Source of the DNA: Methylovulum sp. | GTDB taxonomy: Bacteria > Pseudomonadota > Gammaproteobacteria > Methylococcales > Methylomonadaceae | Length of the DNA: 64,000 nt | Direction: 5' to 3' | NCBI GenBank assembly: GCA_028712695.1 | Contig: JAQTQZ010000003.1 | Coordinates: 62,001-126,000, forward strand | Part shown: positions 1 to 64,000 of the stretch, in pieces | Layout: each line of letters begins with the position of its first letter | Numbering within the stretch: the first letter of the stretch is position 1 | Translations under genes and position numbers: made by a program | Notes under the pieces: generated by a model | What the model saw: the letters and a program-made list of their open reading frames with translations, nothing else | Databases searched by the model: none | What the model was told of the DNA's origin: nothing

Positions 1-200
1 GCAAATGCCAAGCCGACGCGGGCGGCCTGGCGCATCAGGGTAGCCATATCTTGGCCGCCAGCGCTGTATAAAATTATAAAACTTAGCAGTGCGGTAAGGC
101 ATAAGCCAACAAATAGCGGAATATCTATATGCAGCTTTCTGAGGAGGGTGCCAATAAGGGAAGGCGGGTCAAAGTGCTCACTGCGAGTTTCTGATTTCAT
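1..200 (-). CDS. rodA: Rod shape-determining protein RodA (N-terminal part only)
   Basis: SEDS-family glycan polymerase that works with PBP2 in the elongasome at the inner membrane. Only the first ~66 codons are inside the window. The start ATG on the minus strand is at 200-198. After a charged N-terminus comes a first hydrophobic segment (around residues 27-46, IPLFVGLCLTALLSFIILYS) and the start of the loop that follows it. The call rests on this N-terminal pattern (an 'HID.PL' region followed by a TM helix) and on its place 8 nt behind mrdA, the usual mrdA-rodA order. Probably translated as part of the mre-mrd operon. The rest of the gene lies to the left of the window. Confidence 0.82.
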   Translation of the reverse strand, partial: MKSETRSEHFDPPSLIGTLLRKLHIDIPLFVGLCLTALLSFIILYSAGGQDMATLMRQAARVGLAF

Positions 201-208
201 ACGGGTAT

Positions 209-2047
209 TTAATGCGCATTTTTTAAAAATTGCTTGATGACTTTAGCGGCAATGGGCGCTGCGACGGAACCACCATGGCCGCCATTTTCAGCGATCACGG
301 CAACGGCAATTTTAGGGTCGTCGGCTGGTGCGAAAGCGATAAACAAAGCATGGTCGCGTAATTTAAAGTCGATACTATGTTCATTATATTTGGCGTTCTG
401 TTTGATGTTGAACACTTGGGCGGTGCCGGTTTTGCCGGCAATTTGGTAATTGATGCCCAAACCAACCCTTTTCGCTGTGCCCCGTTGGCTATGGACAACG
501 TTGATCATGGCGTCGATAACCTTAGAAACATTGTCTTCTTTTAGTGGGATAACCGCTGGTGCGGGGTGTGGGCCAGGTTGGGTCGCATGGGCGGTGACAA
601 TTTTGTTGACCAGAAAGGGCATGACGATTTTGCCTTTGTTGGCCAAGGTCGCGGTGGCCCGCGCCAGTTGTAACGGGGTCACCTGATGGTAACCTTGGCC
701 TATGCCGGTAATCAGGGTTTCACCTGGATACCAGGCTTGTTTTTTCTGCGCTTGCTTCCATTCCCGCGAGGGTAGCAAACCTGATTTCTCGCTGACCAAG
801 TCGATACCGGTTTTTTCGCCAAAGCCGAATTTATGCAAAAAGGTGTAGAGATGGTCTATGCCCAGGGTCGCTGCTAGGCGGTAAAAATAAACATCGCACG
901 ATTGGGTAATGGCTTCGTTCATATTAACCGAGCCATGGCCACCTTTACGCCAATCACGGTATTTGTGGCTGACACCGGGCAATTGGTAATAGCCCGGACA
1001 AAATAGTTTTTGCTGGGCGCTGATAGCGTCGTATTCGAGCCCTGCCAGCGCGACAAATGGCTTGATAGTAGAGCCGGGGGGGTAGAGGCCGCGTAAGGCA
1101 CGGTTATAAAGCGGTTGGTTTTCAGATGCCTGCAATGCCTGATAAGCATCATTGCTAATGCCCACGACAAATGGGTTGGGGTCAAATCCAGGGCGGCTAA
1201 CAAAAACCAGCACGCCACCCGTTTTGATGTCTATGGCAACAACAGCGCCATTGTAGTCTTCCAAGGCATCGTAAGCGGTTTTTTGCAAATCGATGTCCAA
1301 TGTCAAATAGAGGCTTGCGCCGGATTCTGGCGCTGTTTCAGCTAAGGTGTTTAGGGAACGTGCTTGGACATTCGTTTCTATTTCCGCATAACCGGTCTTG
1401 CCATGCAGCTGCGTTTCATAGCTCCGTTCTATGCCGATTTTGCCAACATGCGTGGAGCCACGGTATTCGGTGACGGGCAATTCTTTTAATTCGGCTTCGT
1501 TAATACGCCCGACATAACCGATGACATGGGCGGCTAAATCGCCGTAAGGGTAATGCCTGATGAGGTGGGTCTGGATATCAACGCCAGGAAAAAAAGGCCT
1601 GACCACGGCAAATTTTGCCAGCTCGTCATCGTTCATATTAACCAGCAGCGGGGTGCTGGCGAAGCGCTTCTGGCGTTTGCGCAGCTTTTGGTAGAGTTCT
1701 ATTTTTTCATTTGGGATAGCCAATGTTTTTTGCAGGCGTTCCAGGGTGTCATCCATATTGTTGATTTGTTCGGGAATCAGTTCCAAGCTGTAAGAGGGCG
1801 TGTTTTCAGCGAGGACTTTGCCGTTCCGGTCATAGATAATGCCTCGGCTTGGCACTAACGGTATGATTTTTACGCTATTTTCTTTTGCCATCGAAGCATA
1901 GTGCTCGTGACCTACGATCTGTAGATAAACCAGCCGCACAATTAGGCCAGAGGTGAGCAAGGTAATAACGATAAAGGCGGCAACAATACGTTTTAAAAAT
2001 AGGCGGTTTTCTGCGGTATTGTCCTTGACAGGATAAGAAGGGGGCAT
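209..2047 (-). CDS. mrdA: Penicillin-binding protein 2 (peptidoglycan DD-transpeptidase MrdA)
   Basis: Class B PBP that cross-links peptidoglycan during rod elongation, paired with RodA. 612 residues, the usual size. There is one N-terminal membrane anchor at about 20-42, then the PBP dimerisation domain, then the transpeptidase domain. The catalytic motifs are all visible: SxxK as STIK (S326, K329), SxN-type motif as SCD (S383-D385) and KTG (539-541). The PPGST context around the nucleophile is typical of PBP2. It lies 7 nt downstream of mreD and 8 nt upstream of rodA, so it is almost certainly cotranscribed with both. No damage seen. Confidence 0.97.
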   Translation of the reverse strand: MPPSYPVKDNTAENRLFLKRIVAAFIVITLLTSGLIVRLVYLQIVGHEHYASMAKENSVKIIPLVPSRGIIYDRNGKVLAENTPSYSLELIPEQINNMDDTLERLQKTLAIPNEKIELYQKLRKRQKRFASTPLLVNMNDDELAKFAVVRPFFPGVDIQTHLIRHYPYGDLAAHVIGYVGRINEAELKELPVTEYRGSTHVGKIGIERSYETQLHGKTGYAEIETNVQARSLNTLAETAPESGASLYLTLDIDLQKTAYDALEDYNGAVVAIDIKTGGVLVFVSRPGFDPNPFVVGISNDAYQALQASENQPLYNRALRGLYPPGSTIKPFVALAGLEYDAISAQQKLFCPGYYQLPGVSHKYRDWRKGGHGSVNMNEAITQSCDVYFYRLAATLGIDHLYTFLHKFGFGEKTGIDLVSEKSGLLPSREWKQAQKKQAWYPGETLITGIGQGYHQVTPLQLARATATLANKGKIVMPFLVNKIVTAHATQPGPHPAPAVIPLKEDNVSKVIDAMINVVHSQRGTAKRVGLGINYQIAGKTGTAQVFNIKQNAKYNEHSIDFKLRDHALFIAFAPADDPKIAVAVIAENGGHGGSVAAPIAAKVIKQFLKNAH

Positions 2048-2054
2048 GCGTCAG

Positions 2055-2534
2055 TTAATTTTGTTTTTTTAAGCGGACAAAGCGTAACGCGGTATGGACG
2101 AGAGGCCAGCACAGCGTACCCGTAAAAACCGGTTGCCAGAACACGCTTTGCAATTGCGCCGGATGTTGAAGGTTTTTGATAAAAAATAGCAACAGTTGCG
2201 ACAACAGCAGGCAGAAAAAAATAAACAACCCTTGTTGCAGCAACGGAAATTGACGCAATCTTTTATGCAACTTAAGGCAAATATAGATAACCAGGGAGTA
2301 GGCCAAGGCGTACTGGCCCAATAACCGGCCAGTCAAAACATCGGTCAACAGGCCAAACCCCCAAGCATGAAAAATCCCTACGCGCTCAGGGAGTATGAGC
2401 GACCAATAAATCAGCGTCAGCAATACCCAGTCAGGGTTGAATGCCGCTAGCGTATCGGGCAAAGGCGCAATTCTCATGCACATGGCGAGGATGATGGTCA
2501 AAATAATGCGGCCAAAGCCATAATGGTTATTCAT
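2055..2534 (-). CDS. mreD: Rod shape-determining protein MreD
   Basis: Inner-membrane component of the MreBCD elongation complex. 159 residues, very hydrophobic, with about five predicted membrane segments; the family is normally ~160 residues. It carries the conserved early motif NPDWVLL followed by a tryptophan-rich helix, and a GLLTDVLTG segment typical of MreD. The start overlaps the end of mreC by 8 nt (2527-2534), which points to translational coupling, and mrdA begins 7 nt after its stop. Function is assigned from hydrophobicity, motifs and the mreC-mreD-mrdA order. Confidence 0.93.
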   Translation of the reverse strand: MNNHYGFGRIILTIILAMCMRIAPLPDTLAAFNPDWVLLTLIYWSLILPERVGIFHAWGFGLLTDVLTGRLLGQYALAYSLVIYICLKLHKRLRQFPLLQQGLFIFFCLLLSQLLLFFIKNLQHPAQLQSVFWQPVFTGTLCWPLVHTALRFVRLKKQN

Positions 2535-3432
2535 GAGGAGGAGGATGGCGTACGCTTTCAGTTACTGGTTTTGTGGTGAGCTGGACTGGTGTCGAGTTGC
2601 TCCAGACGATCATTAGTTCTCGATTACGGTCGAGGTTGGCAGTCGGCGTTGCGGTGATGTTGGCAAACGGCTTGTTCGGTTGCGAATTAAAATCATCGAC
2701 GATAGCAACCGGATACCCCTGCGGAAAAGTTCCGCCCAGACCCGAAGTGATAAGCAAGTCGCCGGGTTTAATGTCGGCGTTACTTGGTAAATAGGGCAGT
2801 GTCAGCTTGTTCACTTCGCCGCTGCCGACCGCAATCGTCAGCAAGCCGTTACGGTTGACCTGTACAGGTATCGCGTGGTTCGGGTCGGTAATCAGCATGA
2901 TTTCTGAACTTAAAGGCAATGCCCTAAACACCTGCCCGACCACGCCGTTGGCATCAAGCACGGGTTGTTGCGGATGTACCCCAAAGCGCGTGCCTTTATT
3001 GACAATAACAATATGTTCGGAAGGCAGCATGTTGACAGCCAATAACTCGGCAATCAGCACTTGTTCACCCAATTTAAAGGAGTTTTCCAATAATGCCCGT
3101 AGCCGGATATTTTCCTTTTCAAGGGCTTCAAATTTAAGGAGTTGTGTTTGCTTGATCAATTGTTCTTCGCGCAAACGTTCGTTATCTTTTTTTAAGGTTG
3201 CGTAGGAGCTGATTGAATCGGCGGCCTGGCTGATCAAAGTAGAGGGCAAATCAACAATATATTTTAGTGGGTCAATAAAAAAGGATAAGGTGGCCCGCAA
3301 GAAATCCAACTGTGGGCTTCGGTGTTCAGCCGCCAGTAGCCCGATGGAGACGATGACAGCCACAAGCAGGCGGGTGTTGATTGATGGGCCGGTGGCAAAT
3401 AAAAGTTTTATAGCAAGATCCTCGGCAGTCAC
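2527..3432 (-). CDS. mreC: Rod shape-determining protein MreC
   Basis: Bitopic membrane scaffold linking cytoplasmic MreB to the periplasmic wall synthases. It has one N-terminal membrane helix, then a coiled coil (heptads through the KKDNERLREEQ region), then a periplasmic beta-barrel domain with the family motif ITSGLGGTFPQGYPVA. The start is uncertain. There is no in-frame ATG before the membrane helix. A TTG at 3474 has no ribosome site. The GTG used here (3432) touches its AAGGA. The codon that aligns with the E. coli start (MKPIFSRGPS against IKLLFATGPS) is ATA at 3411-3409, with GAGGA at good spacing. The protein is therefore 301-315 residues, or ~294 if ATA is used. It overlaps mreD. 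Confidence 0.93.
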   Translation of the reverse strand: MTAEDLAIKLLFATGPSINTRLLVAVIVSIGLLAAEHRSPQLDFLRATLSFFIDPLKYIVDLPSTLISQAADSISSYATLKKDNERLREEQLIKQTQLLKFEALEKENIRLRALLENSFKLGEQVLIAELLAVNMLPSEHIVIVNKGTRFGVHPQQPVLDANGVVGQVFRALPLSSEIMLITDPNHAIPVQVNRNGLLTIAVGSGEVNKLTLPYLPSNADIKPGDLLITSGLGGTFPQGYPVAIVDDFNSQPNKPFANITATPTANLDRNRELMIVWSNSTPVQLTTKPVTESVRHPPPHE

Positions 3433-3538
3433 TCCTTGTATTGCATGATCCCTGCATCCATGCAGTCGTATCAATTAAAAATCAGGCAACCCAGATTGCT
3501 TAGGTTGCCGCCAGAATAAACGATGTTAAGGTGCTGCT

Positions 3539-4585
<1,047 letters not shown>

Positions 4586-4850
4586 TTACCTGTTTCCTTT
4601 AATGGAATAAAAATTGTAATACTGTATCAATCAAGCAGGTATTTGGGCAAGATATAAAGTATTATATTTAGACGGCTTTGTGCCCGTTGGTATTGGCTAG
4701 ACAAAGCATGGCGGCAAAAGTTTGTTGTTTTTTCGCCCGCAGAAAAACAGTCCTACGAGGCCTGTTTCTGGCAATACTTTTAATTTGCGCCGTAAGGTTT
4801 TGCTCTGAAGGCAGGCCTTGCGTAATTGCTGGTTTTTTATGGAGTAAAAA

Positions 4851-5138
4851 ATGTCGTTGACGGCAGATGATGTAAACAAAATCGCGCATTTGGCGCGGCT
4901 AGGGATTGATGATCAGGACATGGGATCTTATACCAAAGATTTGTCCGGTATGCTTGAGTTAATGGCCCGGATGGGTGAATTGGACACCAGCGGCGTTGAG
5001 CCTATGGCGCATCCATTAGACCAAGTGCAACGCCTGCGCCCTGATGTGGTGACGGAAACCAATCAGCGCGACCATTTCCAAGCTATCGCGCCAAAGGTTG
5101 AGGACGGCCTTTATCTAGTACCTAAAGTGATCGAATAA
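4851..5138 (+). CDS. gatC: Asp/Glu-tRNA amidotransferase subunit C (GatC)
   Basis: Small subunit of the GatCAB amidotransferase, which converts mischarged Glu-tRNA(Gln) or Asp-tRNA(Asn) to the amidated form. 95 residues, the usual length. The family signature is clear: [11 protein letters not shown] near the N-terminus, the central DLSGMLELM helix, and [16 protein letters not shown] followed by the C-terminal [11 protein letters not shown]. The ATG at 4851 has a GGAG at about 9 nt upstream. gatA follows after 9 nt. gatB, the third subunit and often next in line, is not here. Confidence 0.96.
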
Positions 5139-5147
5139 GAGTTTAGC

Positions 5148-6593
5148 ATGCACACAAAATCAATCAGCCAATTGGCACACAGCCTCCGCGCCCGCGAGTT
5201 TTCCAGCGTCGAACTGACGCAGCATTTTTTGCAACGCATCAAACGGCATCAAGACTTAAATGCCTATATCACCGTCACCGAAGAGCTGGCCCTAGCGCAA
5301 GCCAAAGCCGCAGACGCGCGTTTAGCGGCTGGTGATGCACCCGTGTTGACAGGGCTGCCTATCGCCCAAAAAGACATTTTTTGTACCTTAGGCGTCAAGA
5401 CCAGTTGCGGTTCGAAAATGTTGGATAATTTTATTGCACCGTATAACGCCGCCGTAGTGGAAAAATTGAATGCCGCTGGCGCGGTGCTGTTGGGCAAGCT
5501 CAATATGGATGAATTTGCGATGGGTTCATCCAACGAAACCAGTTATTACGGTGTGGTCAAAAATCCTTGGGACACCTCGGCGGTGCCTGGCGGTTCTTCT
5601 GGCGGTTCTGCGGCGGCGGTGGCGGCGCGGTTGGCAGTCTGTGCAACCGGTACGGATACGGGCGGCTCCATCCGCCAGCCCGCAGCATTTTGTGGCATTA
5701 CCGGATTAAAACCGACGTATGGGCGGGTTTCCCGCTACGGTATGATTGCCTACGCATCCAGCTTGGATCAAGGCGGCCCGATGGCGCGTAGCGCTGAAGA
5801 CGCCGCCATTTTATTGCAAACGATGGCGGGTTTTGACGAAAAAGACTCCACCAGCGTTGACCAGCCAGTTCCCGACTACAGCGCAGGCCTGGACAAGCCC
5901 TTAGCGGGATTGAAAGTCGGTTTGCCGAAAGAGTTTTTCGGCGAAGGCTTAAGCGCTGATGTCGCCCAAGTATTATTGGCTGCGATTGACGAATACCGCA
6001 AGCTGGGCGCACAAGTCACCGACATCAGCATGCCCAATCTAAAACTGGCTATCCCCGCGTATTACGTCATTGCCCCCGCCGAATGTTCGGCTAACTTGTC
6101 GCGCTTTGACGGTGTGCGCTTTGGCTATCGCTGCGAAAACCCGGCCGATCTGACCGATTTATACACGCGTTCCCGTGGTGAGGCGTTTGGCAAGGAAGTC
6201 AAGCGCCGTATCCTAATGGGCACTTACGCCTTATCCGCAGGCTATTACGATGCGTATTACATTAAAGCGCAAAAAGTCCGCCGCTTGATTAGCGAAGATT
6301 TCAAAAAAGCCTTGGCCGAAGTCGATGTTATCATGGGGCCGGTCACACCGACCACCGCTTTTGGCATCGGCGAAAAAATTGGCGACCCCATTTCAATGTA
6401 TCTGGCAGACATTTACACGATTGCCATCAACCTGGCTGGTGTGCCTGCAATGTCAGTTCCAGTCGGATTCAGCAACGGCAAACCGGTCGGTCTGCAAATT
6501 ATCGGACATCATTTTGCTGAAGACCGTTTGCTAAACGTCGCCCACCAATACCAGCAAGTGACCGACTGGCATCAGCAAGCGCCCGACATTTGA
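5148..6593 (+). CDS. gatA: Asp/Glu-tRNA amidotransferase subunit A (GatA)
   Basis: Glutaminase subunit of GatCAB; releases ammonia from glutamine for tRNA transamidation. 481 residues, typical of the family. The amidase-signature Ser-cisSer-Lys triad is complete: K75 in PIAQKDIF, S150 in the glycine/serine-rich [15 protein letters not shown], and S174 in TGGSIRQPA. The C-terminus ends near the familiar '[15 protein letters not shown]' motif. It follows gatC by 9 nt. About 900 nt of relic DNA comes next instead of gatB, so gatB must be elsewhere for the complex to work. Confidence 0.97.
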
Positions 6594-7303
6594 GGTAATC
6601 GCATGATGCAAATCCCACAATTTGACATGAATGTCACTTACAGATGCCAGCCTATCCGGCTTAGCAGCTTGGAGAAGCTGTGTGGCTGATACGTGGCAAA
6701 TCCAAACTTGCGAACAGCGAAATTTTCACTGTGGCAGCGTCCGATTGGCTCGTCTGACTAGGTTATTGAAGTGTTGCACTAGGTGGCAGTGAGAAAGAAG
6801 GGGTGTTTAACTAAATGTTTTATAAATAAAACTTTGTTGGTGATGGCTGGTTTACCATTACGATAAGCTGCCTATCAATTCTCTTTAAAATACCGAAACT
6901 GGATATGTCTTGAGCGGGTAGCGGGTCAAATCTGTGGTTTGGCATGAACAATCCAAGCCGAATTCGGCTTTGTTGATGGGTAGGCCAATGACCGTTGCCA
7001 TGTACTGTCTCCGACATGGAAAAGCAAACGGTTTTTGGCTATAGGCCAGGCTGGTGCCAGTAGCACCCGGGAGCTATCGGGTTGAATTTGTTGCCGATAA
7101 ACGGCTCTTAGCTCTCCATTCCGGCTCGCAGAGGCCTTTTCCTGTTTGATTTCTAAGTCGCTGTCCGAATTTGAAGGTTGAACGCTAGGGGAGCACCTAG
7201 ACAATCCCACAGGTTTTTTAAGGCTATGTTTGCCTTCTCTGCACATGACAAAAAAGAAGCCCGTTGAAAGTATGGCAAAATACTGACAATTGCGAAATAA
7301 AAG
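6594..7303 (+). other. Non-coding or relic DNA behind gatA
   Basis: No open frame here shows a recognisable family or a consistent start and ribosome site. The longest frame (6926-7246, minus, ~106 codons) is rich in Ser/Arg/Trp/Pro and reads like a spurious frame. It resembles junk frames I associate with dispersed repeats in gammaproteobacteria, but I cannot confirm this. The region sits where gatB often lies and leads into a transposase-like scrap, so it looks like decayed insertion DNA. Confidence 0.4.
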
Positions 7304-7498
7304 ATGCCGCGTTTCAACGAATTATCGACATTGTTAAGCCAACACTTTCACAGGAACAAGGTGCGGATGGATTGCCTTATTGGAGGGTGTCGCATTATTT
7401 TTCAAAATTATGCTGGATTAACAATACCAAAGCCCTGCAAACGGAATCCGGCATTCCATTATCGAATAGCGGCTGAAACGCCTGAACAGCTATATTAA
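7304..7498 (+). pseudogene. Possible N-terminal scrap of a transposase (IS4-like)
   Basis: A 64-codon frame ends exactly at the rho stop. Its opening (FNELSTLLSQHF, then RMDCLIG) recalls the N-terminus of IS4-like transposases that begin 'LNxLSxxLSxHF...R..CL..LI'. The remainder diverges in this frame, and a second frame one base off has a similar composition, as expected for a decayed gene. No DDE residues are present, no terminal repeats were found, and the match is short, so this is a weak call. It could be chance. Confidence 0.28.
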
Positions 7499-8755
7499 TC
7501 AGCGCCTCATTGAATCAAAAAATTCAGCATTGGTTTTAAAATCTTTGAGCTTCCCTATCAGGAACTCTGACGCAGCAGTTTCGTCCATAGGTTGTAGAAT
7601 TTTTCGTAAAATCCAAGTTTTTTGCAAACTGTCAGGATCCACTAAATATTCTTCTCTACGGGTACCAGAACGGTTGATATTAATGGCTGGGTAAATACGC
7701 TTCTCTGCAATTTTCCTATCCAAATGCAACTCCATATTGCCCGTCCCTTTAAACTCTTCATAAATTACCTCGTCCATTCTGGAGCCAGTGTCAACTAGCG
7801 CGGTTGCAATAATGGTCAAACTACCACCTTCTTCAATATTTCTAGCCGCACCAAAAAAACGCTTGGGTTTTTCCAAGGCATTCGCATCAACCCCCCCTGT
7901 CAATATCTTACCCGATGACGGCACCACCATATTGTAAGCTCTGGCGAGCCGAGTGATTGAGTCTAACAAAATAACCACATCGTGTTTATGCTCAACCAGT
8001 CGCCTGGCTTTTTCAATAACCATTTCAGCCACTTGCACATGGCGTGTGGCGGGTTCATCAAAAGTACTAGAAATAACTTCTCCTCGTACGCAACGCTCCA
8101 TTTCCGTAACTTCTTCGGGACGCTCATCAATTAATAAAACGATCAGATAACACTCGGGATTTTTGTCTGCAATAGATTGGGCCAGACTTTGCATAATCAT
8201 GGTCTTACCGGCTTTAGGCGGCGATACGATCAGGCCACGTTGGCCTTTGCCTATAGGTGCAATCAAATCAATGATTCGGCCAGTTAAGTCTTCGCTGGTG
8301 CCATTGCCCTGCTCAAGCACGAAGCGCTGATTGGCAAACAGTGGCGTTAAATTGGAAAAATGTATTTTGTTTTTGGTATTTTCAGGTGGTTCGAAATTAA
8401 TCTGTTCGACCTTAAGCATCGCAAAATAACGCTCATTATCTTTAGGCGGCCTTATTTTACCGCTGATAGTATCACCTGTTTTTAAGGAAAAGCGACGAAT
8501 TTGACTAGGTGATACATAAATATCATCGGGGCCTGCGAGGTAAGAACATCCAGGCGTCCGCAAAAAGCCAAAACCATCCTGCAAAATCTCTAAGACTCCA
8601 TCACCATAGATATCATCACCCGCTTTCGCCTGTTTTTTCAGAATGGCAAAGATGAGATCCTGTTTGCGTGATCTTGCAACATTTTCAAGACCTAAAGATT
8701 CAGCGATTTCAATAACTTCGCTTATTTGTTTTAGCTTTAACTCGGTAAGATTCAT
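7499..8755 (-). CDS. rho: Transcription termination factor Rho
   Basis: Hexameric RNA-dependent ATPase that ends transcription at Rho-dependent sites. 418 residues from the chosen ATG at 8755, whose MNLTELK start matches E. coli Rho; an 11-codon extension upstream is not needed. The N-terminal RNA-binding (CSD) domain includes DGFGFLR and [13 protein letters not shown]. The Walker A motif PPKAGKT is at 179-185, Walker B is the [14 protein letters not shown] segment, and the Q/R-loop regions are intact. It lies downstream of trxA on the same strand, the classic trxA-rho order, with a 190-nt spacer that could carry its own leader and promoter. Confidence 0.98.
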
Positions 8756-8945
8756 AAAAAGACAACTCAAAGAAAGTGCATACGGCATTAAACCGCAATT
8801 ACTACAACAGGATAGGACAGGATTTAGGGGTACAACTTATCGGATGATATGATTGACTGAGTGTGTAGACTTTCACACTTCCAGAGTATAACTTATGGAC
8901 TCAGACCCGTCCAACTTTTTGTGACAAGCCTGAGTAAAGAATGGC

Positions 8946-9272
8946 TTATATATTATTATCAATAAACTTAGCTAGCTCTGCTTTGCTCAATGCCCCTACT
9001 TTTGTGGCTTCTACTTCGCCATCCTTAAATAGCATCAATGTAGGAATTCCGCGAACGCCATAATGCTGCGGAGTTTGTGGATTATCATCTATATTCAATT
9101 TGACAACCTTTAGCTTACCTGAATATTCTTCAGCAATAGCATCAAGAATAGGTGCAATCATTTTACAGGGGCCGCACCATTCAGCCCAATAATCGACCAA
9201 TACAGGGCCAATCGCTTTAATAACTGTCTCATTAAATTCACTATCACTTACATGAAGAACTGAGTCACTCAT
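8946..9272 (-). CDS. trxA: Thioredoxin 1
   Basis: Cytoplasmic dithiol-disulfide oxidoreductase. 108 residues, matching E. coli TrxA in length. The active site is WCGPC (C33 and C36), preceded by the buried-Asp context VLVDYWAEW, and the cis-proline loop is GIPTLMLF. It starts with ATG at 9272 after a purine-rich stretch. It precedes rho on the minus strand, an order conserved in many gammaproteobacteria. No unusual residues. Confidence 0.97.
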
Positions 9273-9797
9273 ATTATTTCTCCAACAATTAAAAATTAAC
9301 GACTATAGGGAGGTTAAAGCGGCTAGTCAATCACTTTCTAGGCTATCTAAGGACTACTTCATAAAAAAAACCGAGCCAAAATCTCCGTTAAAAGCGCACC
9401 CTCCCAACCCGTGATATTGGTTGGGTGCTTTGTCTTTGCGTATATGGCTTGGGACATCATCGAACGACATGCCCAGCATTCAATTTAGTTGGTTTTCTAT
9501 GTCCTTTATGCCCCTTTACGGCGGCTAGTGTCTGCGCGGCCTTGTACCCGCGAACTTGCCTAGCCATAAATGTTTATAAGTTGTGACACAGAACCTTTGG
9601 CATTTGTTAACCCCGCTTACTGACGAAATCTTGTTTTACAATGGCAAATCCGGATAAGTTCGGAGCGGCTACAGAGAGTACAAATCAAGGGGACTTGCTT
9701 CATTGCTTAAGGTTTCACTAAACGGGTATTATTCAATTATTAGCCTCTTTATGGCAGTTATCCAACGGTTTTAAAAACCATTATCCTGAAAATTAAC
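9273..9797 (+). other. Intergenic region between trxA and thyA
   Basis: Divergent spacer with no convincing gene. It should hold the promoters of trxA (left) and thyA (right). One imperfect hairpin is visible at 9396-9428 (arms GCACC..CCAACC and GGTTGGGTGC), followed by a T-rich stretch. It lies between two diverging genes where no transcript needs to end, so its role is unclear. Nothing else recognised. Confidence 0.5.
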
Positions 9798-10631
9798 ATG
9801 AAGCAATACTTAGAATTACTCGAAAAAATATTGACGGAAGGCCATCCTAAAGGCGATAGGACGGGTAGCGGCACGTTGTCGCTCTTCGGCCATCAAATGC
9901 GCTTTAATTTAGCGCAGGGCTTCCCTCTGGTCACCACTAAAAAAATCCATTTAAAATCAATAATTCATGAATTGTTATGGTTTTTACAAGGCGAGACAAA
10001 TCTGGCTTATTTGCATGAACACAAGGTCACTATTTGGAATGAATGGGCGGATGGGCAAGGTGAACTGGGGCCGGTCTACGGGAAACAATGGCGCTCATGG
10101 CCGACGCCGGATGGCCGCCATATCGACCAGATTAAACAGGTTATGGCGCAGTTAAAAGAGACGCCCAACAGTCGGCGCATTATTGTTTCGGCATGGAATG
10201 TCGCCGACTTGCCTGATGAGCGCATCAGTCCGCAAGCTAATGTCGCATTAGGTAAAATGGCGCTGGCGCCTTGCCATGCGTTTTTTCAATTCTATGTGGC
10301 GGACGGCAAATTGTCCTGCCAGTTGTATCAACGCAGCTGCGACACGTTTTTGGGGTTGCCCTTCAATATTGCCAGTTATGCGTTGCTGACGCATATCGTA
10401 GCGCAGCAGAGCGGCCTACAAGTCGGCGATTTTATCTGGACAGGCGGGGATGTGCATTTGTATTTGAACCATCTGGACCAAACTAAACTGCAATTGATCC
10501 GAGCACCCTACCCCTTGCCAGCCTTAACGATAAAACGCAGGCCAAAATCGTTGTTCGATTATCAATATGACGATTTTGAAATCACTGATTATCAGGCGCA
10601 TGCACATATCAAAGCCGCAATTTCAATTTAA
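9798..10631 (+). CDS. thyA: Thymidylate synthase
   Basis: Makes dTMP from dUMP using methylene-tetrahydrofolate. 277 residues against 264 in E. coli; most of the difference is a ~13-residue insertion just before the active site ([16 protein letters not shown]). The catalytic cysteine is C159 in [12 protein letters not shown]. The folate and dUMP contacts are visible as DRTGTG-like [12 protein letters not shown] near the N-terminus, [14 protein letters not shown], and the C-terminal 'IKAAISI' ending typical of the family. Stands alone; the next feature is a tRNA gene 152 nt downstream. Confidence 0.97.
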
Positions 10632-10783
10632 TGATGGAAGATCAACTTGTTTTTGACGTTGATCCGGAAAGGGGTTTTACATTTTATGCAGGGTAGGCCA
10701 TGTTTTTAGAAAGACGCCTGATTACGCCTTTATATAATCAGTATTGTCGTGCATCGTAGTAATCGGTTAGAATGTCCGATTAC

Positions 10784-10860
10784 GCGCCCGTAGCTCAGCT
10801 GGATAGAGCGCAGCCCTCCGGAGGCTGAGGTCAGAGGTTCGAATCCTCTCGGGCGCGCCA
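10784..10860 (+). tRNA. tRNA-Arg (anticodon CCG)
   Basis: A 77-nt cloverleaf. Acceptor arms GCGCCCG and CGGGCGC pair perfectly, followed by an unpaired G and an encoded CCA. The D arm is TAGCTCAGCTGGATAGAGCG. The anticodon stem CAGCC/GGCTG closes the 7-nt loop CTCCGGA, giving anticodon CCG for Arg codon CGG. The T arm contains GGTTCGAAT. It stands at the left edge of a 3.7-kb stretch of gene relics, as expected if it has served as an integration site. Confidence 0.97.
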
Positions 10861-10923
10861 CTCCCAGAAAAGTCTGCCAACATACTGAACAGTAATGCTG
10901 TTTTTACGGTTCAAAAAATTTCA

Positions 10924-11100
10924 TCAAAGCCTCTTTACAGCCTCCCACAAGAAGCGTTTTCCTTTAAATTCAAATTTGCGGGCATCCCAATGCTGGATGC
11001 GGTTTTTATAGGTACGTATAATTGTTTGGGAATCCGTCTGAACGAGACGGTCAAGCACAAGCGCCAGCATAAAATAGGATCTACCCGATTTTAACGGCGA
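10924..11100 (-). pseudogene. C-terminal fragment of an unidentified protein
   Basis: A reading frame of about 58 codons enters from the right and ends at TGA (10926-10924). Its tail (KNRIQHWDARKFEFKGKRFL, then WEAVKRL) looks like a real protein end: balanced composition, ordered aromatic and basic residues. No start, no ribosome site and no domain I can name. To the right it is cut off by GC-rich non-coding DNA. Probably the last piece of a gene lost by insertion or deletion next to the tRNA. Confidence 0.3.
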
Positions 11101-11603
11101 AAAATTACCTGGTGGTTATTGCCTTCGGCTGCCCGCGTTCGTACTGTGTCCGCCGTGGCGGGCAATCTCTCTCCGGTACGCTCGCGCCGACTACCCCAAC
11201 GACTTGACGCCGTGTCGGGATATCTTGCACTTTATCCCCATCCTAGCTGCCGCGCGGACTCCGACAAAGCGCCCAGCCTATGGACGGCTACGCGGGGGTA
11301 TCGTACACTGCGCTCCACTCCACTAACGTTACATTTCCTGTACTCTTTCTTGGCAATCCTAAAGTGCATTACTGAGCCCTATGCCGTTGATGACGAGGTG
11401 AAAGCCGAATCCACGCCAAGAAAAAGGCCAGTCTCCGCTCAAAGCAGGCTATAGCTTATGTAGAAAAGGATGTAAGCAGTAAAAACGGGGCGCATACCCT
11501 GTCGGGTATGGCAAAGCGCTTGAATTTCCTAGTAGTATTAGGCGTTAGAGTGCTAGGGTCGAACGCATTTGGCTACCTATCATTTTCACTTTTGGAATTT
11601 TTT
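11101..11603 (+). other. GC-rich non-coding segment
   Basis: The stretch 11119-11345 is noticeably GC-rich compared with its flanks. It contains an open frame (11119-11454), but the peptide is Arg/Ser/Pro/Leu-rich with no domain, no ribosome site and no plausible start context. Several short inverted repeats are present (for example CCGCCGTGGCGG). It could be a structured RNA or the end of a mobile element; I cannot name it. The remainder leads into the FG-GAP relic. Confidence 0.35.
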
Positions 11604-12215
11604 ATGACCGCTCGTAAAACACCCGATACCCTAGACGGCCGCAGTGACGGCGACCTCGATGCCTTTATCGGCGAATATTATGGCGACATCAATTACATTG
11701 AAAACACCGGCACCGCCAGTGCCCCCGTCTTCACCTCATTGATTAATAACCCGTTCGGCATTAACGGTAAAGGTGATCCGACCTTTGTCGATATTGACCA
11801 TGACGGTGACATCGATGCCTTTTTAGGTAGCAACGATGGCCACATCGGGTATCTTGAGAACATCGGCACTGCCACAGCCCCCGCCTTTGCACCGGGCGTC
11901 AAGCCGTTCGGTATCACCGATGTTGGTGATGGGAGCCAGTCCAACCTTTGCCGATATTGATCATGACGGTGACCTCGATGCCTTGATTGGTAACTTCAAC
12001 GGAGACACGCTGTATTTTGAGAACACAGGTAGCGCGACTGCTCCGGCCTTTGCCGCTCCCGTCACTAACCCGTTCGGCCTTGCCGATGTTGGTCAGACTG
12101 CCACTCCGACCTTCGTCGATATTGACGGCGGGCAACCTCGACGCGTTGATTGGCAACCTCGATGGCAATATCGGCGTGTTTTTAAACCCATCCGTCCCAA
12201 GCTTTGGTGGCTTTG
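11604..12215 (+). pseudogene. Frameshifted FG-GAP/VCBS-like repeat protein
   Basis: Four copies of a ~160-165 bp unit encode the FG-GAP-like pattern (D.DHDGD.DA.IG...G...Y.ENTG.A..P.F). The Asp-rich Ca2+-binding cores are DGDLDAFIG, DGDIDAFLG, DGDLDALIG and GNLDALIG. The first two units share one frame. Near 11930 extra bases shift the third into another frame, and near 12125 a deletion shifts the fourth into a third. No signal peptide survives upstream. The last unit runs into a different, headless gene at about 12216. Intact relatives are extracellular or surface beta-propeller proteins. Two frame changes argue for decay rather than programmed shifting. Confidence 0.75.
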
Positions 12216-13034
12216 ATGCCACATTCACCGCGCTGGTATCAAGGGCGCTTGTGGTTGCTCAATTCCGGCAGTGGCGAGTTGGGTTATTTGGACGGCGAGG
12301 CATTTGTGCCGATTACATTCTGCCCAGGCTTTGTGCGCGGCTTGGCGTTTTGGCGGCATTACGCGCTGGTCGGGTTATCCAAATTGCGCTCGCCAGCGTT
12401 TTCCGGCTTGCCGTTGGAAACGCGCTTGGCGGAAAGTGGCGGCACCGCGCAATGTGGCATGATGATGGTGGTTGATTTGAACACCGGTAACGTGGTGCAT
12501 TGGCTGCATATCGACGGCGTGGTTGAAGAATTGTTTGATGTGGTCGTGTTGCCAACGGTTCGCCAGCCGCAAGTGTTGGGGTTCCAAAACGATGACATCG
12601 GACGTTTGGTGACTTTTCCCGGCTCCTGCGGTGTGGTGGCCACTAAGCCTACGGTCAAACGGCCTGGCATTGGCATGGCGATGCAAACGGAGGGTTTGCC
12701 GCGCCAAGAGCCGGCACCGCTACACGCAAGTGCGGCGGATGTCAAATATCAGCGCGTTTATCATCTGACGCCTGATAACTTGTTGCCTTACGAAGCAATG
12801 ACTGAACCTAGCTTGACGCAGCGCTGGCAGACTCAAGCACAACGCGGTGAGTTGCTGGCGGTATCGGCGTCGGTGGCGGGTGAAATGGTCGGCTTGGCGG
12901 TGGCGGAACGTTGGCTGGAAAAGGGGCAAACAAAATCAGAAATAATTTCGTTGCGGGTGTTGCCTGCGTATCAGGCGCAGGCAGTTATCCAACAGTTGGC
13001 GGCGCATTTGCAAAAAGTGTTGATGGCATCGTAA
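12216..13034 (+). pseudogene. 5'-truncated TIGR03032-family protein with C-terminal acetyltransferase-like domain
   Basis: An open frame of ~272 codons. The first ~135 residues match the C-terminal half of TIGR03032 (DUF4915-like) proteins: HSPRWYQGRLWLLNSGSGEL, FCPGFVRGLAF, the GLSK/FSGLPL segment, and VVDLNTGNVVHWL..DGVVEEL. The last ~95 residues resemble a GNAT acetyltransferase (GEMVGLAVAERW, then ISLRVLPAYQAQ), though the acetyl-CoA loop is degraded (QAQAVIQQL rather than R-G-x-G). The N-terminal half of TIGR03032 is missing, the frame is fused to FG-GAP DNA, and there is no ribosome site, so it is probably not expressed. The open frame itself is undamaged. Confidence 0.65.
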
Positions 13035-13040
13035 GCACAT

Positions 13041-13435
13041 TGGCATTCTTTTTCTCGACTGCTATCCCTGTGTGCATCCTCGTCCCAAAAAAATGCAAGA
13101 AGCCTGGTGATGTGCTGTTCATCAACGCCAGCTAACACTTTGAGAATGGCAAGCGGCAAAACCGTTTGCTACCGGAACATATCGACAAGATTGTCTCTAC
13201 CTGTCAGTTCCGCAAGGAAGAAGAACGCTATGCCTAGCGGGTGACAATGGAAAAAATCGCCGACAATGATTTTAACCTGAATATTTCACGCTATATCAGC
13301 GCCGCCAAGCCGGAAAAGGAAATTGACCTTGGCGCAGTCAATGCCGCGTTAGTGGGACTGGAGAAAAATATTGAAGTAGCCACAATGCGGCACAACGAAT
13401 TCCTTGAGGAACTGGGTTTGCCGCTATTGCCTTAA
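13041..13435 (+). pseudogene. hsdM: C-terminal remnant of type I restriction-modification methyltransferase HsdM
   Basis: One frame reads through the HsdM C-terminus: IPVCILVPKK, GDVLFINAS, ENGKRQNRL.PEHIDKIVST, RKEEERYA, then ADNDFNLNISRYI and a closing HNEFLEELGLPLLP. Two in-frame stops interrupt it, TAA at 13133-13135 and TAG at 13235-13237. The N-terminal and catalytic (NPPF) parts are absent. No hsdS or hsdR follows. The surviving tail downstream of the TAG has a GTG (13241) but no reason to be translated. This is a dead remnant of a restriction system. Confidence 0.85.
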
Positions 13436-13471
13436 GATTGGCTTGTCTTGGTAACCCATATCCAGACGGCG

Positions 13472-13559
13472 GCATTGTTAGCTTTGTATGGTTATCCATT
13501 TTTATCCACTTGAAAATCCTGATGTACAAATTAAAAACCCATACTGAATCAACAATGCC
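13472..13559. repeat. Inverted-repeat element, copy 1 (~88 bp)
   Basis: A short AT-rich element with imperfect terminal inverted repeats: it opens GCATTGTTAGCTTTGTATGG and closes CCCATACTGAATCAACAATGC. The inner part (CTTGAAAATCCTGATGTACA, then AATTAAAAACC) is nearly identical to copy 2 at 14133-14210. It has the look of a MITE-like or REP-like element. Copy 1 is ~10 bp longer through a duplication of 'ATCCATTTTT'-type sequence. Confidence 0.7.
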
Positions 13560-13598
13560 CTGCCAACATTGGCTACCAATGGTTTGCCTTGCTAGGGT

Positions 13599-13802
13599 TT
13601 AATGTTTTTTGTTGATTAACTTCCGCTCTGCCTCAAGCCAGTTTTCTTTTCTCATCGTCCGGTGCGAAATTTCTGCGTTCGGTTTTGTAGAATGAAAATC
13701 ATCAAGAAATTCGTCAAATTTATCGGATGAGAATAACCCGCCCGTTAATGACCGAGGTATAACGGCGGTGCTTTTTTTTTGGTTTTTTTTGTTAGTGCTC
13801 AT
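13599..13802 (-). CDS. Small hypothetical protein
   Basis: 67 codons between the two inverted-repeat copies. The product is charged: a Lys/Asn-rich start (MSTNKKNQKKS), a middle with FSSDKFDEFLDDFHSTKP, and an end with MRKENWLEAERKLINKKH. The WLEAERKL ending recalls DUF2934-like tails but is too short to assign. The stop overlaps nothing; the start overlaps the end of the next small frame by 11 nt. The poly-Lys stretch corresponds to a run of T on the plus strand. It may be genuine, but there is no clear ribosome site. Confidence 0.35.
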   Translation of the reverse strand: MSTNKKNQKKSTAVIPRSLTGGLFSSDKFDEFLDDFHSTKPNAEISHRTMRKENWLEAERKLINKKH

Positions 13803-14013
13803 AACTATCTCTAATTATCATCGAATTATTTATACTGTTTACATAGCAAGGGATTGCTGAATTCGCCACTTTTGCCTCAAGCCAGTCTTCTTTTCTCATA
13901 CCCTGTTGCAAAACCACTATATTTAACATTTTAATAGGTCGGTTTACGGCATGATTGTCTCTGTAAGAATTGAACTTGTCCCATGGTTTTTGCACGGGAT
14001 AATATTTAATCAA
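13792..14013 (-). CDS. Small hypothetical protein, possibly a degenerate relative of its neighbour
   Basis: 73 codons. It shares the stretch MRKEDWLEA with MRKENWLEA of the downstream small frame, and the DNA encoding it (about 27 bp around 13630 and 13873) is nearly identical, so the two frames probably arose by partial duplication. Otherwise there are no domains. It lies between the two inverted-repeat elements. Low confidence as a real gene. Confidence 0.25.
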   Translation of the reverse strand: MIKYYPVQKPWDKFNSYRDNHAVNRPIKMLNIVVLQQGMRKEDWLEAKVANSAIPCYVNSINNSMIIRDSYEH

Positions 14014-14132
14014 ACAAGATCACATGACAAAAACCTGAGGCTGTATTGTGAAATACAGAATAGCAAAATAATATTAGTAGAACTACTTAGCGCTAGCTAT
14101 ATATTTTCTATAACTACTTGCTAAAAATTAGC

Positions 14133-14210
14133 GCATTGTTAACTTTGTATAGTTATCCACTTGAAAATCCTGATGTACAAATTAAAAACCTATACCAAAT
14201 TAACAATGCC
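14133..14210. repeat. Inverted-repeat element, copy 2 (~78 bp)
   Basis: Second copy of the element at 13472-13559. It opens GCATTGTTAACTTTGTATAG and closes CTATACCAAATTAACAATGC, an almost perfect inverted match, with the shared core CTTGAAAATCCTGATGTACA. The copies lie in direct orientation about 660 bp apart and bracket the two small minus-strand frames. They may be ends of a composite insertion or independent MITE-like copies. Confidence 0.7.
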
Positions 14211-14558
14211 AATGGAAATTACGCAAGTAAAAATTGCCTATTTATGGCAGTTTCATACGCTGTGTTTTCACCATTCTTTACTAGCGGGGGAGCGCTTTTG
14301 ACAGTATAGGCTGTTGGCTTTTTAATGGCTCGTGGATGTGCTTAGCCGTTGATCCACCACGGCTTACCACACTAGGGTAGGATGATTTATACCAAACAAA
14401 GGGGGCGTGATTTAAAGGGCGGTGTGGTTCTTAGGGTTAATACAGCAACAGCGGATTACCGCACATAAGCGGTAGTTAGACCTACCCAACAAATTGTTTT
14501 TTATGCTATAAACTGTATCTTTGCAAGGCCTTGCGTTATCACTGAATGGGCAATCAAT
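14211..14558 (+). other. Intergenic stretch upstream of a small secreted-protein gene
   Basis: No gene recognised. It should contain the promoter of the gene at 14559. The sequence just before that gene (TTGCGTTATCACTGAATGGG) offers no strong ribosome site. No repeats or hairpins stand out. Confidence 0.4.
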
Positions 14559-14948
14559 ATGAAAAACTATCTGCTGTTTATATCAGGTTTTGTGGCTGTT
14601 TCATGGTTTTTTCTAACAGGTTTTACAAAACCTGTGGAACGCCATACTATCAAAAATAAGGCTGTTGCAGAATCTCCGCAACACGATGAGGCATTAGATG
14701 AGAAACAAGTGAAGCCACTGGACTTGTCCGTGCCGTTTAAGGCCATTAAAAGTGCGGAGAATACCCGTGCAAAAAACCAGGCGAGTAAAACGGATCAAAA
14801 AGGGGGGGATAATCTGTTTGCCCCAGAACCGGAAAAAGAAACCCAGCCCTTGCAAATAAAGGGGGGGTGGTTGATGTCGCCGGAGCCGGAAGTGGAAAAA
14901 AGCAAGTCTGTTGATGGCGCGGGCATTGTCATTAATGTTAAGCCTTAA
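14559..14948 (+). CDS. Hypothetical exported or membrane-anchored protein
   Basis: 129 residues. A hydrophobic segment at about 3-22 (LLFISGFVAVSWFFLTGF) would act as signal peptide or single anchor. The rest is hydrophilic and rich in Lys, Glu, Pro and Ala with no cysteine, typical of a disordered periplasmic tail. The motif KGGWLMSPEPEVE near the C-terminus is the only ordered-looking part. It stands alone, convergent with ycgN. I recognise no family. Composition and codon use look like a genuine gene. Confidence 0.6.
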   Translation: MKNYLLFISGFVAVSWFFLTGFTKPVERHTIKNKAVAESPQHDEALDEKQVKPLDLSVPFKAIKSAENTRAKNQASKTDQKGGDNLFAPEPEKETQPLQIKGGWLMSPEPEVEKSKSVDGAGIVINVKP

Positions 14949-14966
14949 GACATCAAGACACTGCTA

Positions 14967-15395
14967 TTAATCAGACCAGCCAATAATATAGTCTTCCAAA
15001 TCATCAACCTCTTCCTCTTTTATTGCATAGCTGCTGATTGACGCCCCCGCCTTTTTAACGCTCCCCTTATTGTTAGAAATAAGCGGATGCCAAGCGGGCA
15101 ACGTTTTGCCATCACTCAGCAAGCGGTAAGCGCAGGTCGGTGGCAACCAATTGTAGGCCGCAAAGTCGTGTTGTTTCAGGTCAAGGCATTCGGGCACAAG
15201 CCGGGTGCGTTCGCTATAACGGGTGCAGCGGCAGGTGCCCAGGTCAATGAGGTTACAGACCACACGGGTAAAGGCGATTTGCCCGGTGTCTTCATCCTCC
15301 AGTTTGTGCAAGCAACATTGGCCGCAGTTATCACAGAGCGACTCCCATTCTGCAGTCGTCATTTCCGCCAGTTTTTTAGTTTGCCAAAAGGGCAT
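14967..15395 (-). CDS. ycgN: YcgN-family (UPF0260) cysteine-cluster protein
   Basis: 142 residues, the usual size. The family signature is a cluster of conserved cysteines: CDNCGQCCLHKLEDEDTG near residue 21, then CNLIDLGTCRCTRYSER and CPECLDL-like VPECLDLK, then WLPPTCAYRLL, an arrangement suited to binding an Fe-S cluster or zinc (the CxxCxxCC pattern is assigned to such sites in related proteins). Biochemical role unknown. It follows the CarH-like regulator by 21 nt on the same strand, so the two are probably cotranscribed. Confidence 0.9.
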   Translation of the reverse strand: MPFWQTKKLAEMTTAEWESLCDNCGQCCLHKLEDEDTGQIAFTRVVCNLIDLGTCRCTRYSERTRLVPECLDLKQHDFAAYNWLPPTCAYRLLSDGKTLPAWHPLISNNKGSVKKAGASISSYAIKEEEVDDLEDYIIGWSD

Positions 15396-15416
15396 TAGTT
15401 GTACCTGAGTAGAGGT

Positions 15417-16397
15417 TTAAACGGTTGTTTCTTGATAGTGGCCGGGTTTTCCGAGCTGTTCAAGAAGCTGTCTGAAATGGTCATAATTTTTAACATGCAG
15501 CACGCCGACTTCATCTAAAACAGCCTGATAATGGCCCGCTGACCTGCCGCCGACAATGAGCGCCACTTGGGGGCCGATGAGCTTTTTTAAGCGCCTTAGT
15601 TCTTTGGCGACAATATGGTCATCGGTGCTAAAACTGATGCTGAGCGTGACCGCCCGGGCATGGGTGAATTTAACCGCTGCGGCAATTTCTTCGGCAGGTA
15701 GGTTAGCACCCAAATACGTCACTTTCCAGCCTTTAAGTTCAGCGATGATTGATGCAAGCAGGGCACCGAGCTCATGCAGCTGCCCTATCGGCGTGGTCAC
15801 TGTCATTGTTGGCGCATCGGGGCTGCAAGGGTTATTGTTGCGCAAAATATAGGTTAAGGAACGGATGATCGACGAGGTCATGTGTTCATGTACAGGGCGA
15901 AGCTCGCCAGCCCGCCAGCGCTCGCCGATTTGGGTCAATAACGGGGTCAGCAAATGCTCAATGAAGGCTTCTGTCCCCAGCTCGACAATGGCATTTTCAA
16001 AATGGGATTCCAGTGCTTTGGCATCGAAGATTAATACTGCGGCATAACACTTTTCAACATAGTCTTCTGCCAAATAACGCCTGTCACTGGTGACTGGAGG
16101 GAGGCTGATGGGGATTTGTGGCGCAACATTGGGTTCTTTTTTTAATAACGTGTTCAGTTCATCCAACGACAGTCTGGCTATTTGGCTGATGCTGTGGCCA
16201 TAATTGGTCGCTTGGTTGAGTAATTTTAAACGAGCAATGTCCTGGTCAGTATAAACCCGATGGCCGCCCGCAGTGCGCGATGGGGTGACCGCTTGATAAC
16301 GCCGTTCCCATGCCCTAACCAACTCCGATTTGACGCCAGACCGTTTGGCGACTGTACTGATTAAATAATTTGCTGAGTTGTCCTTAGGCTTGGTCAT
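15417..16397 (-). CDS. MerR-family regulator with cobalamin-binding domain (CarH/LitR-like photoreceptor)
   Basis: 326 residues from the ATG at 16397; a 24-codon upstream extension lacks MerR homology. The N-terminal MerR winged helix (about 10-80) includes ELVRAWERRYQAVTPSRTAGG and RVYTDQDIARL. A four-helix bundle follows with the light-sensor motif W-x9-EH: W161, then E171-H172. The C-terminal Rossmann-like B12 domain has the lower cobalt ligand context GQLHELG (H208) and the closing IVGGRSAG. In CarH-type repressors this combination binds adenosylcobalamin and releases DNA on illumination. Divergent from a rhodanese lipoprotein; ycgN lies downstream. No carotenoid or photolyase gene is in the window, so its target is unknown. 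Confidence 0.88.
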   Translation of the reverse strand: MTKPKDNSANYLISTVAKRSGVKSELVRAWERRYQAVTPSRTAGGHRVYTDQDIARLKLLNQATNYGHSISQIARLSLDELNTLLKKEPNVAPQIPISLPPVTSDRRYLAEDYVEKCYAAVLIFDAKALESHFENAIVELGTEAFIEHLLTPLLTQIGERWRAGELRPVHEHMTSSIIRSLTYILRNNNPCSPDAPTMTVTTPIGQLHELGALLASIIAELKGWKVTYLGANLPAEEIAAAVKFTHARAVTLSISFSTDDHIVAKELRRLKKLIGPQVALIVGGRSAGHYQAVLDEVGVLHVKNYDHFRQLLEQLGKPGHYQETTV

Positions 16398-16781
16398 AAG
16401 TATTGTCACATATAATATATATTCCGCACACAGCAATGCCTGCACCTTAAACGCAGGCGTGAGGCGCAAACTTTCTAAAGGCTTATACTAACACAAGCTT
16501 TACAACACTTTGACAATAAATGTACAGACTGGCGGTCAGCATAAGCCGCTATTGCACTCGCCTTAAAATTTGAATAATTTGCCGGGCCTGTTTAGACAAT
16601 GCCTTGCATACTGTTTTGTAGCGTAATAGCGTAGTTTTGAGCCAACTGAAAAATCATCTGTCTAACGACCTGTCCAAACGCTTTTGAAAGGGTTACGCGC
16701 CGTTATTCATTTTTGCTGAGGCCGTAGAGATGTTGAATACGCTCTATGCGCATTTTTATCTTTTCACTAATAGGTTGTTTT
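16398..16781 (+). other. Divergent regulatory region between the CarH-like gene and the rhodanese gene
   Basis: About 380 nt between divergent starts with no gene of its own. It is AT-rich near the regulator start (TGTCACATATAATATATATT), which could provide a -10 element. An autoregulated CarH operator would be expected here, but I cannot identify one by eye with confidence. Confidence 0.4.
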
Positions 16782-17180
16782 ATGATTCCCAAAATTACAG
16801 TTAAAAAAAGACTATTCCCGTTCGTCGCTTTTATTTTCATCGTTACGGGCTGTATGTTCCAAAAACCAGATTATCTGAAAAGTATAGACGCGGCTGAGTT
16901 AAACCGGGTCATGACAAATGAGGATATTTTTTTGGTTGATGTCCACATGCCTGAACAACGGCATATAAAAGGCACAGACCTTTTTGTGCCTTACAACGGA
17001 GTAGAAAAATACCTGGCCAAGCTGCCTGAGGATAAAAATACCGCTATCTATCTATATTGCGAAAGCGGCCCGATGGGTAATGCAGCAGCGAGGTCGCTGT
17101 ATGACTTAGGTTACCGGAATTTATTCAACCTTGAAGGGGGTGCCAAGGCTTGGCGGGAGAAGGGGTTTGAGTTTGAATAG
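16782..17180 (+). CDS. Rhodanese-domain lipoprotein
   Basis: 132 residues from the ATG at 16782, chosen because it gives a clean lipoprotein signal: basic start (KITVKKR), hydrophobic core (LFPFVAFIFI), lipobox VTGC with C24. A single rhodanese domain follows (about 35-130) with FLVDVHMPEQRHIKG early and the active-site loop CESGPMGN (C93), closing in the typical GYRNLFNLEGGAKAW. Rhodaneses carry persulfide sulfur on that cysteine; the substrate is unknown. An ATG 12 codons upstream gives a less convincing signal. Confidence 0.85.
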   Translation: MIPKITVKKRLFPFVAFIFIVTGCMFQKPDYLKSIDAAELNRVMTNEDIFLVDVHMPEQRHIKGTDLFVPYNGVEKYLAKLPEDKNTAIYLYCESGPMGNAAARSLYDLGYRNLFNLEGGAKAWREKGFEFE

Positions 17181-17266
17181 CGGGGCGCATTGGCCTTTCC
17201 TGGCAAGAAGCACGGTCACATTGTTTTTATAGATGCGCGGTGCTGGTGCAACAAGAGCAGAAGAGG

Positions 17267-17818
17267 TTAATCCTTGCCAAACAAGCGGTAAGCCACTTCG
17301 CCTGCCGCCTTGCTTTTCAATAGTCGCCAGTTTTCAGGCAAACCCTCAAGGTTTAGCGCAGTTTCTGTTTCCACATAAATTTTTGCCTGCGGGGCCAGCC
17401 AGCCTTTGTCTTCTAGCCATTGGCAGGTTTGCACGGCCAAGCCCATTGCGAAAGGCGGATCCATAAAAACCACATCGAACGGCTGCGCATCGCCCGCTAA
17501 ATAACGGAACACGTCGGCTTGCACGATTTTGATTTGTTGGGCGGACAAGGCATCGGCGTTTTCTTTTAAGGCCCGGCAAGCAAGCGCATTATTTTCGACG
17601 AGCACGATGGACTTTGCACCCCTAGAAGCCGCTTCAAAGCCCAACGCGCCGCTGCCGGCATAACAATCCAAGCAATTGCGGCCAATAATGTCGTATTGCA
17701 ACCAGTTGAACAGGGTTTCGCGCACACGGGCGGGGGTCGGCCTTAAGCCGGGCGCATCAACAAAACGTATTTGTCGGCTGCGCCATTGTCCGCCGATAAT
17801 CCGGAGCTTATTTTGCAC
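17267..17818 (-). CDS. rsmD: 16S rRNA (guanine(966)-N2)-methyltransferase RsmD
   Basis: Methylates G966 of 16S rRNA using SAM during 30S maturation. 183 residues, the usual length. It begins with the typical IIGGQWRSRQIRF and RPTPARVRETLFNWL segments. The SAM site is CLDCYAGSGALGFEAASRGA, and the target-base motif is DPPF in VFMDPPFA. The start overlaps the end of the M16 gene by 11 nt on the same strand, so translation is probably coupled. The rsmD-M16 pairing is seen in several gammaproteobacteria. Confidence 0.95.
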   Translation of the reverse strand: MQNKLRIIGGQWRSRQIRFVDAPGLRPTPARVRETLFNWLQYDIIGRNCLDCYAGSGALGFEAASRGAKSIVLVENNALACRALKENADALSAQQIKIVQADVFRYLAGDAQPFDVVFMDPPFAMGLAVQTCQWLEDKGWLAPQAKIYVETETALNLEGLPENWRLLKSKAAGEVAYRLFGKD

Positions 17819-19112
17819 TTTTCCCTACAGTGACCGTTTGCAACAAGTTTGGGTTGACCCGGCGCTTAAACGCGTCGGTGATTGAGGCGACGGTGACTTG
17901 CTGGGTTTTTTGCTGGAACGTGTCCAAGTAATCCAGCGGCAAGCCGTAAAAACCAATCATGCCGACATAGCTCGCCAACTCTTTATTGGTGTCAAAACGC
18001 ATGGCAAAGCCACCGGTGATATTTTTCTTGGCGGCGTTCAGTTCGGCCTCGCTTGGCCCGCTGGCGATAAAATCGCTCAGGGTTTTATTAAGCACTTGCA
18101 AGGCCTGTTGTGTTTGGTCGTTGCGGGTTTGCAGGCTGACTAAAAAGGGGCCGGGTCTCAGCATGGGTATGAACGCACTGGACGCGCTGTAAGCCAAGCC
18201 ACGTTTTTCCCTGACTTCTTCAAACAGTTTGGATACCAGACCGCTGCCACCCAAAATGTGGTTGCCCACATACAGATTAAAATAATCGGGGTCTTTGCGG
18301 TACGTACCCGGCAAACCGACCAACACATGCGTTTGCGTGGAGGGGAATTCGATGTGTTTCAGGCTGCTTTTTGTCGGCATGGTCACATCCGGCAACGCAT
18401 CCGGCTTTTGCCCGACCGGCAAACCTGCAACCAGCTTTTCTGCGGTCTGCTCGGCTTGTTGTTTGGTCAAATCACCAACGATAACAATCATGGCATTGGC
18501 GGCGACATAATATTTTTGATAAAAGCGCCGCAAATCATCCGCCGTCAAAGCCGCCACGGTTTTAAGGTCGCCTGAATCGGGATGGGCATACGGATGATTG
18601 CCGTACAAGGCTTTGTAAAACGCAATGTGGGTAAGGTCGGAAGGGGATTCTTCCTGTTGTTTCAACCCCGCCAGGGTGCGGTTCTTTTCGCGCTGGAAGT
18701 CGGCCTCATTAAAACGCGGCTGGGTCAGAATGGCCTGCATGGTTTCCAGCGCCTTATCGAACAGCGGCTTGTCGGTCAGTGTGCGTAGCGAGAGCGAGGC
18801 GCTGTCGATAGCGCTGCCCGCGCCAAACACGGCGCCAACGCTTTCAAAGCGGTCGGCAATGGCATTGGCATCCCACGGTCCGGCCCCGGTGTCGAGCAAG
18901 CCCGCCGTCAGTGCCGCCAAGCCAAACTGCTGGCCATCCCGCGCACTGCCGGCGTCAAATAGCACTTGGATATCCGCCATCGGCAAGCCTTCGGTGCGGA
19001 CATAATAAACGCGGCTGCCTTGCGGCGTTTGCCAGTGGTCAATTTTTGCCGCCGCGTTCAATGCTTGGCTGCTGCATAACAATAAAATAAAACTGTATAA
19101 AAATAATCGCAT
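17808..19112 (-). CDS. M16-family (insulinase-like) protein without the zinc motif
   Basis: 434 residues with a signal peptide (MRLFLYSFILLLCSSQALNA). M16 architecture: an N-terminal peptidase-like domain and a C-terminal partner domain (GNHILGGSGLVSKLFEEVRE, then RGLAYSASSAF). At the position of the zinc motif HxxEH it has FGLAALTAGLLDTG, so no metal ligands and no catalysis expected. Such proteins act as the substrate-binding half of heterodimers; the partner is the HxxEH-bearing paralogue at 20598-21953. A C-terminal Arg/Tyr pair typical of the partner half is present (RGLAYS). Periplasmic location inferred. Confidence 0.9.
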   Translation of the reverse strand: MRLFLYSFILLLCSSQALNAAAKIDHWQTPQGSRVYYVRTEGLPMADIQVLFDAGSARDGQQFGLAALTAGLLDTGAGPWDANAIADRFESVGAVFGAGSAIDSASLSLRTLTDKPLFDKALETMQAILTQPRFNEADFQREKNRTLAGLKQQEESPSDLTHIAFYKALYGNHPYAHPDSGDLKTVAALTADDLRRFYQKYYVAANAMIVIVGDLTKQQAEQTAEKLVAGLPVGQKPDALPDVTMPTKSSLKHIEFPSTQTHVLVGLPGTYRKDPDYFNLYVGNHILGGSGLVSKLFEEVREKRGLAYSASSAFIPMLRPGPFLVSLQTRNDQTQQALQVLNKTLSDFIASGPSEAELNAAKKNITGGFAMRFDTNKELASYVGMIGFYGLPLDYLDTFQQKTQQVTVASITDAFKRRVNPNLLQTVTVGKSAK

Positions 19113-19138
19113 AGGGTTTGTTCCTGAATAGGTTTTGT

Positions 19139-19747
19139 TTACGCTTCTGCAAATAGCGCGGCCAAATCAATTGCCAAATCTGGAAATAACTGCGGGACTG
19201 CCAGCTCATCACCCGCATAGTTTTTGACCAGTTGATAGGTTTCCGTTTGTCCGTCTAAGAAAAATTGCTGGACGACTTCTTCGTAGGGGAAAATAAGCCA
19301 ATATTCCATAACGCCGCTGTCCTGATAAAGCCGGTGCTTAAGGGTGACTTCTTTTTTAGTGTTGCCTTTGGAGAGGATTTCAATAATCCAGTCCGGTGCA
19401 CCGTTACAGCCTTGTTCGTCGAGCTTGGTTTTGTCACAGACCACGCACAAGTCCGGCTGCACCACGGTGTGGATTTCTTGATTCGCCAACAGCGACTTTC
19501 TGCGGTCGTATAAGCGCACGTCAAACGGGGCGGCAAATAATTCGCAGGATTTCCCCGTTAAAAAAATATCAATAGCCGAGGACAATTTTCGCGAAATACG
19601 TTGATGCCTTAAATTCGGCGCGGGTGACATGGGAAAAATTTTGCCTTTAATCAGCTCAACGGTTTCGTCAAACTGCCAAGTCAAATAATCGGCGTAACTG
19701 TAATCGCCGTTTAAATCGAGTTGCGACAATTGGGTGATTTTCGTCAT
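19139..19747 (-). CDS. Uma2-family (DUF820) putative nuclease
   Basis: 202 residues from the ATG at 19747. It fits the Uma2/DUF820 PD-(D/E)xK fold: LIKGKIFPMSPAPNLRHQRI (Glu and His early), VVQPDLCVVCD with the key Asp, GAPDWIIEILS with the Glu, then KHRLYQDSGVMEYW. Uma2 proteins are abundant in cyanobacteria and often look mobile; their cellular role is not established. It lies inside the M16 pair on the same strand, followed after 26 nt by the zinc-less M16 gene. No signal peptide, so cytoplasmic. Confidence 0.88.
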   Translation of the reverse strand: MTKITQLSQLDLNGDYSYADYLTWQFDETVELIKGKIFPMSPAPNLRHQRISRKLSSAIDIFLTGKSCELFAAPFDVRLYDRRKSLLANQEIHTVVQPDLCVVCDKTKLDEQGCNGAPDWIIEILSKGNTKKEVTLKHRLYQDSGVMEYWLIFPYEEVVQQFFLDGQTETYQLVKNYAGDELAVPQLFPDLAIDLAALFAEA

Positions 19748-19786
19748 GGTCTTGTTTATTGGAGTCAAATAGCAAAAAACCGGCTG

Positions 19787-20536
19787 TTATCGGGGTTTGT
19801 TATCACGCACCAAACGCACGGCGCGGGCAAAATTGACATCGTCATTAATGGCCTCGCCTTCCGCGAAATGGACAAACCAAGCGCCGCCGCCATAGCCGGC
19901 ATAAGGGGTGGATGACCAAAGCCAAGACGGGCTATCAGGAAACACTTGGCTATCAATGAACAGAACTACGGCGGCTTTGTTCCCCGTTTGTTTATCAAGC
20001 AGGGTTTTAAGCTCATCAATTGTGGGGACCCGCCAGTCGGTAAAACCTGCATAACCGCCTTGTCCGTTAAGCACCTTTGCGGCATCAAGTGCCGCTTGCC
20101 ACGTGTATATTTTGGCTTGGCCCTGTGCCTTATCGCTATGCCAGCGTTGCCCTTGTGCAAAGCGATGCCACATTAAGCCTGTTTGGGTTGCTATTGCCGT
20201 GCCGTTGGTTGACACAATATAGTTGCCAAGGGTGGTTTCTTTAGGGTTTGCCCCGGGTTTTTCTTGGCTATGCGCTGATTTGCCGTCGTGATGGTGGGCA
20301 TGATGATGCCGTTCTTTTTCCTTGATCCAGTCGTCATGTTGTTTTCTTTTTACCGGATCGAGCAGCACATCCCTGGCTTCATTAAGGATTCGGGTGATGC
20401 GTTCGGCGGCAACCTTATCGCTTGCCTTGTCAGGATGGTGCATTTGTAACAGGGCTTTGTGCGCCGCTTTAATCACAATGTCCGGGGCGTTACGGGTGAC
20501 TTTTAAATTATCGTAATGGGTGCGTATTTTTGGCAT
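19787..20536 (-). CDS. DnaJ domain fused to a DUF1566 (Lcl C-terminal) domain
   Basis: 249 residues from the ATG at 20536. Residues ~1-70 form a J domain with the HPD motif (QMHHPDKASDKVAAERI) and the DVLLDPVKRKQHDDW ending. A His-rich linker (HHHAHHHDG) follows. From about residue 100 comes a DUF1566 domain with its hallmarks: TGLMWHRFAQGQRW, TWQAALDAAKVLNGQGGYAG, TDWRVPTIDELKTLLD, SWLWSSTPYAG and FARAVRLVRD. J domains stimulate Hsp70 ATPase; DUF1566 is found in surface and lectin-like proteins. No signal peptide is visible, so the pairing is odd. Sits between the two M16 genes. Confidence 0.88.
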   Translation of the reverse strand: MPKIRTHYDNLKVTRNAPDIVIKAAHKALLQMHHPDKASDKVAAERITRILNEARDVLLDPVKRKQHDDWIKEKERHHHAHHHDGKSAHSQEKPGANPKETTLGNYIVSTNGTAIATQTGLMWHRFAQGQRWHSDKAQGQAKIYTWQAALDAAKVLNGQGGYAGFTDWRVPTIDELKTLLDKQTGNKAAVVLFIDSQVFPDSPSWLWSSTPYAGYGGGAWFVHFAEGEAINDDVNFARAVRLVRDNKPR

Positions 20537-20597
20537 AGTGTAATCCCTCAAGCGTATCATCCGCCCTACGCTAAAACGCGTGGACAAAATTTACGCA

Positions 20598-21953
20598 TTA
20601 TTTCGCTCCCTTTGTGCTTACGGTTTGCCCGTTGATAGGTTGCGGATCAAGATAAGCGATGCTCAGATGGTCTTCAACCAGATATTTGCGTGCCACATCA
20701 CGGACTTGTGCGGCGGTCACCTGATTGACTTTGCGGACGTATTCATCCGCTTTTTGCCAACCTAAACCGACTGTTTCCAGCATGCCCAACTGCATTGCCT
20801 GATAAAAGCCGGAGTCTTTTTCGTAAACCGCACTGGCTAAAACTTGCGCCTTTATGCGTTGTAATTCATCGTCATTAATCAGGTTTATTTGTAGTTTGGC
20901 GATTTCGTCTTTTAGGGCAGATTCTAGCTGAAACACTGTTTTGCCTTCGGCCGGTGTCGCCTCCAGCTCAAACAAGTCCGCTAATCTTGATGCCAAGCCA
21001 TAACCGGCACCGGCAGAGACGGCGATCTGCTTACCACGCACCAATTCTTTACTCAACCGGGCGCTGCTCCCGCCATCTAGCACGCCAGCCAAAACTTCCA
21101 GCGCGTAGGCTTCCCATTCTTGTTCTGCTGTTTTCAATGAAGGGACTTTATAGCCCATGACTACAGAAGGCAGTTTTGCCGGGACTTTAACCGTCATTTT
21201 CCGTACCCCAAGTTGGGTGATTTCGGTTTGCGGTTTTAATGGCTTGATGTCGCTAGGTTTAAGTGCGCCAAAATACTGTTCTGCCAGCTCAAACACGGCG
21301 TTGGGCTGGACATCGCCAACCACCACCAACGTGGCGTTATTGGGTGCGTACCACCGCTGATACCACGCCTGCAAATCATCGACCGTGTAATTGGCAATAT
21401 CGGCGGGCCAGCCTATCACGGGATGTTTATAGGGGCTATTGCTGTACGCCATGGCGTTAAAATGTTCCGCCATTTTCGCCTGCGGATTGTCGTCGGTACG
21501 CATCCGGCGTTCTTCGGTGACCACCTGCAGTTCTTTTTTCAGCTCATCGGGCAGCAGATGCAAATGGCGCATCCGGTCGGCTTCCAATTCAAAGCTGACG
21601 GCCAGGCGTGAGGCTTCCATCGTTTGGAAATAAGCCGTGTAATCCTGTCCGGTAAAGGCATTTTCATCACCGCCATTTTCCGCAATAATGCGTGAAAACT
21701 CACCCGGTGGATGTTTGTCAGTGCCTTTAAACATCATGTGTTCCAGCATGTGGGAAATGCCGGTAATGCCGCCGGGCTCATAGCTCGACCCCACCTTATA
21801 CCAGACTTGCGAGACCGCCACAGGTGAACGGTGGTCTTCTTTAACCAGCACTTTCAAACCATTTGCCAGTGTTTTTTCTGCTACTAAGCCTGCCGCGCCG
21901 CTATTAATAACAGGCAAACACAACAATAACACCCCTACCATTCGCTTCTTCAT
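20598..21953 (-). CDS. M16-family zinc metallopeptidase, active subunit
   Basis: 451 residues from the ATG at 21953, chosen because GTAAAGAGA lies just upstream and a signal peptide follows at once (KKRMVGVLLLCLPVINSGAA). The inverted zinc motif is intact: H68-M-L-E71-H72 in GISHMLEHMMFKGT, with the distal Glu in the EERRMRTDDNP region. A C-terminal M16_C domain follows (AVFELAEQYFG, GGSSARLSKELV). Expected to be a periplasmic peptidase acting with the zinc-less paralogue at 17808-19112. Two unrelated genes separate the pair. Confidence 0.93.
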   Translation of the reverse strand: MKKRMVGVLLLCLPVINSGAAGLVAEKTLANGLKVLVKEDHRSPVAVSQVWYKVGSSYEPGGITGISHMLEHMMFKGTDKHPPGEFSRIIAENGGDENAFTGQDYTAYFQTMEASRLAVSFELEADRMRHLHLLPDELKKELQVVTEERRMRTDDNPQAKMAEHFNAMAYSNSPYKHPVIGWPADIANYTVDDLQAWYQRWYAPNNATLVVVGDVQPNAVFELAEQYFGALKPSDIKPLKPQTEITQLGVRKMTVKVPAKLPSVVMGYKVPSLKTAEQEWEAYALEVLAGVLDGGSSARLSKELVRGKQIAVSAGAGYGLASRLADLFELEATPAEGKTVFQLESALKDEIAKLQINLINDDELQRIKAQVLASAVYEKDSGFYQAMQLGMLETVGLGWQKADEYVRKVNQVTAAQVRDVARKYLVEDHLSIAYLDPQPINGQTVSTKGAK

Positions 21954-22491
21954 AATCATCTCTTTACCCAATTGAAATAGCATACTGTCTATACCCACCT
22001 ATGATGGCTAGTGCCCAGCCAACAAAGCGCAAAATGCACAAGTTTGCTATTGACCGCACACGCCCGCAATAGTGCCTGTGCCAGCACTGCATGTAAAATC
22101 AACCCCTTGTCACAAACACCGGATATGTAACTTTACTTACATTAACCATCCACACGATATTATACCCGATACGGTTTTTTTCGATGCCCAGGAACAACGA
22201 TGAAATGATTTTGGCAATAAAACGACCTGCTGCTGCAACATTTACGGTCAGAAAATCAACGTGGCCTTATTGTTTTGCACACCTGCTTTAGGTAGAGGGT
22301 TTCCCAAAGTTGAGTCGCCATTTAAGCGTGTTAAGGACAAGTTCTAGGCTTTGCGCGCATCTGAAAAAAGCGCATTTAATAAGTGGTAATGTCGGTGGTA
22401 ATCTGGCAATCTTAGAGGCTTACGGCAGCATGAGTAAATTATCTGCTACTATTGGGCAGAACATTTATCCACCACATTGAGGCGATTTAAC
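21954..22491 (+). other. Divergent intergenic region upstream of glgB
   Basis: About 540 nt between divergent M16 and glgB genes. No coding sequence recognised. A plausible leader for the glg operon lies at the right end, where TTGAGGCG precedes the glgB ATG. No riboswitch or repeat noticed. Confidence 0.4.
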
Positions 22492-24672
22492 ATGAAAAAG
22501 AAATCTGCAAATACGCTAGGAATTGATTCAATAAAAATCACTGAAGCAAGACACCATGATCCTTTTTCGGTGTTAGGCCGCCATCAACATGAGGGTCACA
22601 TTGTCGTCAGGGTTTATCTGCCTTATGCCGAAACGCTAAGTTTTGCAGAGGGCGGTGCCAACATACCGCGTATCGAGGGCACCGATTTTTTTGAATACAC
22701 CGCCAAAACCAACGAATTGCCCAAACATTATCAATTGGCTTGGATTGATAAAGATGGCGGTGAGCATACGCAATACGACCCTTACGACTTCGGTGTGCAA
22801 TTGCCTGAGTTTGACCGGCATTTGTTTGCCGAGGGCAAACATTGGCATATTTACCAGAAAATGGGCGCCCATTTACACACGGTTGATGATATTAGCGGCG
22901 TATTGTTCACCGTATGGGCGCCTAATGCCGGTCGGGTCAGCGTCGTCGGCGACTTTAACCGTTGGGATGGCCGTTGTCATCCCATGCGCAGCTTAGGCGG
23001 CAGCGGCATTTGGGAATTGTTTATCCCCGGCTTGACCGCTGGCTGCTATTACAAGTATGAAATATTAAACCGCCAAAGCAACCAGATCATGGTCAAAACT
23101 GATCCGTATGGCCAGCAATTTGAACTGCGCCCACAAACTGCCGCGATGGTGATTGAGGAAGGCGCTTATCAATGGCAAGACAACGATTGGATGGGCACGA
23201 GAGGTAGCCATGATTGGTTGCATGAACCCATGTCAATTTATGAAGTGCATTTAAGTTCATGGAAGCGCAATGCCCAAGGCGATTTTTTAAGTTACCGCGA
23301 GCTGGCGAATGAGTTGGTGCCTTATGTCAAAGGACTGGGTTTTACCCATATCGAACTGATGCCTATCACCGAACATCCATTGGATGCGTCGTGGGGTTAT
23401 CAGACCACCGGTTACTTCGCGCCGACTAGCCGATTTGGCACACCGGACGAATTCCGCTTTTTTGTCGATGCCTGCCACCAGCAAAACATCGGCATCATTC
23501 TCGATTGGGTGCCCGCACATTTCCCCAAAGATGCGTTTGCCTTGGCACGTTTTGATGGCAGTGCGTTGTACGAACATGAAGACCCCCGCAAAGGCGAACA
23601 CCGCGATTGGGGCACGTTGATTTATAACTATGGCCGCAACGAAGTGAAAAACTTTTTGCTGTCCAGCGCCGTTTTCTGGCTACGGGAGTTTCATCTCGAT
23701 GGCCTACGCGTCGATGCCGTGGCATCCATGCTTTATCTGGATTATTCGCGGGAAAAAGATGATTGGGTTCCCAACATCTATGGCGGCAATGAAAACCTTG
23801 AGGCTATCGATTTTTTCAGGGACCTGAACACCGTCACCCACGAGCAGCATCCCGGCACCGTCATGATGGCCGAAGAATCAACCGCTTGGCCGCAAGTCAC
23901 CCGCCCTACGTGGGTTGGCGGTTTGGGTTTTTCAATGAAATGGAATATGGGCTGGATGCACGACATCCTGTCTTACATGAGCGAAGACCCTATCCACAGA
24001 AGGTTCCATCATGATGAACTGACGTTCGGCATGCTCTATGCGTTCACCGAAAACTTCACCCTGCCTTTTTCGCATGATGAAGTGGTGCACGGCAAAGGCT
24101 CATTGCTGAACAAAATGCCGGGCGATGAATGGCAACGCTTTGCCAATTTACGGCTGCTTTATACCTTGATGTTCACTTATCCGGGCAAAAAGCTGTTGTT
24201 CATGGGCTGCGAATTCGGTCAGGGTACGCAATGGAATTTTAACCAATCGTTGGACTGGTATGTGTTGGACTATCCGCATCATAAAGGCGTGCAAAACCTG
24301 CTGAAAGACTTAAACGGCATCTACAAATCGAATCCGCCGCTATTCAAGCACGACTTTGATCATCAAGGTTTTGAATGGATAGATTGCCACGATGTTGAGC
24401 AATCCGTCATCAGTTACCGCCGTAAAGACGGTGACGGTAACGAGCTGATTGTCGTGCTCAACTTTACCCCGATGGTCAGGGAGAATTATCGGATTGGCGT
24501 CCCTGAAGCGGGCACTTACCATGAAATCCTTAATTCAGATTCAAATTTTTATGACGGCAGCCATGTCCTTAACAGCGCAGTCTCTTCCGAACCGATAGCT
24601 TGGATGAACCTGCCACAGTCTATTAGCCTGAGGTTGCCGCCATTAGGTGGCATGATATTAAAGCTATCCTGA
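22492..24672 (+). CDS. glgB: 1,4-alpha-glucan branching enzyme GlgB
   Basis: Creates alpha-1,6 branches in glycogen (GH13). 726 residues from the ATG at 22492, which has GAGG 7 nt upstream; a TTG five codons earlier overlaps that site. Domains in order: N-terminal CBM48-like repeat ([11 protein letters not shown]), CBM48 ([20 protein letters not shown]), the catalytic barrel, and a C-terminal beta domain. Catalytic residues lie in [17 protein letters not shown] (nucleophile Asp), MAEESTAWP (acid Glu) and [14 protein letters not shown] (stabilising Asp). glgA starts 21 nt after the stop, so this is a glgBA operon. Confidence 0.97.
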
Positions 24673-24693
24673 TTTGAAACAATCATCTAGCTT

Positions 24694-26127
24694 ATGAAAA
24701 AAGTATTGTTTGTCACTAGTGAAGCCCATCCGTTGATTAAAACTGGCGGCCTGGCCGATGTGTCTGGCAGCCTGCCTAAGGCCTTGGCGGAGCAAGGGGC
24801 AGACATACGCATAATCATGCCCAACTATCAGGCCATCAAAACCACTGAGGCCGTTTATTACAAAAGCACGTTGCAGTTGGTTAATGCCGAGGTGAACATC
24901 TTGGAGACCCGCTTGCCAGACAGCGACGTCGTTGTCTGGCTGGTGGATTATCCGGCTTTATTTGCTTATCCGGGCAATCCTTATGTGGATGGGCAAGGCG
25001 TAACCAGGGCGCACAGTGCCGAACGTTTTGCATTGTTTTGCCGCATTGCGGTGGAAGTGGCGATGAACCGGGGTTATTTGGATTGGCAACCGGACATCGT
25101 CCACTGCAATGACTGGCAAAGCGGCTTGGTGCCGGCATTGCTTTCGTTGGAACCCGCCCGACCCGCCACGGTTTTTACGATACACAACATGGCCTATCAA
25201 GGCTTGTTCCCCAAAACCATACTGGCCACCTTGGACTTGCCAAAGGTACTTTGGCACTCAAACGGTATTGAGTTTAATGACATGCTGTCCTTTTTGAAAA
25301 GCGGTTTGGCTTATTCCGATCGTTTGACAACAGTAAGCCCGACATACGCTGACGAAATCCAGACTGTCGAGTTTGGTTATGGCCTGGCTGGGTTGCTGAC
25401 TTACCGAAAGTCGGTGCTAAGCGGGATTATCAATGGTATAGATACGCAAACGTGGAATCCGGAAACCGACCCGAACCTCAGCGAAAACTTTAACGCCTCA
25501 ACGCTAAACAAAAAACGGGTCAATAAAATGGCTTTGCAACGGCGGCTGTCGTTGCCTGAGAATGAAAATATCCCCGTTTTTGCGTTGATCAGCCGTCTTG
25601 TTGAACAAAAAGGCATCGACCTGCTGCTTAACTGCCTGCCTGATATGCTGGATTTACCGTTGCAATTGGTGGTGATTGGTCGCGGTGACGCTGGTTTTGA
25701 ACGGCAGCTAACCGGTTTTGCGCAAGCCCATCCCGACAAAATAGCCGTCACTATCGGTTATGATGAACCGCTGGCGCATCTCGCTGAGGCGGGTGCCGAT
25801 GTCTTTCTGATGCCGTCACGGTTTGAGCCGTGCGGTTTAAACCAGCTTTACAGCCAACGTTACGGCACACTTCCCATTGTCAGAAAAACCGGCGGTTTGG
25901 CTGACACCGTGGTTGACACGCTACCGGAAACGCTAGCGGATAACACGGCGACCGGCTTCGTTTTTAATGCCGCCTCAGCAGGCGCGTTAATGGAAGCGAT
26001 TAAGCGGGCGCTGTTTGTCTACAGCCAACCTGAAGCTTGGCGGCAGCTACAGCGTAATGCCATGCAAACAGATTATTCGTGGCACAAAAGCGCATTACAA
26101 TATTTGTCGCTATACGAACAACTTTAA
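24694..26127 (+). CDS. glgA: Glycogen synthase GlgA (ADP-glucose type)
   Basis: Adds glucose from ADP-glucose to the non-reducing ends of glycogen (GT5). 477 residues, the normal size. The donor-binding N-terminal motif is HPLIKTGGLADVSGSLPKAL, and the GT-B C-terminal domain carries FALISRLVEQKGIDLLL and the retaining motif MPSRFEPCGLNQLYSQRYGT. Follows glgB by 21 nt. glgC and glgP are not in the window. Confidence 0.97.
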   Translation: MKKVLFVTSEAHPLIKTGGLADVSGSLPKALAEQGADIRIIMPNYQAIKTTEAVYYKSTLQLVNAEVNILETRLPDSDVVVWLVDYPALFAYPGNPYVDGQGVTRAHSAERFALFCRIAVEVAMNRGYLDWQPDIVHCNDWQSGLVPALLSLEPARPATVFTIHNMAYQGLFPKTILATLDLPKVLWHSNGIEFNDMLSFLKSGLAYSDRLTTVSPTYADEIQTVEFGYGLAGLLTYRKSVLSGIINGIDTQTWNPETDPNLSENFNASTLNKKRVNKMALQRRLSLPENENIPVFALISRLVEQKGIDLLLNCLPDMLDLPLQLVVIGRGDAGFERQLTGFAQAHPDKIAVTIGYDEPLAHLAEAGADVFLMPSRFEPCGLNQLYSQRYGTLPIVRKTGGLADTVVDTLPETLADNTATGFVFNAASAGALMEAIKRALFVYSQPEAWRQLQRNAMQTDYSWHKSALQYLSLYEQL

Positions 26128-26319
26128 AGCGGATAGCCAAAAATTAGCTTTTACAGCAGCCATCGTAAAGCTGGTTTATTTTTGCCAATAGCCCCGCACA
26201 CTCTGCCGTCCCAGTTGGGGATGTACTGACAACACTTAAAATTTCATGGGCTTTGTTGCGTTTTATTTTACCCTTTTAGCTCGTTATAAAATCTGCAAAG
26301 TCATCCACTAGCCATTGAT

Positions 26320-27262
26320 TTTTTCTTTAAATCGCTCGCCCAGGATCAACGTGAACGGGCCGTTGGCATTATCCTATCAGGCACCGGCAGCGATGGCACA
26401 CAGGGTTTGCAAGCTATCAAAAACGAAGGAGGCATGATCATGGTCCAGAGCCCTGAATCCACAGAGTATAATGGCATGCTGAGCAGCGCCTTAATTCCGG
26501 CTTTGTGGATTATGTGCTTCCGTCAGCTGAGATGCCCGCCAAGCTAATAGCTTACGTCGCTCATTTCTTGGATATACCCGGGCAGGCATACCACTGTTTC
26601 AGTGCCTAAAACCGAAAGTGCCCTAAAGAAGATATTTGTTCTATTACGCACCCAGGCCGGACACGACTTTTCTCGATATAAGGTCAGCAGTATTTAGCGC
26701 CGGATCGAACGGCGCATGACCGTGCAACAAATTGAAGTGCTCGATAGCTACGTCAAGTATCTTCAACAGACACCGGCCGAGGTGAATGCCTTATTTCGCG
26801 ACCTGCTGGTCGGAGCCACCTAATTTTTCGCGATCCGAAGGCCTCTACCGCTCTGGAGCAGCGGATCATATACCCAAGCTGTTTGACAATAAGCCTGCAG
26901 GCTGAGAGACCTGCGTCTGGTCGGCGGTATGCGCCAGTGGCGGAGAGACCTATTCCATCGCCATTCTTTTGCAAGAGTATCTGGAAAAATACAAGCTAAA
27001 TTACAGCGTAAAAGTATTTGGCAGTGACATTGACAGTACGGCGATTGCTAGGGCTCGGTTTGGCCTGTATCCTGTTCGTATTTTTACCATTGAGCCCAAC
27101 AGCAGTGGCTATCGCATCCACAAAAGCATCCGCGATCTAGTGGTTTTTGCCGAGCAGGATGTCATTAAGAATCCGCCTTTTTCCAGACTCGACCTCATCA
27201 GTTGCCGTAACCTTTTAATCTATCTGGACTTTGCCGTTGCAGCTGTATTATTCCATATTTGA
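26320..27262 (+). pseudogene. Decayed CheB-CheR fusion (chemotaxis-type methylesterase/methyltransferase)
   Basis: Pieces of a CheB-CheR hybrid appear in order but in changing frames. First comes a CheB part: QDQRERAVGIILSGTGSDGT, GGMIMVQSPESTEYNGM, then after a frame change VDYVLPSAEMPAKLIAYVAH. Then a CheR part: RTQAGHDFSRYK, an in-frame stop, RRIERRM, LQQTPAEVNALFRDLLVG.T with another stop, and the SAM-domain stretch KVFGSDIDSTAIARARFGLY, FSRLDLISCRNLLIYLDF. The C-terminal PAS/kinase part normally seen in such hybrids is missing, and an IS630 lies 46 nt further on. Multiple stops and shifts make expression impossible. Confidence 0.85.
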
Positions 27263-27308
27263 CAACCATATATAGAAATGCCCCTTGAACCCAGAAATAA
27301 AGAGCCTA

Positions 27309-28391
27309 GTAGTCAGTCATTTTAAAACAAAGAGATAGATTCTGGTTTTACTGTATGGTAAAGAGTATTGGTTTTCGCTCAAGGAGATTTCGTCATGTCC
27401 GCCATCAAATATAAAGTAAACCTGACCGACGATGAAAAACTTCACTTGGAAGCCTTGCTTCAGAAAGGTAAAAGTGCGGCCCGGAGTCAAACACAGGCGC
27501 GTATTCTGCTAAAATCAGCGGGCGGTCTTCAAGATAAAGACATCATCAATGCGCTGGATGTATCCCCTTCAGTGGTGGCAAAAACCCGCCAAAGGTGTGT
27601 GGAAGAAGGCCCTGAAGACGCATTATCATACGCCTCGTCGTTCAGTCATGAAGCGGTCTGTCAGCGTTTAAAAAAACACATTGAAAGCTTGGCAAAAGCA
27701 GGAGTAGTGTATTCCAGAGGTCAGTTCAGAATTCGTGGCCGCCATGGAAGACGTGTTGGACTTTTACGAAGAGCCCTATGATCCAGCGCGTCCAGTCGTG
27801 TGCTTTGACGAAAGCCCCAAGCAACTCATTGCTGAAGTGCGTACACCTATCCCGGTTGAGCCGGACCATCCTACCCGTTATGACACCGAATATGAACGCA
27901 AAGGCGTCTGCGATTTAATGATGACCAGCGAACCCAAACGGGGTTTTCGCCAAGTGGACATCACCGACCGGCGCACCAAGATTGATTTTGCCCACAGCAT
28001 GAAGCATATTGCCGGCCTTTATCCTGAGGCGCCAGTGATCCGGGTGGTGTTGGATAATCTCAATACACATAAGACGGCTTCCTTGTATGAGGCTTTTCCT
28101 GCGGAGCAAGCCCGTACCTTGGCGCGAAAACTGGAATTCCATTATTTATGCCCTGTGGGTACACCCCCAAGCATGGCAGCTGGCTGAACATTGCTGAAAT
28201 CGAACTGGCGGTGTTGTCGGACAGGTGCCTGTCCCGACGTATTCCAGATAAAGACACTCTGCGTCGTGAAGTTGACGCCAATGTGCAGGAGCGCACAAAA
28301 AGGCTGCACCCGTCAATTGGCGTTTCACCACTCAAGACGCACGAAGAAAACTGGCCCGGCTATATCCTTGTGTTTCTAAATGACTGACTAC
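27309..28391 (+). mobile_element. Decayed IS630-family insertion sequence
   Basis: The ends are inverted repeats: left GTAGTCAGTCATTTTAAAAC, right (reverse complement) GTAGTCAGTCATTTAGAAAC, both flanked by TA (27307-27308 and 28392-28393), the TA duplication expected of IS630/Tc1-type elements. Length 1083 bp. It carries one broken transposase gene and lies just behind the cheB-cheR relic, which it may have helped truncate. The ends are well preserved although the gene is not. Confidence 0.9.
27395..28387 (+). pseudogene. IS630-family transposase, broken
   Basis: The start at 27395 has AAGGAG upstream and gives an intact helix-turn-helix part (VNLTDDEKLHLEALLQKGKS, then DIINALDVSPSVVAKTRQRC). 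Near 27640 about 60 codons of the usual central region appear to be deleted. Next the frame would read LKAWQKQE followed by TAG where a tryptophan is usual. The DDE domain follows (PVVCFDESPKQLIAEVRTP, VIRVVLDNLNTHKTASLYEA), then an insertion of about 14 nt at 28148-28161 shifts the last part (KHGSWLNIAEIELAVLS) out of frame. The catalytic Asp residues remain, but the protein cannot be made whole. Confidence 0.88.
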
Positions 28392-28439
28392 TAGGGTCTA
28401 AGAGGCAAAACAGCCAAGCCCATGTAGGCGAGAAGGATG

Positions 28440-28886
28440 TTATTTACTAGGGCAAGCGGCAAATTCGCAGGAAGGCGGTACACGTCCAACAAATAAACCA
28501 TCCGGGCATTGGTTCACATCTAAGGTACAGAAGGTTATTGCCTCCGCACAAGCCACAACAGGTGTTATCGAATAGGCAGTGGTATTGGGATTGGGCGAAA
28601 TAGTCCGTAATTGCTGGACGAAAGAAACAAATCCCCTAGTTCTTGGTGACGCTTGCACGCAGGCAGAAAAGCCGCCTTCTTTCCCGTAACCACTGACAAT
28701 AAAATTATCGACCACACCATTGGCAACTGCATTGCCGATAACTTGCCGTACAGTTTGAAAAGCTGCCCCATCAACAACAGGCCCTTGGCCGCCGATCATG
28801 ATTTCGACCGCTTGGTTACCTGCAAAAACACTGCTGCTTAAAAACACCCAACTTAAAAAAACACCGTATAAATATAATTTTTTCAT
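28440..28886 (-). CDS. Hypothetical secreted cysteine-containing protein
   Basis: 148 residues. Signal peptide MKKLYLYGVFLSWVFLSSSVFA with a likely cut after VFA. The mature part has six cysteines, four of them in the C-terminal motif CTLDVNQCPDGLFVGRVPPS followed by CEFAACPSK. That tail recalls small periplasmic proteins with a 'C..C..G..v.R.PP.CefapCp' ending in other gammaproteobacteria. Preceded by AAGGAG at good distance. It lies 23 nt downstream of the acidic repeat gene on the same strand and may be cotranscribed with it. Function unknown. Confidence 0.7.
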   Translation of the reverse strand: MKKLYLYGVFLSWVFLSSSVFAGNQAVEIMIGGQGPVVDGAAFQTVRQVIGNAVANGVVDNFIVSGYGKEGGFSACVQASPRTRGFVSFVQQLRTISPNPNTTAYSITPVVACAEAITFCTLDVNQCPDGLFVGRVPPSCEFAACPSK

Positions 28887-28909
28887 GACCTACTCCTTGA
28901 TAAATACCG

Positions 28910-29992
28910 TTAAGCAACAAATTCAACCAGTTCCGGAACGCCCAGCAATACGACATCCGTTACCGTATCAGGTGTAGATTCTTCGGCTGAAGAAACCATT
29001 TCTTCCGCCGTCAAATTTGTCACCATCCAAGTAGATGCCAAGGTTTGATCAGGTGCCAGAACAGCCAAGTTATCCAAGGAAATGTCGCCATTTTCTTCAT
29101 AACTCCAATCGAAAATCAATGGCCTTATCAGTGCAATCGGTTCAATCAAGCCTTCCTCTGTAACAGGCACTATTTCGGGTTCAAGATCAACAGTGTCCAC
29201 TACACCCTCAACACCACCGTCAAGGTTATCGACGGCCAATTCGTCAGAAGGCTCGGTTATTAGATCACCAATAATAACAGGCATAATGCTCATAATCGGG
29301 TCAACTAGCGCATCATCACCCATGTCTTCGGACAAAACATCATCAACAACCTCACCGGCCTCGCCGGCCTCGCCGCTAACGGTATCATCAGAGCCAACGT
29401 CACCACTGGCTGTTTTATCTGATAAATCAGGTTGGGAACCGTCAATAACAATAGCCTCATCAACAGGCATAATACTGAAAATAGGGTCAACCAGCGCATC
29501 ATCGCCCATGTCTTCGGACAAAACATCATCAACAACCTCACCGGCCTCTCCGCTAACGGTATCATCAGAGCCAACGTCACCACTGACTGCTTCATCTGAT
29601 AAATCAGGTTGGGAACCGTCAATAACAATAGCCTCATCAACAGGCATAATGCTAAAAATAGGGTCAACCAGTGCATCATCATAGGTGATGCCTTCGGAGA
29701 GAGTTTCCGCTGTATAACTTTCCGGGTCATCCGTTGTATATTCAAAAGCCGCCCTATCCTGATAAAAAATTGCAGCCGATGCTGTAACCTTAGCTTCTGC
29801 AGGACTATCAAGAACAATACTTTCAGTTATTGTTACCAGCATTACATTTTCTGAGTTCTCATCTGTGGCTATTGGTGTCTCAATTACAGAATAAACAGAC
29901 TGCAATGCAGCCTCGCTAATAGCATCAGTATTTACATCGTTTAACACGTCAACTGATGAAAGTTCAGTTTGAAGTTTAGATTGGTTCGTCAT
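28910..29992 (-). CDS. Acidic tandem-repeat protein of unknown function
   Basis: 360 residues, extremely acidic (Asp/Glu everywhere), almost no Lys/Arg, no Cys, no signal peptide and no transmembrane helix. Residues 105-163 and 164-225 are two near-identical 59- and 62-residue repeats (DDALVDPIFSIMPVDEAIVI, GSQPDLSD, VGSDDTVSGEAGE, VVDDVLSEDMG), followed by the first 14 residues of a third. The second repeat carries three extra residues (GEA), a slippage sign. The start MTNQSKLQTE resembles the leaders of unprocessed surface or type I-secreted proteins. Overall it suggests a Ca2+-binding or secreted disordered protein, which is inference only. Confidence 0.65.
   Translation of the reverse strand: MTNQSKLQTELSSVDVLNDVNTDAISEAALQSVYSVIETPIATDENSENVMLVTITESIVLDSPAEAKVTASAAIFYQDRAAFEYTTDDPESYTAETLSEGITYDDALVDPIFSIMPVDEAIVIDGSQPDLSDEAVSGDVGSDDTVSGEAGEVVDDVLSEDMGDDALVDPIFSIMPVDEAIVIDGSQPDLSDKTASGDVGSDDTVSGEAGEAGEVVDDVLSEDMGDDALVDPIMSIMPVIIGDLITEPSDELAVDNLDGGVEGVVDTVDLEPEIVPVTEEGLIEPIALIRPLIFDWSYEENGDISLDNLAVLAPDQTLASTWMVTNLTAEEMVSSAEESTPDTVTDVVLLGVPELVEFVA
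29276..29680 (-). repeat. Coding tandem repeat, 177/186-bp units
   Basis: Unit 1 is 29504-29680 (177 bp), unit 2 is 29318-29503 (186 bp, with a 9-bp extra copy of a CTCGCCGGC-type triplet block), and a partial third unit is 29276-29317. The two full units differ at only a few bases, which implies recent duplication. They encode the acidic repeats of the surrounding gene. Confidence 0.85.
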
Positions 29993-30147
29993 CTTTTTTT
30001 CTCATAAGTTAAATTCAAAAGTAGCTGCACTTAATCACGGCTAGAGCTACAGAAAAACACGCATGAATCAGTAAAATCTATAGCACAGCCCTTATAAAAA
30101 CAGTTAAAACGCCTGTTATTCCCATAGACGACAAGTAGTATAAGACA

Positions 30148-30501
30148 TTGACAGTTAACCGAATGTTAACCAAAAACACATTCGCAGAACCTGAACTTGT
30201 CGCGTATCATGAAAGTGGAATGGCTATTTTACGGAACTGCGCTATGGGCATTTTGTGTCATTTCCCTTTTATTTTTAAGCCTCCCACGGCACATGACTTA
30301 GTGTTGTCTGGGCTAGTAATAGCCGCTTTGCTGGCATTTCCTGAGGCTTCAGCGACCTTAGACATTCAATTGGTTGGAGGAACTGGCGGTCAGGTCAAAG
30401 CCATGCCTGGAAATATGGGATGGGTGCCCTATTGCACCATACAAACACCTTTGTCAGCCTTAGTGCGTGTTTCAAAAGTATCAAAGACGGTAAATTGGTA
30501 G
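30148..30501 (+). pseudogene. Secreted-protein fragment interrupted by an IS5-type element (doubtful)
   Basis: A 117-codon frame with a hydrophobic stretch (LVLSGLVIAALLAFPEASAT) followed by TLDIQLVGGTGGQ, which reads like the signal peptide and start of a secreted protein. The left inverted repeat of the IS5-type element begins at 30458 inside the frame, so the last 14 codons come from the IS. If this was a gene it is now truncated; no continuation was seen on the far side of the IS. The true start would be one of the later ATGs. Low confidence. Confidence 0.3.
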
Positions 30502-31212
30502 AATATTTGCTATTTAGGCAATGAGCAGAAAGAAGCGGACATCAAAAGTCAGGCGTTACCCGACCGACTTGAACGATAAAAAATGGAGTGTCGTTAGCCC
30601 TTTGCTACCGAGCGGATTGCCGGGTGGCCGTCCGAGGAAAAAAACTTATCAATGCCACCCTCTATATTGTCCGTAGTGGTTGTACTTGGCGGTTGCTCCC
30701 GCACGGGTTCGCCAAAAGGTGGGAAGGCACAAACACCCGACTGCCGGTGTGATCGACAGCCAAAGCGTCAAGACAACGGCGTTGCCAGGGATCAAGGGCT
30801 ACGCGCGGACAAGTAAATTCAAGGGCGCAAACACCATATCCTTGTGGACGCGCTTGGATTGGTTATGGCCGTTGTCGTGACGGCGGAGTCGGCTCAGGAG
30901 CGGGGAAGGCGCAAAGCCCGTTTTTAAGGCGTTCACGGGGAGCTGCAAAAAAATCGCGGCATTTGGGCGGATGGTGGTTACCGGGGCGCAAATATGGAGG
31001 CATGGGTGGCCTAACATTTCCCTATTGTCCTACAAACCATTTTGCGCCCCGATGATACCAAAGGCTTCCAATTGCTAGCGCGCCGTTGGGTCGTTGAACA
31101 GACTTTTGCCTGGCTTTACCGCTATCGTCGCTTGAGCAAGGATTACGAGCTATTGACCGGTTTCAGTATCGCTTGAAAGCTGAGCTAGGGACTTTTAAAA
31201 CACGCACTAAGG
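30458..31212 (+). mobile_element. Decayed IS5-family insertion sequence
   Basis: 22-bp terminal inverted repeats with one mismatch: left CCTTAGTGCGTGTTTCAAAA (30458 on), right arm reverse complement CCTTAGTGCGTGTTTTAAAA (31212 back). 755 bp long, shorter than intact IS5 elements because the transposase gene has internal deletions. No clear target duplication outside the repeats; the outermost CTTAG/CTAAG may derive from a YTAR-type target. Confidence 0.82.
30521..31176 (+). pseudogene. IS5-family transposase, broken
   Basis: Begins at ATG 30521 with RRYPTDLNDKKWSVVSPLLP, GGRPRK, then shifts frame after a run of A. Later pieces are recognisable out of frame: a CTWRLLPHGF-like segment, AGVIDSQSVKTTALPGIKGY with the first catalytic Asp, HILVDALGLVMAVVV, ADGGYRGAN and the C-terminal [20 protein letters not shown] carrying the catalytic Glu region. 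At least three frame changes and deletions between motifs; not functional. Confidence 0.85.
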
Positions 31213-31287
31213 TTTCAGATAGATTTTAAATGAAGGCCTGGCTAACATTTTAAATGCGTTTTTACTAGGCGCTGTTTTTATTTACAT

Positions 31288-31800
31288 TTACATATCCATA
31301 AACATCATAGGCAAACCGTAAGTTAAAACAAAATAGCTAAATGCGGCCATGACACTATAGAGTGTTTTAAAAGAAAAGAACTGCCGGAATATGTAACTGA
31401 CAATGGCAATATACCAAATGACCAACAACACGCCGAGGGCTATGGATATTTCTTCACTGCGTTCGACATGTTCCATCACCATCCAAAAATACAGCGCTTC
31501 GACGCCTATCGCTAATGTCATGGTGACGTTTTCGCACATAAAAATGGCTGTATATAAGCGATAAAAATAAGGCCATTTTTTCATGACCAGCAACAGCGTG
31601 GCAATGCTGGAAAAAGCCATGACAGTCCGCAGTAAGACCTCTAAAGTGCCGTCGGCAGGGTCGGCAATCAGGCTTTCAACGATAATGCCTGAGACAAGAT
31701 AGAAAGCGACTGCTTTCCACATGAATGATCTGGAGGGCACTAAATCAACTGGGTTGTTCCGAAACCAACAAAGTGCAATATATTTAAATAAAAGGTTCAT
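31288..31800 (-). CDS. Hypothetical inner-membrane protein
   Basis: 170 residues, mostly hydrophobic, with about four predicted membrane helices (around 28-45, 60-75, 90-110 and 120-165). The N-terminus contains WFRNNPVDLVPSRSFMWKAV; the end is YGLPMMFMDM. No cysteines or catalytic motifs. It resembles small conserved membrane proteins in methanotroph-type genomes, but I cannot name a family. AAAGGAGG-like sequence would have to lie upstream; the visible region before the start (CTTTTCAGACC) is weak. Stands alone between an IS relic and an L,D-transpeptidase gene. Confidence 0.65.
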   Translation of the reverse strand: MNLLFKYIALCWFRNNPVDLVPSRSFMWKAVAFYLVSGIIVESLIADPADGTLEVLLRTVMAFSSIATLLLVMKKWPYFYRLYTAIFMCENVTMTLAIGVEALYFWMVMEHVERSEEISIALGVLLVIWYIAIVSYIFRQFFSFKTLYSVMAAFSYFVLTYGLPMMFMDM

Positions 31801-32003
31801 GGTCTGAAAAGAATTGTACTAAAAAGGAGGTTGTAAGCCAGTTAGCCTTAAATGCCACTGCTGACAACACCCAGAAACAAACAATCATCAAGCACGCAGG
31901 GGCTGCAACCCGCCTATATCATAAATGACAATACGCGCTATTTTTAACCATAACCCAGTAGTGTGTCATCAAGGTTATGGCTTAAAAAAAATCCAGACGT
32001 TAA

Positions 32004-33107
32004 CTAAAAGCCGTGGAAATAGCCGTCCGGTGAGGGTTGGCGGCTACGTTTAGGCTGATTTGCCGCCTGTTTTATGGGGGAGGGTTTTGCTGTAAGCGAT
32101 GGTGATGGTTTTTGGGGTGCTTGCTGAATCTGCAACGGCTCTGACGGAAGATCCAATGTCTCCTCAATAGGCGGCAGCCTTTCGTAGATGGCTATCGGTT
32201 CGCCATCCAGTTTGGTTAAAACTTCGTTAAGCACCTTTTGGTCGAACTCCGGCAACTCATTGTTATTGGCTTTCTGGATAAGGCTTAAGGCCACGGCGTA
32301 ACGTTCATCTTGGGTCATTTCTTCGCCTTCCAGATCAGGATGGGCTTCGATGTATAGCATGTTATCCAACCAACCCACCTTAATCGGTTGCTTGACGATA
32401 TAAACAGGCGTCCCTTCCGGTGTGACGTTGTATAGCTGCTCAATATCTTCAGGATACATGCGCACACAACCATGCGTTATTTGCATGCCGATACCGTAAA
32501 TTTTGTCGATGTCAGTGCCGTGGATGCGATATTCGCCTGGCAGCGCCAAATAAAGCGCATAAGCACCTAGCGGGTTATGCGGCCCAGGGGGCACGACAAC
32601 GGGTAAAGGGTCGCCCATTGCGGCGTGCTCACGGCGGATGGATTCGGGCGGATGCCAAGAAGGGTCTTTTATTTTGCGGGCCACTTTAGTCAAGCCTAAC
32701 GGTGTTTTCCAGTCTTGCCTGCCTATGCCATGGGCAAAGGACATGACCGTGCCTGGCTGACCGGGTGGATAAACATACATACGGTATTCGGAAATATTGA
32801 GCGTGATGCCTTTGTGGGGCGTATCCGGCAAAATACGTTTGTTGGGCAAACGTACAATTTCACCTTTTTTAATCTTCCAACGATCCATATCAGGGTTAAT
32901 TCTTACCACTTCAGTTTGTCCCAGCAAAAACCGTCTGGCGACATCCAACAAGGTTTCGTCTTGTGCTGCCTGGGTCAACGCCACCCCATCAGGGTATTGT
33001 GTGACAACCGTGTCACCGCTATTTTGGGGCAGTGGGTAAGTTGTCGCATAAGAAGGCCCGCCAACAATCGACAATAGCGAACAGGCAAGGAAGATACGGA
33101 TTTTCAT
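32004..33107 (-). CDS. L,D-transpeptidase (YkuD family), periplasmic
   Basis: Cross-links peptidoglycan or attaches Braun-type lipoprotein by 3-3/L,D chemistry. 367 residues from the ATG at 33107, chosen because a signal peptide starts there (MKIRIFLACSLLSIVGGPSYA). A LysM-like segment at about 51-90 (LLDVARRFLLGQTEVVRINP, then KIKKGEIVRLP) precedes the YkuD domain (about 98-235) with IHGTD and the catalytic THGCVRM (H212, C214). The C-terminal extension of ~130 residues is Pro/Gln/Lys-rich and probably disordered; E. coli ErfK/YbiS-type enzymes have a similar but shorter tail. Confidence 0.93.
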   Translation of the reverse strand: MKIRIFLACSLLSIVGGPSYATTYPLPQNSGDTVVTQYPDGVALTQAAQDETLLDVARRFLLGQTEVVRINPDMDRWKIKKGEIVRLPNKRILPDTPHKGITLNISEYRMYVYPPGQPGTVMSFAHGIGRQDWKTPLGLTKVARKIKDPSWHPPESIRREHAAMGDPLPVVVPPGPHNPLGAYALYLALPGEYRIHGTDIDKIYGIGMQITHGCVRMYPEDIEQLYNVTPEGTPVYIVKQPIKVGWLDNMLYIEAHPDLEGEEMTQDERYAVALSLIQKANNNELPEFDQKVLNEVLTKLDGEPIAIYERLPPIEETLDLPSEPLQIQQAPQKPSPSLTAKPSPIKQAANQPKRSRQPSPDGYFHGF

Positions 33108-33359
33108 TAAGGAGGTTTCTCGGGTCGGGTTTAACAATACGTGTTGATTTGTCAACACATCGGCTAGTCAAAACGAAGCTATTTTATCACGCTGTTTTTA
33201 ATTAGACTATTTTCGATAAACTGGACAAGTTGTTATCACATCATAAAAAACGTAGTTAAAACATCAATTTGTTGCCAATTTACCGGCTGTTTTAAGCCTA
33301 ACATTACCGTATCGCTAGGTTATAATCCGATATATCACCTATTAACCAAGTTTAAATTT

Positions 33360-34769
33360 ATGACGCTGCAAATTTTTCGTACCAAACAAATCACTTCTGA
33401 ACCTGAAGACAACCATGGCCTCAACCGCTGCTTGTCAGCCTGGGATTTGGCTTTTTTGGGGATTGGCGCCATTATCGGCACCGGTATTTTTGTGTTGACT
33501 GGCATAGCGGCTGCGACACAAGCTGGCCCGGCGGTGGTTTTATCGTTTATTTTTGCTGGCTTGGCCTGTGCTTTTGCCGCCCTTTCGTATGCGGAACTGT
33601 CGGCTTCCGTCGGTGGCTGCGGTAGTGCTTACGGTTACAGCTACGCCGCCTTTGGTGAGTTGCTGGCGTTTATTATTGGCTGGGATTTGCTTTTGGAATA
33701 TGGCATTTCGGTTGCCGCTGTCGCCAATGGCTGGGCGGGGTATTTTAACAATGCCTTGTCGGCAATAGGCTTGCCATTACCCGATATGCTGACTAAAGCG
33801 CCTAAGTTAGGCGGACTTATCAACCTGCCTGCGGCGGCTATCATTTTGCTGTTAATGGGGCTATTGATACTGGGTGTCAAGCACAGCGCCAAAGCCAATA
33901 ACGCCATGGTCTTTGTCAAACTTATCACCATTGCCGTATTTATCGTGGTCGCAGTGTTTAATGTCCATCCGGAAAACTGGCACCCCTTTATGCCGTTTGG
34001 TTGGTTTCAGACCTTGCCTGATGGCAAAACCACCGGCGTGTTGGCTGGCGCTTCCTTAGTGTTTTTTGCCTATGTTGGTTTTGATGCGGTTTCCACCGCG
34101 ACTGCCGAAGCCAAAGACCCGCAGCGGGACTTACCGTTTGGCATTATCGCCTCGCTGGTCTTTTGTACGCTAATCTATATTATCGTGTCCGGATTGCTCA
34201 CGGGCGTAGTCCCTTACGGCGACCTTAACGTCTCCTCGCCGGTTGCCCACGCGCTTAAACTGATCGGCTTCAACGCGGCGTCCGCATTGGTTGCAACGGG
34301 CGTGATAGCAGGGCTGACCACCGTCATGCTGGTTTTGTACTACGCCTTGACGCGAATTATTTTTGCCATGTCTTTAGATGGTTTGTTTTCGCCCTTTTTT
34401 AGCCAGGTCAACACTAAAACGCAAACACCTGTGCGGATCATTGTCTTATGCGGCATCATCATAGCGTTGATCGCCGGTTTTATCCCTTTGGGCGATTTGG
34501 CTGAACTGGTCAACATTGGCACCTTGGCCGCATTTGTCTTAGTCTGTTTGGGGGCAATCGTCTTGCGTATAACCAAACCGGACATGCCGCGCCCATTCCG
34601 CACCCCGTTTAGCCCGTTGTTCCCTATTTTGGGCATGCTTTCTTGCGGTGCGCTAATGGGTTTTTTACCGGCGATCACTTGGTTGCGGTTTTTGGTCTGG
34701 TTGATAATCGGCTTGATTGTTTACTTCACTTATTCCATGCACCACAGTAAATTGGCGGGTAAAGGTTAG
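33360..34769 (+). CDS. APC-family amino acid permease
   Basis: 469 residues with 12 or more predicted membrane helices. The substrate-site motif in TM1 is clear: FLGIGAIIGTGIFVLTGIAA. TM6 carries FFAYVGFDAVSTATAEAKDP, typical of the cationic-amino-acid/YfnA subgroup, and the loop KPDMPRPFRTP is a family hallmark. Substrate cannot be fixed from sequence; YfnA-like members carry branched-chain or cationic amino acids. Stands alone with a ~200-nt divergent spacer to the L,D-transpeptidase gene. Confidence 0.92.
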   Translation: MTLQIFRTKQITSEPEDNHGLNRCLSAWDLAFLGIGAIIGTGIFVLTGIAAATQAGPAVVLSFIFAGLACAFAALSYAELSASVGGCGSAYGYSYAAFGELLAFIIGWDLLLEYGISVAAVANGWAGYFNNALSAIGLPLPDMLTKAPKLGGLINLPAAAIILLLMGLLILGVKHSAKANNAMVFVKLITIAVFIVVAVFNVHPENWHPFMPFGWFQTLPDGKTTGVLAGASLVFFAYVGFDAVSTATAEAKDPQRDLPFGIIASLVFCTLIYIIVSGLLTGVVPYGDLNVSSPVAHALKLIGFNAASALVATGVIAGLTTVMLVLYYALTRIIFAMSLDGLFSPFFSQVNTKTQTPVRIIVLCGIIIALIAGFIPLGDLAELVNIGTLAAFVLVCLGAIVLRITKPDMPRPFRTPFSPLFPILGMLSCGALMGFLPAITWLRFLVWLIIGLIVYFTYSMHHSKLAGKG

Positions 34770-34974
34770 GCGCAAATGTGTATTGGGGTGCGTGCCGCAG
34801 TGCGCTAGCAACCGGAAAACCACCTGTTTTTGGTATGCCAACGCACGGGGAAAGTCGCCATCAGGATGACAGGTAAGGTGCAACAGGCCGCGTCTACAAT
34901 GTTAAAAAATATATGGACGACTACTTTAAACTGCCGCCGGTAGTCTTTTGATTGGCCAACGCCTAAGTGGGCTA

Positions 34975-35496
34975 TCATTGCGCTGGTGGCGATGGCGGAT
35001 AACCTTCCGGTGGCGGCGGAATATCTGCGGTTGGCTCCTCTGTCTGGACTGGTGCTTCATTCAAAAATTGCCCGGATACTGGCACTTGATGGCCTTTGGC
35101 ATACATACATTGGATATAAGCATTATCATAACGGTCTTGGTTGCCATACATAGAGCTGTTGGCTGCACCTGCACCTACCGCACTGCCAGCCAATAACCCC
35201 GTGCCGGCACCAATGGCGGCACCGCGTCCCCCGCCTAGCGCCGCACCTGTAGCTGCGCCCAATGCAGTGCCTACAGCTGCGCTGGTGACACCGCTGTACA
35301 CCGCAGCTTGGTTAGCGGTTGTCCCACCTACCTGAAAATAAGCATATTGCCGACAGACCACATCGTCGTTGCGGAATTGGTCAAAAGACATTCCCGCACC
35401 AGGCAGCACCATAACGCTGGGGCCGTTGGGCAAGCTTACGCAACCGCTTACCGCCAGTAAGGCCGTGAGCGGAAACACTTTAGAAAATAGTGACAT
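34975..35496 (-). CDS. Glycine-zipper lipoprotein
   Basis: 173 residues. Lipoprotein signal: MSLFSKVFPLTALLAVSGC with C19 as the lipidated residue. The middle is a glycine-zipper domain (GTALGAATGAALGGGRGAAI, then AGTGLLAGSAVGAGAA) that can insert in or span membranes. A YDNAYIQCMYAKGHQVP segment follows, with two further cysteines in the protein, then a Pro/Glu-rich tail ending in YPPSPPAQ. The same layout occurs in outer-membrane lipoproteins annotated as 'glycine zipper family protein'. Followed 10 nt upstream by another small envelope gene, so probably one operon. Confidence 0.88.
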   Translation of the reverse strand: MSLFSKVFPLTALLAVSGCVSLPNGPSVMVLPGAGMSFDQFRNDDVVCRQYAYFQVGGTTANQAAVYSGVTSAAVGTALGAATGAALGGGRGAAIGAGTGLLAGSAVGAGAANSSMYGNQDRYDNAYIQCMYAKGHQVPVSGQFLNEAPVQTEEPTADIPPPPEGYPPSPPAQ

Positions 35497-35506
35497 ATTT
35501 AACTCC

Positions 35507-36085
35507 TTAACGAGGCGCGGGGGGGATAGGTTTAACTTGCTGCCAACCGCTTAGGCATTCCTTGATGTAAGGGTAATAGCCTTCCGGATTGTTACAATAA
35601 TACCAGTAACCCGATGGATAGTTTTGGATGGCCGGTGCAGGCTGCTGGATATAAACCGGCGGCCTTATGGGTACCGTAACTATGGCAGGTGGATAATAAG
35701 GATAAGGGTAATAGGGACGATAATAAGGTCTAAAATAGGGTCGGTAATAAGGGTAAGGATAACGGTAAAACGGCGCCCCAAAATAAAAACCAAAGCGGGG
35801 GTTGCCGTGACGGTAGCCGTCATCAAAATCACGGTGACCGTAGTAACCCCCACCAAAACCGGGACGGTCATGATGATCACCCCTAAAACCAAGACGGTCA
35901 TTACGGCCACCACCAAAACCCGGATGGTTGCGATTACTGCCACCAAAGCCTGGCTGGTTGTGTTGGCCACCGCTAAAACCAGGATGCCCGCCTCCCTGGC
36001 CCCGATTTTCGCGGGCCCAATTGGGACTGCTGTATAGACTACATGACATCACTAGTATCAATGAGATTATTGTGTTTGTTTTCAT
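35507..36085 (-). CDS. Secreted Gly/His/Tyr/Pro-rich repeat protein
   Basis: 192 residues. Signal peptide MKTNTIISLILVMSCSLYSS. Residues ~30-90 are six degenerate repeats of the type 'HPGFGGG.N(R/H)' , followed by a stretch of Tyr-Pro-Arg-Phe repeats (YRYPYPYYRPYFRPYYRPYY), then a C-terminal part YPSGYWYYCNNPEGYYPYIK..C common in small envelope proteins with 'YYC..p.GYYP.v..C..gW' endings. The C-terminus is the conserved domain; the repeats are low complexity. Ends 10 nt before the glycine-zipper gene. Function unknown; extracytoplasmic by signal. Confidence 0.8.
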   Translation of the reverse strand: MKTNTIISLILVMSCSLYSSPNWARENRGQGGGHPGFSGGQHNQPGFGGSNRNHPGFGGGRNDRLGFRGDHHDRPGFGGGYYGHRDFDDGYRHGNPRFGFYFGAPFYRYPYPYYRPYFRPYYRPYYPYPYYPPAIVTVPIRPPVYIQQPAPAIQNYPSGYWYYCNNPEGYYPYIKECLSGWQQVKPIPPAPR

Positions 36086-36595
36086 TGCCTACCCCTTGAT
36101 TAAAAACAGCAAAAATCTGACACTATTGACCCATAAAAGTGCCTGACAGGTTTAGGGAAACTTTATTAGATACTGTTTCAATAGACCTTTAAAACACGTT
36201 CTAGGATTGCACCCCGAAGTTGGATCCACGTCATTGTTAAACTGCATGCGTCAGTTGTATATCGGCACCAGATGGGTTTCATAAAAATCGGGGCTGGGCA
36301 TTTGCAGTCTTACCTCAAACTCCCAAAAAACAGGCCGCTCAGCACTTAAATTGAGAGTCTGAAAGCCTGTCGGGCAGCATATAGCATATAACGAATGTTG
36401 ACTTTTTTACCCGAATAAAACGCCTGCCTGCTATTGAGCAACCAGCTGCCACGCATTGGCATAAATTTGATCCATTGCTTGCCGCAGTCATTTTCTAGCC
36501 TATGATTTTATCAACGAGGATGTGTTATCCGTCCGGGCAGTCTGTACGTTGACGAACAGACTGCCTTACGGGAAACGGAAACAATAGAGCCTGCC
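36086..36595 (+). other. Intergenic relic DNA before the ATPase island
   Basis: No intact gene. A perfect 10-bp stem, GGCAGTCTGT/ACAGACTGCC, lies at 36536-36565 in what should have been coding sequence for the P1B ATPase relic. No terminator-like T run follows it. The upstream part shows nothing recognisable. Confidence 0.4.
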
Positions 36596-36913
36596 GTGAT
36601 CAGCAACGCAGGCTCCAATGTGGCGGTGGAAACCACCGACGTGATTCTGGTGCGCAGCAATCCGTTGGATGTCGTGGCTATCGTGCAGCTGTCCCGCGCA
36701 ACTTATAGCAAGATGATCCAGAACTTGGTCTGGGCCACGGGCTACAACGTCGTCGCGATTCCGTTGGCAGCTGGGGCGTTTTATACTTGGGGCGTGCTGC
36801 TTTCGCCCGCCCTAGGCGCGGTGCTGATGGCCGCGAGCACGGTAATTGTGGCGATTAATGCACGGCTATTGAAACTAAAGGCCAAGCCTTATAGCCAATA
36901 CGATATAAATTGA
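36596..36913 (+). pseudogene. C-terminal fragment of a heavy-metal P1B-type ATPase
   Basis: About 106 codons matching only the end of a heavy-metal-exporting ATPase: AGSNVAVETTDVILVRSNPL, DVVAIVQLSRATYSKMIQNL, WATGYNVVAIPLAAG and LSPALGAVLMAASTVIVAIN, including the two last membrane helices. The phosphorylation (DKTGT) and nucleotide domains and all metal-site helices are missing. The GTG at 36596 is not a credible start. A broken gene, closer to Cu/Zn/Cd exporters than to the intact ATPase that follows, so not its duplicate. Confidence 0.85.
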
Positions 36914-36935
36914 TGGTGTAAAAAAAGCGATAGCT

Positions 36936-36968
36936 AGGACTGCCCGTCCTTCGAGGACGCGCAGTCCT
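36936..36968. other. Strong hairpin before the ATPase fusion gene
   Basis: Arms AGGACTGC..CGTCC and GGACG..GCAGTCCT enclose a TTCGA loop, giving about 13 paired positions with a small bulge. The sequence after it (TATCATATTATTTTGG) is AT-rich but not a clean T tract, so it may be a terminator for upstream readthrough, a leader element, or an insertion-site scar. Confidence 0.55.
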
Positions 36969-37009
36969 TATCATATTATTTTGGATTGGCTATAACCTGA
37001 AACCAGTAA

Positions 37010-40000
37010 ATGACCAAGCGCAGCATGATTCCGACACCTGTCCATAGCGAACAGACAAAACCCCAAGCTTGGCACAGCCTGTCCGCAGAGGAGGCATTGG
37101 CACAGCTCGGTGCTGCAGCGACCGGGCTGTCTGCGCAGGAAGCGACCCGCCGCCTTGAGGCCAACGGCCCGAACCTGCTGAAGGAAGGCAAGCGCATTAG
37201 CCCTGTGCAGATTTTTCTCGGTCAGTTCAAAAACCTCATCATTTGGATTTTGATTGCTGCTGGCGTCATCTCCGGTCTGTTGGGCGAAAGCGTGGACGCC
37301 ATTGCCATTCTCGCCATTGTCGTCCTCAATGCGGTCATCGGTTTTTACCAGGAGTTCAACGCCGAAAAGTCCATTGAGGCGCTCAAGAAAATGGCCGCGC
37401 CCCAAGCTAAGGTGTGGCGTGATGGACAAGTCACGTCGATCCCCGCTGCAGGCGTCGTCACCGGCGACATTCTGGCGCTGGAAGCCGGTGACTTGATTGC
37501 TGCGGATGCCCGGCTTCTGCAAGCCGCCTCGCTCAAGTGCATCGAAGCGACGCTGACTGGCGAATCGGTGGCAGTGACCAAGCAACCCACGACCTTGGAA
37601 CAGCGCGATGTCCCGCTTGCCGACCGCGAGAATATGGTGTTCATGGGCACCAGTATCGCAACGGGCACAGGCCGGGCGGTGGTTGTGGCGACGGCAATGC
37701 AGACCGAATTGGGCTGTATCGCCGGTCTGATTGCATCGGCGGGTGAGGAGGAACGCACCCCGCTGGAGAAGAAGCTGGAAGCCTTCGGGCGGGTGCTTGT
37801 TTGGGCGGCGCTGGGCATCGTCGCGCTGCTGTTCGGGCTGGGGTTTCTACGCGGGACAGACCTGTTCGAGCTCTTCATGACGTCGGTGAGCCTTGCTGTC
37901 GCTGCCGTGCCGGAAGGGTTGCCGGCGGTCGTCACCGTCGCGCTGTCGCTTGGCGTGTTGCGCATGTCCCGTCGCCATGCGCTGGTGCGCAAGCTGGCCG
38001 CAGTCGAGACGCTCGGCTCGACCACAGTCATCTGCACGGACAAAACGGGCACGTTGACGATGGGCGAAATGACGGTGCGTGCGCTCTACGTCGCAGGCCA
38101 ACAGTACGAAGTCACCGGCATTGGCTATGGCCCGGACGGCGAAGTGCATTTCGACGGCCAAAAGGCGGAAGCACAACACACGGCGCCGTTGCTCGAACTT
38201 GCGCACGTCATTCTCGGCTGCAATAACGCCCATCTCGTCCAAGAAAAAGGGGATTGGAACGTGGTTGGCGACCCCACCGAAGGCGCATTATTGGCAGCGG
38301 GTGCCAAAGCCGGTGCCGACCACGCGTGCATCGAGCGGGAATTGCCCAAGCATCACGAAATACCATTCGACTCCGACCGTAAACTCAGCACGATGATCCG
38401 CAAGATGCCGGACGGCAAATTGCGCGCCTTCATCAACGGTGCGCCTGACGTGTTGTTAGGGCGCTGCACCGCGTTCTACACGGATACTGGGATCCGTCCC
38501 ATGACGGACGCGGATCGTCAGGCCATCGCGGCGCAAAACACCGCGATGGCACAGCAAGCGCTACGGGTGCTCGGTTCTGCCTACCGTGATCTGGGCAATG
38601 TATCCACAGCCGACCTCACGGCGGACAACGTAGAACAAAATCTCATCTTCGTGGGGCTGTCGGGCATGGTGGATCCGCCCCGTCAGGAAGCCAAAAAAGC
38701 CGTTGCGAAATGTCGCGCCGCCGGTATCCGCGTGGTGATGATTACCGGAGATCATCCAGACACCGCAACGGCTATTGCGCGGGAAATCGGCATCGGCTCA
38801 GATGACGGCAGGGCTGTAACAGGCACTGATCTGGATAAAATGTCCGACGACGAACTCCGCGAGCGTGTGCCTAAAATCGCCGTGTTTGCCCGGGTCACCG
38901 CCGAGCACAAATTGCGCATTATCCACGCTTGGAAAGCAAACGATGCGGTGGTGGCGATGACTGGCGACGGCGTCAACGATGCTCCGGCCATTAAGGGCGC
39001 AGACATTGGCATCGCCATGGGCAAAGCGGGCACGGAAGTGACCAAGCAGGCCGCCGACATGATTATTACCGACGATAACTTTGCCTCTATCGTCGCCGCC
39101 GTCGAAGAAGGGCGCGGCATCTACGACAATATCCGCAAGACCCTGCAATACCTGCTGGCGGGCAACACCGGCGAACTGCTGCTGATGACGGTCTGCGTGA
39201 GCGTGGGTTTGCCCATGCCTTTGCTGCCTATTCACTTATTGTGGATTAATCTGGTGACCGACGGTCTGCCCGCGCTTTGCCTGGCGACCGATCCCGTCGA
39301 CCCCGACGTGATGAAACGCCAGCCGCGCGCCCGCTCCGAGCGTATTACAACCCCCAGCTTTCTTCGCACGATGGCATTTACCGGCTTGCTTACCGGCGGC
39401 GTGGCGTTCGCGGTTTATTTCTACGGGTTGAGGACACAAACTACCGAAATGGCACGTACCGCTGCGTTCGCCGTGCTGGTTTTTGCCGAACTCTTGCGGT
39501 CTTTCGGTGCCCGCAGCGAAACCAAACCGATCTGGCGGCTCTCTCTTTTCACGAATATGAACCTCGTCATTGTGGTTGCCGTTTCTTTCGGCCTACAAAT
39601 ATTAAGCCAACACAACGCGGTACTGGGCCAATTCCTGAAGACTTTATATATGCCGTTCACCGATTGCTTCCTGCTTATCGCGCTAGGAGCCATCCCGCTG
39701 TTGGTGCTGGAAGGGGCGAAAGTGGTGGGTAACACCCAGTTACAAAGAAAGGCGGTTTCAGAAAAAGCGGTTCAGCGGCTGGACCGGAAGACCTATACGG
39801 TTTGGGGCCGGCTTTTGTTTGCCATGAACAAATTTTCGCAGACAGACGGGCCGCAGGCGGCAGCGGCGTTCGCGCACTACGCGTTCTTCTCGCTGTTTCC
39901 CTTGATTGTCCTCATCGTCACGATTGCTTCGGTGTTTATTGATCGGGAACAGGCCGGAACAGCCGTCATCGCTTATTTTGAAACCTACATCCCTATCACT

Positions 40001-40615
40001 GGTGAAATGCAGCGTTACATTTTTGACGCTATCAGTGGTGTGGTTAACGCCCGTGGACAGGCCAGTGTGCTAGCCTTTCTGATGCTCATCTGGGCGTCGA
40101 CGGGATTCTTTGCCACCTTGATCCGCGCCACCAACAGGGCATGGGATGCCGAAATTCCCCATTGGTGGCGGTTACCGTTTAAAAGCTTAGGTTTTCTCAT
40201 CATCATGGTCAGTTTGGCGCTCTTGGCTGTCGCGGTGCCGGTGCTGGCGAAAATGGCAAAAGATTGGCTTTTTCCAATGGATGATTTCAGCGCGTGGGTT
40301 TATGCCTTGGGCACTTTTTTCATTCCTATGGTGGTGGCGTTCATTAGCCTGTGCCTGTTTTACCGGCTGGCGCCTGCCCGTCGGACACGGTTTGCCGAAG
40401 TCTGGGCCGCCGCCTTATGCACCACGGTACTATTGCAGGCGGCCGAAAGCCTATTTCTCATCTACCTCAAAGATTTTGCCACATTGAATGCGATTTATGG
40501 TGCGTTCGGCGGGATCATGGCATTACTGTTGTGGATTTACTTATCTGGGTGTATTTTCATTTTTGGTGCGTGTCTGTGCGCCGCCCAAGCCACAGGAAAA
40601 TCATCGGAAAAATAA
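37010..40615 (+). CDS. P2A-type cation-transporting ATPase fused to a YihY/BrkB membrane domain
   Basis: 1201 residues, about 300 longer than ordinary P2A pumps. Residues 1-~905 are a complete P-type ATPase: actuator TGES in ATLTGESVAV, phosphorylation site DKTGTLT (D344), hinge MTGDGVNDAPAIKGADIGIA. SERCA-type ion-site residues are kept: PEGLPAVVT (M4), NTGELLLM (M5), NLVTDGLPAL (M6), FAELLRSF (M8), so Ca2+ or a similar cation is the likely substrate. A short linker leads to ~925-1195, a full YihY/BrkB (formerly 'RNase BN') domain with AHYAFFSLFPLIVLI, IWASTGFFATLIRATNRAWD and YRLAPARRTRFAEVWAAAL. One open frame, no stop between. atpD follows after 72 nt; related pumps flank N-ATPase operons elsewhere. 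Confidence 0.92.
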   Translation: MTKRSMIPTPVHSEQTKPQAWHSLSAEEALAQLGAAATGLSAQEATRRLEANGPNLLKEGKRISPVQIFLGQFKNLIIWILIAAGVISGLLGESVDAIAILAIVVLNAVIGFYQEFNAEKSIEALKKMAAPQAKVWRDGQVTSIPAAGVVTGDILALEAGDLIAADARLLQAASLKCIEATLTGESVAVTKQPTTLEQRDVPLADRENMVFMGTSIATGTGRAVVVATAMQTELGCIAGLIASAGEEERTPLEKKLEAFGRVLVWAALGIVALLFGLGFLRGTDLFELFMTSVSLAVAAVPEGLPAVVTVALSLGVLRMSRRHALVRKLAAVETLGSTTVICTDKTGTLTMGEMTVRALYVAGQQYEVTGIGYGPDGEVHFDGQKAEAQHTAPLLELAHVILGCNNAHLVQEKGDWNVVGDPTEGALLAAGAKAGADHACIERELPKHHEIPFDSDRKLSTMIRKMPDGKLRAFINGAPDVLLGRCTAFYTDTGIRPMTDADRQAIAAQNTAMAQQALRVLGSAYRDLGNVSTADLTADNVEQNLIFVGLSGMVDPPRQEAKKAVAKCRAAGIRVVMITGDHPDTATAIAREIGIGSDDGRAVTGTDLDKMSDDELRERVPKIAVFARVTAEHKLRIIHAWKANDAVVAMTGDGVNDAPAIKGADIGIAMGKAGTEVTKQAADMIITDDNFASIVAAVEEGRGIYDNIRKTLQYLLAGNTGELLLMTVCVSVGLPMPLLPIHLLWINLVTDGLPALCLATDPVDPDVMKRQPRARSERITTPSFLRTMAFTGLLTGGVAFAVYFYGLRTQTTEMARTAAFAVLVFAELLRSFGARSETKPIWRLSLFTNMNLVIVVAVSFGLQILSQHNAVLGQFLKTLYMPFTDCFLLIALGAIPLLVLEGAKVVGNTQLQRKAVSEKAVQRLDRKTYTVWGRLLFAMNKFSQTDGPQAAAAFAHYAFFSLFPLIVLIVTIASVFIDREQAGTAVIAYFETYIPITGEMQRYIFDAISGVVNARGQASVLAFLMLIWASTGFFATLIRATNRAWDAEIPHWWRLPFKSLGFLIIMVSLALLAVAVPVLAKMAKDWLFPMDDFSAWVYALGTFFIPMVVAFISLCLFYRLAPARRTRFAEVWAAALCTTVLLQAAESLFLIYLKDFATLNAIYGAFGGIMALLLWIYLSGCIFIFGACLCAAQATGKSSEK

Positions 40616-42163
<1,548 letters not shown>

Positions 42164-42165
42164 CT

Positions 42166-42570
42166 ATGCAACAGACACGCATGACGCTTAAAATTCTTCT
42201 GCCCTTTGAAATATTCGCCGAAAAAAACGGCGTGTCACGCATCGTCGCGGAAACCCAAGAGGGCTCGTTTGGCCTCTTGCCGCAACGCCTCGATTGTGTG
42301 GCGGCGCTCTCGCCGGGCATTTTAATCTATGAAACCGAAGCGGAGGGCGAGTGCTACGTTGCCATCGATGAGGGCGTGCTGGTCAAGACCGGCAAGGATG
42401 TGCTCGTTTCCGTGCGGAGGGCGCTGGTTGGCACAGACCTTGCCCAATTGCATGAAGCGGTGAAGCAGGAATTTCTGATCCTGGATGAGTGCGAACAAAG
42501 CGTGCGTTCGGTGATGGCAAAACTGGAAACCGGATTTCTACGCCGCTTTGCGAGCTTCCAACATGAATAA
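42166..42570 (+). CDS. atpC: N-type F1Fo ATPase, F1 subunit epsilon
   Basis: 134 residues; central-stalk subunit. It has the N-terminal beta-sandwich (TLKILLPFEIFAEKNGVSRI, GSFGLLPQRLDCVAAL, then EGECYVAIDEGVLVKTGKDVLV) and a C-terminal helical part. The PEGSFGxLP-like motif is the epsilon hallmark. It starts 2 nt after the atpD stop, with an AGG 9 nt upstream; a second in-frame ATG at 42181 is possible. In N-ATPases epsilon follows beta directly, as here. Confidence 0.92.
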   Translation: MQQTRMTLKILLPFEIFAEKNGVSRIVAETQEGSFGLLPQRLDCVAALSPGILIYETEAEGECYVAIDEGVLVKTGKDVLVSVRRALVGTDLAQLHEAVKQEFLILDECEQSVRSVMAKLETGFLRRFASFQHE

Positions 42571-42904
42571 GAAACCCAAAAACACCTCGAAAAAAACGTC
42601 CGCCTTCGCCGACCAAGTGGGCTTGAAAGCCGCCCGCAAACTTAAGGCACGGCATCATGCCACACCGGGGGTCTGGTTCGGCTTAGGGATGATGGGGCTG
42701 ATTGGCTGGTCGGTGGTTGTGCCGACGTTGCTCGGTGCGGCGCTGGGTATCTGGTTGGACGAGCACTATCCGGGAGGCCGTTCTTGGACGCTAGCGTTGT
42801 TGGTGGCAGGACTAATGATAGGCTGTTTTAATGCGTGGCTTTGGGTCGCCAAGGAAGATAGGGCAATGCGGAACAACAACGGACAGGAGGACAATGATGA
42901 ATGA
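42563..42904 (+). CDS. atpQ: N-type ATPase AtpQ (AtpI/synthase protein I-like)
   Basis: 113 residues, starting inside the atpC stop region (ATGAATAA overlap). A basic, Lys-rich N-terminus is followed by two membrane helices (about residues 45-65 and 77-95) with GLMIGCFNAWLWV in the second and the GIWLDEHYPGGR turn typical of AtpI-type subunits. In N-ATPase operons AtpQ and AtpR are thought to help assemble the c-ring or supply Mg2+/Ca2+; that role is not proven. Overlaps atpR by 11 nt. Confidence 0.88.
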   Translation: MNKKPKNTSKKTSAFADQVGLKAARKLKARHHATPGVWFGLGMMGLIGWSVVVPTLLGAALGIWLDEHYPGGRSWTLALLVAGLMIGCFNAWLWVAKEDRAMRNNNGQEDNDE

Positions 42905-43211
42905 AATATTGGTTTGGATGCTGGCGTGGCTAGCGGGCATGGGGCTTGGTGCGGTTTTTTTCGGCGGCCTGTGGTGGACAGTCCGTAAAGGCTTGTCCTC
43001 CCGACGACCGTGGTTATGGATAGCCTTTAGTTCACTGCTGCGGACGGGCATTGCCCTAGTGGGCTTTTACGTGGTTGCTGGCGATCATTGGCAGCGGCTA
43101 TTATTGTGCCTACTTGGCTTTTTGATGGCACGCTTGGCTGTTACATGGCTGACCCGATTGCCGGTAGAAAACCAAACACAGCCAACGCAGGAGTCCAGCC
43201 ATGCACCTTAG
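42894..43211 (+). CDS. atpR: N-type ATPase subunit AtpR
   Basis: 105 residues from the ATG at 42894, with GGAGG just upstream (an ATG follows directly at 42897). Three membrane segments (about 4-26, 39-59 and 66-84). FFGGLWWTVRKGL and SSLLRTGIALVGFYVVAGDH match the AtpR family, found only in N-ATPase operons. A conserved Arg in SSLLRTG may face the c-ring carboxylate. Overlaps atpQ upstream and atpB downstream (by 11 nt). Confidence 0.9.
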   Translation: MMNEILVWMLAWLAGMGLGAVFFGGLWWTVRKGLSSRRPWLWIAFSSLLRTGIALVGFYVVAGDHWQRLLLCLLGFLMARLAVTWLTRLPVENQTQPTQESSHAP

Positions 43212-43896
43212 CCCCGATGAAGTCATCTTCTGGCAATACGGTTTTTTCAAACTTAACGCCACCATTGTGTTCACGTGGGGGATTATGTTCGTGCTGGCGG
43301 TCGGATCAAAACTGATCACGCGCAACCTTTCTACCGAGTTGCAACGGTCACGCTGGCAGAACCTTCTGGAAATCATCGTCACCGCGATTGAAAAGCAAAT
43401 CAAAGAAGTCGGGCTATGCCACCCAAGACCGTATCTTAGTTTTCTGGGCACATTGTTCCTGTTTGTCGCCACAGCCAGCCTCTGCACCATCATTCCGGGT
43501 TATGAGCCACCGACCGGTTCGCTCTCGACCACCGCAGCACTCGCGTTGTGCGTATTTGTAGCGGTGCCGCTGTTCGGCATCCTGGACCAAGGCATGGGCG
43601 GTTACCTGAAGTCTTATCTGGAGCCAACGGTCATCATGCTGCCATTCAATATCATCAGCGAACTCTCCCGTACGCTGGCATTGGCTGTCCGCCTGTTCGG
43701 CAACATGATGAGCGGGGCAATGATTATCGGTATTCTATTGACCATCACGCCCTTCATCTTCCCGGTCGTTATGACCCTGCTCGGATTGCTCACCGGCATG
43801 GTGCAAGCCTATATCTTCAGTATCCTTGCCGCCGTTTACATTGCCGCCGCCATGCGGACGCGCAAGCCACACACCAAACCAGAGCCCAAAAACTGA
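43201..43896 (+). CDS. atpB: N-type ATPase, Fo subunit a
   Basis: 231 residues, shorter than E. coli subunit a (271). Five membrane helices predicted. The essential stator arginine lies in TLALAVRLFGNMMSG (R164), and the C-terminal helix has GLLTGMVQAYIFSILAAVYI with the usual Gln. The N-terminal HLSPDEVIFWQYGFFKLNAT segment is typical of N-type a subunits. Ends 27 nt before atpE. Confidence 0.94.
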   Translation: MHLSPDEVIFWQYGFFKLNATIVFTWGIMFVLAVGSKLITRNLSTELQRSRWQNLLEIIVTAIEKQIKEVGLCHPRPYLSFLGTLFLFVATASLCTIIPGYEPPTGSLSTTAALALCVFVAVPLFGILDQGMGGYLKSYLEPTVIMLPFNIISELSRTLALAVRLFGNMMSGAMIIGILLTITPFIFPVVMTLLGLLTGMVQAYIFSILAAVYIAAAMRTRKPHTKPEPKN

Positions 43897-43923
43897 AACA
43901 CCAAACCAACCTAAGGAAATATT

Positions 43924-44205
43924 ATGGATAACATGACTATTATCGCGGTGGCCTCCATTGTCATCGCCGGCCTCACGACCAGTTTCGGCTGTATGGGGCC
44001 TGCGTTGGCGGAAGGCAAAGCGGTCGCAACGGCGCTCACTGCGCTGGCACAGCAACCGGATGCCTCTGCCACCATCACGCGGACTTTGTTTGTCGGGCTG
44101 GCAATGATCGAGTCCACCGCCATCTATTGCTTTGTTGTGTCGATGATTCTGATTTTCGCCAATCCGTTTTGGAACCACGCTATCGCCCACGCCGCAGGAC
44201 AATAA
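43924..44205 (+). CDS. atpE: N-type ATPase, Fo subunit c (rotor ring)
   Basis: 93 residues forming a two-helix hairpin. The ion site has a carboxylate on each helix: E30 in GPALAEGKAVATAL and E63 in MIESTAIYCF. ES-T-x-x-Y (E63, S64, T65, Y68) matches the Na+-type signature of Ilyobacter-like c subunits, but the Gln of that site (Q32 in Ilyobacter) is Glu here (E30). Such double-carboxylate rings occur in N-ATPases; a related c17 ring from Burkholderia was reported to be H+-specific, so coupling ion is open. A GGAAAT-type site precedes the ATG. Confidence 0.94.
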   Translation: MDNMTIIAVASIVIAGLTTSFGCMGPALAEGKAVATALTALAQQPDASATITRTLFVGLAMIESTAIYCFVVSMILIFANPFWNHAIAHAAGQ

Positions 44206-44208
44206 ACC

Positions 44209-45018
44209 ATGCTCATCGATTGGTTCACTGTGGGTGCGCAAGCGCTCAATTTCCTTATTCTGGTGTGGTTGATGAAGCGCTTTCTTTACAAGCCCATCCT
44301 TCATGCGATTGATGAGCGGGAAAAGCGTATCGCCGCTACGCTTAAGGATGCCGACGAGAAACAGGCGGAAGCCCAAAAGGAGCGCGATGCGTTCCAGCAG
44401 AAGAACGCCGCGTTCGACCAGCAACGTGAAGCCCTCTTTAGCCAAGCGTCGATTGATGCGAAAGCCGAAGGGCAGCGGCTTTTGGACGCCGCCCGCAAAG
44501 CCGCCGATGCCTTGGGCACCCAGCGCTTGGAAACGCTGAGAAATGACGCCCATAACCTGAACCAAGCCATTAGCCGCCAGACCCAGCAGGAAGTGTTTGC
44601 TATCGTCCGTAAAGCGCTGGCGGATCTTGCCTCGACCAGTTTGGAAGAACGCTTGGGCGAAGTGTTCATCCGCCGCTTGCAGGCTTTGGAGAGTCCGGCA
44701 AAAGCGGGCTTGGCGGCGGCACTCACGGCAGCCGCCGAACCGGTGCTGGTGCGTAGCGCGTTTGACCTGCCGGCAGCGCAATGTGCGCTAATACAACAGA
44801 CACTCAACGAAACCTTCTCCGCAACGATTAAAGTCCGGTTTGAAACCCGGCCGGAGGTGATCAGTGGCATCGAACTGGCTGCGAACGGCTGGAAAATCGC
44901 TTGGAGCATTGCGGATTATATGGCTGAGTTGGAAAAAAGCGTTGGCAAACTCATTAAAGACCAGCTCAAACCCGAAGATAAGCCAGAAAACAAAGAGGCC
45001 TCCGAGGTGGTGGAATGA
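44209..45018 (+). CDS. atpF: N-type ATPase, Fo subunit b with fused delta-like domain
   Basis: 269 residues, far longer than an ordinary b subunit (~156). One N-terminal membrane helix ([20 protein letters not shown]), then a long charged coiled coil ([20 protein letters not shown] and on), then from about residue 165 a delta-like globular part ([52 protein letters not shown]). The operon has no separate atpH, so this fused part is expected to serve as delta. Starts 3 nt after atpE; overlaps atpA by 4 nt. Confidence 0.92.
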
Positions 45019-46583
45019 GCAGGCCGCCAGATTCCTTGCAGCGTGTCTTCGATAATGCGTTCGCAGCAATAAGCCAAGCGCGTGACGCCTTCGTGCCGCA
45101 AATCAAACCGCACGAGGTGGGCACAATCATGAACGTTTCCACCGGTATCGCCAAAGTCTCAGGTCTTCCGGGTGTGGGCTATGACGAGTTGGTGAAATTT
45201 CCAGGCGATGTGTATGGGATTGCATTCAATGTGGACGAGGATGAAATCGGCGTCGTGCTGCTTGGCGAATATTGGCATTTGCACGCCGGTGATGAAGTCC
45301 TGCGCACTGGCAGGGTGATGGACGTGGCTGTGGGTGACGGCTTGTTGGGCCGCGTCATCGACCCGCTCGGCCGCCCGCTCGATGGCGAAGGGCCGGTGGC
45401 CTCGACTAAACGTTTGCCCATCGAACGGCCCGCTGCACCGATTATGGATAGGGCGCCAGTCACCGTGCCACTGCAAACTGGCCTCAAAGCGATTGATGCG
45501 CTCATTCCCATCGGCCGTGGGCAGCGGGAACTAATTTTGGGCGACCGGCAAATCGGTAAAACCGCTATTGCGCTCGACACCATCCTTAACCAACGCGACC
45601 AAAATGTGCTGTGCGTTTATTGCGCCATTGGCCAGCGTGCGTCCTCTGTGGCGAAGGCGGTCGCCACTTTGCGGGAAAAAGGCGCACTGGATTACACGGT
45701 CATCGTGGTGACTGAAGGCAATGACCCGCCAGGCCTCGCTTATATCGCCCCTTACGCCGCGACCAGCATTGCCGAGCATTTTATGGAAGCGGGCCGGGAC
45801 GTGCTGATCGTCTATGACGACCTTACCCAACACGCCCGAGCTTACCGCGAGATTTCCCTGCTGCTTCGAAGGCCGCCCGGTCGGGAAGCTTTTCCCGGCG
45901 ACATTTTCTATATCCATTCGCGGTTGTTGGAACGGGCGACCCACCTGTGCAAAGAGCTTGGCGGGGGTTCGCTGACCGCCTTGCCTATCATCGAAACGGA
46001 AGCGCAGAACATTTCCGCCTACATTCCGACCAATCTGATTTCCATCACGGACGGGCAAATCTACCTTTCCCCGGCATTGTTTGAATTAGGCGTACTGCCT
46101 GCGGTCGATGTCGGCAAATCCGTTTCGCGCGTGGGCGGCAAGGCGCAACGGGCGGCTTACCGCGCTGTGGCAGGTGACCTTAAGCTTGCCTATGCGCAGT
46201 TTGAAGAACTCGAAACCTTTGCCCGCTTTGGCGCCCGCTTGGATGACAACACCCGCAAATCTATCGAGCATGGGCGGCGCATCCGTGCCTGCCTTAAGCA
46301 GCCCGAATTCGCCCCTGTGTCCGTGTCCGCCCAAATCGCCATCCTGCTGGCGTTGACGGCGGAGCTTTTCGATGCGTTGCCACTAGCCCAGATGACAGAC
46401 GCCGAGCATGCCGTCATAGCAGCCGCTGCAAATATCCCCATCGAGGTGTGCAAGCGTTTGTACACTGCCGAAAAACTGGGTGATGAGGATCGTAAAGCCA
46501 TCATCGAAATTGCCCGTCTAGCGCTCGTCCAATTTCAGCCCGCCCCTAAACCAAAACCCATCGCACATAAGGAAAACGCATGA
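45015..46583 (+). CDS. atpA: N-type F1Fo ATPase, F1 subunit alpha
   Basis: 522 residues. Walker A at 176-183 is GDRQIGKT; the regulatory/binding region reads [20 protein letters not shown], and the arginine finger lies in the SISDGQIYL-like block ([20 protein letters not shown]). The start (ATG at 45015) overlaps the atpF stop by 4 nt, and the stop overlaps atpG by 4 nt, so the F-A-G genes are tightly coupled. Confidence 0.96.
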
Positions 46584-47470
46584 GCGGCTCCATGGCGAGC
46601 CTGCGCCGGAAGATCAATAGTGCCGGTGACCTCCAATCCGTTGTCCGCACCATGAAGGCCTTGGCCGCCTCAAGCATCGGCCAATACGAGCAGTCGGTAC
46701 ATGCGTTGGCTGACTACTACCGGACGGTGGAGCTGGGATTGGGCGTCTGCTTCCGATTAAGCACGCCAGGCGCTATAAGGCCAGAACAGGCAAGACAAAC
46801 CACGCAGAACACCATTGGCGCCATCGTGTTTGGGTCTGACCAAGGGTTGGTCGGCCAGTTTAATGAGGTGGTGGCCGAGTATGCGCTTAAGACGCTTGCG
46901 GCACTGCCCGGCACACCCCAAGTCTGGGCTGTTGGTGAACGCGTCCATGCCCATTTGGAAGACGCAGGTATGCCGCTAATGGGGCTCTTTGCGGTGCCGA
47001 CGTCTGTCAAGGCAATCACCCCGCTCGTCGGGCAGCTTATTGTGGAGAGCGAAACAAACCACGGACAGGGCGAGGTCACCGAGCTCCTCCTTTTTTATAA
47101 CCGCCCCACGTTGGGGGTAGTTTATGCGCCCGTCAACCAGCGCTTGCTGCCATTGGATGACAGCTGGCGAAAAGGGCTGGCGGAACAGCCTTGGCCGACG
47201 AAGAATTTGCCGGAAGTTATGATGGATGCGACTGGGGCGCTACGGGCGTTGATCAGCGAATATCTTTTTGTCTCACTGTTCCGTGCATGCGCCGAATCCT
47301 TGGCGAGCGAAAACGCGAGCCGCTTGGCGGCAATGGAACGCGCCGACAAGAATATCGATGACTTGCTGGAGCATTTCCACGCGACTTTCCACCGTTTGCG
47401 CCAGACTGGTATTGACGAAGAACTGTTTGATGTGATCTCCGGCTATGAAGCACTGGCACAAGAAAAGTAG
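46580..47470 (+). CDS. atpG: N-type F1Fo ATPase, F1 subunit gamma
   Basis: 296 residues, the central shaft. N-terminal helix [20 protein letters not shown] followed by MKALAASS, the middle fold with [16 protein letters not shown], and the C-terminal helix [20 protein letters not shown], the conserved gamma signature. Last gene of the operon; no convincing terminator is seen after it. A transposase scrap lies 30 nt further on. Confidence 0.93.
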
Positions 47471-47499
47471 AGGCCGGTAAATTGGACGGTAAAGCAACA

Positions 47500-47602
47500 A
47501 AACGTTAAGCATTGCGGCGACCACTTTGCCCTTGTGAATTAAGCTCTCCAAATAATGGCTACGCTGATCTTCCGTTAGACGCACTAAGTGTTTGCCTTGC
47601 AT
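47500..47602 (-). pseudogene. N-terminal scrap of an IS630-family transposase
   Basis: On the minus strand from about 47602: KHLVRLTEDQRSHYLESLIH followed by KGKVVAAM, which matches the start of a common IS630 transposase type (VRLT..QR..LE.L.HKGK). It runs out after about 35 codons into DNA that belongs to atpG's antisense. No terminal repeat recognised. It differs from the IS630 at 27309. Marks the right edge of the ATPase island. Confidence 0.6.
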
Positions 47603-47673
47603 ATCTTGGGGGAAGAGCGGTTGTCCAGTGCCCACTTACGGCGCGTCACTAAGGTTTTTGGTCAATTGCCGGG

Positions 47674-48537
47674 CTAGAAAAAACGGTTTTGCAATGGCCA
47701 GTCCCGGTAGTTAAAAACTTGGCCTTGAGTGCGCACGGTGGCTATGCTGTCTAATGACAGCTCAGCAAAAACCCATCCTACGGTATTTAACTCGCCGGAA
47801 CTGAGAATACCGTCATGAGGAAACCCCTTGTCCACCGGTGTATAAACCGCCGCAGCACCTATATTCACATCGACTGCTTCTGACCAAGGCGCTTCACCCA
47901 CTAGGCAGGATTGTACGACATAGCATTGGTTTTCCAAGGCCCTGGCTTGACAGCCTATTTTGACCCGATGATAGCCTGCCAGCGTATCGGTGCAGCTAGG
48001 TACCAGAATCAGATCGGCTCCAGCTTCCACCTGCTGTCTTGCCAGCAACGGAAATTCGCTGTCATAGCAGATATTAATCGCGATCCGCCCATAATCGGTA
48101 TCGAAGCATTTGATTTCTTCGCCACTGGTGATCAGCCATTGCTCGTTTTCAAAGCGCGTCATCATCATTTTGTCTTGATAATCGACCCGCCCATCAGGAA
48201 AAAATAAATAAGCCCGGTTATGGTAAGCACCCGATTCCAGCCGCACCGGAAAAGTCCCCGCTTGGATCAGGCAGTGGTGGCGTTGCGCCAAGCCTTGGAA
48301 CAGGCTAATGAAGCCAGCTAACAAGGACTGCATTTCCGCCAGTTGTCTTTCTAGGGATGAATACACGGCCTGACCGAATAATGAGGCCAGTTCCATGCTG
48401 TTATATTCGGGGAACAACAGGATTTTTGCCCCTTGGGTCACGGCCTCTGCAACCCAGTGCTCGCTTTTATCCTGATAAGCCTGCCAGTTGTCAAGAAAAC
48501 TGATGTCGTATTGTGCGCTGGCGATTTTAACGTTCAT
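47674..48537 (-). CDS. Carbon-nitrogen hydrolase (nitrilase superfamily)
   Basis: 287 residues. The Glu-Lys-Cys triad is visible: E44 in LLFPEYNSMEL, K123 in YQDKMMMTRFE, and nucleophile C157 in INICYDSEFP. The family hydrolyses amides or nitriles of small acids; substrate unknown. No signal peptide, so cytosolic. The start overlaps the end of the GNAT gene by 11 nt. A nitrilase coupled to an acetyltransferase is a recurring pair that may work on the same amide. Confidence 0.93.
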   Translation of the reverse strand: MNVKIASAQYDISFLDNWQAYQDKSEHWVAEAVTQGAKILLFPEYNSMELASLFGQAVYSSLERQLAEMQSLLAGFISLFQGLAQRHHCLIQAGTFPVRLESGAYHNRAYLFFPDGRVDYQDKMMMTRFENEQWLITSGEEIKCFDTDYGRIAINICYDSEFPLLARQQVEAGADLILVPSCTDTLAGYHRVKIGCQARALENQCYVVQSCLVGEAPWSEAVDVNIGAAAVYTPVDKGFPHDGILSSGELNTVGWVFAELSLDSIATVRTQGQVFNYRDWPLQNRFF

Positions 48538-49126
48538 CTTTAAGCCAAAAGGTCATAGGTTTAGGGGTTTCTTCGGTGTCATCCAAATCTTTCCAGACAT
48601 AAGTGGTTGTCAGTTCAGGATGTTTAAAATAGCCGCGCTTGTTCCAAAATTTATCCAATGGCACATAATCGCCAGGACGGCGTGGATGGTCTACAGGGCG
48701 TTCCACGCAACAGAAAGTGATATGTCTGAAACCGCCCAGATCGGCGGCATGGGCTTCGCGTTCTTCAAAAAAACGCACGCCGATACCTAATCCCCGGTAA
48801 TTTTTATCCAACACCGATTCGCTGCAATAAAACACATCGTTAAGGTCGTAGCCCTGTTCGATAAACGGTTTTTTCAGCTCATCCGTTTCGTATTTCATCG
48901 GCAGTGCGGTTGATGCGCCAACAACTTTGTCATCATCCAATGCCAACACGATAACGCTTTCGGGATTGTCGATGTAGGTTTGCAGGTATTTTTTTTCATA
49001 ATCCAGATTGCCGTCGTACAAGTACGGAAAATCATGGAAAACTTCAATTCTAAGGCGGGCGAGTTCAGGGATATAAGGGATTAGGGCACTGCCGCTCCGC
49101 CGCTTTATGTGGATGTTTTTAGGCAT
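48527..49126 (-). CDS. GNAT-family N-acetyltransferase
   Basis: 199 residues. An N-terminal half with LRIEVFHDFPYLYDGNLDYE (a motif of this subgroup), then VIVLALDDDKVVGASTALPM, then the acetyl-CoA loop region VLDKNYRGLGIGVRFFEERE (R-G-L-G-I-G). It acetylates an unknown small amine. The downstream nitrilase overlaps it by 11 nt and is probably its partner. A gap of 36 nt separates it from the VanZ gene upstream. Confidence 0.92.
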   Translation of the reverse strand: MPKNIHIKRRSGSALIPYIPELARLRIEVFHDFPYLYDGNLDYEKKYLQTYIDNPESVIVLALDDDKVVGASTALPMKYETDELKKPFIEQGYDLNDVFYCSESVLDKNYRGLGIGVRFFEEREAHAADLGGFRHITFCCVERPVDHPRRPGDYVPLDKFWNKRGYFKHPELTTTYVWKDLDDTEETPKPMTFWLKDER

Positions 49127-49162
49127 GGGGATTAGCTCAAAAATCGAATATTTTAACTAAAT

Positions 49163-49522
49163 TCACGGCTGTTTGCGCAGTTTATGCAGGCAAAAAACGG
49201 CTAAGCTGACACCGATAGTGTCAGCAAGCCAATCGGCAACCGAGGGGCTACGCCCTGGGACAAACGACTGATGCCATTCATCAGTCGCGCCATATAGGCT
49301 GCCTAGAATGATGCTCAGTAACGCAAGCATAACAATAGATGGATTGAACCATTGCTTAATGCTTTGCCATAACAAGGCGCCAAGAATGCAATAAGCCCCG
49401 GCATGATACAACTTGTCTTGGCTTTCAAACCACATTGGCGCAGGCAAAGAGGGTTGGGCAGAAAGCGAATAAATAAATAGGCTATAAAGCAATAAGCCAG
49501 CGATATATAAAATTTTAAGCAT
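49163..49522 (-). CDS. VanZ-family membrane protein
   Basis: 119 residues with four membrane helices. The family core is visible: DKLYHAGAYCILGALLW, then LGSLYGATDEWHQSFVPGRS, then SVADWLADTIGVSLAV. VanZ proteins give low teicoplanin resistance in enterococci; in proteobacteria the role is unknown, perhaps in envelope polymer modification. Separated from the K+ channel by ~310 nt of divergent spacer without a recognisable gene. Confidence 0.9.
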   Translation of the reverse strand: MLKILYIAGLLLYSLFIYSLSAQPSLPAPMWFESQDKLYHAGAYCILGALLWQSIKQWFNPSIVMLALLSIILGSLYGATDEWHQSFVPGRSPSVADWLADTIGVSLAVFCLHKLRKQP

Positions 49523-49832
49523 AAGCTACGGATAATGTGTGTGTTTTGGGCGGTTTTGGTAAAAACTGTGCGCAATCATCTAGGACAGCGGTTACTGGTA
49601 CATTTAAACATGGAGCACCCGATTTTGCCGATTATCGCTATGCTGAATCTTTATTTAGGCGAGTGCTATGGGCAATACGCCCTGATGCTCCAACGGTTTT
49701 GTTTTGCGCCACAGCATGTGTTTCTGTTTCTGGGGTTACGGATGGGCAAACTGTTTTGTTGTGAAATAAGTTTGATTTTGCCTAGAGTGTCTGCATACTT
49801 TGCAAATGCCTCCCTAGATTGAAACCCCACAG

Positions 49833-51437
49833 ATGTTGACTCGGCTGCTTGTTTATTTTGCTTACTTTTTAAAATCGTCACCACGTTACCAAAAGACTAA
49901 ACGTTTTTTTTATAGTCTGTTGGAAGACCCTGGCAGTCGGCTTAAACCGTATTTTGATGTAAGCATGATTGCTGTAGTCATACTGAGTGTGTTGTTGCTG
50001 ATTTATGAAATAGGCAATGCCCAGGCAAATATTAGCGAGTGGTACGAGCGCGGTGTTGTTAGTTTGTTTGTCATTGAATATTTGTTGCGCCTTTGGTTGT
50101 GTAGTGATAACCATAAAATTATTTTAGCGCATTACGAAGAAGCGGATTATCTGAATATTCGGTTTCGCCTGAGTAAGGTTATCGGTATTTTGGTGACAAA
50201 AAAACTTGAATATATTTCCAGTCCGTTAGCAATCATTGATTTATTGGCAATTTTACCTAGCTACCGTGAGCTTAGGGTGCTGAGGCTCTTTGTCATATTC
50301 CGTTTGTTCAAACTGTTCCGATACCTAAACAGCATAAAATTATTTGCTGAAATACTTAGCAGTAAACGCTTTGAGCTGTATACGCTGGCTATTTTTCTGG
50401 GTTTCTTGATATTTATCGGCAGTACTGCCTTGTATTTTTTTGAAAATCCCAGTAATGGCGGGCAAGTCAGCAGTCTGTTTGATGCCTTTTATTTATCGGT
50501 AGTCACGCTAGCGACAGTGGGTTATGGCGATATTGCCCCGCACACGGTAGGCGGCCGACTAGTGGCTATGGTGCTGATTTTTACGGGCCTCAGTTTTATT
50601 GCATTTTTTACGTCCATCATTGTGTCTGCGTTTAGCGATAAGATGCAGGACATGCAGGTTAACAGGATTTATGCGGAGCTGGGCCGGTATCGCAACTATA
50701 TCATTATTTGCGGCTTTGGTCGGGTTGGGCAGCATATTGCCAGGCAGCTTGAGAAAGATCGGCAGCATTTTGTGGTTATCGACAGTGATGCGGCTAAGGT
50801 GCAAGACGCCAAGAGGCACAATTATTTGGCAATCCATGATGATGCCAGCAGAAATGATGTGTTGATAAATGCAGGCCTCAATAACAAGGCGACCGCCATT
50901 TTATGCACGACAGGTGATGATGTCATTAATGTTTACATTACCCTGACTAGCCGGCATCTGAACAAAGACATTCGGATTTTATCCCGTGCCAACAATGAAG
51001 AAAATGTAAAAAAACTCTATCAGGTAGGCGCCACGCATGTGATCCAACCTTTTGAAATAGCCGGTATGGTGGCGGCCCAATATGTTGGCCAGCCAGTGGC
51101 ATTTGAGGCGATCGTGGGGATTATCAGTGAAGAAAAGCGGTTTATTATGGAAACGGTATGTGTGCACGATGATTCGTTCATCATCGGCCAAGCTGTCAAT
51201 GATATTGATTTTGCGCAACGTAAGCTGATCTTGGTGGGGGTTATCAGTACAAATCCTGTGCACTGTAAGCATAAAAACCGGTATCAGGTAAAAAACCAGC
51301 ATTTTTATTTCAATCCGGAAAAATATTTTCGGCTACAAGCGGGTGATCTATTGGTTGTATTGGGGCGAAAGTTTGGTATTGATCATTTCCGTAGCCAAGT
51401 TGAAATAAGTCGCCTAAAGCTAAGTAGAAAGTCATGA
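49833..51437 (+). CDS. Voltage-sensor-type potassium channel with RCK (TrkA-N) domain
   Basis: 534 residues. S1-S4 (about 42-168) include an S4-like segment with spaced arginines (RELRVLRLFVIFRLFKLFRY, R145-R163). S5-P-S6 follow, with the selectivity filter TVGYGD (228-233) in LSVVTLATVGYGDIAPHT. From about 285 comes an RCK Rossmann domain: IIICGFGRVGQHIARQL, VIDSDAAKVQDAKRHNYLAI. A TrkA-C-like part ends the protein. Ligand-gated K+ channel at the inner membrane. The stop overlaps the next gene, another RCK protein, by 4 nt. Confidence 0.93.
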   Translation: MLTRLLVYFAYFLKSSPRYQKTKRFFYSLLEDPGSRLKPYFDVSMIAVVILSVLLLIYEIGNAQANISEWYERGVVSLFVIEYLLRLWLCSDNHKIILAHYEEADYLNIRFRLSKVIGILVTKKLEYISSPLAIIDLLAILPSYRELRVLRLFVIFRLFKLFRYLNSIKLFAEILSSKRFELYTLAIFLGFLIFIGSTALYFFENPSNGGQVSSLFDAFYLSVVTLATVGYGDIAPHTVGGRLVAMVLIFTGLSFIAFFTSIIVSAFSDKMQDMQVNRIYAELGRYRNYIIICGFGRVGQHIARQLEKDRQHFVVIDSDAAKVQDAKRHNYLAIHDDASRNDVLINAGLNNKATAILCTTGDDVINVYITLTSRHLNKDIRILSRANNEENVKKLYQVGATHVIQPFEIAGMVAAQYVGQPVAFEAIVGIISEEKRFIMETVCVHDDSFIIGQAVNDIDFAQRKLILVGVISTNPVHCKHKNRYQVKNQHFYFNPEKYFRLQAGDLLVVLGRKFGIDHFRSQVEISRLKLSRKS

Positions 51438-52153
51438 AACGGATTGCTATATTTGGTTACAGTAGGATGGCGGTGGAAACGATCCATAGGCTCAGTGAGT
51501 CCGAATACCAGCTGATGTTTATTGGGGGGGATGCCGCTGAAGTTGGTTTGGTTGCTGGGCTGGGCGTTGATAGCCGGCTGGTTGATTTTCGCAACGACGA
51601 CGATTTGCGTGCTATCGGTATTGGCATTGATATTGATATTTTGTTCTGCTTTTTTCCGAAAGATTCCGATAATGTGTTTTTAACCATTTCTGCAAGGGCG
51701 CTCTCTGATAGTCTGACCATTATTGCAACAGTTGATGATCCTGAATCAGCGGAAAAGTTGTTGGCTGCCGGTGCCAATAAAATTATTGATCCTTATGAAA
51801 TCTGCGGCAGGAAAACCTATGCCATGCTAACCCGGCCGGATATTACGAGTATCATGGATGAAACTGTATTTGGCCGGCATGATTTGAATATTGCGCAAAT
51901 AGAGATTCTTGCGGGTTCCCGTCTCGAAAACACCAGCTTTAGCGAGTTGAAATCGATTAGGAAACATAATGTCATTTTGGTCGGTGTTGTGGATCGGGAG
52001 TTAGGGGATGAGCTGCATTTGGCTGTGGGGGAGAAGGAACATAAGCTAGATGCGGGGGATGTGCTAGTAGTTATGGGGTCTAGCAAAGATATTTTGGCAT
52101 TTAAAGAGGATGTCGGCAGCGTCTGTGTAGAGACTTCGGATGTAATCGGTTAG
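51434..52153 (+). CDS. TrkA-like RCK/KTN regulatory protein
   Basis: 239 residues: a TrkA-N Rossmann domain (RIAIFGYSRMAVETIHRL at the N-terminus, with the GxSxxA loop replacing the usual GxGxxG) and a TrkA-C domain (about 150-225, ending HKLDAGDVLVVMGSSKDILAF). No membrane helix. Translationally coupled to the channel gene (ATGA overlap), so it very probably forms a second RCK layer on the channel. Two-RCK gating rings are usual for K+ channels (MthK, GsuK). Confidence 0.92.
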   Translation: MKRIAIFGYSRMAVETIHRLSESEYQLMFIGGDAAEVGLVAGLGVDSRLVDFRNDDDLRAIGIGIDIDILFCFFPKDSDNVFLTISARALSDSLTIIATVDDPESAEKLLAAGANKIIDPYEICGRKTYAMLTRPDITSIMDETVFGRHDLNIAQIEILAGSRLENTSFSELKSIRKHNVILVGVVDRELGDELHLAVGEKEHKLDAGDVLVVMGSSKDILAFKEDVGSVCVETSDVIG

Positions 52154-52240
52154 TTAGCATGCCTAGCGGCCGATGCCTTGTTCATCCGCATGTGTTGCGC
52201 GTTCAGTAAAGATGGACAAGGCATCATCTATAAGTTTAAG

Positions 52241-52591
52241 TTATAGCGATTTATAAAGTGTCAGCGCTTTAGTCAATTCCTCGGCGGATTTTTTGACGTT
52301 GCCTGAATTGGATTGGATTTGTGCTTGGATAACGCTGGCGTTAGCTTGCTTTACGATGGATTCATTACCAGTAATTTGTTCGGAAGCTGAACGCGCTGCT
52401 TTTAAATGTAAGCGGGCAGCGGAAAAATCACTTTTATTCACTTCGGTTAAGGCTTTTTCAATATGCGCAATCGTTTCAGCAACATGTGTTGTTGAACTGG
52501 TCACCACTTCTTCTGCGAAAGCTAGGCTGCTGATTGCGCCCAGTGAAATCGCCATAATGAAGGTTAGCGTAATTTTTTTGATCATATTCAT
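52241..52591 (-). CDS. Hypothetical small periplasmic helical protein
   Basis: 116 residues with a signal peptide (IKKITLTFIMAISLGAISSLAFA) and a mature part that is almost all helix: VAETIAHIEKALTEVNKSDF, ARLHLKAARSASEQITGNES, AQIQSNSGNVKKSAEELTKA. The pattern of Ala, Lys and Glu suggests a helical hairpin of TPR-like or four-helix type. No cysteine, no catalytic motif. Short relatives occur in methylotrophs, function unknown. The start could be M1 or M4. Convergent with trkA-like gene, 87 nt apart. Confidence 0.7.
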   Translation of the reverse strand: MNMIKKITLTFIMAISLGAISSLAFAEEVVTSSTTHVAETIAHIEKALTEVNKSDFSAARLHLKAARSASEQITGNESIVKQANASVIQAQIQSNSGNVKKSAEELTKALTLYKSL

Positions 52592-52727
52592 ATAAAAACC
52601 TTTAATGTGCTATTGAATGGGGTTTTGAAAACTTATGCCCGATAGGACGTAATTTCCAACAACCATCATATAGGATTAACCGATGGTTTGTATGACAGTT
52701 TGATTAATAAACTAAAAATACGCTTTA

Positions 52728-53525
52728 TTAATTTCGTTCCAACCACTCCAGTTCAGTTGCTGAGAAACCGGCAAGCAGGCGTAGTTTGTGGTTAAAAGGG
52801 CCTTTGGGTTTGCCGCCTAGATAGTATTGGCCGATCAGTTGGCGGTACTGGGTTTCAGGTTCAAAACCTTGGTGTATACAAAGCGTTTTAAACCAGAACG
52901 AGCCGCGCTCCACATGCCCTATCTCATCCACCAGAATACGATTTAACAAAGCCACGCTGGCGGTATCCCCCAATTGCTTAAATTTGTCGATAAGTCCGGG
53001 TGTGACGTCCAAGCCACGTGCTTCCAAGCAGCGTGGCACGAGTGCCAGTCTGGCGAGGACGTCGTCTTTGGTGTCGTTGGCATGGCTCCATAAGCCGCTA
53101 TGGGCGGGTAAGTCGCCGTAATTAACACCCATGCCTTGCAGGTGTTCGCGTATTAATTCAAAATGTTGCGCTTCTTCGTCGGCAACGCGCAACCAGTCTT
53201 GATAAAAGGTGTCCGGCAAGTTGCGGAACCGGTAAATGATGTCCCAGGCCAAATAAATGGCGATAAATTCGATATGGGCGATGGCGTGAAAAAAAGCGGC
53301 GATGCCGCCGGGTGCATTTAGCTTGCGGTTAGGCATCAGGCGGGGCGGAAGCAGTTCGGGGCGGTCAGGAAATTTTACTTGGGTTATTGGTAAGGCTGGC
53401 TGGTTTGCGCTTAATTGTAATTCGCCGTTAGACAATAACCGCCAAGCTTGATGGGTTAGTGACAGTTGTTCATCAGTGCTGGCTTGGTACAAAAAAAATT
53501 GCGCAAACTCGAATAAATTATCCAT
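52728..53525 (-). CDS. DUF455-family ferritin-like protein
   Basis: 265 residues. DUF455 proteins have a four-helix ferritin-like fold with a predicted di-iron or metal site. Here the metal-ligand-like motifs are AIAHIEFIAIYLAWD, RVADEEAQHFELIREHLQ and LVDEIGHVERGSFWF (E..H pairs). Often annotated as tRNA- or rhamnose-related, but function is not settled. Ends 32 nt before ispB on the same strand. Confidence 0.92.
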   Translation of the reverse strand: MDNLFEFAQFFLYQASTDEQLSLTHQAWRLLSNGELQLSANQPALPITQVKFPDRPELLPPRLMPNRKLNAPGGIAAFFHAIAHIEFIAIYLAWDIIYRFRNLPDTFYQDWLRVADEEAQHFELIREHLQGMGVNYGDLPAHSGLWSHANDTKDDVLARLALVPRCLEARGLDVTPGLIDKFKQLGDTASVALLNRILVDEIGHVERGSFWFKTLCIHQGFEPETQYRQLIGQYYLGGKPKGPFNHKLRLLAGFSATELEWLERN

Positions 53526-53558
53526 GTTTATGCGTAAAAATTAACTTCGCTTAGCCAT

Positions 53559-54569
53559 TTAATAGCTGCGTTGTACTGAAAATTTTGCCAATAAGGTTAA
53601 TGCATTTTTGTAGTCCGAATCAGGCAAAATATTCAGCGCATCAATTGCTTTCTGTGCCTCTTCGTTGGCGCGTTGTTCAGTATAAGCAATGGCTTGGGTG
53701 CGTTTTACAACAGTATAGACATCGTTAAACGCCTCCCGTTTGCCATTTGTGATGGCATCAATAATAACCTTGGCTTCACTTTCGGTGCCGTTTTGGATGG
53801 CGTAAATCAGCGGAAGGGTGGGCTTGCCTTCTGCCAGGTCATCGCCCAAGTTTTTGCCTAAATCTTCCTGATTGGCCTTGTAATCCAAGGCGTCATCAAT
53901 AAGTTGGAAAGCGATACCTAGGTGCTGGCCGTAAAGCGCCAGGTTTTCTTCCAGTTCTGCAGATGTATCGGCTATGACAGCACCTAGACGGGTTGCGGCA
54001 CTAAACAAAATGGCAGTTTTCCGGGCGATGACTTCCAAATATTTGGCTTCGGTGGTTTCGGGGTTATTGCAATTTAATAGTTGCAGCACCTCACCTTCCG
54101 CTATCGCCGTAGTGGTTTTTGAAAGGATTTCCATGACCCGCATATTGCCGGTGCGCACCATCATTTCAAACGCCCTGGAATAAAGGTAGTCGCCGACGAG
54201 GACGCTGGCGGCATTGCCCCACACGGCATTGGCAGATTCTTTGCCGCGCCTTAAGTCAGAGTCGTCCACAACATCGTCATGGAGCAAGGTGGCGGTATGA
54301 ATAAACTCGATGACTGCTGCTAGCATCAGATGTTTGTCGCTAACGCCGCCCAAGGCTTTGGCTGACAACAGCAACAGCATTGGACGCAGGCGCTTGCCGC
54401 CGTTGCCAACGATATAATGCCCCATTTGGTTGATCAGGATAACATCGGAGCTTAACTCATTAATAATGAGTTGATCGACCGCCTTAGCCTCGGAAGCCGT
54501 TAGACCCTTTATAGAATCAAAGTCGATAGTAGTGGATGCGGTCGAGCTTTGGAGTGGTTGATATGCCAT
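53559..54569 (-). CDS. ispB: Octaprenyl diphosphate synthase IspB
   Basis: Long-chain trans-prenyl transferase that makes the ubiquinone side chain. 336 residues. The two Asp-rich motifs are DDVVDDSDLRRG (first) and QLIDDALDYKA (second); the N-terminal GGKRLRPMLLLLSAKAL is typical. It lies next to rplU-rpmA in divergent orientation, the same arrangement as in E. coli (ispB/rplU). Confidence 0.95.
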   Translation of the reverse strand: MAYQPLQSSTASTTIDFDSIKGLTASEAKAVDQLIINELSSDVILINQMGHYIVGNGGKRLRPMLLLLSAKALGGVSDKHLMLAAVIEFIHTATLLHDDVVDDSDLRRGKESANAVWGNAASVLVGDYLYSRAFEMMVRTGNMRVMEILSKTTTAIAEGEVLQLLNCNNPETTEAKYLEVIARKTAILFSAATRLGAVIADTSAELEENLALYGQHLGIAFQLIDDALDYKANQEDLGKNLGDDLAEGKPTLPLIYAIQNGTESEAKVIIDAITNGKREAFNDVYTVVKRTQAIAYTEQRANEEAQKAIDALNILPDSDYKNALTLLAKFSVQRSY

Positions 54570-54750
54570 TATTGATCGCTACTGACGTTAAGGTTGCGGA
54601 TGTTTTTCATGGTTATGTCTATGAAATATGAGTTCAATGTATTATTATAACGGAATAAAAAACAATCGCCACGCTAATGAATAAGTCGTAATGCACGAAA
54701 GATGGGTGAGTTGTTTTGAATTGTGCTTATGTGGTTTATTCAACTTATAG

Positions 54751-54779
54751 TTGACTCTATCCAATTTTAAAATTAAAAT
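54751..54779 (+). promoter_or_regulatory. Sigma-70-type promoter for rplU-rpmA
   Basis: TTGACT (54751-54756) and TAAAAT (54774-54779) are 17 nt apart, a near-consensus sigma-70 promoter. It ends 46 nt before the rplU start, in the spacer between ispB and rplU, where a promoter for this ribosomal operon is expected. Confidence 0.7.
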
Positions 54780-54825
54780 CATCTGTTCACTTTTAACAGA
54801 TTAATGCTTGACGGAGCTTACGCAG

Positions 54826-55137
54826 ATGTATGCGGTAATTCAAACAGGTGGTAAACAGTACCGCGTTGAAGAAGGTACTTACTTAAAAATAGAAAAACTG
54901 GAGCTAGGCACAGGCGACAGCATTGAATTTGATAAAGTGCTAATGATAAAGTCCGGTGATGCGGTTCAAGTCGGTTTGCCTTTTATTGAGGGCGGCAAGG
55001 TTACAGCCACTGTCCTGTCTCAAGGTAGGCATGAGAAAATCAAAATTATTAAATTCAGAAGACGTAAGCACCACATGAAACAAATGGGGCACCGTCAATA
55101 TTACACAGAAGTCCAGATCACTGGCATTTCTGCATAA
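54826..55137 (+). CDS. rplU: 50S ribosomal protein L21
   Basis: 103 residues from the ATG at 54826 (ACGGAG upstream); an in-frame start 6 codons earlier adds residues not found in L21. [20 protein letters not shown] at the start, then [20 protein letters not shown] near the end, are the L21 signature. rpmA starts 14 nt later. Confidence 0.97.
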
Positions 55138-55151
55138 TCAGGAGTTAAGCA

Positions 55152-55409
55152 ATGGCTCATAAAAAAGCTGGTGGTAGTACCCGTAACGGTCGCGATTCAA
55201 ATTCGAAACGGTTGGGTGTAAAGCGTTTTGGTGGTGAAGCGGTTATTGCCGGAAACATAATTGTGCGTCAGCGTGGCACGCATTTTCACCCAGGTGATAA
55301 TGTCGGTTGTGGTAAAGACCATACGTTGTTTGCTACGGCGGACGGTAAAGTGGTTTTTCAAGTTAAAGGCCCCAATAACCGTAAGTTCGTCAGCATCGTT
55401 GCTGCATAA
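55152..55409 (+). CDS. rpmA: 50S ribosomal protein L27
   Basis: 85 residues, as in E. coli. [20 protein letters not shown] at the N-terminus, the part that reaches the peptidyl-transferase centre, then [20 protein letters not shown] and [15 protein letters not shown]. No N-terminal extension of the Firmicute type. A clear terminator follows after 38 nt. Confidence 0.98.
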
Positions 55410-55447
55410 AATCCAATCTGCCTGTTTAGGCTGGTTCAGATTTCTTT

Positions 55448-55480
55448 AAAAAGCCCCAACCTTAAGGACGGGGCTTTTTT
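55448..55480 (+). terminator. Intrinsic terminator after rpmA
   Basis: Stem GCCCC..GGGGC (55453-55474) around an inner CCTTAAGG, followed by TTTTTT at 55475-55480. A-rich on the left arm side, so it may work in both directions, but only rpmA reads into it. Confidence 0.9.
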
Positions 55481-55516
55481 GTTTTTATCCATTGAGATTT
55501 AAGTGCAACTGTGTGA

Positions 55517-57662
<2,146 letters not shown>

Positions 57663-57700
57663 GGTTCAAAGTATGCCCTTATGATTTATCTATAGGCAAT

Positions 57701-57738
57701 AAAAAAGGCCGCGCTCTTTGAACGTAGGCCTTTTTTTT
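57701..57738. terminator. Bidirectional intrinsic terminator between proB and rpsT
   Basis: AAAAAAGGCC (57701-57710) and GGCCTTTTTTTT (57727-57738) form a stem with an imperfect inner part and a T tract on each strand. It lies between convergent proB and rpsT and can stop both. Confidence 0.85.
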
Positions 57739-57757
57739 CTGTAAAGCTATTCGCTAA

Positions 57758-58021
57758 TTAGGCGATAGCTTTTACTTTTGAATTCAGTCGGCTTTTGCTG
57801 CGGGCGGCTTTATTTTTATGAATAATGCCTTTGCTTACTGCCGAATCGATAATAGGCATAGCAGTTTTAAAAGCGGCTTGCGCTTTTTCTTTGTCGCCTT
57901 CCCTTACTGCGGCAAGAACTTTTTTGATAAAGGTGCGTAAGTTACTGCGTTGTCCTGCATTGCGAATACGGCTTTTTTCCGCTTGCTTCGCACGCTTTTT
58001 AGCTTGTGCTGTATTAGCCAT
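57758..58021 (-). CDS. rpsT: 30S ribosomal protein S20
   Basis: 87 residues, normal length. Highly basic, Ala-rich: MANTAQAKKRAKQAEKSRIR, RTFIKKVLAAVREGD, then GIIHKNKAARSKSRLNSKVK, the S20 signature. Divergent from murJ with a 93-nt spacer, the same arrangement as in many gammaproteobacteria. Confidence 0.97.
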   Translation of the reverse strand: MANTAQAKKRAKQAEKSRIRNAGQRSNLRTFIKKVLAAVREGDKEKAQAAFKTAMPIIDSAVSKGIIHKNKAARSKSRLNSKVKAIA

Positions 58022-58114
58022 AGTGTCTCGATTGGTTAAGTTAAATAGCTCTAAATTATCTTTTAAAATATTGTTTTTGTCAAATTTTTTAATATATTAC
58101 GTTAAGGAACAACC

Positions 58115-59647
58115 GTGAGTAAGCATTTTTTTAAATCAACACTGGCAGTGAGTGTTATGACGCTTATATCGCGTCTTTTAGGATTTGTTCGGGACATGTT
58201 GATTGCGCGTTTTTTCGGTGTGGATTTAGCTACGGATGCTTTTTTTGTCGCCTTTAAAATCCCCAATTTTTTACGTAGATTGTTTACTGAAGGTGCTGTT
58301 GCCCATGCTTTTATGCCGGTGCTTGAGGATTATAAAAGGCAAAGCAGCCAAGCTGGGTTAAAAAGGTTTCTTGATAAAGCGGCTGGGACGTTGGCATTGG
58401 TATTAATGTTGATTACACTGCTAGGCATTGTTATTGCGCCGTTGCTGATTTTTTTGTTAGCGCCTGGTTTTGCGTGGCAAGGCGGGCAACATAACTTGGC
58501 CGTGCAATTATTGCAAATCACCTTGCCATATCTGCTGTGCATTGGGCTGGTCGCATTGGCCGGTAGCGTTTTGAATAGTTACGGCCAGTTTGTTATTCCT
58601 GCGTTGACCCCCGCCTTGCTCAACCTCAGTATGATTGCCGCTACAATCTGGTTGGCGCCATTATTTGACACGCCAGTGACCGCGTTGGCATGGGGTGTTT
58701 TTATTGCTGGCCTTGTTCAGGTGTCGTGTCAATTGCCTGCGTTGTTACGGTTAGGTTTGATGCCGCGATTGCGGGTGGATTTTGGCGATAATGGGGTTAG
58801 CCGCTTCATGCGCCAATTGTTGCCCGCTATTTTTAGTGTTTCAGTGACGCAAGTCAATTTGTTGCTGGACACGTTAATCGCTTCATTGTTAGCCGCTGGT
58901 AGTGTGTCTTGGCTATATTATTCTGAGCGCTTGGTGGAGTTTCCTCAGGGGCTTTTGGGGGTCGCCGCGGCCACGGTTATTTTGCCAAGGTTGGCGAAAA
59001 ACCATGCCGAAGATGACCCCTGTGCTTTTTCCAACGGGCTAGATTGGGGGTTGCGCTTGGTTTTGCTGGTGGGGATGCCCGCTACGGTCGGGCTGCTATT
59101 ATTGGCCGAGCCGATTTTGTCGACGCTGTTCCAGTACCATGAGTTCAGTCCGTTAGATGTGCAGTTCGCTGGACGAAGCCTGAAAGCGTATGCGGTGGGG
59201 TTGTTAGGTTATTTGTTTGTCAGGGTGCTGGTGCCCGGTTTTACCGCACGGCAAGATATGAAAACGCCGGTACGCTACGGCATTTATGCGATGCTGGCCA
59301 GTTTGGCGTTGAATGTGCTGGCCTTTCCGTTAGCCCATGCGGGATTGGCCTTGGCCACTTCGTTGGGGGCTTTGCTTAATGCCGGGCTATTGTTGAAAAA
59401 ATTACGTCAAAAGCAGGTTTATCGGCCTGTGGAAGGTTGGCGGCTATTTTTTCTGCAAGTTATGCTGGCTAGTGCCGCAATGTCCGCCGTCCTGTATCAC
59501 TTTGTCGATGTGGCCGAGTGGAACCGGTGGCATTCGGTTGAGCGCTTGGTAAACCTGTTGGTTTGGGTTTTAGTTGGCATTACTGTTTATGTGTCGACGT
59601 TGTTGCTGTCAGGCTTAAAGCTCAGGCACTTGGCGATGCGGGCATAG
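58115..59647 (+). CDS. murJ: Lipid II flippase MurJ
   Basis: Flips undecaprenyl-linked peptidoglycan precursor across the inner membrane. 510 residues from the GTG at 58115 with AAGGA upstream. About 14 membrane helices. Signature parts: TLISRLLGFVRDMLIARFFG, FFVAFKIPNFLRRLFTEGAV, SVSWLYYSERLVEFPQGLLG. Arg residues in the central cavity are in place in the helix 1 (R in ISRLLGFVRD) and NFLRRLF motifs. Confidence 0.96.
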   Translation: MSKHFFKSTLAVSVMTLISRLLGFVRDMLIARFFGVDLATDAFFVAFKIPNFLRRLFTEGAVAHAFMPVLEDYKRQSSQAGLKRFLDKAAGTLALVLMLITLLGIVIAPLLIFLLAPGFAWQGGQHNLAVQLLQITLPYLLCIGLVALAGSVLNSYGQFVIPALTPALLNLSMIAATIWLAPLFDTPVTALAWGVFIAGLVQVSCQLPALLRLGLMPRLRVDFGDNGVSRFMRQLLPAIFSVSVTQVNLLLDTLIASLLAAGSVSWLYYSERLVEFPQGLLGVAAATVILPRLAKNHAEDDPCAFSNGLDWGLRLVLLVGMPATVGLLLLAEPILSTLFQYHEFSPLDVQFAGRSLKAYAVGLLGYLFVRVLVPGFTARQDMKTPVRYGIYAMLASLALNVLAFPLAHAGLALATSLGALLNAGLLLKKLRQKQVYRPVEGWRLFFLQVMLASAAMSAVLYHFVDVAEWNRWHSVERLVNLLVWVLVGITVYVSTLLLSGLKLRHLAMRA

Positions 59648-59692
59648 GCAGGGCAAGCATCTGGCCCGCAAGCTGCTGGGTTAAAGATACCG

Positions 59693-60547
59693 CTAATACT
59701 CGTCGATGACAGGGTTCGACAAGGTGCCAATGCCTTCAATCTCAATACGCACCATTTGGCCTGGTTTTAGATAGCCACGCGGCTGCATTTTTACACCGAC
59801 GCCCGCCGGTGTGCCGGTTGTGATCACGTCGCCCGGTTCTAAAGTCATTGCTTGGGACAGGTAAGCGACCATTTCATAGCAGTTAAACATCATTTCGCTG
59901 GTGTTGGCCGCCTGCCGGAGCTCGTCATCGACCCATGTTTTAAGGCTTAGCTGGTGGGGGTTGCCGATTTCATCAGCCGTCACCAGCCACGGCCCTAAAG
60001 GCCCGCAAGTGTCAAAGGATTTGCCGACCGTCCAGGTTGGTGAGCGGACTTGCCAGTCGCGTACGGTCACGTCATTGGCAATGGTGTAACCGGCAATCAC
60101 TTCGTGGGCGCAGTCCACCGGCACATGGCGGCAGCGCCTGCCGATGATAAACGCCAGTTCGCCTTCGTAATCAAGCTTGTCGGAGACCTTCGGCCGCTGG
60201 ATAGCGTCACCCGTGCCGATAACGCAGGTGCTTTGCTTGGTAAAAAAAGTCGGATAGTCTGGTTTGTCGCGGCCGGTCTCGGCAATGTGGTCGGCATAAT
60301 TCAAGCCTATCCCCAAGTATTTGCCTGGCCTTGGCACAGGCGCTTCCAATTTGGCATCAACCAAGGCGAGGCGTTGGCTGCCGCTGTCGATTTGCCGCTG
60401 CATCGCCGCAAGCGCCGGCGCGCCGGCAGTTAAAAAGTCAATCATGTTGGCCGGGATGTCCGCACAGCCTTGGCTGTCGACCACATAATCATCAGTTATG
60501 GCGCCAACGCGGGACAGTTTGTTGTGGGTAAAGGTAACGAGTTTCAT
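59693..60547 (-). CDS. Fumarylacetoacetate hydrolase-family protein
   Basis: 284 residues of the FAH/HpcE-like fold. KYLGIGLNYADHIAET marks the N-terminal part; the metal-binding Glu/Glu/Asp positions fall in DYEGELAFIIGRRCR and TIANDVTVRDWQ. The end is GTPAGVGVKMQPRGYLKPGQ. Such enzymes include ureidoglycolate lyase, acylpyruvase and 2-keto-deoxy-sugar hydrolases; substrate cannot be chosen here. Stands between murJ (convergent) and rpe (divergent). Confidence 0.92.
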   Translation of the reverse strand: MKLVTFTHNKLSRVGAITDDYVVDSQGCADIPANMIDFLTAGAPALAAMQRQIDSGSQRLALVDAKLEAPVPRPGKYLGIGLNYADHIAETGRDKPDYPTFFTKQSTCVIGTGDAIQRPKVSDKLDYEGELAFIIGRRCRHVPVDCAHEVIAGYTIANDVTVRDWQVRSPTWTVGKSFDTCGPLGPWLVTADEIGNPHQLSLKTWVDDELRQAANTSEMMFNCYEMVAYLSQAMTLEPGDVITTGTPAGVGVKMQPRGYLKPGQMVRIEIEGIGTLSNPVIDEY

Positions 60548-60641
60548 CGGATAAATTTTCCTGTATGATAGGCCGGTTGCTCATTATAACGAACATTAAT
60601 AATCAAAAAATATAACTAGCCACTCACACGAGGATTAGAAA

Positions 60642-61313
60642 ATGAAAGAAAATTGGATAGCCCCTTCCATCCTGTCAGCCAACTTTGCAAAGTTGGGCGA
60701 AGAAGTCGATAACGTTTTGGCCGCCGGTGCTGATATTGTTCATTTTGATGTTATGGATAACCATTTTGTGCCCAACTTGACTATAGGCCCGCTGGTTTGT
60801 GAAGCGTTAAGAAAGCATGGAGTGACTGCGCCGATTGACGTGCATTTAATGGTTGAGCCAGTCGACCGTATTGTCCCTGATTTTGCAAAAGCCGGTGCCA
60901 GCATTATTACCTTTCATCCTGAAGGTTCAGTGCATATTGACCGTACCTTACAGCTGATTAAAGATTGCGGGTGTAAAGCCGGATTGGTGTTTAACCCAGG
61001 TACACCTTTATATCATTTGGATTATGTTATGGACAAAATAGACATGATTTTATTGATGTCGGTCAATCCAGGGTTCGGTGGCCAATCGTTTATACCCTCT
61101 GCTCTGGATAAGTTGCGCCAAGTCAGAAAGCGGATAGATGATAGCGGTTTTGATATCCGTCTGGAGATTGATGGCGGTGTGAAGGCTGATAATATCCGCG
61201 CTATTAAAGAAGCGGGTGCGGATACTTTTGTTGCAGGCTCAGCAATTTTTAGCCAGCCGGATTATAAAAAAATCATCGACGAGATGCGCTTGGAATTGGC
61301 TAAAGCGGTTTAA
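60642..61313 (+). CDS. rpe: Ribulose-phosphate 3-epimerase
   Basis: Interconverts ribulose 5-phosphate and xylulose 5-phosphate (pentose phosphate, ribulose monophosphate or Calvin cycle). 223 residues, TIM barrel. Motifs: [34 protein letters not shown] (metal-binding His/Asp), [35 protein letters not shown] and AGSAIF. Preceded by CACACGAGGATT with a good AGGA. An Rpe of this type is needed in ribulose monophosphate methylotrophs, but it is universal, so this is weak lineage evidence. Confidence 0.97.
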
Positions 61314-61671
61314 GTCTAGAAATTGTTAGCCAATGTCTATTGTTTGCAGGGAGCTCTTGGTTAAGACAGGATTCCCTGCGGCAAAGAAAAATCAAATTTA
61401 CAACATCCTTTCAGATTAGGATCAAATATACAAGCATTGGCCTGTTCTGGATGTCCCGTTCGATGGACGGCGTTTTTATGAGCGAAATTCCAAATTGCGC
61501 GCATTGCCGATAGGTTTTTTAAGTGGAATTGAATGGTGCATTTAAACGGTACAATCTATTTTTAGGCAATTCCATAAAGCAATGCCCGAAAACTATCCCA
61601 CTAAATTATTAGCGTAGCAGATATGCCTGATAAGTCTCAAGCCTCTTAAACAACTCATCAAAAGGATATTT
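61314..61671 (+). other. Intergenic region between rpe and the TPR-WbsX gene
   Basis: No gene recognised. One weak hairpin (GCAGGGA..TCCCTGC, 61346-61379) without a T tract. The right end carries the AAAGGATATTT ribosome site of the next gene. Nothing else stands out. Confidence 0.4.
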
Positions 61672-64000
61672 ATGATAGCTGCCGAAATGTTTCAAAAAAT
61701 TGAAAATTTGTTGATTAATAACCAGATAGGTGATGCTTTGGCATTGGCCGAGCAGGTCGTGCAACGGTTTTCCGATAATGCTGAAGGGTATTTTCTGTGC
61801 GCCGAGATTTACGCTCAAAAGCGCATGGAGGATAAATCGGTTGAATTTTTGAAAAGGGCCTGCGATTTGGACGCGGATAGTCTGAAATATCAAGGGCGGT
61901 TGGCGGAGACGTTATTTAGGATTGGGAAAATAGACGCGTCGATTTCACAGTATCAAACTGTTTTGGAAATAGAGCCTGTGGCCTGGGGGTATATAGGTCT
62001 AGGCAATGCGTATGAAGTGTTAGGCGATATAGCACAAACTATAGCTAACTTCCAAAAAGCCATGCACGTTGATGCGAATATGTCCACATCATCTGAATTG
62101 CTGGAACGTTTGCTCAGTTTGCAGGAACGGACTGGCGATATAAAGGGCGCCGCCGAATCGTTGCATAAGTTAGTGACAATAATGCCAGAAGGTCGCGATG
62201 ATAAATATACGCAATTGTGCAGATTGGGCCAGCTTTACAATTTAGCCAAGCAGTATGACCAAGCGGTTGCCAGTTATCTGTCCGCTATGGCGGTTTCATC
62301 AGTCCAAAAAGAAGCCTATATTGGCCTTGCAGAGGTTTACTACGCACTGAAGCAACCTGAAAATGAAATAAAAACCCTACAGCAGGCCGCAGAAATCTGT
62401 CCAGACCAAGATGTCAGTGATCGGCTCATCATGCTTTTAGAACAGGGCGCGGTAAAAAAACCTAAGGTCATTGCCTATTACCTGCCGCAATTCCATACCA
62501 TACCGGAAAACGACAAATGGTGGGGCGAGGGTTTTACAGAATGGACTAACGTGGCTGCCGCCACTCCTTTGTTTGGCGGTCATTTACAACCTAGACGGCC
62601 TATGGGGCTCGGCTATTACGATTTACGGGTGCCAGAAACGGTCAACAAGCAATTCCAATTGGCGGAAAAATACGGCATAGATGCGTTTTGTTATTATTAT
62701 TATTGGTTTAACGGTGAAAAATTGCTCGACAAACCCTTAAATGACTTAATGAACGGTGTGACTGGCCCGTTTCCATTTTGTATTTGCTGGGTAAACGAAG
62801 AATGGACGAGAAGCTGGGATGGTATGACTGGCGAAGTGTTGATGCCATTGGAGCATTCCCCAGAAAATGACCTTAACTTTATCAAAGACTGCTTACCCAT
62901 TCTCAAGCACCCGTCCTATGTGCGTATCAATGGTAAGCCGATGCTGTTGGTTTATCGCGCAGATGAACTGGCTGATCCCCAAAAAACGGCACAGGTGTGG
63001 CGGGATTATTGTTGGGTAAACGGGTTGGACGATATTTATTTATGCGCGGTGCAATCCTTCAAGTTCGATGATCCTGTTGCGGTTGGTTTTGATGCCGCCG
63101 TGGAATTCCCTCCCCATGCGTTACGCGACAAGCATCCAGACTTGGATTACTATGACGCTATAGAAGATAAGCTGCAAACATATACTGATTTTTACGGCAA
63201 AGTTTATAATTATCAATATTTTGCAGAGTGCGCTATTAAACGGCCTAAAGAGCCTTATCGGCTGCACAGGGCTTGTATGCTGGCTTGGGATAATACCGCG
63301 AGACGCGGCAGTTCAGCCCATATATTCCATCAATTTTCAGTCGCCACCTATCAGGCGTGGCTGACTGAGAATGTCAAAAAATCTATCCAAGAGACGCCTG
63401 CCCCTGTGGTGTTTATCAATGCCTGGAATGAATGGGCAGAAGGCTCTGTCTTGGAGCCGGATAGTTTTTTCGGCTATGAATTGTTGGAAGCGACACGCCG
63501 AGCTAAAAGAAATGGTTTATACAAATCATTTCTCACCTATTGGGCGCAAGATTTGCCGGCATTCCCCGATGACCGTTTGACAAAACAGGAGCGTATTTTA
63601 CTGGTTGGCCATGATGCCTGCTTTAATGGCGCTCAAATCAACTTGATGCAAATGGCGCGTTGCTTGCGCCGCTCACTAGGCATGGATGTAGTGATACTAT
63701 TGCTGGCAGGCGGTGAATTGTTGCCGGAGTATGAAAAAATAGGCAAAGTCATTGTGCTGGGTTCGGAAATCGGCTGGCAAAAAACGGCGCTCGGTCATTT
63801 TGACTATTATGCGTCATTAGGTACAACTAAAGCGATTTGCAATACAGTAGTGACCGGCGAAGTGGTTGACTTGTTAAAGGGAGCTAACTATCGTGTTTGC
63901 AGTTTAGTCCATGAATTGCCGGCCTTGATTGCCGAATATGGGCTGGAGCGGCATTGCTCGGTGTTGGCGGAGAAAGCCGATAATTTGGTCTTCGCCTCAT
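61672..64000 (+). CDS. TPR-WbsX-glycosyltransferase protein (runs off the window)
   Basis: At least 776 codons, open to the right edge, with AAAGGATATTT before the ATG at 61672. Residues ~1-250 are TPR repeats (ALALAEQVVQRFSDNAEGYF, YIGLGNAYEVLGDIAQTIAN). From ~262 comes a WbsX/GH99-like domain: KVIAYYLPQFHTIPENDKWW, GEGFTEWTNVAAATP, YYYYWFNGEKLLDKPL, CWVNEEWTRSWDG and NAWNEWAEGSVLEPD at ~580. From ~640, RILLVGHDACFNGAQ and LVHELP indicate the start of a GT4-type glycosyltransferase. WbsX proteins are found in O-antigen and rhamnan clusters. Cytoplasmic; probably builds or remodels a surface glycan (inference). Confidence 0.88.
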   Translation, partial: MIAAEMFQKIENLLINNQIGDALALAEQVVQRFSDNAEGYFLCAEIYAQKRMEDKSVEFLKRACDLDADSLKYQGRLAETLFRIGKIDASISQYQTVLEIEPVAWGYIGLGNAYEVLGDIAQTIANFQKAMHVDANMSTSSELLERLLSLQERTGDIKGAAESLHKLVTIMPEGRDDKYTQLCRLGQLYNLAKQYDQAVASYLSAMAVSSVQKEAYIGLAEVYYALKQPENEIKTLQQAAEICPDQDVSDRLIMLLEQGAVKKPKVIAYYLPQFHTIPENDKWWGEGFTEWTNVAAATPLFGGHLQPRRPMGLGYYDLRVPETVNKQFQLAEKYGIDAFCYYYYWFNGEKLLDKPLNDLMNGVTGPFPFCICWVNEEWTRSWDGMTGEVLMPLEHSPENDLNFIKDCLPILKHPSYVRINGKPMLLVYRADELADPQKTAQVWRDYCWVNGLDDIYLCAVQSFKFDDPVAVGFDAAVEFPPHALRDKHPDLDYYDAIEDKLQTYTDFYGKVYNYQYFAECAIKRPKEPYRLHRACMLAWDNTARRGSSAHIFHQFSVATYQAWLTENVKKSIQETPAPVVFINAWNEWAEGSVLEPDSFFGYELLEATRRAKRNGLYKSFLTYWAQDLPAFPDDRLTKQERILLVGHDACFNGAQINLMQMARCLRRSLGMDVVILLLAGGELLPEYEKIGKVIVLGSEIGWQKTALGHFDYYASLGTTKAICNTVVTGEVVDLLKGANYRVCSLVHELPALIAEYGLERHCSVLAEKADNLVFAS

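Follow-up and report, generated by a model that had tools for sequence, protein, structure and literature searches.

At position 37,010 of the window, the whole 64,000-nucleotide stretch of DNA analysed here, a gene begins that joins a P2A-type cation ATPase to a YihY/BrkB membrane domain in one chain. It is preceded by the remnant of a copper-type pump gene and followed by an operon for an N-type ATPase, with the features arranged as follows:

36596..36913, + strand: C-terminal scrap of a copper-type P1B ATPase, matching residues 609-700 of the 701-aa copy in genome G033 at 89%
37010..40615, + strand: fusion gene (P2A-type ATPase, linker and BrkB), 1201 aa, ATG start, TAA stop
37070..39724, + strand: P2A ATPase half, residues 21-905, by Pfam
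38039..38041, + strand: codon of D344, in DKTGT, present in all nine fusions known here
39725..39823, + strand: linker, residues 906-938, variable and basic, by alignment, dN/dS and charge count
39824..40612, + strand: BrkB half, residues 939-1201 (Pfam match 944-1192), with six predicted helices
40688..42163, + strand: atpD, beta subunit of the N-type ATPase, named from gene order and similarity
42160..47470, + strand: atpC, Q, R, B, E, F, A and G, the rest of the N-ATPase operon, named (except AtpR) from gene order and similarity

The copper-pump scrap matched no Pfam family on its own; the full copy in G033 passes NCBIfam TIGR01511. An inverted repeat, AGGACTGC...GCAGTCCT, occupies window positions 36935-36969 just 5' of the fusion gene, with no T run after it. 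The start of atpD is probably the ATG at 40688, 72 bases past the stop of the fusion, rather than a GTG at 40634. AtpR, whose Pfam match (window 42912-43157) is over the cut-off, was used as the mark of an N-ATPase, and the c subunit of the operon (window 43924-44205) contains an EST..Y stretch, a pattern presumably tied to Na+ binding.

The two halves of the protein

No stop codon interrupts the 1201 residues encoded at window 37010-40615. In the pump half, Pfam recognizes Cation_ATPase_N (21-88), E1-E2_ATPase (127-322), Cation_ATPase (404-488), Hydrolase (546-665) and Cation_ATPase_C (735-905), and the motifs PEGLP, NTGE and NLVTDG fall at 301-305, 719-722 and 747-752, respectively. The BrkB half matches Virul_fac_BrkB (PF03631) at 944-1192 with 156.5 bits against a cut-off of 33.7, and also passes the YihY model TIGR00765 of NCBIfam (109.9 bits against 73.15). 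The preliminary description had read a single open frame joining a complete SERCA-like pump to a full YihY/BrkB domain, and the frame, the Pfam matches and the motifs are all as it stated. The linker is indeed free of stops, but it measures about 33 residues (906-938) and not the roughly 20 first proposed.

The pump half belongs with the P2A Ca2+-ATPases LMCA1 (Listeria), SPCA1/PMR1 and SERCA, sharing with them the full P-type core, DKTGT and PEGLP, and differing from them by its C-terminal BrkB domain. Its closest solved relatives are LMCA1 (38% identity in a fold match), SPCA1 (34–35%) and SERCA. The nearest NCBIfam models are the PMR1-type and SERCA-type Ca2+ ATPases, although neither equivalog cut-off is reached (679.8 against 798.3 for the PMR1 type and 632.7 against 703.4 for the SERCA type). 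DKTGT, with D344 as what we take to be the phosphorylated aspartate, and PEGLP are kept in all nine fusions. E302, D344, N719, E722, N747, T750, D751 and E827, presumably the catalytic and SERCA-type ion-site (site I/II) positions, are all kept in eight of the nine, while the ninth carries G at 719. In printed alignments LMCA1 has A, N and R at 722, 750 and 827, and SPCA1 has A, M and D, so the fusion pump differs from both in possessing E722, T750 and E827. The cargo exported would most likely be Ca2+, or else another cation.

Hydropathy of the BrkB half gives six helices, and loop charges, including nine K/R in the 51-residue loop that contains the linker, place both of its predicted ends inside the cell. 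A six-helix membrane bundle with its ends inside is a trait of the YihY/BrkB family. The predicted structure of the BrkB half is helical (pLDDT 85.5), whereas the full-length model reaches only 66.4, falls below 50 in the linker and the last pump helices, and is too poor for any contact between pump and BrkB to be read from it. The predicted topology accords with a fused chain. A sequence search of solved structures gave no BrkB match, and Foldseek with the BrkB model gave none at E 0.001 or better, only weak look-alikes.

YihY/BrkB proteins are widespread: of 229 genomes sampled from the class, 172 have one, and the longest BrkB frame among the matches listed there has 767 aa. The subfamily found in the fusion is only about 20% identical to the ordinary YihY/BrkB copy of the same genome on contig C59. 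It resembles the family at large (PF03631, TIGR00765) in passing both cut-offs and in its six predicted helices, and differs in being fused and often lying beside phosphoketolase. To our knowledge, the function of YihY/BrkB proteins is unsettled. Among the papers listed by full-text searches on BrkB/YihY or on methanotrophs with P-type pumps, none describes such a fusion, with subscription papers and domain-architecture databases outside their scope. Two plant papers listed for YihY do not contain the word in their main text. YihY does appear in a table of predicted structures in eLife (PMC4602095).

Recurrence, selection and history

When the same two-domain order was sought among 237 genomes of the family (Methylococcales methanotrophs), eight further fusions were found, so that the whole fusion is present in nine: G000 (that of the window), G076, G101, G162, G174, G183, G209, G210 and G212. 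The eight are 63–79% identical to the window protein over its full length, the nine frames have 1201–1248 aa, and the set is spread over five genus codes (g1, g6, g11, g12 and g16). Clearly, the fusion is genuine and conserved. A missed frameshift, a read-through or a chimeric assembly is ruled out by the eight further whole fusions and can be given practically no credence, since the nine genomes include three separately titled records, Methylomonas lenta R-45370, Methylomonas sp. FW.007 and Ca. Methylobacter titanis. The BrkB half alone matched 20 of the 237 family genomes (E 1e-30 or better) and none of 397 other genomes in the phylum sample at a threshold of 1e-20; the pump half matched none of 298 genomes in the phylum sample at 1e-290. 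Viral contigs contained no relative, and the 41 plasmid records that matched were all below 60% identity (the listed 20 below 30%), none of them covering 80% of the query.

Selection was gauged as dN/dS, from counted synonymous and non-synonymous changes in eight pairs of fusions. Values of 0.10–0.16 for the pump and 0.09–0.30 for BrkB indicate purifying selection on each, and both halves are therefore maintained inside the fused chain. For the linker, three pairs among G162, G174 and G076 gave 0.48–0.75; its relaxation rests on these three, because three of the other five were undefined and two had low values (0 and 0.16), with few changes to count.

Across named genomes, 91 BrkB relatives were found and 80 of them listed; they span many phyla, among them Elusimicrobiota, Ignavibacteriota, Nitrospinota and Planctomycetota. 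Four of those 80 (L064, L065, L067 and L136) are whole fusions and L062 is the rear portion of a split fusion; all five come from the family of the window. The other 75 were not seen fused, with three cut by a contig end (L081, L101 and L135) and two short or broken (L133 and L139). Two long BrkB frames, L123 and L128, were not counted as fusions; judged by eye, they look like GC-rich out-of-frame extensions.

In a BrkB tree of 84 rows (L133, L135 and L139 left out), ten fused rows, counting L062, and 11 others form a 21-row group with support 97/99. That tree needs four changes, three being forced by starred branches, and fused G183 pairs with unfused G167. The pump tree holds a 12-row group (support 100/99) made up of the nine fused pumps, the unfused pump of G147, the split one of G079 and a Holophagales pump, which pairs with fused G183; this tree is rooted at its midpoint and has one long branch. 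One early fusion followed by later losses would fit these trees, although there may have been two or more separate fusions.

The halves also come apart. In G147, nested within the fused set of the pump tree, the pump stands alone with its own C-terminus and is followed by a DUF2254 protein, while G033 has a BrkB gene with only an N-terminal pump scrap before it, in another frame. Because of these two cases, the tether is evidently not needed everywhere. In G079 an insertion of about 10 kb (L172:5056-14857) splits the fusion gene, and close to each end lies a similar-looking frame of 328 aa, an arrangement like that of a composite transposon.

A closer approach of the two genes short of fusion is seen in three loci where the BrkB start overlaps the end of a P-type ATPase gene by 23 bases:

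L102:6922-10174: MgtA-type ATPase, then BrkB
L139:7711-10153: copper-type ATPase, then BrkB
L108:3-2292: P2A ATPase, then BrkB

The last of these, from Holophagales, is an unfused pair in which the BrkB frame opens out of frame with the pump before the pump's stop; the pump, cut by the contig end, is 76% identical over 452-905. The BrkB frames of L108 and L139 have a similar start.

Two other kinds of fusion bear comparison:

L052:8526-10841, - strand: NhaA-BrkB, 771-aa frame, genome G081, with NhaA matching its whole Pfam profile (428 bits)
L159, L160 and L163 (G036, G173 and G083): P2A and copper-type P1B ATPases in one frame of 1672-1677 aa

The G081 frame runs from NhaA, in the pump's place, through the last helix of a P-type pump to BrkB. 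It thus sets the same BrkB subfamily on a cation transporter and keeps the pump's last helix, but the transporter is a secondary antiporter, not an ATPase. Should that helix span the membrane, BrkB would be inverted relative to the pump fusion. Its BrkB is under purifying selection (dN/dS 0.20–0.22), and none of 40 relatives searched shares the architecture. The double pumps, like the fusion, attach a membrane protein to the C-terminus of a P2A pump, one related to the fusion's own at 54–55%, but the partner is a copper-type pump and not BrkB. The two that were scanned, from G036 and G083, contain two E1-E2 stretches together with heavy-metal-binding domains.

Neighbouring genes and the N-ATPase

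The place of the fusion gene directly before an N-ATPase operon had suggested a joint ion circuit. Co-occurrence upholds part of that proposal: AtpR is found in 42 of the 237 family genomes and in all nine with the fusion (Fisher 8e-8, ignoring kinship), as well as in 18 of the 20 with a BrkB match (Fisher 1e-13, again ignoring kinship). Adjacency, however, fails as a sign, for the fusion adjoins the operon in one genome of the nine, that of the window. In G076, G183, G209 and G210 fusion and AtpR share a contig but are 0.12–2.8 Mb apart; in G101, G162, G174 and G212 they sit on separate contigs of draft assemblies, whose breaks leave some room. A conserved adjacency was accordingly rejected. 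In G033 the order is copper-type pump, PRC, pump scrap, BrkB, phosphoketolase, DUF389 and N-ATPase. Because phosphoketolase and DUF389 intervene there, the window, with its copper-pump scrap, fusion and N-ATPase in close succession, looks like a G033-like island shortened by local deletion.

Phosphoketolase is the commonest direct neighbour of BrkB. Same-strand direct neighbours of the named BrkB loci numbered 65 upstream and 57 downstream, and 48 and 46 of them were scanned, leaving aside frames that were short or nearly duplicate and one of 2892 aa; L139, with its copper-type pump upstream, was outside the set. Downstream, 11 of 46 were phosphoketolases and one was a P-type ATPase; upstream, the 48 included two P-type cation ATPases, five class-III aminotransferases, three acetate kinases and three PRC-barrel proteins. 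In four of the nine genomes (G101, G209, G210 and G212) the fusion gene shares 4 bases with a phosphoketolase gene, and phosphoketolase was present in all 18 genomes checked. The suggestion that BrkB has a role in cation handling or in partnering P-type pumps accordingly receives a mixed answer: BrkB is fused to a P2A pump in nine genomes and to NhaA in one, and its start overlaps three P-type pump genes, but such pumps are rare among its scanned neighbours, where phosphoketolase leads.

An FNR/Anr box, scanned for with what we assume to be its consensus, was absent, at up to two mismatches, from a 600-base stretch upstream of the fusion gene in the window. Matches occurred in four of 13 loci, against a background of 59 in the 64 kb of the window, and the box was dropped as a sign of low-oxygen control.

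What the tether might do

The best explanation, offered tentatively, is a selected two-module protein in which the pump is tethered to a BrkB membrane partner. The front half would be an ATP-driven cation exporter working through the usual phospho-aspartate cycle, with the six-helix BrkB module kept beside it by a basic cytosolic linker. Such a chain may have arisen by the joining of neighbouring, overlapping genes, and its tether would keep pump and BrkB in a 1:1 ratio at a single membrane site. As a membrane partner, whether a kind of permease or a stabiliser, BrkB could then act in the same physiology of low energy or ion stress. We infer the cargo ion, the direct functional partnership and the low-energy setting. 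Counted in favour of a tethered partner are the recurrence, the selection on both halves, the conserved ion sites, the topology, the overlapping pair of L108 and the NhaA-BrkB protein; counted against it are the separation in G147 and G033, the split gene of G079, the scarcity of standalone BrkB genes beside cation pumps, the small number of pairs behind the linker's relaxation, the poor full-length model and the inverted BrkB that NhaA-BrkB would have if its pump helix spans the membrane.

A somewhat unlikely alternative is that two independent proteins were joined by an accident of tight gene packing, where one small indel suffices to fuse them; each half would go on with its own task and the tether would be neutral. 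The out-of-frame overlap in L108 and those of L102 and L139 would lend themselves to such an accident, the double pumps demonstrate in-frame joining of a related P2A pump to something else, and the halves have been lost separately. Against a neutral tether count the persistence of the fused form in five genus codes and a linker whose reading frame stays open even as its sequence changes.

It is also conceivable, if unlikely, that BrkB is a built-in regulatory subunit that alters the ion affinity or turnover of the pump, in the manner of the beta subunit of Na,K-ATPase or of phospholamban. That BrkB is fused to cation transporters of two types, P2A and NhaA, and that both halves are under selection, would suit a regulatory subunit. 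Yet the pump is alone in G147, 75 of the 80 listed relatives of BrkB were not seen fused (three of them cut by a contig end), few of those scanned have a pump directly beside them, and the interface model is unreliable.

Finally, and with a smaller probability still, this BrkB subfamily could serve cation transporters in general as a partner module, attached to a P2A pump or to NhaA; with the pump and the N-ATPase it would form a membrane unit holding ion gradients on phosphoketolase-derived ATP in methanotrophs. If true, a general partner module would give a function to one branch of YihY/BrkB. A natural fusion to a readily assayed enzyme offers a handle on YihY/BrkB function, and natural controls exist in the pump alone, BrkB alone, the overlapping pair and NhaA-BrkB.

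As a minor observation on the double pumps, 5688-base stretches of G036 (L159) and G173 (L160), which carry different genus codes, differ at a single base, and this near-identity may reflect recent transfer or contamination.
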